Under the pieces are notes generated by a model, which had not been told where the DNA came from, did not search any database, and saw nothing but the letters and a program-made list of their open reading frames with translations. A stretch of 32,813 nt of DNA from a virus: the IMG/VR virus record IMGVR_UViG_3300042476_000579, positions 1 to 32,813 of that record; one strand, written 5' to 3'. This document shows positions 1 to 32,813 of this stretch, in pieces; positions within the stretch are counted from its first letter, which is position 1; every line of letters starts with the position of its first letter. A program made the position numbers and the translations under genes.

Positions 1-45
1 ATCAACACCGCGCGCCCGGCGCAACAGAACACCACGAGGAACTGA
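1..45 (+). CDS. C-terminal end of a head-region protein (partial)
   Basis: An open frame enters from the left edge and reads 14 codons, ending in NTTRN and a TGA whose last base is the first base of the next ATG (TGATG). The overlap and the position just before a head-tail connector gene suggest a small head gene transcribed with the connectors. It could be the end of the gene that starts at 32617 if the genome is circular, but joining the two window ends directly does not keep the frame, so some sequence is missing. No function can be read from so short a tail. Confidence 0.5.
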   Translation: MNTARPAQQNTTRN

Positions 46-611
46 TGGGACTTGTCCGCGAATCTGGTCCTAGTAGCGAGCCCGTCACGTTGGCTGAAGC
101 CAAGCTGCACTTGCGTGTTGACGGCGCTGATGAAGACGCGCTGATCGGCGTGTTCATCACTGCTGCGCGCGAGTCTGCCGAGCAGGAGCTTGGCCGCTCC
201 ATCATCGCTACCACCTGGGCGCTCACGCTCGATGCGTTCCCGACCAGCATCCGGCTTCCCATGCCGCGCGCCACCGCCGTTACGCGCATCGACTATCTTG
301 ATGCCGACGGCGTCGCGCAAGTCATGAACCCCGTCGGCTACCAGCTAATCGCCGCCAGCGAGTTTGAGGCTTGGATCGAGCCCGCCTACGGCTACGCCTG
401 GCCCGCCACGCGCCAGCAGCCCGAGGCCGTAAAAGTCACCTACGTGGCCGGCTGGACCAACGCGGCTGCGGTGCCGGCCGCCATCAAGAGCTGGATGCTG
501 CTGGCTATCGGCGACATGTACGCCAACCGCGAGCGCAGTTCCGATAAGCCCGTTGTGCCGCACGGCTTCGTTGCCGGGCTTTTGGACCCTTACCGCGTGT
601 GGGGTGTGTGA
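45..611 (+). CDS. Head-tail connector protein (phiE125 gp8 / HK97 gp6-like)
   Basis: A 188-residue protein expected to form the adaptor ring bound under the portal after DNA packaging. The N-terminal segment PVTLAEAKLHLRVD followed by DEDALIGVFITAARESAEQ is the usual opening of the gp6/phiE125 gp8 connector family. The C-terminal half has the typical KVTYVAGW strand and an AIKSWMLLAIGDMYANRE helix. The length is normal for the family. The ATG shares one base with the preceding TGA, and the next gene starts 1 nt after this stop, so the connector genes are likely translated together. The family call rests on motif recognition and gene order. Confidence 0.85.
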   Translation: MGLVRESGPSSEPVTLAEAKLHLRVDGADEDALIGVFITAARESAEQELGRSIIATTWALTLDAFPTSIRLPMPRATAVTRIDYLDADGVAQVMNPVGYQLIAASEFEAWIEPAYGYAWPATRQQPEAVKVTYVAGWTNAAAVPAAIKSWMLLAIGDMYANRERSSDKPVVPHGFVAGLLDPYRVWGV

Positions 612-612
612 G

Positions 613-948
613 GTGCGCGCCGGCCTGCTGGACCAGCGCGTCACCCTTGAGCAGCCCTCTGAGTCGCGTGATCCTCAGTACGGGACCATGACTAAGACAT
701 GGGTCGCGGTCGCCACAGTGTGGGCTGCGGTCGAGCCCCAAAGCGGCCGCGAGTACCTCTCGAACGAAGAGCCCGGCGCCGAGCTTGCCCTACGCGTGCG
801 CGTGCGCTACAGCAGCCAAGTGGCTGGCTGCTCGCCCAAGTGGCGCGTCAAATGGGGCGGCCGGCTGCTGCAGATCAACGCCGTGATCAACCCGCTCAGC
901 GCGGACGAAGAGTTGCAGCTTGTCTGCACCGAGTACCGGCAGGGGTAA
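613..948 (+). CDS. Head-tail adaptor / stopper protein (SPP1 gp16-like)
   Basis: A 111-residue protein beginning MRAGLLDQRVTLEQP, the standard N-terminus of phage head-tail adaptors (closure proteins that seal the connector until the tail attaches). I chose the GTG at 613 because this motif starts there and it lies 1 nt after the previous stop. A longer frame to a TTG at 553 would overlap the preceding gene and adds no recognisable sequence. Later segments (TKTWVAVATVWAAVEP, then REYLSNEE and LRVRVRYSSQ) are typical of the family beta barrel. It sits between the gp6-like connector and the gp10-like gene, the normal order. Confidence 0.88.
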   Translation: MRAGLLDQRVTLEQPSESRDPQYGTMTKTWVAVATVWAAVEPQSGREYLSNEEPGAELALRVRVRYSSQVAGCSPKWRVKWGGRLLQINAVINPLSADEELQLVCTEYRQG

Positions 949-951
949 CGC

Positions 952-1437
952 ATGGCCGCACAGTTCAGGGTCCGCATCGAAAACATCGACGCCATTCGAC
1001 AGCGCCTGTCCGGGCTATCGCAGCGCCTTCAAACAAACATTATGCGCGGCGGCATGCGGGCCGCAGGGGCAGTTATCCGCAAGCTCGCGCGCAAAGAAGC
1101 GCCGCGAGGTCGTACTGGCAACCTGCGCCGCTCCATCCGCGTGAGTACCCGCAGCTTTAGAGACGGCACCGTCACCGGCACCATCAAAGCCGGCGGTCCG
1201 GTGGCGTTTTACGCCAACATCGTCGAGGTCGGCGCGCAGCCGCACAGCATCAGCGTTACCCGTGCCAATGCGCTGGCGCTTGGCCCGCGCACCTTTGTCA
1301 AGGCGGTGGACCACCCCGGCTTTGCCGGACGCGGCTACATGCGCAAGGCCGCAGAGCAGGGCGAGCGCGCTGCCTCTGCCGCATTTGAGCAGTACGTCCA
1401 GCAGCGCGTCGCCAGCTACATGGAGACCGGGAAATGA
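952..1437 (+). CDS. HK97 gp10-like head-tail / tail completion protein
   Basis: A 161-residue protein with the HK97-gp10 signature: an N-terminal helix with RIENIDAIRQRLSGLSQ, then the basic stretch RKLARKEAPRGRTGNLRRSI that is characteristic of the family. The C-terminal part (VEVGAQPHSI, then FVKAVDHPGFAGRGYMRKAAEQ) matches the usual fold end. It probably sits at the head-tail interface or joins the tail terminator. The ATG is 3 nt after the previous stop and its end overlaps the next ATG (ATGA), so it is in the same translational chain. Confidence 0.88.
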   Translation: MAAQFRVRIENIDAIRQRLSGLSQRLQTNIMRGGMRAAGAVIRKLARKEAPRGRTGNLRRSIRVSTRSFRDGTVTGTIKAGGPVAFYANIVEVGAQPHSISVTRANALALGPRTFVKAVDHPGFAGRGYMRKAAEQGERAASAAFEQYVQQRVASYMETGK

Positions 1438-1841
1438 GAGCCGAGCGCGCAGTCAAGGCGCTGCTCGACGGCGCCAGCGGTGTTACGGCCATCGTTGGGG
1501 CGGGCGGCGCAGCCCGGATCTACGGCGCCGCGGCACCACAAGAAGCTGCAGCGCCGCTCATCGTGTACAGCCTGCAAAGCGCCGAGCGCGAGCCCGTGCT
1601 GGCGCCCACCGCCGAGCGAGTTGTGCAGTCGCTTATTGACGTGCTGTGCGTGGCGCCCACCTACCCCGCACTCAAGGCCTTGGCTGAAGAAGTGCGCCTA
1701 GCACTCAATGGCGCGAGCGGCACGCAAGGCGGAACGAGCGTTCTTGGCATTGTTATTGAAAGCGAGGGGCCAGACCAATATGAGCCCCAGCTCGACGAGT
1801 TTGGCAAGACCTGGACCTTCCGTGTCATGCACACGGAGTAA
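1434..1841 (+). CDS. Tail terminator / DUF3168-type tail completion protein
   Basis: A 135-residue protein matching the DUF3168 pattern: an N-terminal AVKALLDGASGVTAIVG helix-turn, a central QEAAAPLIVYSLQSAE segment, a LIDVLCVAPTYPALKALAEEVRLAL helix and a final beta strand ending in TWTFRVMH. Members cap the top of the tail tube and fix its length. The position between the gp10-like protein and the tail tube gene is the normal one. The ATG overlaps the previous TGA by the ATGA arrangement. Confidence 0.85.
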   Translation: MRAERAVKALLDGASGVTAIVGAGGAARIYGAAAPQEAAAPLIVYSLQSAEREPVLAPTAERVVQSLIDVLCVAPTYPALKALAEEVRLALNGASGTQGGTSVLGIVIESEGPDQYEPQLDEFGKTWTFRVMHTE

Positions 1842-1857
1842 CTAAGGAGAAAGCAGC

Positions 1858-2514
1858 ATGGCACGTATCTTCGTTAACGGCAGCACCCCGAGCATTGCCA
1901 ACACTTTCCGCACCAGCGCCAACATCACCGCAATCAGCAACGCGGCTAACGCCGTGGCCACGCTCGCTGCCGGACACGGCACGGTAATTGGCGACTTCGT
2001 TGAGATCCTCACTTCCGGATGGAGCCGGCTGGTTGGCCGCGTTTTCCGCGTAAGCGCTGTCTCTACCAACGACGTGACTCTGGAGGGCTGCGACACAACC
2101 AGCACTTCGCGTTTTCCGGCCGGCCAAGGCGGCGGCAGCCTGCGCGCCGTGCTCACGTGGAGCGACCTGCAGCAGGTCAATGAGGTCAACGTCGAGGGTG
2201 GCGAGCAGCAGTTTCAGGAGGGCCAGTACATCGACAATCCGCTGCAGTTCCGTTTCCCGACAAATCAGACGCCGATTGACGTGAACTTCAACGTTGACGA
2301 CGATCAGGCGCTCGCCTACTGGAGTCAAGTGCGCGCAGCGGCCGACTCGTTGGTCGCCCGGCCGTTGCGCATCCGTGACGCCAACGGCGTGCCGCGCGCT
2401 GTCGGCAGCGGCGTATGGAGCTACAGCGCCGCGCCTGCCTTCGCTGTCAACAATGTGCTCAAGCGCACCATCAACATCGCGCTGTCGGCTCAATTCACCG
2501 AGTACAATAGCTGA
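1858..2514 (+). CDS. Major tail tube protein
   Basis: A 218-residue protein immediately upstream of the tail assembly chaperone, the invariant place of the tail tube gene. The sequence is rich in beta-forming, Thr/Ser/Asn-rich segments, with an early GDFVEILTSGWSRLVGRVFRV stretch and a late RTINIALSAQFTEY strand, as in siphovirus tube proteins. AAGGAG lies about 8 nt upstream of the ATG, one of the strongest ribosome-binding sites in the tail cluster, as expected for a high-copy protein. The family call rests mainly on synteny and overall character. Confidence 0.82.
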   Translation: MARIFVNGSTPSIANTFRTSANITAISNAANAVATLAAGHGTVIGDFVEILTSGWSRLVGRVFRVSAVSTNDVTLEGCDTTSTSRFPAGQGGGSLRAVLTWSDLQQVNEVNVEGGEQQFQEGQYIDNPLQFRFPTNQTPIDVNFNVDDDQALAYWSQVRAAADSLVARPLRIRDANGVPRAVGSGVWSYSAAPAFAVNNVLKRTINIALSAQFTEYNS

Positions 2515-2912
2515 TGACCGACGTTGATCGACTAGTGGCCGCTGCACTCGCGGCGCGCCGCTTCAATCTTTCTTTGGGACCGCGCGTCCGCATGGATTTG
2601 CAAGAGCCCACGCATCACGAGCTGCAGTTGCTGGCGGTGCGCTCCAAGGGTCGCGGCGGCGAAGAGGATCTGCTGATCTGGACTAGGCGACTGGTCTTGC
2701 AGTCGATTGTCGGCTGGATCGGCGTGCGCCAATCAGATCTGCTTGCCGCCGAGCCGGTTGACCTAGAGCCCGATCCGCCGGTCGACTTTGACCCCCGGCT
2801 GATCGAGCCTCTGCTCGACGCCAACGTCGGCTGGACCGAGCAGGTCCGTGACGCCCTTTTGGCCCGCGTGCATGCGCGGCGCGCTCGCGTCGAGGCCGCA
2901 GCAAAAAACTAG
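2514..2912 (+). CDS. Tail assembly chaperone, short form (lambda gpG-like)
   Basis: A 132-residue, acidic and helical protein that ends in GCA AAA AAC TAG. Its place between tail tube and tape measure is that of the lambda G gene, whose product coats the tape measure during tail assembly. The ATG overlaps the TGA of the tube gene. The last sense codons form a perfect -1 slippery heptamer, so this is the non-shifted product of a two-product gene. Sequence similarity within the family is normally low, so the call rests on position, size and the frameshift signal. Confidence 0.85.
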   Translation: MTDVDRLVAAALAARRFNLSLGPRVRMDLQEPTHHELQLLAVRSKGRGGEEDLLIWTRRLVLQSIVGWIGVRQSDLLAAEPVDLEPDPPVDFDPRLIEPLLDANVGWTEQVRDALLARVHARRARVEAAAKN

Positions 2913-3178
2913 ACGAGCGCCTGGCCTGGGAGCGCGGCCAGGCGCAAAAAGATCGCGAGCGGCTGCAGGCTGCCGGCCTGCATGGTCTGGCCGCGCAGAT
3001 GGCCCCGCCCAGCCTGAGTGCAGACGTAAGCACTCTTTGGCACGCCTGGCGCTTCTGTGGCGGGTGGGTGCCGGAGCGGTTGCCGCTGTACCACGCGCTC
3101 CACCCAGTTGATGATCCCTTGCTGCTCGTCGAGTTGATGCATCTGCTGCGTGACCGCCTCTCGCAGGAAAAACCATGA
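2514..3178 (+). CDS. Tail assembly chaperone, frameshifted long form (lambda gpGT-like)
   Basis: A -1 shift on A AAA AAC (2903-2909) bypasses the TAG at 2910 and continues from 2909 in the -1 frame for 89 more codons to the TGA at 3176-3178, giving a predicted 221-residue protein. I found no convincing independent start for this extension. It contains a Trp-rich stretch (STLWHAWRFCGGWVPERLP) and a helical end (LLLVELMHLLRDRL), and stops inside the ATG of the tape measure gene. In lambda and many siphophages a small fraction of ribosomes makes the equivalent GT protein, whose T part recruits the tail tube subunit. The shift itself is inferred from the signal. Confidence 0.85.
2903..2945 (+). 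other. Programmed -1 ribosomal frameshift signal
   Basis: The heptamer A AAA AAC occupies 2903-2909 in the correct phase (GCA AAA AAC). A 7-nt spacer follows. Then comes a perfect 10-bp stem: GCGCCTGGCC at 2917-2926 pairs with GGCCAGGCGC at 2936-2945 across a 9-nt loop. Slippery site, spacer and stem all have textbook geometry. Confidence 0.9.
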
Positions 3179-5004
3179 CCAATCAGGCCAAGATCGTCAT
3201 CACCGCGGAGGACAAAACATCCTCAGTGCTGCGTGGCGTTCTCGGCAGCGTCCAAAGTACAGTCGCCGCGTTTGCGGCGCTGGGTAGCGGCGTCGCACTG
3301 GGCGCCGTCACCCGTCTGGTTGGCGCGCTTGATGACCTGGCCGATACTGCCCGTGGTATTGGCGTGTCGGCTGAAAGCCTGTCCGCCTTTCAGCTTTCGG
3401 CCCGCGCTGCCGGCGTCTCGTCGGAAGAACTGTCCGCCGGGCTTGGCAAGTTTTCCCAGGTGCTTGAGGACGCCCGCTCCGGCAGCAAGGAAGCTGAGAG
3501 CACGGTCCAAGCCCTTGGCATCGGCCTGCGCGAGTTGCGCTCTGGCTCGCTGACCACTGAGGGTGCACTCGCCCGCGCGGCCGATTCGCTTGCAAAGTAC
3601 GCCGACGGGTTCGAGAAGACCGCCCTTGCGCGCGACGCGTTTGGCCGCGGCGGCGCCAAGTTCATTACCTTCTTGTCCGAGGGCTCTGATGGGCTGCGCA
3701 AGTTCGGCGGCGTATCGCAGCAGGCCGTTGATGAGGCCGGCAAGCTCCAAAACGAGATTGACCAATTGGCCGCCTCGTGGGAGAAGCTCAAGCTGAGCGT
3801 GGGTGGTGCCATCGCCGGCATCGTTAACGCCACGCTAGAGCTAAAGCGCGGCTCGCTCGACTCGCAGCTAGAGACCACGCAACGCGCCCTCAATGAGATC
3901 AATGAGGCGCTGGAGCGTGCCAAGCCCGGCAGCCGCATTGAAACCAACTTGCTGGCACAGCTCAAGGCCGAAACTGAAAAGCTTCGGCAGATTGAGCAGA
4001 CCATCATCCGGCGAGACTTTGTCGGTCCACCGGCGCCGCTGGAGCGCGCTCCCGTCCGTGCGCAGCAGCCACGTCAGTCTGAGCGGCCGCGCGCGGAGGA
4101 AATCTCAGAGGCCAGCCGTGAGCTGGCTCAGTTCGTTAGCCAGCTTGAGCGCCAGCGCGACGTGGTGGAAGAGATCACCGACGTAGAGCGTGCGCTGCAG
4201 TTGCTGCGCGCCAACCCGGCAATCGACACGCCGCAGGTGCGCGAGCTGCTGTTCCTGGAAATTGATCGGACCGAGGCTGCGCGACAGCGCCGGATAATTG
4301 ATGAGGAGATCCGCCGCATCAATGCCGAGGAGCTTGCGCAGACGCGCGCTCTGCGCGACCAGGTGCTTGAGCTGGCGGGCGTTGCCGAAGAAGAGCGCAA
4401 GCGCAAGCTGACCGAGCAGTTGGAGATCCTCATTGAGCAGCGTGCATTGACCGCTGAGCAGGCAGAGCGCGCCGTCAATGGAATCGCTGGCATCCGCGAT
4501 GAGATAGACAAGACCAAAGACGCCACTGAGCAGTTTGGCTTGGCGTTCGCCAGCAGCATCGGCAATTTCATTGAGGACGGCGGCCGCGGTGGTGTCAAGA
4601 GCTTCTTCGAGGCGTTGCTGCAAGACCTCCTAAAGTTAACCACGCAGCTTTTGATCGTTAAGCCGCTGGCCGAAGCGGTCAAGGAGGCTTTCAGCGGTGG
4701 GCCCGGCGGATCAGGCGGCGGTCTAGGCAACATCTTCGGTAAGATCGGTGACAGCATCAGCAGCCTGTTCGCTGGCTTCTTCGCCGACGGCGGCTTCATC
4801 CCGCCCGGCCGCTTTGGCGTGGTCGGCGAGCGCGGTCCCGAGCTGGCCTTCGGTGGCCGCAGCGGGCAGACCATCAGCCCGATGGGCGGCCCCACCATCA
4901 ACATCAACCTGCCGCCCGGCAGCAACGTTACCCGGCAGACGGCCAACCAGATCGCCGGTGCCGTGTCGCGCCAGCTCGCTATAGCCAACCGCCGCAACGG
5001 GTAG
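3175..5004 (+). CDS. Tail tape measure protein
   Basis: A 609-residue protein that sets tail length and is ejected with the DNA. The N-terminus holds a short hydrophobic stretch (TVAAFAALGSGVALGAV) followed by LSAFQLSARAAGVSSEEL, common in tape measure proteins. The middle (about residues 210-450) is long, charged and helical with many Glu/Arg/Gln runs. Near residues 535-560 is the characteristic FADGGFIPPGRFGVVGERGP motif. At the usual ratio of about 0.15 nm per residue the tail would be near 90 nm, a rough estimate. The start overlaps the end of the chaperone long form (ATGA). Confidence 0.95.
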   Translation: MTNQAKIVITAEDKTSSVLRGVLGSVQSTVAAFAALGSGVALGAVTRLVGALDDLADTARGIGVSAESLSAFQLSARAAGVSSEELSAGLGKFSQVLEDARSGSKEAESTVQALGIGLRELRSGSLTTEGALARAADSLAKYADGFEKTALARDAFGRGGAKFITFLSEGSDGLRKFGGVSQQAVDEAGKLQNEIDQLAASWEKLKLSVGGAIAGIVNATLELKRGSLDSQLETTQRALNEINEALERAKPGSRIETNLLAQLKAETEKLRQIEQTIIRRDFVGPPAPLERAPVRAQQPRQSERPRAEEISEASRELAQFVSQLERQRDVVEEITDVERALQLLRANPAIDTPQVRELLFLEIDRTEAARQRRIIDEEIRRINAEELAQTRALRDQVLELAGVAEEERKRKLTEQLEILIEQRALTAEQAERAVNGIAGIRDEIDKTKDATEQFGLAFASSIGNFIEDGGRGGVKSFFEALLQDLLKLTTQLLIVKPLAEAVKEAFSGGPGGSGGGLGNIFGKIGDSISSLFAGFFADGGFIPPGRFGVVGERGPELAFGGRSGQTISPMGGPTININLPPGSNVTRQTANQIAGAVSRQLAIANRRNG

Positions 5005-5008
5005 CCGA

Positions 5009-5911
5009 ATGAGCTTCATGGAACTCCCGCGCTTCCCCGAGCGCATCAGCGTGCAGGCCAGCGGTGGACCGGGGTACAGCACCGATATTGTCACCGTGCG
5101 CGCTGGGTTCGAGAGCCGCAACATCAACTGGTCTCAGTCCCGCGCGCGATTTGATCTGTCGCATGCGCCCCGCACCGAGGCGCAGAAGGACGAGCTGCTT
5201 GCCTTTTTCCGCATGGCGCGCGGTGCAGCCTACGGATTCAGGTACAAAGACTGGGGGGATTTCCGCGTGACCCACAGCAACGGCGTAATGCGTGGTCTCG
5301 TCGGCACGGTGGAGCAGGGCACGGCCGGGCAGGGCTACGGCGTTGCAACTTATCAACTGTTCAAGCGGTACGGCACCGGCTCTTTCGCGGAAGACCGCCG
5401 CATTCGCAAGCCGGTGCCCAACACGGCGGCGGTCTTGCGCAACGGTGCCCCGGTCACGTTTGGCACGCTCGCCGGGCAGGCGACACTAGACAACACAACC
5501 GGCGTGCTCACGTTTATTGCTGACCAGACACGAACCATCAGCAGCCACATCGTTGGCGCTACACACCAGCTCACACTAGCCAGCGCATTTTCGCCCAACT
5601 TGGTCTCGGGCGGCCGAGTGTGGGTGACCGGCGTTACCGGCACCGCGGCCGCCGTGCTCAACAATCGCAGCCACTCGGTCACTGGCGTAAGCGGCGCCGT
5701 CGTTATTTTGGGCACTGCCACTAGCGGACTTACGGCTACTGGCGGCGAGGCCAGATTTTTTCCGCAGCCGACCGAGACGCTGACGTGGTCTGGCGAGTTT
5801 GACGTGCCGGTGCGCTTTGAGTCCGACGAAGCGCGCATCCAGATTATCGACCGCACGCAATCCGAGCTGTTATACGCATGGCAGACGCAGCTCGTCGAGG
5901 TGCGGGCATGA
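5009..5911 (+). CDS. Distal tail protein, DUF2460 family (GTA gp12-like)
   Basis: A 300-residue tail-tip protein. The N-terminus has the family pattern: MELPRFPERISVQASGGPGY, then RNINWSQSRARFDLSHAPRT and FFRMARGAAYGFRYKDWGDF. The order DUF2460, DUF2163, NlpC/P60, large tip protein is the same as in the Rhodobacter gene transfer agent and many siphophages. There the DUF2460 protein forms the distal tail ring that joins the tube to the tip. The ATG is 4 nt after the tape measure stop. Confidence 0.9.
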   Translation: MSFMELPRFPERISVQASGGPGYSTDIVTVRAGFESRNINWSQSRARFDLSHAPRTEAQKDELLAFFRMARGAAYGFRYKDWGDFRVTHSNGVMRGLVGTVEQGTAGQGYGVATYQLFKRYGTGSFAEDRRIRKPVPNTAAVLRNGAPVTFGTLAGQATLDNTTGVLTFIADQTRTISSHIVGATHQLTLASAFSPNLVSGGRVWVTGVTGTAAAVLNNRSHSVTGVSGAVVILGTATSGLTATGGEARFFPQPTETLTWSGEFDVPVRFESDEARIQIIDRTQSELLYAWQTQLVEVRA

Positions 5912-6750
5912 AGACCCTGACCACTGGTCTTCAAGACCATCTCGCGCAAGAGGTCACCACCCTGCGCACGCTGGTGAGAGTCACTCGCCGCGATGCGCAG
6001 GTGTTTGGCTTTACGGATTCTGACGACGATATCGAGTATCAGTCGGTCCTATACCGCGCGCGCAGCGGCGCCAGCGGATCTGCCGTCGTATCGGGCGCCG
6101 ACCTGTCAACTGACAATCTTGAGGTGCTGGGCCTGCTGTCTGGCAGCGACATCACCGAGGCGGACCTGGAGGCGGGCGTTTGGGACGCCGCGCAGGTGAC
6201 TGTGTCGCAGGTCAACGCGGCGAACCTGTCGCAGGGCGAACTAATGCTGCGCGTCGGCCAGTTCGGTGAGGTCGAGCGCGCCAACGGCACCTGGCGAGTC
6301 GAGGTTCGCGGCCTTACAAACACGCTGCAGCGGACCATCACTCGCACCTACCTTCCGACCTGCGATGCAGACCTGGGTGATGCGCGCTGCGGCGTCAACC
6401 TGACCTCACGCACCCAGAGCAACACCGTTGCGACCGTGCTTAGCGCGCGGCAGTTTGTAAGCCCAACCCTGCCTGGCGCTGCCGGTGTGTACGCTGGCGG
6501 CCGCCTGACATGGACCAGCGGCGGCAACGCGGGCCGGCAAATGGAGGTGCTCAACAACGACGGGGCGGGCGGTGTTCAGCTCGTTCTCGACATGCCAACC
6601 ATCATTGCCGTGGCTGACCAGTTCACCATCGTCGAGGGTTGCAACAAGACGATTAATCACTGCGCCAACAAGTTCAGCAATGTCATCAATTTTCGTGGAT
6701 TCCCACACGTGCCCGGCGTCGACAAGACTCTGCGCTACGGGGGCAGTTGA
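5908..6750 (+). CDS. Tail-tip hub protein, DUF2163 family (GTA gp13-like)
   Basis: A 280-residue protein with the DUF2163 pattern. Cysteines are clustered in TCDADLGDARCGVNL and near the end in VEGCNKTINHCANKFSN, followed by NFRGFPHVPGVD. In gene transfer agent tails the homologue is a hub component with an iron-sulfur site, and the conserved cysteines here would be its ligands. That function is inferred from the family. I used the ATG at 5908 (ATGA overlap with the previous stop) rather than the ATG at 5878, which lies inside the previous gene. Confidence 0.9.
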   Translation: MKTLTTGLQDHLAQEVTTLRTLVRVTRRDAQVFGFTDSDDDIEYQSVLYRARSGASGSAVVSGADLSTDNLEVLGLLSGSDITEADLEAGVWDAAQVTVSQVNAANLSQGELMLRVGQFGEVERANGTWRVEVRGLTNTLQRTITRTYLPTCDADLGDARCGVNLTSRTQSNTVATVLSARQFVSPTLPGAAGVYAGGRLTWTSGGNAGRQMEVLNNDGAGGVQLVLDMPTIIAVADQFTIVEGCNKTINHCANKFSNVINFRGFPHVPGVDKTLRYGGS

Positions 6751-7184
6751 TGAGCGTGACCTCACAACAGGTTGTGGCTGCCGCTCGCGGCTGGCTGGGC
6801 ACGCGCTGGCAGCATCAGGCCAGCGTCAGGGGCGTGGCCTGCGACTGCGTGGGCCTAGTAGCTGGTGTGGCGCGCGAGCTGGGACTGCTGCACGCCGACC
6901 TGCCGCCCTACGAGCGCACTGCCGACGGGGCCACGCTCACCCGGCTGTGCGCGCAGCACATGCGTAGCGTGCCGCTGCCCAGCCTGCAGCCGGGCCACGT
7001 GGCCATGCTGCGCTTTGAGGCCTACCCCACGCATCTCGCAGTAGTGGGTGACTACGCCCACGGCGGCTTGTCGATCATTCACGCGAGCGCGCCCGCGCGT
7101 CGCGTTATCGAGCACCGGCTCGACGACCTGTGGTGGTTTCGACTGGTCAATGGGTTCGAGCTGCCGGGCGTGGAGTACGTATGA
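6750..7184 (+). CDS. NlpC/P60-family peptidase of the tail tip (GTA gp14-like)
   Basis: A 144-residue cysteine peptidase expected to cut peptidoglycan cross-links during DNA entry. The catalytic Cys is in the CDCVGL motif (Cys33). His95 in THLAVVGDY and His111 in IIHAS are the other likely triad members. GTRWQHQ near residue 17 is the usual start of the domain in tail versions. The ATG at 6750 overlaps the previous TGA, and the gene ends inside the ATG of the large tip protein. Context identifies it as a structural tail enzyme rather than an endolysin. Confidence 0.92.
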   Translation: MSVTSQQVVAAARGWLGTRWQHQASVRGVACDCVGLVAGVARELGLLHADLPPYERTADGATLTRLCAQHMRSVPLPSLQPGHVAMLRFEAYPTHLAVVGDYAHGGLSIIHASAPARRVIEHRLDDLWWFRLVNGFELPGVEYV

Positions 7185-10100
7185 GCGACACTGCGGCGCG
7201 GAGTGGCCTCACGCTGATCGGTCAGGCTGCCGGGTCGTTTATCGGCGGGCCAATCGGCGCTGCCGTCGGCGGCACTATCGGTAACGCGGTAGGCTGGTGG
7301 CTCTTCCCCGAGCAGATCACCGCCGAGGGGCCGCGCTTGTCCGAGCTGACGGTGCAGGCGAGCACCTACGGCTTGACGATCCCGGTCGTGTACGGCCAAT
7401 GGAGATTGACCGGCAACATCATCTGGGCCGCGGACATCCGAGAGACGCGTCAAGAGCGCGACGCAGGCGGCAAGGGCGGCCCGCAGCAGACGCAGGTCTC
7501 CTACACCTACGATGCGAGTTTCGCGGTGGGTCTGTGCGAGGGTCCAATCGCGGGCGTACTGCGCATCTGGGCCGACTCGCGCCTGGTATACGACGTGAGC
7601 GCCACCGCAGACGCCGAGGCGGTGGCCGCCAGTATCAACGTGGGCGACGTGATCACCGTCTACACCGGCACGCAAACGCAAATGCCGGACCCAACCATTG
7701 AGGCCGCGCTCGGCGTGGGCAACGTGCCCGCCTATCGCGGCCTGGCCTACGTCGTATTCCGAGACCTTGCCCTCGGTGACTACGGCAACCGGATACCCAA
7801 TCTGTCTTTCGAGGTCATCGAGAACGGCGACCTGGAGCCCGGCTTTAGGGTGCTGGACGTGGCCGCGCCCACCGAGCCGCTGTACCGACTTAACGCCGCG
7901 CCACTCCGACAAGACCCGATCATCAGCACCTTTGGCGGCGGCATCATCCGCGTGCTGAGTTCTGGAAATATGGGGCAGACCCGGCTGTACGAAGTGACCG
8001 GCGCTTACATCGGCGCCACATCAGCGTCCGACGCCGAGTCCAACCTGCCGCCGTTTGCCGCGCTCGATTTTTACTATGGCGGTTGGCAGCTGGGCGAGTC
8101 CGGTTACACGTTGTACAACCGCACCCAGCCGCTACCACTCGGACGAGTGCTGCGCGTTGACAACGTAAGCGAGTCAATCCAGAGCCTTGAAATCGGTACG
8201 CCGATTCAAGGCTTGCAGTTGGCCGGTTTCGTCGCATGCGTTGACTGTCTGCACTACGTTGTGCTCACTACGTCAAATTTCCCGACGTCGACCAACTGGT
8301 ACTTGTTCCGATGGAACGGCGTGGGGCCGGAGCTGGTACGCAGCGGTACGGTCGATGCGGTGAATGGCGAAGACATATACACCTTCGGCGTGTCTCCCGT
8401 CGATCAGTTTGTCGGCAGACGGGCTGCCTCCATGCTGGAGTCCGACCTCACGCACCTGTGGGTCTATCTCGGAGACGGTGATCTCGCGGTCTACAAGCTG
8501 GACCGCGACAACGTGCTGCGCCGCGTGTTGCTGTTCGATGGCTCGACCGCCCGTCGGCCGCGCTTGGAGTTTGTTACCGGCTCCGTAGCGCTCAACGCCG
8601 ACCGCGGGCTGTGCTGCGTGCTCGGCACGACCGAACTTGACGTCACCCGCATCTACATGTACAGCCGCCTGACCGGCGGCAGCACCGGAACGCGCACGGT
8701 CTCGCAGGTGATTAATGGCCTGTGTCAGCGTGCGGGGCTGACGGTCGGCCAACTCTCGTCGTCCACGTTAACTGACCCCGTCATCGGGTATGGGGTCAGT
8801 CAGCCGCAGACCGCGCGCTCGGCGATTGAGGCGCTTAGCCGCGTGTACCCGTTCACTGGCGTGGAGAGCGGCACGCAGTTGAGATTTGCCGGCCGCAACA
8901 GCGCCGCGGTGGCGACCATCAACGCGGACGATCTGGGCGCCACGGCCGGCGATGATGTTGTCGATCTCGTAGTCTCCACGCGCGCGCAGGAAACCGACCT
9001 GCCGGCCCGTATGACACTACGTTACCGGGCCGTTGATGCAGACTATCAAGTCGGTGCGCAAAGCGCGCGCCGCATGATCACCGGCAGCGAGCAGGTGCTC
9101 GAGCTGGACATCCCGGTCGCCCTGACAGACCAGCGCGCGGCAGAGGCTGCGCAAGTGTTGCTGTCGGAAGCGTGGGTCGCCCGCAGCCAGCGTCAATTTG
9201 CGACCACGCGCAAATGGGCCTCGCTGGAGCCGGGCGACGTGGTCAACTTGGCGCTGCCGCAGACCACTTACACCGTGCGCATTGTGCGCAAGAGCGAGGC
9301 TGGCGGACTGGTGCAGTGGGAGGCAGTTGACCATTCGAGTGCGGCGTACACAACGAGCGTAGTAGCGGGGCAGACTCCGCCCGGCGTGCCCGTAGGCCTG
9401 CCAGCCGTTACGCAGTGCGAGATCATGGATCTGCCGCCTCTGCGCGACAATGATGACGACGGTGGCGTGTACGCAGCGGTCGTCCCAATCAGTGGCCGCC
9501 GCTGGAACGGCGCGCTCATTGAGCGGCGGCCCATCAACGTCGCTACCTGGCAAGCAGTAGAGACCGTCTATTCGGGCGGTACACTCGGCTGCATGGTCAC
9601 GGCGCTGCCGCCGTTCTCGGGCGGCAACAGGTGGGACCAGTCCAGCGAGGCGCAGGTCGAGATGCTATCCGGCGCGCTGTCCAGCGTAACAGAGCTGGCT
9701 GTGCTCAACGGCGCTAACGCCGCGCTGATCGGCGACGAGATTGTGCAGTTCCGGGAGGCAACGCTGCTCAGCGGCACGACCTACCGGCTACGCGGTTTCC
9801 TGCGTCAGCGCCGCGCAACCACCGCAGAGGCGGCAACGCACACGGCCAACGAGCGATTTGTCCTGCTCGATGCGGCCAGCCTGCGGCGGATCGAAGTGTC
9901 TCTAGGAGAGGTGGGCTACACGTTCGTCTACACCGCCGTCACGCTGGGGGGGCGGCGTGACCTCATGTACAGGCAGACCGTCAAACACACCGGCCGGGCG
10001 ATCAGGCCCCTGAGCCCGGTGCTGCTTAACGCAGTGCGGGGCGCGGACGACAGGCTGCGTTTTAGTTGGACCCGCCGCGCACGGATTAATGCGGCCTGGA

Positions 10101-10888
10101 ACGATTTTGCCGACGTGCCGCTCGATGAGCCAGATGAGCTTTATGACGTTGAGCTCGTTACTAACGACGTTCTTGCCCTCCGATTGCTGTATCTGCCCGA
10201 CTGGGATCGCCGCGAAGTGGAGTGGACATTAGGCCAGCAGATCGCCGCGACTAACCAGCCGGTGCAGCAGGTGGTGCTGCGCGTGTGGCAGAAGAGCAAT
10301 CGCGTCGGCCGGGGTGAGCTGGCCGAGGCGGTGGTCAGTGCGCCCCTGATGCCGTTTATCCGCGACTGGAACGACAACCTGGTCACCGCACAGACGGTCT
10401 TTGGACCCAGTGCCACGCACAGCGTTGTGTCCGGTGTTTTCCAGATCACCGCACTCGGAAACGGCTGGAGCCGCCTGGATCAGGCGTACTCGGTGTCGGA
10501 TTTTCGACTTGAACTGGACGTCATCACCAGCGGGTCCGGGTTTGCGGGGGTCGTGTACCGCACGACGGGTTGGTCCGGCAGTGGCGGCATGTACGCTTAC
10601 CTGGTGACCATTTTCAGCACGGCCGGAGGGATCAACGTCACGCTCTACCGGGGCGCCAACTCGGCCGCAGGGGGCGCCGATACGACGGTGTCTCAGGTGT
10701 TCGTGCCGGGTCCGTCAACGGGCACATTTCGGCTTGCGGTCGCGGTCACCGGCAACACGCACCAAGTCAGCGTCAACGGCCTGCTGCGCATCAACGCCGT
10801 CGACAGCATTTTCCAGTCTGCAGGTCAATTTGGTCTTTACGCCTACGCCGCCACCATGCAATTCGACAATCTTCGCATCGACTACTAA
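7181..10888 (+). CDS. Central tail-tip / host specificity protein (GTA gp15 / lambda J-like)
   Basis: A 1235-residue protein, the largest in the window. It opens with a Gly/Ala-rich segment (GSFIGGPIGAAVGGTIGNAV) and IPVVYGQWRLTGNIIW, then SYTYDASFAVGLCEGPIAG, the usual start of this family. The middle (residues about 500-700) holds the baseplate-like fold region, with TVSQVINGLCQRAGL and QTARSAIEALSRVYPF. From about residue 1050 it changes character into a beta-rich domain resembling a laminin-G/concanavalin lectin fold (FRLELDVITSGSGFAGVVYR, and a final MQFDNLRIDY). It likely forms the central fibre and binds host surface glycans. The ATG overlaps the peptidase stop. Confidence 0.92.
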   Translation: MSDTAARSGLTLIGQAAGSFIGGPIGAAVGGTIGNAVGWWLFPEQITAEGPRLSELTVQASTYGLTIPVVYGQWRLTGNIIWAADIRETRQERDAGGKGGPQQTQVSYTYDASFAVGLCEGPIAGVLRIWADSRLVYDVSATADAEAVAASINVGDVITVYTGTQTQMPDPTIEAALGVGNVPAYRGLAYVVFRDLALGDYGNRIPNLSFEVIENGDLEPGFRVLDVAAPTEPLYRLNAAPLRQDPIISTFGGGIIRVLSSGNMGQTRLYEVTGAYIGATSASDAESNLPPFAALDFYYGGWQLGESGYTLYNRTQPLPLGRVLRVDNVSESIQSLEIGTPIQGLQLAGFVACVDCLHYVVLTTSNFPTSTNWYLFRWNGVGPELVRSGTVDAVNGEDIYTFGVSPVDQFVGRRAASMLESDLTHLWVYLGDGDLAVYKLDRDNVLRRVLLFDGSTARRPRLEFVTGSVALNADRGLCCVLGTTELDVTRIYMYSRLTGGSTGTRTVSQVINGLCQRAGLTVGQLSSSTLTDPVIGYGVSQPQTARSAIEALSRVYPFTGVESGTQLRFAGRNSAAVATINADDLGATAGDDVVDLVVSTRAQETDLPARMTLRYRAVDADYQVGAQSARRMITGSEQVLELDIPVALTDQRAAEAAQVLLSEAWVARSQRQFATTRKWASLEPGDVVNLALPQTTYTVRIVRKSEAGGLVQWEAVDHSSAAYTTSVVAGQTPPGVPVGLPAVTQCEIMDLPPLRDNDDDGGVYAAVVPISGRRWNGALIERRPINVATWQAVETVYSGGTLGCMVTALPPFSGGNRWDQSSEAQVEMLSGALSSVTELAVLNGANAALIGDEIVQFREATLLSGTTYRLRGFLRQRRATTAEAATHTANERFVLLDAASLRRIEVSLGEVGYTFVYTAVTLGGRRDLMYRQTVKHTGRAIRPLSPVLLNAVRGADDRLRFSWTRRARINAAWNDFADVPLDEPDELYDVELVTNDVLALRLLYLPDWDRREVEWTLGQQIAATNQPVQQVVLRVWQKSNRVGRGELAEAVVSAPLMPFIRDWNDNLVTAQTVFGPSATHSVVSGVFQITALGNGWSRLDQAYSVSDFRLELDVITSGSGFAGVVYRTTGWSGSGGMYAYLVTIFSTAGGINVTLYRGANSAAGGADTTVSQVFVPGPSTGTFRLAVAVTGNTHQVSVNGLLRINAVDSIFQSAGQFGLYAYAATMQFDNLRIDY

Positions 10889-10902
10889 GACTAAGGACAC
10901 CC

Positions 10903-11574
10903 ATGGCCGACAGCAGCGGATTCAGCCTGCCCGACTTCATCTCCGAAAATCAGGCGCAAAAAGAGGTCACGGCCAACGGCTTTTTCGACGCGGGCAGCCC
11001 GGCGATTTTGTTCGGCCGCCGCGTATCGACCTCCGGATTGCTCACCTGGGGATTCTTTGGCGGCGAGTTGCTCGTCGACGGCGTGCTCACGGCGATCAAC
11101 AACGGTTCCGTTGCGCTCACCGTTAGCGCGACCAATTTTATTGAGGCGACGCGCGCAGGCGCGGTCAGTGCTAACACCACTGGATTCACCGCCGGCCGCA
11201 TCCCGTTGTATGAGGTGGTGACCAACGCAACAACCACCACGTCCTGGACCGACCGCCGCGCATGGGTTCAGCCTGCACACGTTGCCGGCCTGCTCGCGCG
11301 CGCGATGGCGACCGACGCCAACATCACCCTGACTGCCGCCGAGGCGCGCAACCAGATCCTGCGCATCACCTCCAGCGTCAGCCTAACCGCCACTCGCAAC
11401 GTGGTCGTGCCGCTGGCACCGCAAATCTGGGTCGTGGACAACAGCACAACCGGCGGTCAGTCCCTGCAGTTCATCGGCGCGACCGGCACTGGCGTGACTG
11501 TAGCCAATGCGCGTCGCGCGGTGATATTTTCGGACGGTACGAACATTGTGCGCGCCAGTCCGGATCAGGCGTAA
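10903..11574 (+). CDS. Tail-fibre-associated protein, DUF2793-like
   Basis: A 223-residue protein with an N-terminal SLPDFISENQAQKEVTANGFFDAG segment like the NQAQKEV start of DUF2793 tail proteins. The rest is Thr/Ala/Val-rich and beta-forming with TTTTSWTDRRAWV and a late FSDGTNIVRA end, common in fibre or tip decoration proteins. The ATG at 10903 follows an AAGGA ribosome-binding site, and the frame upstream of it runs inside the previous gene. Position after the central tip protein fits an accessory receptor-binding component. The exact role is unknown. Confidence 0.75.
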   Translation: MADSSGFSLPDFISENQAQKEVTANGFFDAGSPAILFGRRVSTSGLLTWGFFGGELLVDGVLTAINNGSVALTVSATNFIEATRAGAVSANTTGFTAGRIPLYEVVTNATTTTSWTDRRAWVQPAHVAGLLARAMATDANITLTAAEARNQILRITSSVSLTATRNVVVPLAPQIWVVDNSTTGGQSLQFIGATGTGVTVANARRAVIFSDGTNIVRASPDQA

Positions 11575-11610
11575 ATTCCCGATGTGCTTCCCATCTACGA
11601 AAGGTGCATC

Positions 11611-11805
11611 ATGATGACTCGACTTCGGCGCCGGCTTGCGTCCATCTTCATACGGCTTGCATATCGCGTGCGGCCGTCGTCCGACACAGTGTCCTCCGCG
11701 AAAGGCGGTCTTGGCGGCCCCGGTGCTGCGGATGCTGCCGCCCCGCGCAATTTGACCGCGCCAGCGAAGGGCGGTCTTGGCGGTCCCGGTGCTGCGGACG
11801 ATTGA
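11611..11805 (+). CDS. Small basic/glycine-rich protein with duplicated AKGGLGGPGAAD motif
   Basis: A 64-residue frame. The N-terminal third is basic and hydrophobic (RLRRRLASIFIRLAYRVR). Then come two copies of AKGGLGGPGAAD 22 codons apart, the second at the C-terminus. The two DNA copies (11698-11734 and 11764-11800) differ at three bases, all synonymous in this frame, which supports real translation. GAAAGG lies 9 nt upstream of the first ATG. It heads the lysis cassette and overlaps the next gene by 29 nt. No known family recognised. Confidence 0.5.
   Translation: MMTRLRRRLASIFIRLAYRVRPSSDTVSSAKGGLGGPGAADAAAPRNLTAPAKGGLGGPGAADD
11698..11800 (+). repeat. Imperfect 37-bp direct repeat (two copies, 66-bp period)
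   Basis: Copies at 11698-11734 and 11764-11800 match at 34 of 37 positions. Copy 2 carries the AAGGG ribosome-binding site (11767-11771) and the TTG start (11777) of the downstream membrane protein, so the duplication also shapes translation initiation there. Confidence 0.85.
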
Positions 11806-12214
11806 CGCGCGCATAGCGCTGTGCGTCGTGGTCGCTGTATTGACTGCCGCAGACCTGCATTACGTGGTCGCGGCGCAGTGGCCGGACGCTGAGGCATGGC
11901 GCATCGCGCGGCGCGCCAAATACGTAGCGGACGGAGCGGCGCACGCGCTGCTGCTCGCCATAGTGCTGTACCTGTCGCAAAAGGTCATGCGCGGCCGGGC
12001 GCTGATCGTCTGCGCCGTCGCGGTGCTGTACGGTGCGGCGCATGGCGTCATGCAAGCCGCCTGCGGATACGCGGCCTACTTCATGGACCGACCCGCGGTG
12101 CGCGCCGCCGGCGGCTTGTGCGAGCGCGCCAACGGCTGGGAGCTGATCGTCATGTGTGTCGTCGTCCCGATCGCAATTGCCCTCGTCTGGAGGCGCCGAC
12201 ATGGCCGCCGCTGA
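11777..12214 (+). CDS. Four-helix membrane protein of the lysis region
   Basis: A 145-residue protein with about four hydrophobic segments (residues about 10-31, 53-68, 73-95 and 121-138) and an Arg-rich cytoplasmic-type C-terminus (WRRRHGRR). The TTG at 11777 is chosen because AAGGG lies 5 nt upstream. A GTG at 11789 is an alternative. It precedes two more small membrane proteins and the endolysin, so it may be a holin, antiholin or other membrane accessory of lysis. I do not recognise a family. Confidence 0.65.
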   Translation: MAVPVLRTIDARIALCVVVAVLTAADLHYVVAAQWPDAEAWRIARRAKYVADGAAHALLLAIVLYLSQKVMRGRALIVCAVAVLYGAAHGVMQAACGYAAYFMDRPAVRAAGGLCERANGWELIVMCVVVPIAIALVWRRRHGRR

Positions 12215-12575
12215 ATCAACCGCCTGGCCGGCGGCGGCGGCCGCGTCACTCGCCGCATCCACAATGGGGCAACACTGGTTGCTCCTTGGCGTGCCGCCGG
12301 CAGTGTGGTTTGCCTGCGTCGCCGGCGCGATATGGGGCGCGACCTGGTTCGAGTCGCACCGGCCGGTTGCGCGGCCGATTGCCATCATCGCTAACTTTGG
12401 GGCAGGCCTCGTGCTATCGACCGGCCTCGACGAGTACGCCAACCTGGGCACCTGGGCGCACGCAACCGCCGGATTCGTGGCCGCCGCGTGGCCGGTGATG
12501 ATTGCGCAGGCCGTGCGCGACTCGATCATCGGGGCAATCCACAAGATCGTCGGCCGCGAAGGCGGGAAACAATGA
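12201..12575 (+). CDS. Putative holin (three hydrophobic segments)
   Basis: A 124-residue protein with hydrophobic segments around residues 27-49 (LLLGVPPAVWFACVAGAIWG), 61-77 and 87-105, and a charged C-terminus (HKIVGREGGKQ), the layout of class I holins. TGGAGG lies 7 nt upstream of the ATG at 12201. It overlaps the preceding membrane gene by 14 nt, and its stop overlaps the next ATG (ATGA). Holin function is inferred from topology and from its place before the endolysin. Which of the three membrane proteins is the holin cannot be decided from sequence. Confidence 0.65.
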   Translation: MAAAESTAWPAAAAASLAASTMGQHWLLLGVPPAVWFACVAGAIWGATWFESHRPVARPIAIIANFGAGLVLSTGLDEYANLGTWAHATAGFVAAAWPVMIAQAVRDSIIGAIHKIVGREGGKQ

Positions 12576-12874
12576 TGACCGCTCAGTACGCCCTGTGCTT
12601 TGCGCTGCTCTGGTGGGCCGTCGTGCGCAGCGGGCACATGGGGCCGCGCACTCCGTTAATCGACAAATGCGCCCTGGCCGCTTTAGGCGGGGCCGCGGCT
12701 GCGTACATCGTCGAGCTGCACCAGTACGGCAGCCCACATATCGGCGCCCCGCTGCTGCTGCTCGGCGCAGCGTTGTGGGTGCTGCCGCCGACCGTGCGCT
12801 GCTGGCTGTGCAGCATCAAGTCGTTCCGGCACGTACTCAGGCAGGCCAACGTGGAGTCGCGCAATGATCGATGA
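12572..12874 (+). CDS. Small membrane protein, holin-like
   Basis: A 100-residue protein with three likely membrane segments (about residues 4-17, 27-43 and 54-72) and a basic C-terminal tail with FRHVLRQANVESRNDR. The start overlaps the previous TGA in an ATGATG context, so either Met could be used. The stop lies 11 nt inside the endolysin gene. It resembles small phage holins in size and topology, and may act with the preceding protein as holin/antiholin. Confidence 0.65.
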   Translation: MMTAQYALCFALLWWAVVRSGHMGPRTPLIDKCALAALGGAAAAYIVELHQYGSPHIGAPLLLLGAALWVLPPTVRCWLCSIKSFRHVLRQANVESRNDR

Positions 12875-13367
12875 CGACGATCCGCCCTGGCTAGAGATCG
12901 CCCGCACTTACGTCGGCGTGCGCGAGATCCCGGGACCACAGCACAACCCGGTTATCGCGCGCTGGCTTCATGGCCTGCGCGCGTGGTGGCACGATGATGA
13001 GACGCCCTGGTGTGGCACCTTCGTCGCCGCGTGCCTGCAGCAGGCCGGCCACCCCGTGGCGCGCCACTGGATGCGCGCCCGCGCGTGGCTGGACTGGGGC
13101 CTGCCGATCGGCGTCGGCGCGCTGGGTGCTGTGGCGGTGATCAAGCGAGGCGACAACCCGCAGCAGGGACACGTGGGCTTCGTGGTCGGATGGTCCGCGG
13201 AGGGGCGGCTGCTGCTGCTCGGCGGCAACCAGTCCGACGAAGTTAACGTCCGCGGGTTCGCCCCGGACCGGCTGCTGGGCTACCGCTGGCCGCTCGGCTA
13301 CCCGGCGCCGACCGCGCCTGCGCCGCACCTGACGCGGGTGGCGCAGATGTCCGCCAGCGAGGCGTAG
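12864..13367 (+). CDS. Endolysin, CHAP-type cysteine amidase/peptidase (TIGR02594-like)
   Basis: A 167-residue muralytic enzyme. Cys50 in the DETPWCGTFVA motif, His104 in QQGHVGFVVGW and Asn122 in LGGNQSDEVNV form the likely Cys-His-Asn catalytic set of TIGR02594/CHAP lysins. The N-terminus has PWLEIARTYVGVREIPG, typical for this family. There is no signal peptide or membrane segment, so it needs a holin for export, and three holin-like genes lie directly upstream. The start codon overlaps the preceding gene by 11 nt. Confidence 0.92.
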   Translation: MIDDDDPPWLEIARTYVGVREIPGPQHNPVIARWLHGLRAWWHDDETPWCGTFVAACLQQAGHPVARHWMRARAWLDWGLPIGVGALGAVAVIKRGDNPQQGHVGFVVGWSAEGRLLLLGGNQSDEVNVRGFAPDRLLGYRWPLGYPAPTAPAPHLTRVAQMSASEA

Positions 13368-13399
13368 CCCGCGGCACAATGTCAAGCGGAGATTTAGCC

Positions 13400-13513
13400 A
13401 TGACGAAAAAACAACACGTCTACCGTTACCGCAGCGCGGTCACCGGCCGCTGGGTCACCTCAGACTACGCCCGCCGCTACCCCGCGCGCACTGTGCGGGA
13501 GCGTGTGCGATGA
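13400..13513 (+). CDS. 37-residue lysis-region protein (YRSAVTGRWVT family)
   Basis: A short basic protein, MTKKQHVYRYRSAVTGRWVT followed by a Tyr/Arg-rich end. Small proteins with a YRSAxTGRFV core and a PxxTVRE end are common between endolysin and spanin genes of proteobacterial phages and are often misnamed in databases. The function is unknown. It has its own ATG, and its TGA overlaps the ATG of the spanin gene. Confidence 0.75.
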   Translation: MTKKQHVYRYRSAVTGRWVTSDYARRYPARTVRERVR

Positions 13514-13887
13514 CGCTCAGCATTCAGCTGGCCGCCGCCGCGGCCGCGCTGGCCGTAGCGTTTGGGGCCGGCTGGCAGATCAACGGCTGGCGGCTTGAGG
13601 CTGGGGAGATGGATCGCGTCGAGAATGCCGTTCGAGCGCGCGAGGCGGGCTTGGAGCGCGTTGCCGGCGTGTCTGCTGCATACCAGCAGGTCGCGGCTGA
13701 ACTGCGCCGACTGGACGCTGTAAATCGCGTGGAGACGATCCGTGAAACAAATCGCGTGGAGTATCGCTGTCAGCTGCCTGCTGACGGCCAGCGGCTGCTC
13801 GACGACGCCGTCGGCGCCGCAAACAGTGCGGCCACAGGCCGACCTGCTGCAACCGTGCCCGCTGATCGCCAGCCGCCCCCTGGCTGA
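13510..13887 (+). CDS. Rz: Inner-membrane spanin subunit (Rz-like)
   Basis: A 125-residue protein with one N-terminal membrane anchor (about residues 6-22, Ala-rich, ending GAGWQING) followed by a charged periplasmic helix (AVRAREAGLERV, AELRRLDAVNRVETIRE), the i-spanin layout. It lies after the endolysin, and a lipoprotein gene is nested in its +1 frame, which together identify the two-component spanin that fuses inner and outer membranes at the end of lysis. The ATG overlaps the preceding TGA. Confidence 0.85.
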   Translation: MTLSIQLAAAAAALAVAFGAGWQINGWRLEAGEMDRVENAVRAREAGLERVAGVSAAYQQVAAELRRLDAVNRVETIRETNRVEYRCQLPADGQRLLDDAVGAANSAATGRPAATVPADRQPPPG

Positions 13888-13981
13888 CCTGGGCGAGCTG
13901 CTGCTGTGGACGCGCGATCTGGTCGCGCAGTACGGCGAGTGCGCCGCCCGCCAGCGCGCGTTAGCCGATGCGGTCAGATAG
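13742..13981 (+). CDS. Rz1: Outer-membrane spanin lipoprotein (Rz1-like), overlapping Rz
   Basis: A 79-residue lipoprotein starting at GTG 13742 inside Rz in another frame and running 94 nt past its end. The signal sequence ends LTASGC with Cys19 as the lipidation site, and the mature part is Pro-rich at first (STTPSAPQTV), as in Rz1 proteins. Out-of-frame overlap of Rz1 with Rz is a familiar phage arrangement. It would bind the C-terminus of Rz across the periplasm. Confidence 0.88.
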   Translation: MKQIAWSIAVSCLLTASGCSTTPSAPQTVRPQADLLQPCPLIASRPLADLGELLLWTRDLVAQYGECAARQRALADAVR

Positions 13982-13994
13982 CTGGGGTTGCTGC

Positions 13995-14558
13995 CTAACT
14001 TTCGACCTCCAGTGCCGAACAAATCTCCCTAAGCTTGTCTCCTTGCTGCTTACGTGCGGCGGCCCATGCGGCGTCCCATGCAGCCCATGCGGCGCCCCCT
14101 GTAGCGGCCTGTGCGGCAGCGGCCTCTTCGGCGGCCCGTGCGGCGTCCAATGCGTCCCCTGCGGCGGCCCGTACAGCCCGTGCGGCGCCCCGTGCGGCGT
14201 CCCCTGCGGCGGCCCGTACAGCCCGTGCGGCGGCCCTCCGTGCGTCTGACAGTTCGGCGTCGCTTGCCTCCCCGTTCGCGTACCGTTCCGCAACATCTAA
14301 TGCCGCCAAGCTGCGCGGGTCTCGCATTAGATGCTGCCCCTGCCGAGCACACCATACTGCATACAGCCTGATTTCACGGTCTCGGCCTTTGACGGCCCGC
14401 AGGCACGAAAGCGCGTCGTCTAGTCCGTTGCTGTCCAGGATCGTGACAATTCGCAGCGGCTCGTCATCGGCCTTGGTCTTGCCAAGGTGAAGTAGCAGCT
14501 TGCGCCAGCCGTCAGGGCAGAGATTATGCTTTTTGATAGCTTTGAGCGTGGTAATCAT
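13995..14558 (-). CDS. Alanine-rich protein, Imm5-like putative immunity protein
   Basis: A 187-residue protein. Residues 1-90 hold a compact part with KKHNLCPDGWRKLL, LRIVTILDSNGLDDALSCLR and IRLYAVWCARQ. The rest is an Ala-rich helical region with a 15-residue repeat (ARAVRAAAGDAARGA, then ARAVRAAAGDALDAA), ending KLREICSALE. This organisation matches proteins called putative immunity (Imm5-like) that occur widely in phages. Actual immunity is unproven. GGAGG lies 7 nt before the ATG at 14558, and that ribosome-binding site is inside the end of the upstream gene. It is the last gene of the leftward operon. Confidence 0.75.
   Translation of the reverse strand: MITTLKAIKKHNLCPDGWRKLLLHLGKTKADDEPLRIVTILDSNGLDDALSCLRAVKGRDREIRLYAVWCARQGQHLMRDPRSLAALDVAERYANGEASDAELSDARRAAARAVRAAAGDAARGAARAVRAAAGDALDAARAAEEAAAAQAATGGAAWAAWDAAWAAARKQQGDKLREICSALEVES
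14152..14232 (-). repeat. 36-bp direct repeat, 45-bp period, in the Ala-rich gene
   Basis: Two identical 36-bp copies (14152-14187 and 14197-14232) encode the repeated RAVRAAAGDA segment. The exact DNA identity suggests a recent in-frame 15-codon duplication. It is coding and has no CRISPR-like spacers. Confidence 0.8.
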
Positions 14559-14779
14559 TTCCGACCTCCATCGATTGCCGCCCACAGTTCCGGAACCCGC
14601 TGCGCTGTAACCGTTAGCTCGCTCGGCATCGGGTAATGCCGCAGCAGCGCATACAGGCGGCGCAGCGCTTCTCGTGGCACGCGCACGGTATCGCCGTTGC
14701 CGTGCATGTACGGCTCTAGCCGCTGCACGGCTCGGGCCATCTCAACCACAGCGCGCGTTCTTTCGTTCGGCGTTGTCAT
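14555..14779 (-). CDS. BPSL0761-family protein
   Basis: A 74-residue protein with MTTPNERTRAVVEMARAVQR at the start and REALRRLYALLRHYPMPSEL in the middle, the signature of the BPSL0761 family found in Burkholderiales phages and prophages. No function is established. The end of the gene carries the GGAGG ribosome-binding site of the downstream gene. Its last 20 codons are duplicated as a remnant at 17721-17783. The stop overlaps the next ATG and the start overlaps the previous stop. Confidence 0.82.
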   Translation of the reverse strand: MTTPNERTRAVVEMARAVQRLEPYMHGNGDTVRVPREALRRLYALLRHYPMPSELTVTAQRVPELWAAIDGGRK

Positions 14780-15060
14780 CGTTCTTCCTTCGCGCGCCCC
14801 CTGCTGAGCAACCGCCCGCTACCCGCAGCGCAAATCCAAACGTCGTCCTGCGGCCGCTGTCCCGCGAGCATCAGCGCGCGCTCCCCTTCGGCGCACAGAC
14901 TGACCGCGGCATGGCGCTCCGCCTGCGCCAGCAATAGCGCGTCGCGCTGTCCAATCGACATCCCCCACGGCCAGATCACAAGCGCGGCAGCCACGCCAGC
15001 CACCGCCAGGCCGGTCGTAAATCCGGCGGCGTACTCAATGCGTTCGATAAGCAGCTTCAC
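14776..15060 (-). CDS. Small membrane protein
   Basis: A 94-residue protein with one strong membrane segment (about residues 12-34, TTGLAVAGVAAALVIWPWG) and a charged second half with two Cys (SLCAEGE, WICAAG). I chose the GTG at 15060 because it overlaps the TGA of the upstream gene (GTGA), as in the rest of this operon. A longer frame upstream is only Arg/Pro-rich shadow of that gene. No family recognised. Confidence 0.6.
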   Translation of the reverse strand: MKLLIERIEYAAGFTTGLAVAGVAAALVIWPWGMSIGQRDALLLAQAERHAAVSLCAEGERALMLAGQRPQDDVWICAAGSGRLLSRGRAKEER

Positions 15061-15452
15061 GAGCCGGCCCCCGCTGCGCGCCGGGCGCGGGCGCGCTGAC
15101 CGTGGCACTGCTTGCAGTACGCATGCAGAGTTTGCCGACCGCGGTTGACCATCGAGTAAAACTGCGCGACCGGCTTAACCTCGGCGCAGTCTGGGCAGCG
15201 CTTTTCCTCGGGCAGTACTGCGGGCGTCGTTGCGTGTGTCTGGCGCCCCCGGCTCGGCGCGGCGGCGGGACGCCGGTCGTCTAACTGGGTGGCCGGCGGC
15301 ATCGTGACGCGGCGCGGCTCGCGCACAAGCTCAAAGCCGGGATGGCTGAGCTGCACCGCGACTACGGTGATTCCGTGTCCGTCTCGGTCGGGCTGGCCGA
15401 CGTAGTAGCGGTGCAGCTCGGTGCCGGGATAGCGGCGGCGGAAGCAGATCAT
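15057..15452 (-). CDS. Zinc-ribbon protein, HNH-like C-terminal part
   Basis: A 131-residue protein. The C-terminal 55 residues contain EKRCPDCAEVKPVAQFY and HAYCKQCHGQRARARRAAG, two CxxC pairs separated by about 25 residues. This is the zinc-binding pattern of small phage proteins related to HNH/recombination endonuclease VII-like folds. The second half lacks an obvious HNH catalytic His-Asn set, so DNA binding rather than cleavage is possible. The N-terminal half (VVAVQLSHPGFELV) is not recognised. ATG at 15452. Confidence 0.65.
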   Translation of the reverse strand: MICFRRRYPGTELHRYYVGQPDRDGHGITVVAVQLSHPGFELVREPRRVTMPPATQLDDRRPAAAPSRGRQTHATTPAVLPEEKRCPDCAEVKPVAQFYSMVNRGRQTLHAYCKQCHGQRARARRAAGAGS

Positions 15453-15456
15453 TCGG

Positions 15457-15789
15457 TTAGGCCCCCGCCTTCATCACCGCGTCCATGTGCTCGCGGGCCA
15501 GTGCGCGCAGGGCCTCGCGGCGCTCCTGCACGCTCAGAATCTGCTTGATGTCTGTCGCCAGTTCGGCTGCCATGTGGTTCACCATGCGCTCGGCCAGCTC
15601 AGCCTCGATGCGCTCCACCACCCGCCGGCGCACGCGGTCGGCGTCCACTAGGCGCCACATCTCGGCCATCCACTCAGCCGGCACCTTGACGCGGCTTTCG
15701 TAGTTCGGCAGCAGCCATTGGCCGCTGCTCACATGGTGCAGCACAGCCTTCTCGGCGGCGGCTTTCACTTGCGTTTCAAAGTCGGTCAT
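15457..15789 (-). CDS. Conserved phage hypothetical protein
   Basis: A 110-residue, mostly helical, charged protein (FETQVKAAAEKAVLHH, RRRVVERIEAELAERMVNHMAAEL) with no visible enzyme motif or membrane segment. AAGGAAAG lies about 5 nt upstream of the ATG at 15789. The stop falls in GCCTAAC, a heptamer that recurs at several gene ends here. An 84-nt gap upstream contains a hairpin discussed separately. Function unknown. Confidence 0.65.
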   Translation of the reverse strand: MTDFETQVKAAAEKAVLHHVSSGQWLLPNYESRVKVPAEWMAEMWRLVDADRVRRRVVERIEAELAERMVNHMAAELATDIKQILSVQERREALRALAREHMDAVMKAGA

Positions 15790-15818
15790 CGTCTTTCCTT
15801 TGCTTCGTTCAACATGGG

Positions 15819-15886
15819 GCCTAACTACATCGGAACTTTTTGGCGCTTTGCAGCACCTTCCGAATGCTGTCTCCTAGTAGTTAAGC
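15819..15886. other. Imperfect palindrome with attC-like end boxes (weak candidate)
   Basis: GCCTAACTAC at 15819-15828 faces GTAGTTAAGC at 15877-15886 (9 of 10 pairs), with an inner CGGAA/TTCCG stem. An 11-nt one-sided gap and a poor apical stem make it less convincing than the other two sites. It lies between two leftward genes. Confidence 0.35.
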
Positions 15887-15954
15887 GGGTCGGAATCGTC
15901 ATCGCTCAGGCAGTGTCGCCGGCTCGTGGGCAGGTCTGCCATCCGGGTAGTCAT
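15874..15954 (-). CDS. Very small protein (26 residues)
   Basis: A short frame reading MTTRMADLPTSRRHC and an acidic end (DDDSDPLNY). The ATG overlaps the TGA of the upstream gene (ATGA), the pattern used throughout this operon, which is the main reason to include it. It ends beside the hairpin at 15819-15886. No function can be proposed. Confidence 0.4.
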   Translation of the reverse strand: MTTRMADLPTSRRHCLSDDDSDPLNY

Positions 15955-16247
15955 GCGTCCTCCCACCAGATCACGTCGCAGCCGCGCACGCGCGCGCAGT
16001 AGACCGCGCGGCCGGCTACGTTGTCGATCTCGCTGTACTCCGACTGCCGCTGGTCTAGCCACGCGCGCAGATTGCCGGGGTGTTCGAGCCGGATTGCCGG
16101 GGGTGCGGGCGGCACGATGTAGATGTTGCGCACGCGGGCGCCTACGCTGCACAGCGTCTCGGCAGCTTCGCGCGCAAGCTGGAGCGGGGACAGCGTGCTC
16201 ATAAGCGCGTCTAGTCGCTCGGTGTCAATGTTCAGAGGGAAGCTCAT
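15951..16247 (-). CDS. Hypothetical protein
   Basis: A 98-residue protein with a helical first half (TERLDALMSTLSPLQLAREAAETL) and a second part with RLEHPGNLRAWLDQRQSEY and CARVRGCDVIWWED. No family recognised. The ATG at 16247 overlaps the previous stop and the stop overlaps the next ATG, so it is translated in line with the Gp157-like gene. Confidence 0.65.
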   Translation of the reverse strand: MSFPLNIDTERLDALMSTLSPLQLAREAAETLCSVGARVRNIYIVPPAPPAIRLEHPGNLRAWLDQRQSEYSEIDNVAGRAVYCARVRGCDVIWWEDA

Positions 16248-16738
16248 CCGATGATCAGCCGGTCGCGTTTAACGATGCGGGCGCCCTGCACGTCCTGCCC
16301 GCTCTTGATTGCCACTTTGATGCCGGTCTTGTCCGGCTCGCGCGTCGTCTTCACGCGCATAAATTGCTCGGCTAGCAGCGACTGGTCGTAGACCTCTACT
16401 GACTCGTCGCGGCCCGGATAGAGTCGCACGCGCAGCAACTTGTCATCGCTGGCAATCTCGGTGATGCCTGCCGTGCGCATACAGTCGGCCAGGTAGCTGC
16501 GCAAATGCACGGCGCGCGAGCGCATTGCCTTCACGCGCCGGCTGATCTCGTCGATGCGGTTTTCGATTGCATCGGCTTCCAGTTCGCGCTGTGCGATATA
16601 CGCGGCTACGGCCGCGCCCTTGCGCTCGACCAGCTCGCGTGCTGTGCCGTACTCGGCAGGCAGTTCGCCGGTTTCGGGGTCGATCTGATCCAGGGCGGCG
16701 GCTAATTCGGTCGCGGCCTGGTAGAGGGTCACATTCAT
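16244..16738 (-). CDS. Siphovirus Gp157-family protein
   Basis: A 164-residue protein with the Gp157 pattern: NVTLYQAATELAAALDQID and ETGELP at the start, a long central coiled helix (residues about 45-100, KGAAVAAYIAQRELEADAIEN), and a C-terminal beta part ending GARIVKRDRLIIG. The family, first noted in Streptococcus thermophilus phages for a resistance phenotype, commonly sits with recombination genes, as here with NinB and an SSB-like protein. The ATG and first codons lie inside a 36-bp sequence repeated exactly at 18032-18067. Confidence 0.9.
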   Translation of the reverse strand: MNVTLYQAATELAAALDQIDPETGELPAEYGTARELVERKGAAVAAYIAQRELEADAIENRIDEISRRVKAMRSRAVHLRSYLADCMRTAGITEIASDDKLLRVRLYPGRDESVEVYDQSLLAEQFMRVKTTREPDKTGIKVAIKSGQDVQGARIVKRDRLIIG

Positions 16739-16754
16739 GATTCAATTCCTAGTT
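16719..16754 (-). repeat. 36-bp translation-start cassette, copy 1
   Basis: Covers the ribosome-binding site (TAGGAATTGAATC before ATG), the start codon and the MNVTLY codons of the Gp157-like gene. It is identical over 36 bp to 18032-18067. Confidence 0.9.
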
Positions 16755-16938
16755 ATGGCGCAGCCCGCTTTGCCACCCGCTGCCGCCTGCGGGCAATCTT
16801 GGCGGCGGCTTCTTTCACTTCGGCGTGATCATCGGGGTGCGCATAGATCCCGCGCACTTCGGTAGTCGGCACGTCTGCCAGCTTGCGGCGCTCGCGCAAT
16901 TCGCGCTGCCGCTCGGCGTTGGTCTTGGCTGCCGTCAC
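16753..16938 (-). CDS. Small charged protein
   Basis: A 61-residue protein rich in Arg/Lys/Glu (NAERQRELRERRKLADVPTT, then HPDDHAEVKEAAAKIARRR), resembling short ribbon-helix-helix-like or DNA-associated phage proteins. I chose the GTG at 16938 because it overlaps the TGA of the upstream gene (GTGA). A TTG at 16944 is the alternative. The stop is in the GCCATAAC context just before the copy-1 start cassette. No firm function. Confidence 0.55.
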   Translation of the reverse strand: MTAAKTNAERQRELRERRKLADVPTTEVRGIYAHPDDHAEVKEAAAKIARRRQRVAKRAAP

Positions 16939-17180
16939 TTCCAAACTTCGGGATAGTGTTTTGTAGGCAGACGGTGCCGCAGAAGACGCAGCAACGTAAC
17001 GTGCGCATACTCGATGTCGTCGCGCATACGCTGGCTTTTGCCGGGTTCAAGCCTATCAAGGCGCGCCTTGCTCCACATCGAAATTTCGCGGTATGCCAAC
17101 AAAATGCCTTCATGAAACCCTCGGTCGAACTCGCTGCGGTCATCAGGGCTTTCGCCCTGGCGCTCAGTCGCGCCCGACAT
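16935..17180 (-). CDS. Hypothetical protein
   Basis: An 81-residue charged protein (DRSEFDRGFHEGILLAYREI, then RMRDDIEYAHVTLLRLLRHR), probably helical. GGAGG lies 7 nt before the ATG at 17180, inside the end of the upstream gene, with which it overlaps by 17 nt. No family recognised. Confidence 0.6.
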   Translation of the reverse strand: MSGATERQGESPDDRSEFDRGFHEGILLAYREISMWSKARLDRLEPGKSQRMRDDIEYAHVTLLRLLRHRLPTKHYPEVWK

Positions 17181-17352
17181 AAAGGGCCTCCATGGTTTTG
17201 TCGGCCTGGGGCCGCTGCGCCCACAGCACATCCATGCGCTCAAACGCAAGGGCCTTGGTGCCGTAGCCGATGCCGGCCTCGGCTACGCCGTCAACAGTGA
17301 CGACCCAACGGTTTTGGTTGTTGACGACGATTTGGCGGGTGTTGAGTTGCAT
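17164..17352 (-). CDS. Small hypothetical protein, first gene after the internal promoter
   Basis: A 62-residue protein (MQLNTRQIVVNNQNRWVVTV, then GIGYGTKALAFERMDVLWAQ) that looks like a compact beta-alpha domain. GGAGA lies 6 nt before the ATG at 17352. It is the first gene downstream of the leftward promoter at 17387-17414. No function recognised. Confidence 0.6.
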   Translation of the reverse strand: MQLNTRQIVVNNQNRWVVTVDGVAEAGIGYGTKALAFERMDVLWAQRPQADKTMEALYVGRD

Positions 17353-17386
17353 GCTGTTCTCCGGTTTGTGTGTTGCGATGGGTGCT

Positions 17387-17414
17387 ATTCTGCCATCGTT
17401 ACGCGTAACGTCAA
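17387..17414 (-). promoter_or_regulatory. Leftward promoter with palindromic operator in its spacer
   Basis: On the minus strand, TTGACG (17414-17409) and CAGAAT (17392-17387) are separated by 16 bp. The perfect 14-bp palindrome CGTTACGCGTAACG (17397-17410) fills most of the spacer and touches the -35 box. Such a position would let a dimeric repressor block RNA polymerase. The rest of the 162-bp gap (17353-17514) holds the hairpin at 17464-17520. Confidence 0.55.
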
Positions 17415-17463
17415 GGGGTCTAAGCAACTATTTTTGACTGTTACATCTGCGTTCGCACACAGC

Positions 17464-17520
17464 GCCATAACACGCTAGTCAACCGGCCGCCTGACGGCGC
17501 CGGTTACCAGCACGTTAGGC
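17464..17520 (+). other. Integron attC-like hairpin
   Basis: A 57-bp imperfect palindrome ending in GTTAGGC (17514-17520, the GTTRRRY box). Paired segments are 17464-17466/17518-17520, 17468-17471/17514-17517, 17474-17479/17506-17511 (one mismatch), 17481-17486/17500-17505 and 17488-17491/17496-17499. Three single bases (17467, 17480, 17487) bulge from the same strand, and there is one 2x2 unpaired spacer. One-sided extrahelical bases and a spacer are attC features. The left box GCCATAAC carries one extra base relative to RYYYAAC. It could also act as a terminator for the leftward gene ending at 17515. Confidence 0.5.
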
Positions 17521-17724
17521 ATCACCACCATCGGACAGCGGCGCCAGCTTGTCGAGCTTGCACATCCACAGGCTGCAACGCGGGCACAGTTCGCCGCTGT
17601 AGTCCCGCGGCAGTCGCTCCATTGCGCACTGCCTGAGAATGTGTGTGTACTCGCCGCAGTTGCACGGCGCGTGGCCTTGCTGGTATTGGTTGCAGTATGC
17701 GAGCCACGCAAGCGTTTCACTCAT
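17515..17724 (-). CDS. Cysteine-rich, probably zinc-binding small protein
   Basis: A 69-residue protein with seven Cys, including CNCGEY and LCPRCSLWMCK, suggesting one zinc site. GGAGG lies 7 nt before the ATG at 17724, and this ribosome-binding site belongs to the gene remnant at 17721-17783. The TAA stop lies in the GCCTAAC heptamer that forms one foot of the hairpin at 17464-17520. No family recognised. Confidence 0.6.
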   Translation of the reverse strand: MSETLAWLAYCNQYQQGHAPCNCGEYTHILRQCAMERLPRDYSGELCPRCSLWMCKLDKLAPLSDGGDA

Positions 17725-17783
17725 TTTCGACCTCCATCGATTGCCGCCCACAGTGCCGGAACCCGCTGTGCTGTAATCGTCAG
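17721..17783 (-). pseudogene. 3' remnant of a BPSL0761-family gene, reused as a leader
   Basis: This 63-bp segment matches the end of the BPSL0761-like gene (14555-14617) at 58 of 63 positions and still reads LTITAQRVPALWAAIDGGRK and a stop. Three of the five differences are synonymous. The rest of the gene is missing upstream, where the sequence changes at GCCTAAC. What remains supplies the GGAGG ribosome-binding site for the Cys-rich protein. Confidence 0.8.
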
Positions 17784-17790
17784 TTAGGCG

Positions 17791-18051
17791 CTACTTAGCG
17801 CTCGACCAGTCACAAGACACGCCACGACCGGGGCCATTGCCGAACGTCACCACGCATCGGGTGCCGTCGTCCATCGTCACGGGCACAACGTGGGTCACAT
17901 AGTTGCCTCTGGCAACAAAGTTGCGCCAGCCATTCGGCGTCTCTGCGTCCGTGCGTTCGCCTACGCTGCATCCTGCGCACGCGAGAACCAGCGCAGCAAC
18001 AACCGCGCGCCTAACCCCTCGCTCAACCGGATGGTAGAGGGTCACATTCAT
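17791..18051 (-). CDS. Small secreted protein, probable lipoprotein
   Basis: An 86-residue protein with a hydrophobic signal segment (RRAVVAALVLACAGC) ending in a lipobox-like site, though the -3 position is Cys. The mature part has VVPVTMDDGTRCVVTFGNG and GVSCDWS, two Cys likely in a disulfide. Small phage proteins with DGTRCV and a final SCxW are common and unassigned. An exported lipoprotein could alter superinfection, which is speculation. The first six residues (MNVTLY) come from the 36-bp cassette shared with Gp157. The next ten codons read through an attC-like half-site (18009-18030). Confidence 0.65.
   Translation of the reverse strand: MNVTLYHPVERGVRRAVVAALVLACAGCSVGERTDAETPNGWRNFVARGNYVTHVVPVTMDDGTRCVVTFGNGPGRGVSCDWSSAK
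18009..18030 (-). other. attC-like half-site inside the lipoprotein signal sequence
   Basis: On the plus strand this reads GCCTAACCCCTCGCTCAACC plus GG. It matches the left end of the attC-like site at 25101-25202 (read on the minus strand) at 18 of 20 positions. No partner half was found nearby, so it looks like a broken site captured in coding sequence. Confidence 0.45.
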
Positions 18052-18067
18052 GATTCAATTCCTAGTT
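18032..18067 (-). repeat. 36-bp translation-start cassette, copy 2
   Basis: Exact copy of 16719-16754. It supplies ribosome-binding site, ATG and the MNVTLY codons for the lipoprotein gene, which is otherwise unrelated to the Gp157-like gene. Confidence 0.9.
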
Positions 18068-18434
18068 CGGTCGCTGCGTATGCCTGTATGCGCGTCACGT
18101 AGTCGGCAAACTCGTGCACGCTCAGGGTCGTTGTGCTGATAGGCGTTTGTCCGCCGCCCGGCATGTCTTCGCGGCCGATGTACTGGCCGGCAAAGTGGGC
18201 ATGCCATGCCTCGCTGCTGTACTGCCTGCCGTCGATCCATGCTTGCTCGCTGATCTCGCGCAACAGCGCCCAGTACAGGCGATTCTGCTGCACGTTTCGT
18301 TTGGCCTTGTGCTCCGTGACGTGGACGGCCAGCGGCCGGCCGTCCCGCGCCATCGCGCGCGCGTTGGCTTTGAGGAACGCTGAGAGAGCGCGGACGTGCG
18401 TCTCGTCACGGAGCACGAAGACTCGGTTTACCAC
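18048..18434 (-). CDS. ninB: NinB-family recombination protein
   Basis: A 128-residue protein of the lambda NinB (Orf) type, which binds single-stranded DNA and helps load recombinases in RecF-type recombination. Recognisable segments are KAKRNVQQNRLYWALLREI in the centre, then SSEAWHAHFAGQYIG and a C-terminal STTTLSVHEFADYVTRIQAY. The length is slightly below lambda NinB (146). GTG start at 18434, overlapping the end of the SSB-like gene by 7 nt. The pairing with an SSB-like protein fits a recombination-replication module. Confidence 0.9.
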   Translation of the reverse strand: MVNRVFVLRDETHVRALSAFLKANARAMARDGRPLAVHVTEHKAKRNVQQNRLYWALLREISEQAWIDGRQYSSEAWHAHFAGQYIGREDMPGGGQTPISTTTLSVHEFADYVTRIQAYAATELGIES

Positions 18435-19078
18435 GGGATGTCGTCATCCATTGCGGCCATTCCGCTATCAGACGGCGCAGATGCTGCTGCGGCCTGGTTG
18501 ACGCTAGGCTTCTTCTGCCATTCGGCGCAGCCGCGGATCGTCTCCTGCAATTTCTCGCTGAATGCCTCGAACAGCGTCATGTCGGGCTCCGTCACGTCGA
18601 ACAATTGCAGCGCAGACACGGCAGCCGGCACGCTGTCGCGCATCGCCTTCGGCACCGGGCTGATGCTGGCGACGTTCGAATAGGTCTTACCGTCGCGGGC
18701 GTCGTGCTTGACGTTGATCAGCGCGGGCACGCCGAGCAGCTTGGACACATCAAAGCCGGCCAGCTCCTCCGGCGTGAATGCGCGACCGCGCCAGGACTCG
18801 AGGTCAGCTCGCAGGATGGACTTTTCACCGAGACTCAGCGTGTACCGCTTGCTGATAATCAACGGTTTCCCGTCGTCGGTCTTGAGCGGCGTGCCGTCTT
18901 CGTCCTCGCCGTGCAGCTCCCATGTCAAAGCCACTTTTCGGGCCGGCGGCTTGGGCTTGCCTTGGTACTCACGCGGCTGCGTGCCCAAGTCGATAACCCG
19001 CACACACCGGCCGGTGTGGACGCCTTGCGGCACGGGCCGAAAATCTCCGCCGCCGGTGTCAGATGCAATCAACGCCAT
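18428..19078 (-). CDS. Predicted phage single-stranded DNA-binding protein
   Basis: A 216-residue protein whose last residues are MDDDIPW, nearly the acidic DDDIPF tip by which bacterial SSB recruits partner proteins. A flexible Ala/Ser-rich linker (NQAAAASAPSDSG) precedes it. The body contains PARKVALTWELHGEDEDGTP, ISKRYTLSLGEKSILRADLE and GVPALINVKHD, a beta-rich pattern consistent with an OB-fold. GGAGA lies 7 nt before the ATG at 19078. The neighbour NinB supports the role. The call rests on the tail, domain layout and context. Confidence 0.82.
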   Translation of the reverse strand: MALIASDTGGGDFRPVPQGVHTGRCVRVIDLGTQPREYQGKPKPPARKVALTWELHGEDEDGTPLKTDDGKPLIISKRYTLSLGEKSILRADLESWRGRAFTPEELAGFDVSKLLGVPALINVKHDARDGKTYSNVASISPVPKAMRDSVPAAVSALQLFDVTEPDMTLFEAFSEKLQETIRGCAEWQKKPSVNQAAAASAPSDSGMAAMDDDIPW

Positions 19079-19238
19079 GTTCTTTCTCCATCCCACCGTC
19101 ACGGGCCGCGGGGCGCCTCTCTGGAATGCCAGCCGCCCATCGCAGGGCGGCAATCTCGTCTTGCGTCAGTTTGCGGGTGGACGCGGCGCGCAGCGCCTCG
19201 TCGCATATCCGCTCAATGTCGGTTGTGTAATCAGTCAT
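19059..19238 (-). CDS. Small hypothetical protein
   Basis: A 59-residue protein (MTDYTTDIERICDEALRAAS, then LTQDEIAALRWAAGIPER), helical and slightly acidic, ending EKEHGVDCI. It overlaps the SSB-like gene by 20 nt and carries that gene's ribosome-binding site within its end. The ATG at 19238 overlaps the upstream gene by 8 nt. No family recognised. Confidence 0.6.
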   Translation of the reverse strand: MTDYTTDIERICDEALRAASTRKLTQDEIAALRWAAGIPERRPAARDGGMEKEHGVDCI

Positions 19239-19392
19239 GGCCGGCCTCGAGGAAGGCGCGCACGTGGAGCCCGTTGATGTGCGCACGCCACGTGGCGTGC
19301 AGGTAGGCGGGATGCTTGGGCCCGGCGTTCAGCGCGACGAGGCGCCAGAATAGGTACGCAAGTAGCGCTGTGACCGCATGCAGCAAGCTCAT
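19231..19392 (-). CDS. Small membrane-associated protein
   Basis: A 53-residue protein with one N-terminal hydrophobic helix (LLHAVTALLAYLFWRLVAL) and a His/Arg-rich rest (HPAYLHATWRAHINGLHVRA). The ATG at 19392 overlaps the upstream TGA (ATGA). No function recognised. It pairs with the next-upstream small membrane protein. Confidence 0.55.
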   Translation of the reverse strand: MSLLHAVTALLAYLFWRLVALNAGPKHPAYLHATWRAHINGLHVRAFLEAGHD

Positions 19393-19532
19393 TGCCTGAT
19401 CTCCAGGCATGCGAACAACAGCGCCGCCCACGTGGTCACGCCGATCACAGCCAGTGCCAAATCGGTCCATTCGGCCGGCCTGTTCAGTTGGCGCAGCGAG
19501 TCCATGCGGCTTTTCGTGGCGTTGTCAGTCAT
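19389..19532 (-). CDS. Small single-helix membrane protein (47 residues)
   Basis: The frame reads MTDNATKSRMDSLRQLNRPA, then one membrane helix (LALAVIGVTTWAALLFACLE). Both ends overlap neighbours in the ATGA style (start at 19532 inside the upstream stop, stop at 19389 inside the next ATG). This is strong evidence that it is translated although it is very short. Function unknown. Confidence 0.6.
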   Translation of the reverse strand: MTDNATKSRMDSLRQLNRPAEWTDLALAVIGVTTWAALLFACLEIRQ

Positions 19533-19768
19533 GGCACCGTCACGGCGGGGGCGGCCTCAGCGGCCTCGATCAGCGCGCGGGCCATCGCAAGGGCCTCATT
19601 GCGAGTCAGCACACCCGACAAGTTGGCGCCAGCGCGCGACAGGTTGAGGAAAACGGCATCGTTCTTGCCGGCCGACAGCGTCGACCAGGGCGCGACGTAA
19701 ATGCGTAGTTCGGTTGCGTCGACAGACCGCGTGCCGTCGTCGTCGCGCTCGATCAGCGGGCCAACCAT
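19529..19768 (-). CDS. Hypothetical protein
   Basis: A 79-residue protein with ERDDDGTRSVDATELRIYVA, LSAGKNDAVFLNLSRAGANL and EALAMARALIEAAE, suggesting a small beta-hairpin plus helix. AGGAGG lies 5 nt before the ATG at 19768, the best ribosome-binding site at the head of this operon. The ATG shares one base with the previous TGA. No family recognised. Confidence 0.65.
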   Translation of the reverse strand: MVGPLIERDDDGTRSVDATELRIYVAPWSTLSAGKNDAVFLNLSRAGANLSGVLTRNEALAMARALIEAAEAAPAVTVP

Positions 19769-19977
19769 CACAGCCTCCTGAGTCGTTGCTGGATGGCGAG
19801 TTGCAGTGCGCCCAGGCGAGCGCACTCGACCGCCTCGTCCGGCCGCGCAGCGCCGCGATCAAGCGCGCAGTACAGTCGCGCTTCGGCGTCCCGCTGGGCG
19901 GCGGTAACTGCGGCACGTTCGGCCAGCAGATCGGCAGCCGTCAGGTCGTCGTGCTGAATCTGATAGATCGATCGCAT
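19768..19977 (-). CDS. First gene of the leftward operon, hypothetical
   Basis: A 69-residue helical protein (LTAADLLAERAAVTAAQRDA, then PDEAVECARLGALQLAIQQR). GAGGT lies 6 nt before the ATG at 19977, and the start is about 30 nt downstream of the leftward promoter at 20007-20035. As first gene it would be made early and be controlled by the palindromic operator. No function recognised. Confidence 0.65.
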   Translation of the reverse strand: MRSIYQIQHDDLTAADLLAERAAVTAAQRDAEARLYCALDRGAARPDEAVECARLGALQLAIQQRLRRL

Positions 19978-20006
19978 GTGCTACCTCGAGTCGTTCGATG
20001 GAGGGC

Positions 20007-20088
20007 ATTAAACAGCACGTTTCGTCGCGTGTCAACAGTCCGTGTATTACACGCTGTGTTGACAGACCACATAAACGTAGTGTTTAAT
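20007..20088. promoter_or_regulatory. Divergent promoter pair on a near-symmetric operator
   Basis: Centred on 20047. Minus strand: TTGACA (20035-20030), 17 bp, TTTAAT (20012-20007). Plus strand: TTGACA (20059-20064), 18 bp, TTTAAT (20083-20088). Both -35 boxes are the arms of a palindrome: TGTCAACA (20030-20037), CGTGTA, T, TACACG, TGTTGACA (20057-20064). Matching AAACGTnnTGTTTAAT blocks extend the symmetry to both -10 boxes. By eye about 28 of 40 positions match. A repressor bound at the centre would control both early operons. Confidence 0.8.
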
Positions 20089-20117
20089 CAAGCATGTTCA
20101 TCCGCGCATTAACACCC

Positions 20118-20354
20118 ATGAATAGCACCCCTTCTGAAGCGCTCGACGAGGCGATCAAGCAGACCGGCGGGACCAAACAGCTTGCCGACCGGCTCGCTGT
20201 GACCGTTCAGGTGGTCTCCAACTGGCGCGCCCGCGGGGTGCCAGCCGAGCGCTGTCCGGACATTGAGCGCGTAACTGGCGTGCGCTGCGAGCGTCTGCGG
20301 CCGGACGTTGATTGGGACGTACTGCGCGTCGCTGGTCGCAATACGGAAGGATGA
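20118..20354 (+). CDS. YdaS/Cro-like helix-turn-helix regulator
   Basis: A 78-residue DNA-binding protein. EALDEAIKQTGGTKQLADRL followed by AVTVQVVSNWRARG is the helix-turn-helix of the YdaS/Cro-like group. ERCPDIERVTGVRCERLRPD follows as in other members. It is the first rightward gene after the divergent promoter and the obvious candidate to bind that operator. The ATG at 20118 begins the conserved part. An ATG at 20094 adds eight residues but sits about at the predicted transcription start. Neither has a good ribosome-binding site. The last 12 residues (WDVLRVAGRNTEG region) recur in the mini-gene at 21887. Confidence 0.85.
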   Translation: MNSTPSEALDEAIKQTGGTKQLADRLAVTVQVVSNWRARGVPAERCPDIERVTGVRCERLRPDVDWDVLRVAGRNTEG

Positions 20355-20356
20355 GG

Positions 20357-20536
20357 ATGGACGAAGAACTGACTAAGGCCCTGCACTCTGCGACGTTTGC
20401 AACGCAAGAGCTACAGCAGGCACTGAAGACCTCGGACGCGGTGGCCGCGCTGGTTCTCCTGCCGATGATTGCCGACGCGGCACGATTGGCGCAGCAGATC
20501 AGCGGGTTGATTCACGCGAGGGCCGACCGTGGCTGA
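20357..20536 (+). CDS. Small hypothetical protein
   Basis: A 59-residue helical protein (MDEELTKALHSATFATQELQ, then VLLPMIADAARLAQQISGLI). I use the ATG at 20357, 6 nt after GGAAGG. An ATG at 20351 overlaps the previous stop but has no room for a ribosome-binding site. The end overlaps the methyltransferase start by 8 nt. No family recognised. Confidence 0.6.
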   Translation: MDEELTKALHSATFATQELQQALKTSDAVAALVLLPMIADAARLAQQISGLIHARADRG

Positions 20537-21890
20537 GAAAGTGGTGATCGGCAACGCGGAACTGTGGCACGGCGACTGCCTCGATGTGCTGCGCACTCTG
20601 CCGGATTGCAGCGTCGACAGCATTGTGAGCGACCCGCCCTATGGGTTGACGTTCATGGGCAAGCGCTGGGATTACGACGTGCCCAGCGTCGAGGTGTGGC
20701 GCGAGTGCCTGCGGGTGCTGAAGCCCGGCGGCCATTTGCTCGCATTTGCCGGCACCCGCACGCAGCACCGGATGGCGTGCCGAATTGAGGATGCGGGCTT
20801 CGAGATCCGCGACATGATCGCCTGGGTGTACGGCAGCGGATTCCCCAAGAGCCTGGACGTGAGCAAGGCGATAGACAAGGCGACTGGTGCGGAGCGGGAG
20901 GTGGTGGGGTTTGACGCTCGCAAGGCCACCCAGCAGACGCGCGCCGTCGACACACCGGCGTATGGCGACTACGCCGGCAACCCGGGAGCCATCACCGCCC
21001 CCGCGACAGACGCCGCCCGCCATTGGCAAGGCTGGGGCACCGCCCTGAAGCCCGCCCTGGAGCCAATCACCGTCGCCCGCAAGCCCCTGACCGGCACGGT
21101 GGCCGCAAACGTGCTGGAGCATGGTACGGGGGCGCTGAATGTGGATGGGTGCAGGGTGGGGACAGAAACTGTTGGATGGAATGGCTTAGGCGAAACGCCG
21201 CGAAACGTATACATGGGAGGATGGTCAGCAGATGGCATTGCTAGGCCAACCATCGGCCGCTGGCCCTCCAACCTGATCCACGACGGGAGTGAGGAGGTGC
21301 TGGCGGCGTTTCCGCAGCAGACCAGCGGAAGCCGCGCTGCTGGCGTCCGCAAGGGTGTCGGCTACGGGAGCAGCGCCAAGGGCGACGGCGGCCCGGCCAT
21401 CGAGGGCAGCAGCGGCAGCGCCGCCCGGTTCTTCTACTGCGCCAAGGCGAGCAAGTGGGATCGGGATGAGGGGTGCGAGTGGCTGGAGGAACGAGATCGT
21501 GCGGACCAGTCTGCTTGGGTGCGGAAATGCAACGTCTGCGGAGACACTTTTTGTGACCCACAGACAAGCAGGCCCCATTGCGGCCACGACGATTTTTCTT
21601 TTGTCTCGCCGTCCCCGCGACGCAACCACCACCCCACCGTGAAACCCACCGACCTGATGCGTTACCTCTGCCGCCTGGTCACGCCACCTGGCGGCGTGGT
21701 GCTGGACCCGTTTATGGGCAGCGGCAGCACGGGCAAGGCCGCCATGCTGGAAAGCTTCGGGTTCATCGGCATTGAGCGCGAGGCGGAATACGTTGAGATC
21801 GCTAAAGCGCGCATAGCCCGCGCCCAGGCCCAGGGGCAGCTTCTGTCGCCCGAAGAACCGCGCGAATGCGTGCAGGAGGGACTGTTGTGA
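20529..21890 (+). CDS. Site-specific DNA methyltransferase (N6-adenine/N4-cytosine, DPPY type)
   Basis: A 453-residue enzyme that would methylate exocyclic amino groups in phage DNA, probably to escape host restriction. The catalytic motif DPPYGL is at residues 35-40 and the S-adenosylmethionine motif DPFMGSGSTG is near residue 400, the order of beta-class enzymes. The middle (about 115-310) is a target-recognition region. About residues 335-355 form a Cys-rich zinc-ribbon-like insertion (KCNVCGDTF, then a Pro-His-Cys-Gly-His end). GTG start with GAGGG 6 nt upstream. Confidence 0.93.
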   Translation: MAEKVVIGNAELWHGDCLDVLRTLPDCSVDSIVSDPPYGLTFMGKRWDYDVPSVEVWRECLRVLKPGGHLLAFAGTRTQHRMACRIEDAGFEIRDMIAWVYGSGFPKSLDVSKAIDKATGAEREVVGFDARKATQQTRAVDTPAYGDYAGNPGAITAPATDAARHWQGWGTALKPALEPITVARKPLTGTVAANVLEHGTGALNVDGCRVGTETVGWNGLGETPRNVYMGGWSADGIARPTIGRWPSNLIHDGSEEVLAAFPQQTSGSRAAGVRKGVGYGSSAKGDGGPAIEGSSGSAARFFYCAKASKWDRDEGCEWLEERDRADQSAWVRKCNVCGDTFCDPQTSRPHCGHDDFSFVSPSPRRNHHPTVKPTDLMRYLCRLVTPPGGVVLDPFMGSGSTGKAAMLESFGFIGIEREAEYVEIAKARIARAQAQGQLLSPEEPRECVQEGLL

Positions 21891-21967
21891 AACCTAACTG
21901 GGACGTGCTGCGCGTCGCCGGCCGCAATGCGGAAAACCGCGCGAAGAACGGGAAGGACTATGAATGA
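21887..21967 (+). CDS. 26-residue mini-gene sharing the Cro-like C-terminus
   Basis: A GTG start overlaps the methyltransferase stop (GTGA) with AGGAGG 7 nt upstream, so initiation signals are strong. The product reads MKPNWDVLRVAGRNAENRAK and six more residues. WDVLRVAGRN is identical to the end of the Cro-like protein at 20118-20354. It may be the remnant of a duplicated regulator gene or a leader that couples translation to the methyltransferase locus. Its TGA overlaps the ATG at 21964 (ATGA). Confidence 0.5.
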   Translation: MKPNWDVLRVAGRNAENRAKNGKDYE

Positions 21968-22733
21968 GTTGGCTCTTTTCGCAGGCGCTGGTGGCGGAAT
22001 ACTCGGCGGGCACTTGCTCGGCTGGCGAACTGTCTGCGCTGTCGAGTGGGAGCCCTACGCCGCAAGCGTTCTTGCCGCCCGACAGAATGACGGCCTTCTC
22101 CCGCCCTTCCCGATTTGGGATGACGTTCGCACCTTTGACGGACGAGACTGGCGCGGCGTTGTTGACGTGGTATCGGGCGGATTCCCTTGCCAAGACATCA
22201 GCGTTGCGGGCAAAGGCGCAGGAATTGATGGTTCCCGATCCGGCATGTGGCACCACATGGCGCGAATCGTCGGTGAGGTTAGACCTCGATTCGTTTTCGT
22301 GGAGAACTCACCTCTCCTTGTGGGACGAGGACTTGACCGAGTTCTTGCCGACCTTGCCCGCCTGGGGTTCGATGCGCGATGGTGTGTTATGGGAGCAACT
22401 GCCGCAGACCTTCCACACGGGCGCGAAAGGTTCTGGATGGTGGCCCACGCCCGTGAAGTTCGACGCGAACCTACCAAGCATGATGCCAAAAAATGGCGAC
22501 ACCACAAGGACCGACATGCACGGGAAAGCTCGCAAGGTTCTAAGAGATGGCCGCACCGCTTCGATGGGACTTTCCCGCCTCATCATCTACATGACTGGCA
22601 AATTCCCGAAGGTGGAAGCGTTCGAGGAATTGATGGCCTGGCCGAATGGATGGACCGCGTTAGCGCCGTTGGAAACGGACAAGTTCCAACAGTGGCGGCA
22701 CGCGCATGGAACCTGATGACGGCAGAGGGATGA
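21960..22733 (+). CDS. dcm: DNA (cytosine-5) methyltransferase
   Basis: A 257-residue enzyme with the C5-methyltransferase motifs in order: ALFAGAGGG (I, residues 5-13), GGFPCQDIS with catalytic Cys77 (IV), VENSP at 114-118 (VI), RERFWMVAHA (VIII) and AVGNGQVP near the C-terminus (X). It is short for the class and its target-recognition segment (about 170-225) is unusually basic. Almost its whole length overlaps another frame (21964-22716). Third-position GC is low (about 59% over the first 140 codons by hand count, against about 84% in 50 codons of the preceding gene). The only close ribosome-binding site is poorly spaced for this start. Confidence 0.9.
   Translation: MNELALFAGAGGGILGGHLLGWRTVCAVEWEPYAASVLAARQNDGLLPPFPIWDDVRTFDGRDWRGVVDVVSGGFPCQDISVAGKGAGIDGSRSGMWHHMARIVGEVRPRFVFVENSPLLVGRGLDRVLADLARLGFDARWCVMGATAADLPHGRERFWMVAHAREVRREPTKHDAKKWRHHKDRHARESSQGSKRWPHRFDGTFPPHHLHDWQIPEGGSVRGIDGLAEWMDRVSAVGNGQVPTVAARAWNLMTAEG
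21964..22716 (+). CDS. Overprinted protein inside the C5-methyltransferase gene (+1 frame)
   Basis: A 250-residue frame that starts 4 nt after the methyltransferase ATG and ends 17 nt before its stop. AAGGA ends 6 nt before this ATG, ideal spacing, and the ATG overlaps the mini-gene TGA (ATGA). The product is Trp/Phe-rich and well-formed: MSWLFSQALVAEYSAGTCSA, SRPSRFGMTFAPLTDETGAA, LPAWGSMRDGVLWEQ, WWPTPVKFD and a WPNGWTALAPLETDKFQQW end. I recall similar unassigned phage proteins with these N- and C-terminal motifs, which argues for real translation. Third-position GC in this frame is about 73%. Function unknown. Confidence 0.6.
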   Translation: MSWLFSQALVAEYSAGTCSAGELSALSSGSPTPQAFLPPDRMTAFSRPSRFGMTFAPLTDETGAALLTWYRADSLAKTSALRAKAQELMVPDPACGTTWRESSVRLDLDSFSWRTHLSLWDEDLTEFLPTLPAWGSMRDGVLWEQLPQTFHTGAKGSGWWPTPVKFDANLPSMMPKNGDTTRTDMHGKARKVLRDGRTASMGLSRLIIYMTGKFPKVEAFEELMAWPNGWTALAPLETDKFQQWRHAHGT

Positions 22734-23101
22734 AACCTAACGAACTGTTCGACCGCCACGGTATGCCCACCCGCGAGGCGGTAGGCGTCCGGCTGAAACG
22801 TGCCGGCCAGCAGCGCGCGCTTGAGTCAAGCCGCCCGGATTGGGGCGAGCAGATCAGCGCGGCCTTCCGCCGGTGGGCGGCCAATCGCGTTGGCGCAGAC
22901 ATCTGCATCGAGGATTTTCGCGAGCAGGTTCCCGCCAGCCTGTACCCGGCTACGCACAAGGGCTGGGGCGCATTGCCGCGCGTCCTAGTCGCCGCGCGCT
23001 TGATCGCGCCCCGAGTGGATAGCGAGGGCAATGCGATCTATAGGCCGGCGCGCAGCCAGCGTACCCATGCCCATCCTGTCAGGATCTGGAGGGTGCTTTG
23101 A
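22730..23101 (+). CDS. Winged-helix-like phage protein
   Basis: A 123-residue protein. The second half reads ICIEDFREQVPASLYPATHK, then GALPRVLVAARLIAPRVD and a final VRIWRV. Many phage proteins near recombination nucleases share this pattern of a polar helix, His-Lys-Gly-Trp-Gly turn and basic winged end. A DNA-binding role is likely but unproven. The ATG at 22730 overlaps the methyltransferase stop. Its first codons (MKPN) match those of the 21887 mini-gene. Confidence 0.65.
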   Translation: MKPNELFDRHGMPTREAVGVRLKRAGQQRALESSRPDWGEQISAAFRRWAANRVGADICIEDFREQVPASLYPATHKGWGALPRVLVAARLIAPRVDSEGNAIYRPARSQRTHAHPVRIWRVL

Positions 23102-23379
23102 GCCGCATCCGCCGCTGGCACGACCGCGTTGCGGCAATGGGCTGCATCTGCTGCCGCCTGATGGGCCGCGGCGCCGACGTGCCGGCCACGATCCACCACA
23201 TCCGCGAAGGCGAGGCGGCCGGCGCCGGGCAGCGCGCCGATGATGCGCTGGTGGTCCCGCTGTGCCCTGACTGCCATCAAGGGCCGAAGGGCGTGCATGG
23301 CGACAAGACCTATTTGCGCATCATCAAATGCAGCGAGCTGGATCTGCTGGCGATGGTGATCCGCGAAGCGATGCGTTAA
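23098..23379 (+). CDS. HNH-like nuclease (P1 Ref-like)
   Basis: A 93-residue protein with CICCRLMG near residue 16, ATIHHIREG with two adjacent His, VVPLCPDCHQGPKGVHGD and a helical end. Two CxxC-type pairs around a His-His motif give the zinc/HNH arrangement seen in the recombination-enhancing nuclease Ref and related phage proteins. The TTG at 23098 overlaps the previous TGA and has GGAGGG 4 nt upstream. It probably cuts DNA during recombination. Confidence 0.75.
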   Translation: MSRIRRWHDRVAAMGCICCRLMGRGADVPATIHHIREGEAAGAGQRADDALVVPLCPDCHQGPKGVHGDKTYLRIIKCSELDLLAMVIREAMR

Positions 23380-23502
23380 TTGGCCTTGCCGCGCGTGGAC
23401 GTTTGCGGCACAATGAGGATGCGGGGACATGCGGCCGGCCGCCGCCGCCTTGTCCATCCAAGGCTCACCCGCCCAATTCAATCCGCCGATGGAGGCGCGT
23501 CA

Positions 23503-24282
23503 GTGTCTTTTGCATACCTGCCGCTGTTTACCGGAGACTACCTCCGGGACACGCAGCACCTCTCGATGTCCGAGCATGGTGCTTTCTTGAAGCTCCTGAT
23601 GTTTTGCTGGGACCAAAAAGGCCCGGCGCCGCTCGACGAGCGCAAGCTGTGCGGGATTGTCAACGCCAGGTCAGGCGACGAGGTGGAGGCCCTTCGCCGC
23701 GTGCTTGGCGAGTTCTTCGTCCGAATGGAAGACGGCTATTACAACAAGCGCATGCAGCGCGAGGTGGAGCGCAGCGAGGTTTTGAGCCGCTCGCGATCCG
23801 ATGCGGGCCGGAAGGGATACGAAGCAAAAGCCAAGCAATTGCCAAGCAAAAGCCAAGCAATTGCCAAGCAAGAGCATCTAACCCCATCCCCATCCCCATC
23901 CCTATCCTCAACCCAAGACCAGACCAAAAAGACAAAGAGCACGCTCGGCGTTGCCGAGCTTGTGTCGATGGGGGTGGACAGGCAACACGCGGAGGACTGG
24001 CTAAGGGCAAGGAAGGAAAAGCGCCTGCCGCTGACGCAGACCGCCCTGGACGACGTTAACGCTGAGGCGACAAAGGCCGGCCTGACGCTGCCCCAGGCCA
24101 TTGCCAAGGCCGCCGCCAAGGGATGGGGAGGCTTTAAGGCGTCATGGCTGCTGGAGGATGCCGCACGCACCACCAAGACCCCGCCGGTGGGCCGTCAGGC
24201 CGCGCTGGAGGAACGCAACCGACAGGCTGCCCAAGATTGGCTGCGCATGAAAGAGGCTCAAGATGCCGCTGCGACAAGCTGA
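23503..24282 (+). CDS. DUF1376 (YdaU-like) replication initiator-type protein
   Basis: A 259-residue protein. The N-terminal domain (about 1-100) has YLPLFTGDYLRDTQHLSMSE, HGAFLKLLMFCWDQKG and EFFVRMEDGYYNKRMQREVE, the DUF1376 signature of phage replication proteins. A Lys/Gln/Ser/Pro-rich linker (about 105-145) is encoded by the iteron repeats. The C-terminal domain (about 150-240) has VDRQHAEDWLRARK and GWGGFKASWLLED. GTG start at 23503 with GGAGG 7 nt upstream. It likely binds the origin and hands over to the product of the next gene. Confidence 0.85.
   Translation: MSFAYLPLFTGDYLRDTQHLSMSEHGAFLKLLMFCWDQKGPAPLDERKLCGIVNARSGDEVEALRRVLGEFFVRMEDGYYNKRMQREVERSEVLSRSRSDAGRKGYEAKAKQLPSKSQAIAKQEHLTPSPSPSLSSTQDQTKKTKSTLGVAELVSMGVDRQHAEDWLRARKEKRLPLTQTALDDVNAEATKAGLTLPQAIAKAAAKGWGGFKASWLLEDAARTTKTPPVGRQAALEERNRQAAQDWLRMKEAQDAAATS
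23819..23916 (+). repeat. Iteron array and G-free tract inside the replication gene (putative origin)
   Basis: GCCAAGCAA occurs four times at 11-bp spacing (23830, 23841, 23852, 23863), with a degenerate fifth unit at 23819-23829. Larger 22-bp units are exactly duplicated (23822-23843, 23844-23865). A 42-nt run without G on this strand follows (23875-23916), containing CCCCAT three times. Unlike a codon-driven repeat, the 11- and 22-bp periods change reading frame between copies. Lambda has its origin iterons inside gene O in the same way. Confidence 0.6.
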
Positions 24283-24892
24283 CCGCTCCGATTTTTCGGA
24301 AATGCTGACCTACGTCGGCGCGCTGTACGGCCGAGACATGTCGCCGGGCGTGATCGACCTGTACTGGTCCGCGTTGCAGCAATTCGACCTGTCAGCCGTT
24401 CGCCAGGCGTTCGACCGGCACGTGAAATCGCCGGACGCCGGCCAGTACATGCCAAAGCCAGCGGACCTGATCCGCATGATGGGCGGCACCAGCCAGGACG
24501 CTGCGATGCAGGCGTGGGCTAAGGTGGAGCGCGCCGTCCGGCGGGTCGGCGGCCACGAGTCCGTCGTGTTCGATGACGCGATTATTCATCGCTGCGTCGA
24601 AGACATGGGCGGCTGGGTCAAGCTGTGCGCAACGACCGAGGAGGATCTGCCGTTCCGCGCGCGCGACTTCCAGGCCCTTTACCGAGGTTTCGCCATGCGC
24701 CGCGAGGCGCCCCCCTACCCGGCGCACTTGATCGGCCGCTTTGAGGCACAAAACCGGATGGCCGGGCAGCAGGTCGCCGAACCGGTGCTGATCGGTAACC
24801 CCCACGACTGCCGCCAAGTGCTGAGGTTGTCCACTCGTAACCCCGTGCAGATTACGCGGGCCGCAGATGCTGTTCCGATGCTGATGGAATGA
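24263..24892 (+). CDS. DUF6475-like replication-associated protein
   Basis: A 209-residue protein (MPLRQADRSDFSEMLTYVGA, then YWSALQQFDLSAVRQAFDRH and QYMPKPADLIRMMGG) matching the pattern of DUF6475-type proteins that follow phage replication initiators. Position suggests a helicase-loader-like role (analogue of lambda P), which is an inference. The ATG at 24263 overlaps the end of the DUF1376 gene by 20 nt, with GAGG upstream. Confidence 0.75.
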   Translation: MPLRQADRSDFSEMLTYVGALYGRDMSPGVIDLYWSALQQFDLSAVRQAFDRHVKSPDAGQYMPKPADLIRMMGGTSQDAAMQAWAKVERAVRRVGGHESVVFDDAIIHRCVEDMGGWVKLCATTEEDLPFRARDFQALYRGFAMRREAPPYPAHLIGRFEAQNRMAGQQVAEPVLIGNPHDCRQVLRLSTRNPVQITRAADAVPMLME

Positions 24893-24893
24893 C

Positions 24894-25106
24894 ATGCCGA
24901 TGGCAGACACCCACATAACCATCCCGATGGCGCGGCTGGTCGAGCTTGAGACGGCCGAGCGCGAACGCGACATTCTGCGGAAGCGGTGGAAAGCAAAGGC
25001 AATTGCCGCGTGCAACAGCGCAGGTGATGGCCCGGACAACGGATGCTGCCCGACGTATTGGGAGGAAGCGCGCGAGGCCTGCATTGCGGCCATTAAGCGG
25101 GCCTAA
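24894..25106 (+). CDS. Small hypothetical protein
   Basis: A 70-residue protein with a helical, charged middle (VELETAERERDILRKRWKAK) and a Cys-rich turn (DNGCCPTYWEEAREAC). It starts 1 nt after the previous stop. ATGs at 24894 and 24900 are both possible. Its TAA stop lies in GCCTAAC, the outer foot of the attC-like site at 25101-25202. No family recognised. Confidence 0.6.
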   Translation: MPMADTHITIPMARLVELETAERERDILRKRWKAKAIAACNSAGDGPDNGCCPTYWEEAREACIAAIKRA

Positions 25107-25202
25107 CGTTCGAGCTAACCTGACCAAAGGGGCAGCAGATGAAGCATGACGAAGCCACGGCGCAGCCTGCCCCTTTGGGTCAGGGTGAGCGAGGGGTTGG
25201 GC
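25101..25202 (-). other. Integron attC-like recombination site
   Basis: Read on the minus strand the site runs from GCCCAAC (25202-25196, RYYYAAC box) to GTTAGGC (25107-25101, GTTRRRY box). Left inner segment CTCGCTCACCC and right inner segment GGTTAGCTCGAAC resemble attC L boxes. The outer boxes pair over 7 positions (one G-T). After an unpaired spacer, 25119-25123 pairs with 25180-25184 and 25124-25135 with 25167-25178. Two G bases (25179, 25185) bulge from the same strand. Length 102 bp is within the known attC range. Confidence 0.6.
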
Positions 25203-25411
25203 CGCACGCCGAGGTGGCCGAGCGCCACTTGCAGGCGATGCCGGACGGCACGCGCATGGTGCAAGCGTTTGGCACGTCGATGGCCCATGCAGCGGCGGCT
25301 CTGCAAGCGTTGGGCACGGCGGCTAAGGCGCTGGAAGAAGAGACTAAGGCGATGCTGGAAGCGCGCCGCGCTCGGCAGCCTTGGTGGCGCCGGTCATGGC
25401 GCTGCGACTGA
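25139..25411 (+). CDS. Hypothetical protein starting inside the attC-like site
   Basis: A 90-residue protein. Its first 21 codons are written over the attC-like site (QPAPLGQGERGVG comes from the right arm). The rest is a helical Ala-rich protein (QAFGTSMAHAAAALQALGTA, then LEEETKAMLEARRARQPWWR). AAAGGGG lies about 7 nt before the ATG at 25139. An internal ATG at 25238 would exclude the site but has a weak ribosome-binding site. No family recognised. Confidence 0.5.
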   Translation: MKHDEATAQPAPLGQGERGVGPHAEVAERHLQAMPDGTRMVQAFGTSMAHAAAALQALGTAAKALEEETKAMLEARRARQPWWRRSWRCD

Positions 25412-25466
25412 GCCGGGCAGTTCCCCGGCGTCCGCTTGAGCGCCTAGATGGGCGCAGGAGAAAGAA

Positions 25467-25649
25467 ATGTTAAAGATGTTGGAATCACTCACGAAGGCCG
25501 CGACTGCGGTCGTGACGGTGCCGGTCGCGGTAGTGGCCGATGTGGTGACCTTGGGCGGCGTGGTGACGAAAAGGGAAAAGCCATACACCGCCGAGGCTGT
25601 GTCCGACATGGTGCAGAACCTGAAGGACGCAAGCAGACCCGAACGTTAG
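25467..25649 (+). CDS. Small hydrophobic phage protein
   Basis: A 60-residue protein (MLKMLESLTKAATAVVTVPV, then VVADVVTLGGVVTKREKPYT and a helical end). I recognise this type from other beta-proteobacterial phages: a short amphipathic/hydrophobic segment followed by a KExPYTAEAV motif. Function unknown. AGGAG lies 5 nt upstream. The stop falls in CGAACGTTAGGC, a 12-mer also found at the end of the attC-like site at 25101. Confidence 0.7.
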   Translation: MLKMLESLTKAATAVVTVPVAVVADVVTLGGVVTKREKPYTAEAVSDMVQNLKDASRPER

Positions 25650-25669
25650 GCGTGTAGCCGGAGCGATAC

Positions 25670-26023
25670 ATGGGGCGATTGCCGCCGATGCTTTGCAAAC
25701 CGCACCGCGTGCCGGAGTGCCCGCAGTGCAAGAAGGGGAAGACGATGGCTGATGGAGAAGTGGCTGGCGACGTGCGCCAGCTGCGCCAGATGCTTGCCGA
25801 CTGCGAGCAGTACCTGAAGGAAGGCGAGACGCCGGCACAGCGCATAGAGCGTGAGCGGCGCGACACCGAAGCCGTGCTCAACCTCCTGATCCGCGAGAAG
25901 CGGAAGACGGAACGCATGCGCGAGACGTTGCAGCAGATCGCGCAGCATTTCAGCAGCGAGTGGCCCGAGCGCTGCCAGTCTAGCGTCCTGGCCGCGCGTG
26001 CGGTGCTGAATGAATACGCCTAA
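25670..26023 (+). CDS. Hypothetical coiled-coil protein
   Basis: A 117-residue protein with one CxxC near the N-terminus (VPECPQCKKGK) and a long charged helix (DVRQLRQMLADCEQYLKEGE, then QRIERERRDTEAVLNLLIRE). The ATG at 25670 has GGAG 6 nt upstream. An internal ATG at 25745, after AAGGGG, would remove the Cys part. The stop is again in a GCCTAAC heptamer. No family recognised. Confidence 0.55.
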   Translation: MGRLPPMLCKPHRVPECPQCKKGKTMADGEVAGDVRQLRQMLADCEQYLKEGETPAQRIERERRDTEAVLNLLIREKRKTERMRETLQQIAQHFSSEWPERCQSSVLAARAVLNEYA

Positions 26024-26048
26024 CTGCAAAACGTCAGGGAGGCATGGC

Positions 26049-26330
26049 ATGAGGCGCGCGGCAAAAGTTGACAGCAACCACGCGGAGATCGTCGCCGCCT
26101 TGCGGCAGGTAGGCTGCTCGGTGCAGTCGCTGGCCGCCGTTGGCGCAGGCTGCCCCGACCTGCTCGTCGGCCGGGGCGGCAAGGCGTGGCTGCTCGAGGT
26201 CAAGGCCGAGCGCGGCCGAATGACGCCCGATCAAGTCGTCTGGTTTGGGCTCTGGGGTGGTCCGCCCGTCGTCGTGGTACGGTCGGCCGAAGATGCGCTC
26301 CAAGTCGTCGGGGGCAGCTACGTTGCGTGA
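26049..26330 (+). CDS. PD-(D/E)xK nuclease (VRR-NUC / Holliday-resolvase-like)
   Basis: A 93-residue minimal nuclease. Glu13 in the first helix, Asp37 in GAGCPDLLVG and Glu50-x-Lys52 in WLLEVKAERG form the PD-(D/E)xK active site. MTPDQVVWFGLWGG and VVVVRSAEDAL complete the compact VRR-NUC-like fold. GGGAGG lies 6 nt before the ATG at 26049. It probably resolves branched DNA before packaging, as resolvases in phage early or middle operons do. Confidence 0.85.
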   Translation: MRRAAKVDSNHAEIVAALRQVGCSVQSLAAVGAGCPDLLVGRGGKAWLLEVKAERGRMTPDQVVWFGLWGGPPVVVVRSAEDALQVVGGSYVA

Positions 26331-26766
26331 TGACGCTGACGTTGTGCGCATCGAGGATGCCCTGGACGCCAGGCTCAAGGAATGGGGCAGGTGGGCGCGA
26401 CAGCGGTCCTGGCTGTCATCGTGCCGCTCAATCGAGGGCCGCTATCGGCCTGAGGCGGGCGAAGTGTGGGATCGAGACCCCAAGCCGTTGCCAGTTGACG
26501 CGCTGGAGGCGTGGCGGGTGGAGGTCAACTGGCGCTACCTGCCGTGGCGCGAGCGCATGATGCTCCGCGCGTACTACGTTACCGCCCCCCGGTCGTCCGT
26601 ACCGGCGTGGGAGCGGCACAAGCGCGACACCTGCCGCAAGCTCGGCTTGCATCGAAGCGAGTTCGCATACATGGTGCAGCGCGGCGCGGTGATGCTTGAC
26701 AACATCTTGCAATCTGATTATTGCCGCGTTAGTATTCGCGTCAAGCAATTCCCCCCGCACGGGTAG
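26323..26766 (+). CDS. Putative late-gene regulator (antiterminator Q-like)
   Basis: A 147-residue protein with RLKEWGRWARQRSWLSSCRS, then VNWRYLPWRERMMLRAYYVT and CRKLGLHRSEFAYMVQRGAV, which looks like a helix-turn-helix of the sigma region-4 type found in phage Q-like regulators. The position, last in the early operon and directly before a strong terminator and the late genes, fits antitermination. The TTG at 26323 overlaps the previous stop by 8 nt. An ATG at 26293 is the alternative. Moderate confidence in function. Confidence 0.65.
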   Translation: MRDDADVVRIEDALDARLKEWGRWARQRSWLSSCRSIEGRYRPEAGEVWDRDPKPLPVDALEAWRVEVNWRYLPWRERMMLRAYYVTAPRSSVPAWERHKRDTCRKLGLHRSEFAYMVQRGAVMLDNILQSDYCRVSIRVKQFPPHG

Positions 26767-26780
26767 GTGCGCGTCGCCAA

Positions 26781-26808
26781 GGCTGCCTAGTAGGCGGCCT
26801 TTTTTTTT
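26781..26808 (+). terminator. Rho-independent terminator before the packaging genes
   Basis: GGCTGCCTA (26781-26789) pairs with TAGGCGGCC (26791-26799), one G-U pair, very tight turn, then nine T (26800-26808). It ends 2 nt before the ATG of the HNH gene, so late genes lie directly behind it. Confidence 0.85.
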
Positions 26809-26810
26809 CG

Positions 26811-27131
26811 ATGCCATTAAAAACGCTCAAGCCTCGGCTGGCGACGCTAGACACTCGCCGCGTCAGCACGTTCACGCTGCACCAGCAGCGCGGGCTATCC
26901 ACCGCCCGATGGCAGCGCACCCGTGCGCGCATCCTGACTCGAGACAATGGCGTTTGCGTTTGTGAGGATTGCAGGCAAGCAGGCCGGCTACGTGCCGCCC
27001 ATGAGGTCGACCATATCGTGCCTGTCTGGGAAGGAGGCAGCGAAGACGACAGCAACCTGCAGTCGATCAACCGCGAGTGTCACAATCTCAAGACGGCGCG
27101 CGAAGCCAAGCGCAGGGCAGGGGGGATGTAA
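26811..27131 (+). CDS. HNH endonuclease (packaging-associated)
   Basis: A 106-residue nuclease with VCVCEDCRQAGRLRAAHEVD, HIVPVWEGGSEDD and LQSINRECHNLKT, the HNH motif with paired zinc Cys (CVCEDC and NRECH). HNH genes next to terminase genes are common in cos-type and headful siphophages, and the nuclease works with the terminase in DNA maturation. The ATG follows the terminator by 2 nt and has no ribosome-binding site. MPLKTLKPRL is the conserved start of the family, so I kept it. Confidence 0.92.
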   Translation: MPLKTLKPRLATLDTRRVSTFTLHQQRGLSTARWQRTRARILTRDNGVCVCEDCRQAGRLRAAHEVDHIVPVWEGGSEDDSNLQSINRECHNLKTAREAKRRAGGM

Positions 27132-27217
27132 AGTCTGCGGCCGGTTAAAACATAGACCGGGTTTGGCACCACGCGCGGATTAAATCCCTGCCCAAGAAAT
27201 TCAAAAAAAGGAATCAA

Positions 27218-27496
27218 ATGGCCGGAGTTAAAGGCAGAAGCGGAGGGGCGCGACCTGGTGCTGGCCGGCCAAAGGCTCCGCCGGAGCCGACGCCGGTTGA
27301 CGATGCGCGCGATTTCCTGACTGCCGTCATGCGCGGCGAAATTACGCCGTCGACCGCGCAGTTGGACGCTGCGAAGACACTGCTGCGCGCCCAGGCGACG
27401 GGAGTCAAGGCGGAACGGCAGAAGAAGGCGGGCGCTGTGGCCGTCGGCAAGTTTGCTGCCGCTGAACCGCCACGCCTGGTTGTCAACAACAGCTAA
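27218..27496 (+). CDS. Terminase small subunit
   Basis: A 92-residue protein that recognises the packaging site and recruits the large subunit. MAGVKGRSGGARPGAGRPKA is the typical basic start of this small-subunit type, and TPSTAQLDAAKTLLRAQATG follows as the helical part. AAGGAA lies 6 nt before the ATG at 27218. The stop overlaps the ATG of the large subunit (TAATG). The 86-nt gap upstream (27132-27217) could hold the packaging site, but I see no diagnostic motif in it. Confidence 0.88.
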   Translation: MAGVKGRSGGARPGAGRPKAPPEPTPVDDARDFLTAVMRGEITPSTAQLDAAKTLLRAQATGVKAERQKKAGAVAVGKFAAAEPPRLVVNNS

Positions 27497-29163
27497 TGCA
27501 GTGGTCGACCGCATGCCCGGACTGGTCCGAAAAACTCGTCCGGCGGGAGTCGATCATTTCGGCGCCGCTCTTTGAGCGTGAAGCGACTTCTGCGCTCGCG
27601 GTATTCGACGAGCTGCGCATCGTTGATGCGCCTGGCTCGCCGACAATGCGTGACGCGTGCCGGCCTTGGCTGCGCGACTTTGCGGCCTCCATCTTCGGCA
27701 GCTATGACGCGGAGACTGGCCGCAGGTTGATCACCGAGTACCTCTTGCTGATCAGCAAGAAGAATGCGAAGAGCACCGGCGCGGCGGCCATCATGCTGAC
27801 CGCGCTCATCCGCAACTGGCGAAGGTCTGGCGAGTTCGGGATCTTGGCGCCGACGATTGAGATTGCGAACAACTCATTCTGGCCTGCGCGCGACATGGTC
27901 CGCGCCGATGACGAGCTGCGCGAGATGATCCATGTGCAAGAGCACACGCGGACGCTGACGCACAGGGTCACAGGCGCAACGCTCAAGGTGGTTGCAGCGG
28001 ATAATGAATCCGTCGGAGGAAAGAAGTGGATCGGCACGCTTATTGACGAGCTTTGGCTGTTCGGCAAGCGGCCGAATGCCGAGAACATGCTGCGCGAGGC
28101 GATTGGAGGGCTGGCGAGCCGCCCCGAAGGCTTCGTGATCTATCTGTCCACGCAGTCGGACGAGCCGCCGGCTGGTGTCTTTCGCCAGAAGCTGCACTAC
28201 GCACGCGGCGTGCGCGACGGACGGATTGCTGACCGGCACTTTCTGCCAGTGCTGTATGAGTTCCCGAAGTCGCTGCTTGACGAGAGAGCCGAGCGCGACC
28301 CCGCGAACTTCTACGTTACCAATCCGAACATCGGCGCGAGCGTCGACGCACAGTTTCTAGTGCGCGAGCTGCAGAAAGCCGAGGAGTCGGGCGAGGAGTC
28401 GCTACGCGGCTTCCTGGCAAAGCACCTGAATGTCGAGATTGGACTCGCCTTGCAGTCTGATCGCTGGGTCGGCGCAGACTTCTGGCAAGCGCAGGCCAGG
28501 CCCTTGTGTCTCGATCAGATCATCGAGCGCAGCGATGTTCTGACGATGGGGATTGACGGTGGCGGCCTTGATGACCTGCTCGGCGTTACCGTGATTGGCC
28601 GCGATGCAGAGTCGCGCGACTGGCTTAGCTGGTCGCGCGCATGGGCGCATCCGACCGTGCTTGAGCGGAGGAAGTCGGAAGCGTCCCGCTTCCGCGACTT
28701 CGAGAACGATGGCGACCTGTCGCTGGTCCGTCAGATCGGCGAAGACGTGATCGAGGTCGCGCAGATTGCCGCGCGCCTGAATGACAGCGGCAAGCTCGAC
28801 AAGATTGGCGTCGACCCGCAGGGCATCGGGGCGATTGTTGATGCGATGATTTCCGAGGGTGTGGAGCAAGACAAGATCATCGGCATCTCACAGGGTTGGA
28901 AGCTCACCAGCGCAATCAAGACCGTAGAGCGCAAGCTCGCTGAGGGCGGGCTGTATCACTGTGGCCGTCCGATGATGGCCTGGTGCGTTGGGAACGCGAG
29001 AGTCGAGCCGAGGGGTAATGCTGTGATCATCACAAAGCAGGCAGCCGGCTTCGCAAAGATCGATCCGCTTATGGCGCTATTCAACGCGGCGGCGCTCATG
29101 GCGCTGAATCCGGCAGGTGGTGCGTCGCTCGACAGCATCATCAATTTTCCGATTAGTGCATGA
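27496..29163 (+). CDS. terL: Terminase large subunit (Terminase_1 type)
   Basis: A 555-residue packaging motor. The Walker A-like motif is ISKKNAKSTG at residues 86-95 and Walker B is TLIDELW with Asp184-Glu185. The nuclease domain starts near residue 350 with MGIDGGGLDDLLG, where the first catalytic Asp lies. A second acidic cluster follows in KIGVDPQGIGAIVDAM. The length is normal for the family. It cuts concatemers and pumps DNA through the portal encoded by the next gene, whose ATG overlaps this stop. Confidence 0.96.
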   Translation: MQWSTACPDWSEKLVRRESIISAPLFEREATSALAVFDELRIVDAPGSPTMRDACRPWLRDFAASIFGSYDAETGRRLITEYLLLISKKNAKSTGAAAIMLTALIRNWRRSGEFGILAPTIEIANNSFWPARDMVRADDELREMIHVQEHTRTLTHRVTGATLKVVAADNESVGGKKWIGTLIDELWLFGKRPNAENMLREAIGGLASRPEGFVIYLSTQSDEPPAGVFRQKLHYARGVRDGRIADRHFLPVLYEFPKSLLDERAERDPANFYVTNPNIGASVDAQFLVRELQKAEESGEESLRGFLAKHLNVEIGLALQSDRWVGADFWQAQARPLCLDQIIERSDVLTMGIDGGGLDDLLGVTVIGRDAESRDWLSWSRAWAHPTVLERRKSEASRFRDFENDGDLSLVRQIGEDVIEVAQIAARLNDSGKLDKIGVDPQGIGAIVDAMISEGVEQDKIIGISQGWKLTSAIKTVERKLAEGGLYHCGRPMMAWCVGNARVEPRGNAVIITKQAAGFAKIDPLMALFNAAALMALNPAGGASLDSIINFPISA

Positions 29164-30407
29164 GCTTTCTGACAACCTTCTCGCGCTGGTTCGGACGCAG
29201 CGCAACACTTGCTGATCGCACCGGCGATCAGCTCGTGTTGCCGTCGGCGACCCTTGTCGAGAACACCCAGCCGCTCGGGCCAGACTCGGCTCTGCAGTTG
29301 GCAACGCTGTACCGCTGCGTCGATCTGCTCAGTAAGACCGTCAGCACGCTCCCGCTGTTCGTGTACGAGCGGGATGCTGACGGCCAGCGCCGCCTCGCGC
29401 GCTCAACGGTGCTGTGGTCGCTGCTGCACGATGCGCCCAACGCCCTCGCAACTGCATCCGAGTTTTGGGGCGCCATGGTTCTCAACCTGCTCCTGCGCGG
29501 TAATGCCTACGCGCGGGTGCAGCGCAACACCCGCGGCGACCCTGTGGCGCTGTGGCCTATGTCCTCCGAACAAGTCGTTCCCTACATCGACCCGGAAACT
29601 GGAGCCCTGTTTTACGAATACCAGCGCAATACCGAGCGCTGGCTGCTGCCTGCCGAAGAAGTTCTGCATGTGCGCGACACCGGCAACGGCATCGTCGGCC
29701 TTTCGCGGATCGACTTCATGCGCGCCAGCGTGAACGAAGCCGCGCGCGCCCAGGCTCAAGCAACGCGCCTTTTCGCAAACGGCAACAAGCCCACCGGTGT
29801 GCTGATGGTCCCCGCCAAGCTAAGTGATGAGCAGCGCGCGCGCCTGCGGCAAAACTTTGGTGAGATCGCCTCGGGCCTTGAGTCGCGCCTGTTCATCCTC
29901 GAAGCTGACATGAAGTACCAGCCGATCAGCCTCTCGCCCAATGACGCGCAGCTTCTCGAAACGCGCCGCTTTAGCGTCGAGGAAATCTGCCGTTGGTTTG
30001 GCGTGCCGCCGGTACTGGTAGGCCACAGCAACGTCACGACTTGGGGCAGTGGCATTGAGCAGATTCTCGACGGCTTCTACAAGCTGACCGTTCGGCCCAT
30101 GCTCACCCTTATCGAGCAAGCCATCGCGCGCCGCGTGCTCACGCCCGCGCTGCGCAGCCGCTACACCGTCGAGTTTAGCTTCGACGCGCTGTTGCGCGCC
30201 AACATCAAGGACCGCATGGAGGTCTACTCCAAAGCGGTACAGAACGGTGTCATGACCCGCAATGAGGCGCGCCAGCTTGAGAACCTGCCGCCAGTCCCCG
30301 GGGGCGAGCTTGCCACCGCTCAGATCAATCTTGCGCCACTGACCATGCTTGGACAGTCCGTATCCAAAGGAGCCGCTGATGCTTCGCAAGACCCTGTCGA
30401 TCAGTGA
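29160..30407 (+). CDS. Portal protein, HK97 family
   Basis: A 415-residue dodecameric DNA gate. Segments diagnostic of HK97-type portals are LATLYRCVDLLSKTVSTLPL, WGAMVLNLLLRGNAYARVQR, EEVLHVRDTG, SVEEICRWFGVPPVLVGHSN and GVMTRNEARQLENLPPVPGG. The C-terminal end is short and disordered. It follows terminase with an ATGA overlap and precedes the protease by a 29-nt overlap, the classical gene order. Confidence 0.96.
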   Translation: MSFLTTFSRWFGRSATLADRTGDQLVLPSATLVENTQPLGPDSALQLATLYRCVDLLSKTVSTLPLFVYERDADGQRRLARSTVLWSLLHDAPNALATASEFWGAMVLNLLLRGNAYARVQRNTRGDPVALWPMSSEQVVPYIDPETGALFYEYQRNTERWLLPAEEVLHVRDTGNGIVGLSRIDFMRASVNEAARAQAQATRLFANGNKPTGVLMVPAKLSDEQRARLRQNFGEIASGLESRLFILEADMKYQPISLSPNDAQLLETRRFSVEEICRWFGVPPVLVGHSNVTTWGSGIEQILDGFYKLTVRPMLTLIEQAIARRVLTPALRSRYTVEFSFDALLRANIKDRMEVYSKAVQNGVMTRNEARQLENLPPVPGGELATAQINLAPLTMLGQSVSKGAADASQDPVDQ

Positions 30408-31065
30408 CGCCCAGGTCAAGTTCGCCGCCGATGGCAGCGCTGGCTTTACCGGCTACGCCTCGGTCTTCGGCGGCGTTGACTCATATGGCGACACCATCGT
30501 CCGCGGCGCCTACGATTATTCGCTGCGCACGCACGGCAAGCCCAAGATGTTCGTCAATCACGACAGCATGGGCCTTCCTGTCGGCAAGTGGCTTGTTGCC
30601 AAGGAAGACGATCACGGCCTGTACGTCGAGGGCGAGTTCACGCCCGGCATGGCCCGCGCAGAAGAAGCGCGCGCCGCGCTGAAGCACGGCACCGTCGATG
30701 GCTTGTCAATCGGCTACCTGCTGAAGAAGGGCGACTATGACGAGATGGAGGACGGTAAACGCGTGATCCGCCGCGTGAGCCGTTTGTTTGAGGTCTCCGT
30801 CGTGACGTTCCCGGCCGATGAAGCTGCGCGCGTCGACCTTGCCAGCGTCAAGTCCGACGAGGTCGACTCCATCGAAACCGTTCGAGATTTTGAGTACTTC
30901 TTGCGGGATGCAGGCGGGCTCAGCAAAGGGCTGGCGCAAGCGCTCGTCAGCCGCGCGCGGGTGTTGTTCGGGACGGGGGATCCGGCCCTGGGTGACGCCC
31001 AAGTGAAAGCTGCGCAAGAAGTGCAGGCATATCTGCAGCGCATGCAGCAACGCCTCAATCCGTAA
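30379..31065 (+). CDS. Prohead maturation protease, HK97 family
   Basis: A 228-residue protease (U35 type) that cleaves the capsid delta domains. The catalytic residues are His61 in MFVNHDSMG, Ser110 in TVDGLSIGYL and Glu138 in SRLFEVSVVTFPA. The start is the ATG at 30379 (MLRKTLSISDAQ), 6 nt after AAAGGAG. Its frame overlaps the portal gene by 29 nt. The C-terminal 60 residues are helical and probably autoprocessed. Confidence 0.95.
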   Translation: MLRKTLSISDAQVKFAADGSAGFTGYASVFGGVDSYGDTIVRGAYDYSLRTHGKPKMFVNHDSMGLPVGKWLVAKEDDHGLYVEGEFTPGMARAEEARAALKHGTVDGLSIGYLLKKGDYDEMEDGKRVIRRVSRLFEVSVVTFPADEAARVDLASVKSDEVDSIETVRDFEYFLRDAGGLSKGLAQALVSRARVLFGTGDPALGDAQVKAAQEVQAYLQRMQQRLNP

Positions 31066-31088
31066 CTCATCCTCTAGGAGATTTTGCA

Positions 31089-32252
31089 ATGGACATGTCA
31101 GATGTCATGAAGGGCATCGGCGCCCTCGAAGCCAAGCTCAACAGCTACGCAGAGAAAGCCGAACAAGAGATCAAGGCCGCCGGCTCCGTGTCGGTGGAGA
31201 CCAAGAGCGCCATCGCTGCGCTCGGCACTCAGCAGCGCGAGATCGCTGACCGCCTGCTGTCGCTTGAGCAAAAGCAAGGTGCGCCGCGCGGCGCGGAGGG
31301 CGCCATGCAAACCATGGGCTCCGAGTTCACCGCCGCCGATCAATACAAGGCTTTTGTCGGCGGCCAAGTGCGCACTGTGCGCATCGAGCTGAAGAACACC
31401 ACCGTTGGCAGCGACACCACGGTCGCACCCGACCGCCGCCCTGGCGTCACTGGAGGTGCGTTTCGCCGGTTCCTGGTTGAAGGCGCCATGAACGCGCTGC
31501 CCACCACGAGCAACGCCGTCGAGTTCACTCGCGAAGCCACGTTCGTCAACAACGCGGCGGAGACGGCGGAAAGCAGCGCCAAGCCCGAGACCGATATCAC
31601 GTTCAACTTGCAGACCGCGCCCGTGCGGACCATTGCACACTGGACCCGCATCAGTCGCCAGCTTGCGGCAGACGCGCCGGCCGTGGCCGCGTACATCAAC
31701 ACCCGCATGCGCTACGGCGTCGATCTGCGAGTCGAGAACCAGCTCATCAACGGCAACGCCAGCGGTGCCAACCTGTCCGGCATCTTCCACACCGGCAACT
31801 TCACGCCGCACGGCTACACCGCCGCCAGCATGAGCGCCTGGGTCGGCAACCCGCAGCGCTTTGACCTGATCCGCCGCGTGATCGGTGACCTGCAGGCCGC
31901 TGACTACCCGCCCAACGCCATCCTGCTCAACCCCACCGACTGGGCGGTGATCGAGGTACTCAAGGACACGCAAGGCCGCTACCTGCTCGGCAACCCCGGC
32001 AGCGCCGCGGCGCCCGCCATCTGGAGCATCCCGGTCATCCCGACCAACGCCGTCACCGCTGACACGTTTTTGGTCGGCGCACTCGACATGGCCGCCACCA
32101 TCCATAACCGTGATGGTGTGGCCGTGGCCCTGTCCGAGGAAGACGCGAGCAACTTCACGACCAACCTCGTCACCATTCGCGCCGAGCGGCGCCTGGCGCT
32201 CGGCATTGAGCGCCCGGCTGCTCTGCGTGGCGGCGACCTGACCCCGGCCTAA
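31089..32252 (+). CDS. Major capsid protein, HK97 fold
   Basis: A 387-residue capsid subunit, the same length class as HK97 gp5 (385). Residues 1 to about 75 form a charged helical delta domain (VMKGIGALEAKLNSYAEKAE, REIADRLLSLEQKQGA) that would be removed by the preceding protease and act as built-in scaffold. The core shows FTREATFVNNAAETAESSAK, TIAHWTRISRQLAADAP, ENQLINGNASG and NAILLNPTDWAVIEVLKD, typical of the family. A ribosome-binding site AGGAG lies 9 nt upstream. Confidence 0.96.
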   Translation: MDMSDVMKGIGALEAKLNSYAEKAEQEIKAAGSVSVETKSAIAALGTQQREIADRLLSLEQKQGAPRGAEGAMQTMGSEFTAADQYKAFVGGQVRTVRIELKNTTVGSDTTVAPDRRPGVTGGAFRRFLVEGAMNALPTTSNAVEFTREATFVNNAAETAESSAKPETDITFNLQTAPVRTIAHWTRISRQLAADAPAVAAYINTRMRYGVDLRVENQLINGNASGANLSGIFHTGNFTPHGYTAASMSAWVGNPQRFDLIRRVIGDLQAADYPPNAILLNPTDWAVIEVLKDTQGRYLLGNPGSAAAPAIWSIPVIPTNAVTADTFLVGALDMAATIHNRDGVAVALSEEDASNFTTNLVTIRAERRLALGIERPAALRGGDLTPA

Positions 32253-32283
32253 TCGGCCGTCCGCATCGCAGTCGGAGCACGTC

Positions 32284-32511
32284 ATGCAGCGCATCAAGTT
32301 CAAGACCACCGTGTTCAGCACCACGTTCGGCACGCTGGCTGAGGGTGATCTGCTCACGTGCTCCGCTGCGCATGCGGAGCATTTTGTTGACGAGTTGAAA
32401 GTCGCCGAGCGTGTGCTGCCAGCCGCTGCTGTTGCGCCTGCGGTCGAAGCAGAACAGGCCATGCCTGCCGAAGCGACAAAGGCTCGCAGGCGCAGCGGTT
32501 CCGCTAAGTAG
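32284..32511 (+). CDS. Small head protein
   Basis: A 75-residue protein with MQRIKFKTTVFSTTFGTLAE and GDLLTCSAAHAEHFVDELKV, a small beta domain, followed by an Ala/Pro tail (AAAVAPAVEAEQAMPAEA) and a basic end. Proteins of this size and pattern often follow HK97-type capsid genes and may be minor head or decoration components. A terminator-like hairpin follows. Function not established. Confidence 0.7.
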   Translation: MQRIKFKTTVFSTTFGTLAEGDLLTCSAAHAEHFVDELKVAERVLPAAAVAPAVEAEQAMPAEATKARRRSGSAK

Positions 32512-32567
32512 CCCTGCCCAGCCGCGAGCGCATCTAACCCTTCAGTGGGCAGCAGCAAGCCCCTTTG

Positions 32568-32605
32568 CCGGCGCCGGGTTCAACCCCGCGCCGGTCTTTC
32601 ATTTT
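32568..32605 (+). terminator. Hairpin with T-rich tail after the capsid genes
   Basis: CCGGCGCCGGG (32568-32578) pairs with CCCCGCGCCGG (32584-32594), one internal mismatch, loop TTCAA, followed by TCTTTCATTTT. It probably attenuates transcription behind the abundant capsid genes before the next head gene. Confidence 0.6.
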
Positions 32606-32616
32606 GAGAAGGTCGC

Positions 32617-32813
32617 ATGGACCAATTCTTCGCCAACGGCAGGCAGGGCCTCGGCACTGGCCTGATTGACCTCGACACCGCCGTCTTGAAGGCAGCGCTG
32701 CTGCGCGGCTACACCTACAACGCCGCGCACACGTTCGTGAGCGACGTTACTGGTGCGGGCGGCACGCTGGTTGCCACCAGCGCCGCACTCGGCGGCGTGT
32801 CGTTCGCTGACGG
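32617..32813 (+). CDS. Head-module hypothetical protein (5' part, truncated by window end)
   Basis: The first 65 codons read MDQFFANGRQGLGTGLIDLD, then TAVLKAALLRGYTYNAAHTF and SDVTGAGGTLVATSAALGG. A GLLxGxIDLDTxxLKAALL-like start followed by FVSDVTGAGG is typical of a conserved protein lying between capsid and connector genes in many siphophages, role unknown. GAGAAGG lies 4 nt before the ATG. The gene runs off the right edge. Confidence 0.8.
   Translation, partial: MDQFFANGRQGLGTGLIDLDTAVLKAALLRGYTYNAAHTFVSDVTGAGGTLVATSAALGGVSFAD

Follow-up and report, generated by a model that had tools for sequence, protein, structure and literature searches.

The C5-cytosine DNA methyltransferase gene of this tailed phage carries a second gene that is fully nested in its +1 reading frame. 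The nested frame, referred to here as frame B, codes for a protein and evolves under purifying selection. Frame B and the methyltransferase frame, frame A, probably encode two subunits of one C5-cytosine DNA methyltransferase, with B as the nested recognition subunit. The window, that is, the whole 32,813-nucleotide stretch analyzed, belongs to a tailed-phage genome (virus record IMGVR_UViG_3300042476_000579) in which terminase, portal, major head protein, and tape measure genes are present. The features of the locus are as follows.

20529 to 21890, + strand: N4/N6 DNA methyltransferase gene, upstream and in the same apparent operon as A/B (PF01555, 3.4e-33)
21887 to 21967, + strand: mini-gene with a GTG start within the stop of the N4/N6 methyltransferase gene (from the sequence)
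21953 to 21957, + strand: ribosome-binding site AAGGA, 6 nt before the B ATG and 2 nt before the A ATG (from the sequence)
21960 to 22733, + strand: frame A, catalytic subunit of a C5-cytosine DNA methyltransferase (PF00145, 3e-31; phrog_363, 6e-61)
21964 to 22716, + strand: frame B, proposed recognition subunit of 250 aa (conserved in all window-type relatives; purifying selection)
22188 to 22190, + strand: A catalytic Cys77 of motif IV (GGFPCQ), invariant in alignment A3
22261 to 22452, + strand: B residues 100 to 163, conserved core, W..S.(K/R)YD..SSW(K/R)T...TWP.WG.MR.G..WE...SGLWPTP (alignments A1/A2)
22302 to 22307, + strand: A motif VI Glu115-Asn116 (ENS), invariant in A3
22422 to 22430, + strand: A motif VIII (RER), R155 and R157 invariant in A3
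22456 to 22602, + strand: B residues 165 to 212, variable region (conservation profile)
22461 to 22631, + strand: A residues 168 to 224, slot of the expected target-recognition domain (TRD), predicted disordered in the AF2 model (pLDDT below 50)
22603 to 22656, + strand: B residues 214 to 231, motif IX-like segment FPKVEAFEELMAWPNGWT (hhalign), M224 and P227 invariant
22671 to 22676, + strand: A motif X Gly238-Asn239 (AVGNGQVP), invariant in A3

Frame A encodes 257 aa from the ATG at 21960, and its open reading frame can be extended back to an ATG at 21927. Frame B lies in +1 relative to A and ends 17 nt before the end of A. The two open frames thus share 753 nt, as the initial annotation had described. 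Its reading of the start region also held: the AAGGA site is better spaced for B than for A, and the stop of the mini-gene (TGA, 21965 to 21967) overlaps the B ATG. Because of this overlap, B may be translationally coupled. The low third-position GC content of A, first counted by hand as about 59% over 140 codons, was computed as 59.3% over the first 140 codons and 55.3% over the whole gene; it is 79% in the neighboring N4/N6 methyltransferase and 76 to 85% in the other window genes measured. The annotated genes nearest to A/B in the window are the N4/N6 methyltransferase, an HNH-like protein, and unknowns. The mini-gene (start region 21886 to 21898) and the gene after A/B (start region 22729 to 22741) begin with the identical bases TGAAACCTAAC, which encode MKPN, and both of these starts overlap the stop of the preceding gene, forming a small repeated initiation context.

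The tests of B were chosen to be independent of B as bait; the profiles and alignments were automatic, and the loci include redundant contigs. For the reverse test, 80 window-type methyltransferases, 50 to 86% identical, were fetched with A alone as bait. In these genes the +1 frame was open over a median of 98% of A, B was open in 79 of 80, and the B profile scored 258 to 348 bits; the +2 frame has 15 stops. The sole window-type locus fetched in this way with a stop in B is L130 (positions 1937 to 1942), where the stop may be an error in the sequence, a sign that the gene has decayed, or a mark of a B made as two pieces. Synonymous codons were then shuffled within each gene so that the A protein was kept. 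Shuffled window-type A genes had about 6 stops in the +1 frame, and the B profile scored 171 bits compared to 355 bits observed, with no shuffle reaching the observed score in any of the 76 window-type genes (76/76). The same result held in 59 of 65 Diva-type genes and in all 28 genes of the Phasih type, from mycobacteriophages. A simple pairwise comparison of +1 residue identity with that in codon-shuffled genes was dropped as a line of evidence, since identity in the +2 frame was raised too.

Synonymous sites of A are constrained where B overlaps them. A good example of this is the Diva type, in which B begins about 55 to 65 codons into A. Fourfold-site identity over A codons 1 to 50, before B, was 0.287 compared to 0.255 expected (neutral), and from the beginning of B on it was 0.42 to 0.69. 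In the Rhodococcus type it was 0.77 to 0.96 through most of B and 0.45 to 0.57 past the end of B. In mycobacteriophage loci L173 to L202, which encode a single-chain methyltransferase with motif IX in the A frame, synonymous constraint peaks only at codons 121 to 150. For 42 close pairs, all independent, substitutions were counted in overlap-aware classes. Transitions that leave A unchanged occurred at 0.227 per possible change when also silent in B, 0.072 when altering B, and 0.006 when stopping B (P = 3e-14, by a Fisher test that pools sites); for transversions the values were 0.190, 0.043, and 0.007, respectively (P = 1e-24, likewise pooled). This means that changes silent in A were 3 to 5 times rarer when they altered B and rarer still when they created a stop in B. 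In the +2 control, the odds ratios for silent-in-A changes in the 42 pairs were 0.84 and 1.34, neither significant. As a control, the canonical C5 methyltransferases that the same bacterial genomes encode had no B match, and their +1 frame was closed (51 to 128 of about 300 codons).

The start signals are conserved as well. A Shine-Dalgarno (SD)-like site precedes the B ATG in 77 of 81 window-type relatives, most commonly with a spacing of 8 nt. The A start codon lies 4 nt upstream of B in 69 of these 81 loci and 9 to 24 nt further upstream in 11 of the 12 others. In the Diva type, the internal start of B is preceded by an SD-like site in 57 of 62 loci. The checks proposed in the initial annotation (homologous +1 frames, the synonymous rate, and overlap-aware substitutions) all favor B as a gene, and its suggestion of a genuine, widespread overprinted gene is borne out by the open +1 frame in 79 of 80 homologues, the depressed synonymous rate, and the substitution classes.

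Frame A had been described as carrying all main motifs, which proved incorrect on one point. A carries motifs I, IV (PCQ), VI (ENV/ENS), VIII, and X and the catalytic fold, the elements that define the catalytic part of PF00145, and its profile aligns to canonical methyltransferases through motif VIII, with motif X next. Motif IX is missing from A and is found in B instead. In a motif regex search, motif IX was in A in 0 of 160 window-type genes, and motif X was in the A frame in nearly all window-type genes tested. The AF2 model of A gave a confident catalytic fold, with about 170 columns matched to M.HaeIII (E 7e-13) and M.HhaI (E 2.7e-12). With residues 168 to 224 predicted to be disordered, A lacks, besides motif IX, the folded recognition domain that a single-chain enzyme would have.

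Both elements have apparent counterparts in the C-terminal half of B. By hhalign, the C-terminal segment of B is in register with canonical C5 methyltransferase motif IX (LTPRECARLMGFPDTF), with a score of 21.2 compared to a maximum of 15.9 in 60 column-shuffled controls. The family consensus of the segment is LNPxWVEWLMGWPxGWT. The copy in the window is short and partly degenerate (MAWP for MGWP) and fails the motif regex, so its assignment as motif IX is that of a degenerate copy backed by the family. In relatives, the variable region that precedes the segment consists of one to several (W/L)PTPxAxD repeats, and this order, variable region and then motif IX, is the order found in C5 methyltransferases. 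The initial annotation left the function of B unknown; since its C-terminal half corresponds to the variable region plus motif IX, B is likely the second methyltransferase subunit. Searches of Pfam, NCBIfam, PDB sequences, and PDB folds gave no match to B, and phrog_1008, a "DNA methyltransferase" family, matches it. The conserved core of B is detectable in the +1 frame in all of the methyltransferase types. The N-terminal 160 residues showed no resemblance to anything known in domain and fold searches, and B could therefore do more than recognition. Modeled alone by AF2, B had a mean pLDDT of 57.6, with only residues 181 to 230 reaching about 67 to 85. Such a low-confidence model is compatible with, rather than proof of, a subunit that folds on its partner.

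Taken together, the coding of both frames, the selection, the split of the motifs, the obligate co-occurrence, the frame-moving modules, the model of A, and precedent suggest that A and B form a two-subunit enzyme. In this model, ribosomes would initiate at the A start and, 4 nt later, at the B ATG. A would be the catalytic subunit, with motifs I to VIII and X, the cofactor site, and Cys77 but no folded recognition domain. B, made from its own ribosome-binding site and ATG, would supply the variable target-recognition region and motif IX, and would dock on A to form the small domain that reads the DNA sequence. In the assembled enzyme, A would flip and methylate the cytosine and B would read the target. 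Translation of both proteins, their binding to one another, the choice of target by B, and a role of the enzyme in shielding phage DNA from host restriction are inferred. Several points count against this model. The structure prediction for B is of low confidence and has no PDB fold match, the link to motif IX in the window itself depends on a short and partly degenerate segment, and the N-terminal part of B has no known likeness. In addition, a pure motif IX role would leave unexplained why the B core persists in the mycobacteriophage and Rhodococcus types, which have motif IX in A.

The same modules (TRD, IX, and X) swap frames between lineages. In four split-type genes (L295, L324, L328, and L330), motif VIII is the last motif before the A stop, and the variable region, motif IX, and motif X continue in the frame of B; these genes show an AquI-like division with a long overlap. 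In the Phasih and Rhodococcus types, motifs IX and X are both in the A frame and the B core is still in +1, and some mycobacteriophages have an in-frame fused version. In one further locus (L029), motif X is at the end of the B frame. There, the B-frame open reading frame (3001 to 4329) encodes 442 aa, and a second methyltransferase end, complete with motif X, lies about 130 aa beyond motif IX; A itself ends short of motif X, and the locus looks like a recombinant. We favor, with some reservation, the broader reading that A/B represents a large phage and prophage family of C5 methyltransferases in which the recognition region and motif IX lie on an overprinted subunit and TRD, IX, and X have changed frame across lineages. 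Since the two frames share the DNA of their variable region, a single recombination event could then alter specificity while the catalytic half is conserved.

Other explanations of B were weighed against these data. Long open +1 frames are common in high-GC genes, and in the mycobacteriophage-type genes openness by itself was not above chance in the codon shuffle; B could therefore be suspected of being open by chance, as a by-product of GC content or of conservation in the A protein. This has almost no probability left, as the codon shuffle, the step in fourfold-site identity, the four-class substitution test with its +2 control, and the canonical C5 controls all reject it, and for the window-type and Diva-type genes it is already refuted. 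Another possibility is that ribosomes leave frame A by a programmed +1 frameshift once past motif VIII, reaching the C-terminal half of B and yielding one long methyltransferase with no self-initiated B. It draws on the four split-type genes, where A stops just past motif VIII and TRD, IX, and X go on in +1, and on the in-frame fused version in some mycobacteriophages. However, B is open and constrained far upstream of the shift point, from its own first codons, and SD-like sites stand at a fixed spacing before its ATG in the window type (77/81) and before its internal start in the Diva type (57/62). Moreover, the stop contexts of the split genes share no obvious slippery sequence by eye, and a shift in window-type genes would lose motif X, which is in the A frame. 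We consider a frameshift very improbable.

A more serious contender is that B, although genuinely overprinted, serves a function other than methylation, for example, in anti-restriction or regulation, and is tied to A by the shared DNA only. In favor of this, the N-terminal two-thirds of B match no known domain, and the B core persists in +1 even where A has its own motif IX. Against this, the C-terminal half of B is in register with motif IX, motif X closes the B frame in just those genes whose A is cut short after motif VIII, and B was never found without A in the loci fetched, A itself having no recognition domain that folds in the model. A separate function is thus unlikely, though less so than a frameshift, and the two-subunit enzyme is the reading preferred here.

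This division of labor has precedents. M.EcoHK31I reportedly has its small gene inside the large gene in another frame, which is how B is encoded inside the A gene, and both of its polypeptides are said to be needed for methylation. It is a two-polypeptide C5 methyltransferase that recognizes YGGCCR, with motifs I to VIII and X on the large polypeptide and motif IX alone on the small one; the large subunit is also where the recognition domain is predicted to lie, and the enzyme is part of a restriction-modification system (Lee, Kam and Shaw 1995, as described in PMC3404938). A likewise is a large polypeptide with motifs I to VIII and X and without IX, and motif IX is on the second polypeptide (by family-level hhalign and regex, the window copy being degenerate). 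Unlike M.EcoHK31I, the A/B gene is in a phage, the recognition slot of A is predicted to be disordered, and the variable region is in the B frame together with IX. What is new relative to M.EcoHK31I is the phage-wide spread and deep conservation, the recognition region in the overprinted frame, and the frame switching of modules. M.AquI has alpha and beta subunits, the methyltransferase being split between motifs VIII and IX (PMC3404938); the four split-type genes resemble it in their division, with I to VIII on one side and the variable region, IX, and X on the other. In the window, by contrast, the large subunit retains motif X, and the whole of B lies within the A gene. In Dcm-type C5 methyltransferases (PF00145; M.HhaI and M.HaeIII), the catalytic domain is like that of A, but all motifs and the recognition domain are in one chain and the +1 frame is closed.

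Among phages, the closest parallel is Paenibacillus phage Diva gp49/gp50, in which a B-type frame is nested in +1 in a C5 methyltransferase gene and both frames are homologous to those in the window, the difference being that B starts about 60 codons into A. In GenBank (NC_028788) it is listed as "g49 internal gene," and the Diva paper checked annotates it as an internal gene only, with no discussion of its function or evolution. In the ShiLan-type out-of-frame HNH insertion, too, a phage methylase gene encodes a further protein in a different frame. That insertion is recent, mobile, and sporadic and has HNH homology, whereas B, which was not inserted and lacks HNH, is found conserved across the family. 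B as an HNH or homing insertion was rejected, as it had no Pfam or NCBIfam match.

The A/B overlap was found in this phage and in hundreds of others, with at least 576 related stretches in viral contigs. Carrier phages include those of Pseudomonas, Salmonella, Acinetobacter, Klebsiella, Vibrio, Stenotrophomonas, Microcystis, Synechococcus, and Paenibacillus, and the pair is also on Leptospira plasmids. In bacterial genomes it ranges from Pseudomonas and Acinetobacter through Verrucomicrobiota, Patescibacteria, and Clostridium, and it occurs in one archaeal metagenome contig. B was in +1 on A in 78 of 80 bacterial-genome loci, the exceptions (L395 and L420) being an indel that shifts both frames together. 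The initial annotation had mentioned free-standing phage proteins with the end motifs of B. None was found among the roughly 430 loci fetched, many of them redundant: when B served as bait, the window, Diva, Rhodococcus, and profile queries yielded overlapping loci only, every locus examined has B overlapping a methyltransferase in the +1 register, and for the fetched loci a free-standing B family was therefore rejected. The literature searched, mostly papers available without subscription, contained no description of this phage family.

Current annotations call one frame and drop the other. For instance, the B frame is called in place of A, as a "hypothetical protein," in the GenBank entries of Pseudomonas phage PP083311, Rhodococcus phage ReT1v-2, and Vibrio phage 1.236.O. 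In Rhodococcus phage ReT1v-2 (L089, 1543 to 2444), only a 50-codon scrap of A is listed beside it as "DNA methyltransferase." Many phage methyltransferases in the databases are thus probably listed without an essential subunit, and such enzymes, when expressed singly, may look inactive. The A/B pairs would also add naturally split enzymes to those C5 methyltransferases that, like M.EcoHK31I, already serve in targeted methylation (PMC3439449). They make testable both the origin and cross-phylum conservation of a full-length overlapping gene pair and the movement of a recognition module between reading frames. If the family reading is true, few overprinted gene pairs of tailed phages would be as old or as widespread as A/B, which is almost always annotated as a single gene.

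Follow-up and report, generated by a model that had tools for sequence, protein, structure and literature searches.

Positions 25101–25202 of a 32,813-base virus record from IMG/VR, the whole of which is termed the window below, constitute, judging by their sequence, an integron attC site within a phage. It is highly probable that this segment is the attC of a gene cassette in the phage early operon, that the cassette gene starts inside the attC and that the cassette was moved by an integron integrase (IntI) supplied in trans. An attC-like site within an early operon had been suggested in a preliminary description of the segment. Missing from that reading were the reversal of cassettes as a rule across phages, the common presence of a start and a leader within the attC, and the IntI that some of the phages encode themselves.

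Gene calls, which were home-made throughout this analysis, give the window a lambda-like layout with structural genes, a minus-strand operon (about 13.9–20.0 kb) and a plus-strand early operon (about 20.1–27.1 kb), the two operons being separated by a Cro/YdaS-type gene. The large terminase shares 63% identity with its counterpart in Pseudomonas phages, and the host of the phage is probably a member of the Burkholderiales. Among the cultured phages searched, the early region has no close relative, and a search of these phages with the segment itself returned chance-level matches only; a search of plasmids gave no match, and an Rfam scan of the window yielded none at gathering score. The segment is situated between two small genes of the plus-strand operon (Table 1), the second of which encodes a 90-residue protein without a Pfam or PHROG match.

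The end boxes of the segment pair at all seven positions, with one G-T pair, and enclose an inner stem whose arms, GCT-AACCTGA-CCAAAGGGG and GCTCACCCTGACCCAAAGGGG, form 18 pairs with one mismatch and two extra bases, both of which are located on the right arm of the plus strand; the spacer is short. The segment thus displays pairing RYYYAAC and GTTRRRY boxes, an L''/L' inner stem with between one and three one-sided unpaired bases and an unpaired spacer, as is characteristic of attC sites. The TAA of the first box (25104–25106) is the stop codon of the upstream gene, whereas the ATG of the downstream gene (25139) lies in the loop, preceded by AAAGGGG, a sequence no more than Shine-Dalgarno-like. 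The boxes, the long stem with its one-sided bases and the enclosed stop and start had all been described beforehand and were found as described. The expected cassette junction follows position 25106 (GCCTAA↓C, the arrow marking the cut), and the same junction bounds insertions in relatives of the window. In an attC-geometry scan of the window the site scores 16.0, while none of 30 dinucleotide shuffles of the whole window reached at least 14 and only 0.03 candidates per window reached 12. Single-strand DNA folding of the site gives z-scores of -3.1 for the plus and -2.0 for the minus strand.

Table 1. Features of the attC locus and of other cassette-related elements in the window (CM, covariance model).
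Feature	Position	Strand	Evidence or remark
attC site	25101..25202	- (canonical top strand)	CM R1 49.4 bits, E 4.8e-11, model 1-64; arm scan 16.0
GCCTAAC, reverse complement of the cleaved R' box GTTAGGC	25101..25107	+	sequence
Inner stem, left arm, with Shine-Dalgarno-like AAAGGGG (25126-25132)	25120..25135	+	
Inner stem, right arm	25167..25183	+	
GTTGGGC, reverse complement of the R'' box	25196..25202	+	in-frame read-through as ..GGG TTG GGC..
Upstream small gene	24900..25106	+	ends GCC TAA at the cassette junction
90-aa cassette gene	25139..25411	+	first 21 codons within the attC, leader MKHDEATAQPAPLGQGERGVG
Probable decayed right arm of another attC (..GTCCGCTTGAGCGCCTAGATGGGC)	25412..25455	+	homology breaks
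GTTAGGC remnant (R'' side), 5' of the cassette gene 25670-26023	25645..25651	+	
117-aa cassette gene	25670..26023	+	ends GCC TAA at the box
GCCTAAC junction	26018..26024	+	empty in the window and L006; filled by a 531-bp attC+gene unit in L003/L004/L005
Second attC, imperfect right box	17464..17520	+ canonical, local genes on -	CM R1 29.0 bits, E 3e-5
Cassette-derived gene 15457-15789	15456..15825	-	between GTTAGGC (15819-15825 on -) and GCCTAAC (15456-15462 on -)
Cassette-derived gene 17791-18051	17783..18051	-	attC right end CCGGTTGAGCGAGGGGTTAGGC (box 18009-18015), end box GCCTAAC (17783-17789 on -)

A covariance model built for this analysis from 18 attC sites of bacterial integrons, none of them from phages, matches the minus strand from its first to its last position with exactly the borders 25101–25202 in the default run (Table 1), which upholds the attC reading. 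With filters switched off, the match is confined to 25101–25155 (13.4 bits), a truncation that we think reflects the hit-length limit of that mode and that remains a caveat; since that run shortened the site, the default run was preferred.

Bacterial counterparts were sought in genome contigs with CGTTCGAGCTAACC. Rubrivivax rivuli contains some twenty sites of the form GCCTAACGTTCGAGCTAACCCCGACC...GGTCGGGGGCTGAGCGAGGGGTTAGGC, to which the ends of the window site, GCCTAACGTTCGAGCTAACCTGACC...GGTCAGGGTGAGCGAGGGGTTGGGC, correspond nearly letter for letter. The right end ..GGTTAGCTCGAACGTTAGGC is the same in R. rivuli, in agreement with the preliminary remark that the segment ends much like a usual attC. 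IntI above the family cut-off is present in R. rivuli, Ideonella alba, Rubrivivax sp. A210 and two metagenome-assembled genomes. Burkholderiales integrons had been named as the place to look for the same genes beside attC sites, and sites with the same ends do occur there alongside intact IntI: the R. rivuli IntI (8.7e-133) shares a 59-kb contig with one array and runs away from it. This direction identifies the strand that ends in GGTTAGCTCGAACGTTAGGC as the canonical top strand, which corresponds to the minus strand of the window, the strand also scored by the covariance model. The site is accordingly oriented opposite to the surrounding genes, as had been proposed. Moreover, the extrahelical bases agree, being situated on the left arm along the R. 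rivuli array and on the right arm along the phage genes; orientation was thus read from the unpaired bases and the model strand, both learned from integrons. With the minus strand as canonical top strand, the recombinogenic bottom strand would be the plus, that is the coding, strand.

Phages that are 88–98% identical to the window differ at this locus. Where the window reads AATACGCCTAACTGCAAAACGTCAGG at 26018–26024, and L006 is identical, the matching junction in L003, L004 and L005 reads AATACGCCTAA↓CGCAGAGTTAACCGG, and L003 runs on to CATGCTGCCTAA↓CTGCAAGATGTCAGG. The L003 insert of 531 bp consists of an attC (5465–5590, scan score 12.6) and an ORF ending GCC TAA; in all three phages both ends of the insert lie exactly at GCCTAA↓C, with one extra copy of the 7-base box. 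In L009 and L010 another attC-plus-gene unit between GCCTAA↓C borders replaces two genes, L010 representing a third allele. Judged by their sequences, alleles bounded in this way are the footprint expected from integrase-made cassette exchange, and they supply the boundary shared among related phages on which the preliminary description had made its reading depend. At L009 4889–4972 and L010 500–583, the first 84 bases of the equivalent of window 24900–25106 are also tandemly duplicated, with differing downstream parts.

Other breakpoints lie elsewhere. The body of the 90-residue gene shows 99% DNA identity to a gene that follows a different attC in L002; the stretch common to both begins at the uncut side of the attC (25208), which indicates some shuffling by other recombination; the upstream gene is likewise swapped, at 24981. 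In L002 the window body has a different leader, which in turn is found in front of another body in L104; this mixing of leaders and bodies is bordered at the uncut box and needs some other recombination as well. Few clean events emerged when breakpoints were surveyed across all viral loci, since the shared stretches mostly come from near-identical phages or end in conserved attC ends; these ends also swamped a short-flank search for pairs of empty and occupied junctions.

Further boxes are found throughout the window. Homology to L002 and to L003/L006 breaks at 25436–25438, and the right end of the cassette of the 25139 gene is decayed, with its stop TGA at 25409–25411 and no GCCTAAC before 25467. 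A full attC occupies the place of the GTTAGGC remnant (25645–25651) in L016 and L017. At 25640, CGAACGTTAGGC mirrors the left end of the site; it was initially read as the partner in a large inverted repeat, but is more likely the remnant right box of the next cassette. The second attC (17464–17520) reaches E 3.6e-6 with covariance filters off; it lies 7.6 kb from the site at 25101 and in the other operon, with remnant boxes between genes. The units at 15456–15825 and 17783–18051 are 95% identical to a cassette in L082 and, over 250 bp, 98% identical to a cassette in L062, respectively.

The minus-strand operon also shows repeated gene starts. A common 5' stretch, aactaggaattgaatcATGAATGTGACCCTCTACCA, begins two unrelated genes (16700–16765 and 18031–18065, minus strand); the gene at one of the copies is a cassette body minus the left half of the attC and resembles a cassette gene onto which a start module was copied. 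A second repeated leader, gtgggcggcaatcgatggaggtcg.aaATGA, stands before two different genes (14555–14595 and 17720–17760, minus strand), and an Ala/Arg-rich gene with short internal repeats (13995–14558, minus strand) ends at a GTTAGGC box (13993–13999).

The first 18 bases of the site are present in 97 viral stretches, and 175 different attC sites were gathered from viral stretches with these bases and from relatives of the window. Gene direction in the viral set is opposite to that of the canonical attC in 277 cases and the same in 23, compared with 4 and 60, respectively, in bacterial arrays; the pattern used to find the viral sites favours neither gene direction, and long antisense ORF calls that extend over whole cassettes account for most of the 23. 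The downstream gene is called from a start within the attC in 59 of 138 cases (55 of them ATG), and in 65 of 139 the stop codon of the upstream gene is precisely the TAA of this box that is cut. Independently of gene calls, a Shine-Dalgarno sequence with an ATG occurs on the coding strand of 65 of the 107 long viral sites but on the other strand of only 2; the corresponding figures are 10/107 for shuffled viral sites and 2/68 and 4/68 for bacterial sites. The attC thus encodes a leader of 16–29 residues on many cassette proteins. Translation across GTTRGGC yields ..GLG or ..GVR, and the frame in which a TAG would arise is never used. In the hairpins, the unpaired fraction amounts to 0.59 for the Shine-Dalgarno sequence and 0.65 for the ATG versus 0.40 for the rest, and pairing between a site's own arms far exceeds that between swapped arms (15.3 vs 9.3). 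With its genes running opposite to the attC, the ATG in the attC and the upstream TAA in the box, the window fits the phage-type reversed cassette.

A Terminase_6N match, the only terminase type tested, was obtained for 18 of 49 array-bearing viral records; many of the array contigs are fragments, and IMG/VR may include some contigs that are not from phages. The attC scan, tuned to the present sites, did not recover the published TJE1 and M16-3 sites and is therefore not a general attC finder. Comparison of ten cassette genes with Pfam and PHROGs yielded a function for hardly any of them, the exceptions being one DNA methyltransferase and one winged-helix protein. A cassette with its start in the attC encodes a DNA methyltransferase in L078 (405–1016, minus strand; PHROG 954, E 2e-68); methyltransferases have been reported in other phage cassettes (PMC9892861).

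The window record contains no match to TIGR02249 and in this respect falls short of a complete integron; no IntI was found in its sampled relatives either. Among the larger array-bearing viral records, 2 of 49 hold an IntI above cut-off, and a scan with these two proteins located 27 viral loci with such genes. Wherever attC sites are detectable at these loci, all lie 5' of intI and, as is usual, point away from it. In most of those loci the cassette genes are co-directional with intI, so that the array can be read from the phage operon; in L261 and L262 a single long overlapping minus-strand ORF call obscures this co-direction. The neighbour of intI appears from sequence motifs to be a tyrosine recombinase in L253 and a large serine recombinase in L254 (1–1326, minus strand). 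One clade (100/99), next to the Rubrivivax/Ideonella group, comprises sixteen phage IntI; the remainder fall elsewhere in the tree, several on long branches. We also considered whether the viral contigs with IntI might simply be ordinary bacterial integrons, but set this aside in view of the gene order, the phage-type tyrosine or serine recombinase beside intI and the IntI clade. In the viral contigs L278, L280, L281 and L282, the IntI-like genes are divergent, with long branches that fall outside the main phage clade, and our scan found no attC near them.

There is a somewhat better than even chance that phages of the Burkholderiales and relatives own a distinct integron lineage. This lineage would be characterized by a phage IntI clade at the end of the early operon, an attC array upstream of it and cassettes reversed to read toward intI from a phage promoter. 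Its attC would serve as a portable start with an exchangeable leader, and its private cassette pool would extend across unrelated phages, including those without intI such as the phage of the window.

For the site at 25101–25202, the main competing account is that the attC arrived with a cassette and is now a fossil serving as a translation hairpin, recombination having ended. The lack of IntI in the window record, the decay of the neighbouring boxes and of the right end, and an R'' box reading GTTGGGC instead of GTTAGGC fit such a history; nonetheless it is unlikely, if far from negligible, as the R' box, arms and unpaired bases are intact and score 49 bits with the covariance model, sister phages hold several alleles at nearby boxes, and GTTGGGC is common among viral sites. 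Somewhat more doubtful still is that the alleles arose without integrase, by ordinary homologous or illegitimate recombination between repeated attC ends. The gene body shared with L002, with its different attC and its break at the uncut side, and the swap at 24981 are of the kind this would produce. The insert in L003–L005, by comparison, is a whole attC-plus-gene unit with both ends at GCCTAA↓C and one extra 7-base box, and IntI is encoded by some phages of this type and by 119 of 300 sampled genomes of the order of R. rivuli.

A phage regulatory RNA hairpin that hides the downstream ribosome binding site and merely resembles an attC is very improbable. Although the predicted RNA fold (MFE -49.5 kcal/mol) does pair AAAGGGG, the Shine-Dalgarno sequence is less paired than the rest of the site in 52 of 65 viral sites, and such a hairpin would account neither for the GCCTAAC/GTTRGGC boxes and the one-sided unpaired bases nor for the match to bacterial attC sites and the insertions at boxes. 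A chance palindrome can practically be dismissed: the shuffles, the covariance-model E-value and the recurrence of the first 18 bases in viral stretches all oppose it, and the matches to integron attC sites already refute it.

The reading of the segment as a cassette attC implies the following mode of action. Along the phage genes, the mobile unit would comprise C, the remainder of the attC, the gene body and a terminal GCCTAA, so that the attC comes first and the gene ends with its TAA on the cut site. Both the ribosome binding site and the start codon are situated in the variable loop of the attC, and the first 21 codons are attC sequence. IntI, supplied in trans by the host itself or by a phage encoding it, whether co-infecting or resident, would cut the folded coding strand at GCCTAA↓C; from integron biology, this strand could fold when displaced by transcription or replication, and IntI would presumably have acted in this way on the window site itself. 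Whole genes could then be inserted or removed with their neighbours unbroken, and inserted genes would be transcribed from the phage early promoter. The position of the start in the loop may avoid the ribosome block known for attC hairpins and may render each inserted gene self-sufficient for translation, and the cassettes presumably benefit the phage.

Such a design would offer phages a concrete route to gain or lose single small accessory genes in the early operon without disrupting adjacent genes, and it predicts the strand, the cut and the start codon used. Small genes at these boxes are candidates for functions in host take-over or counter-defence and can now be found via their attC. A recombination site would here double as protein-coding sequence and translation start, in departure from the working assumption of integron biology that the attC lies at the 3' end of a cassette gene.

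Phage-borne integrons and CALINs, with attC sites, cassettes and sometimes IntI, were described by Qi et al. in 2023, and IntI1 recombined five of six tested phage attC sites (PMC9892861). Their arrays have the typical layout except in P12002L, where the attC directions diverge, and in one myovirus, where more than one ORF separates attC sites; the main text of that report mentions neither starts in attC nor systematic reversal (PMC9892861). The presence of attC, cassettes and IntI in phages is already published; of reversed cassettes whose starts lie within the attC we found no description in the literature searched, a coverage with few subscription journals or preprints.

The chromosomal integrons of Burkholderiales such as R. 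rivuli and its relatives share with the phage sites the boxes, arms, unpaired bases and near-identical ends, and one covariance model describes both. In bacterial cassettes, however, genes follow the canonical attC direction (60:4), starts lie outside the attC and sites are mostly 120–139 nt long, whereas phage cassettes have reversed genes, often a start in the attC, and sites of 50–129 nt. In the Shewanella phage M16-3 of Qi et al., the annotated integron integrase diverges from its neighbours, in contrast to the co-directional intI and cassettes observed here. An influence of the attC hairpin on translation, by ribosome block, has been reported (Jacquier 2009, as cited in PMC8876359), and a start signal carried by recombination-site DNA is known from ORF-11 of attI1 (reviewed in PMC8876359). 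ORF-11 is a separate short ORF in attI; in the phage cassettes, the cassette gene's own start lies in the attC and the protein keeps the attC-coded leader.
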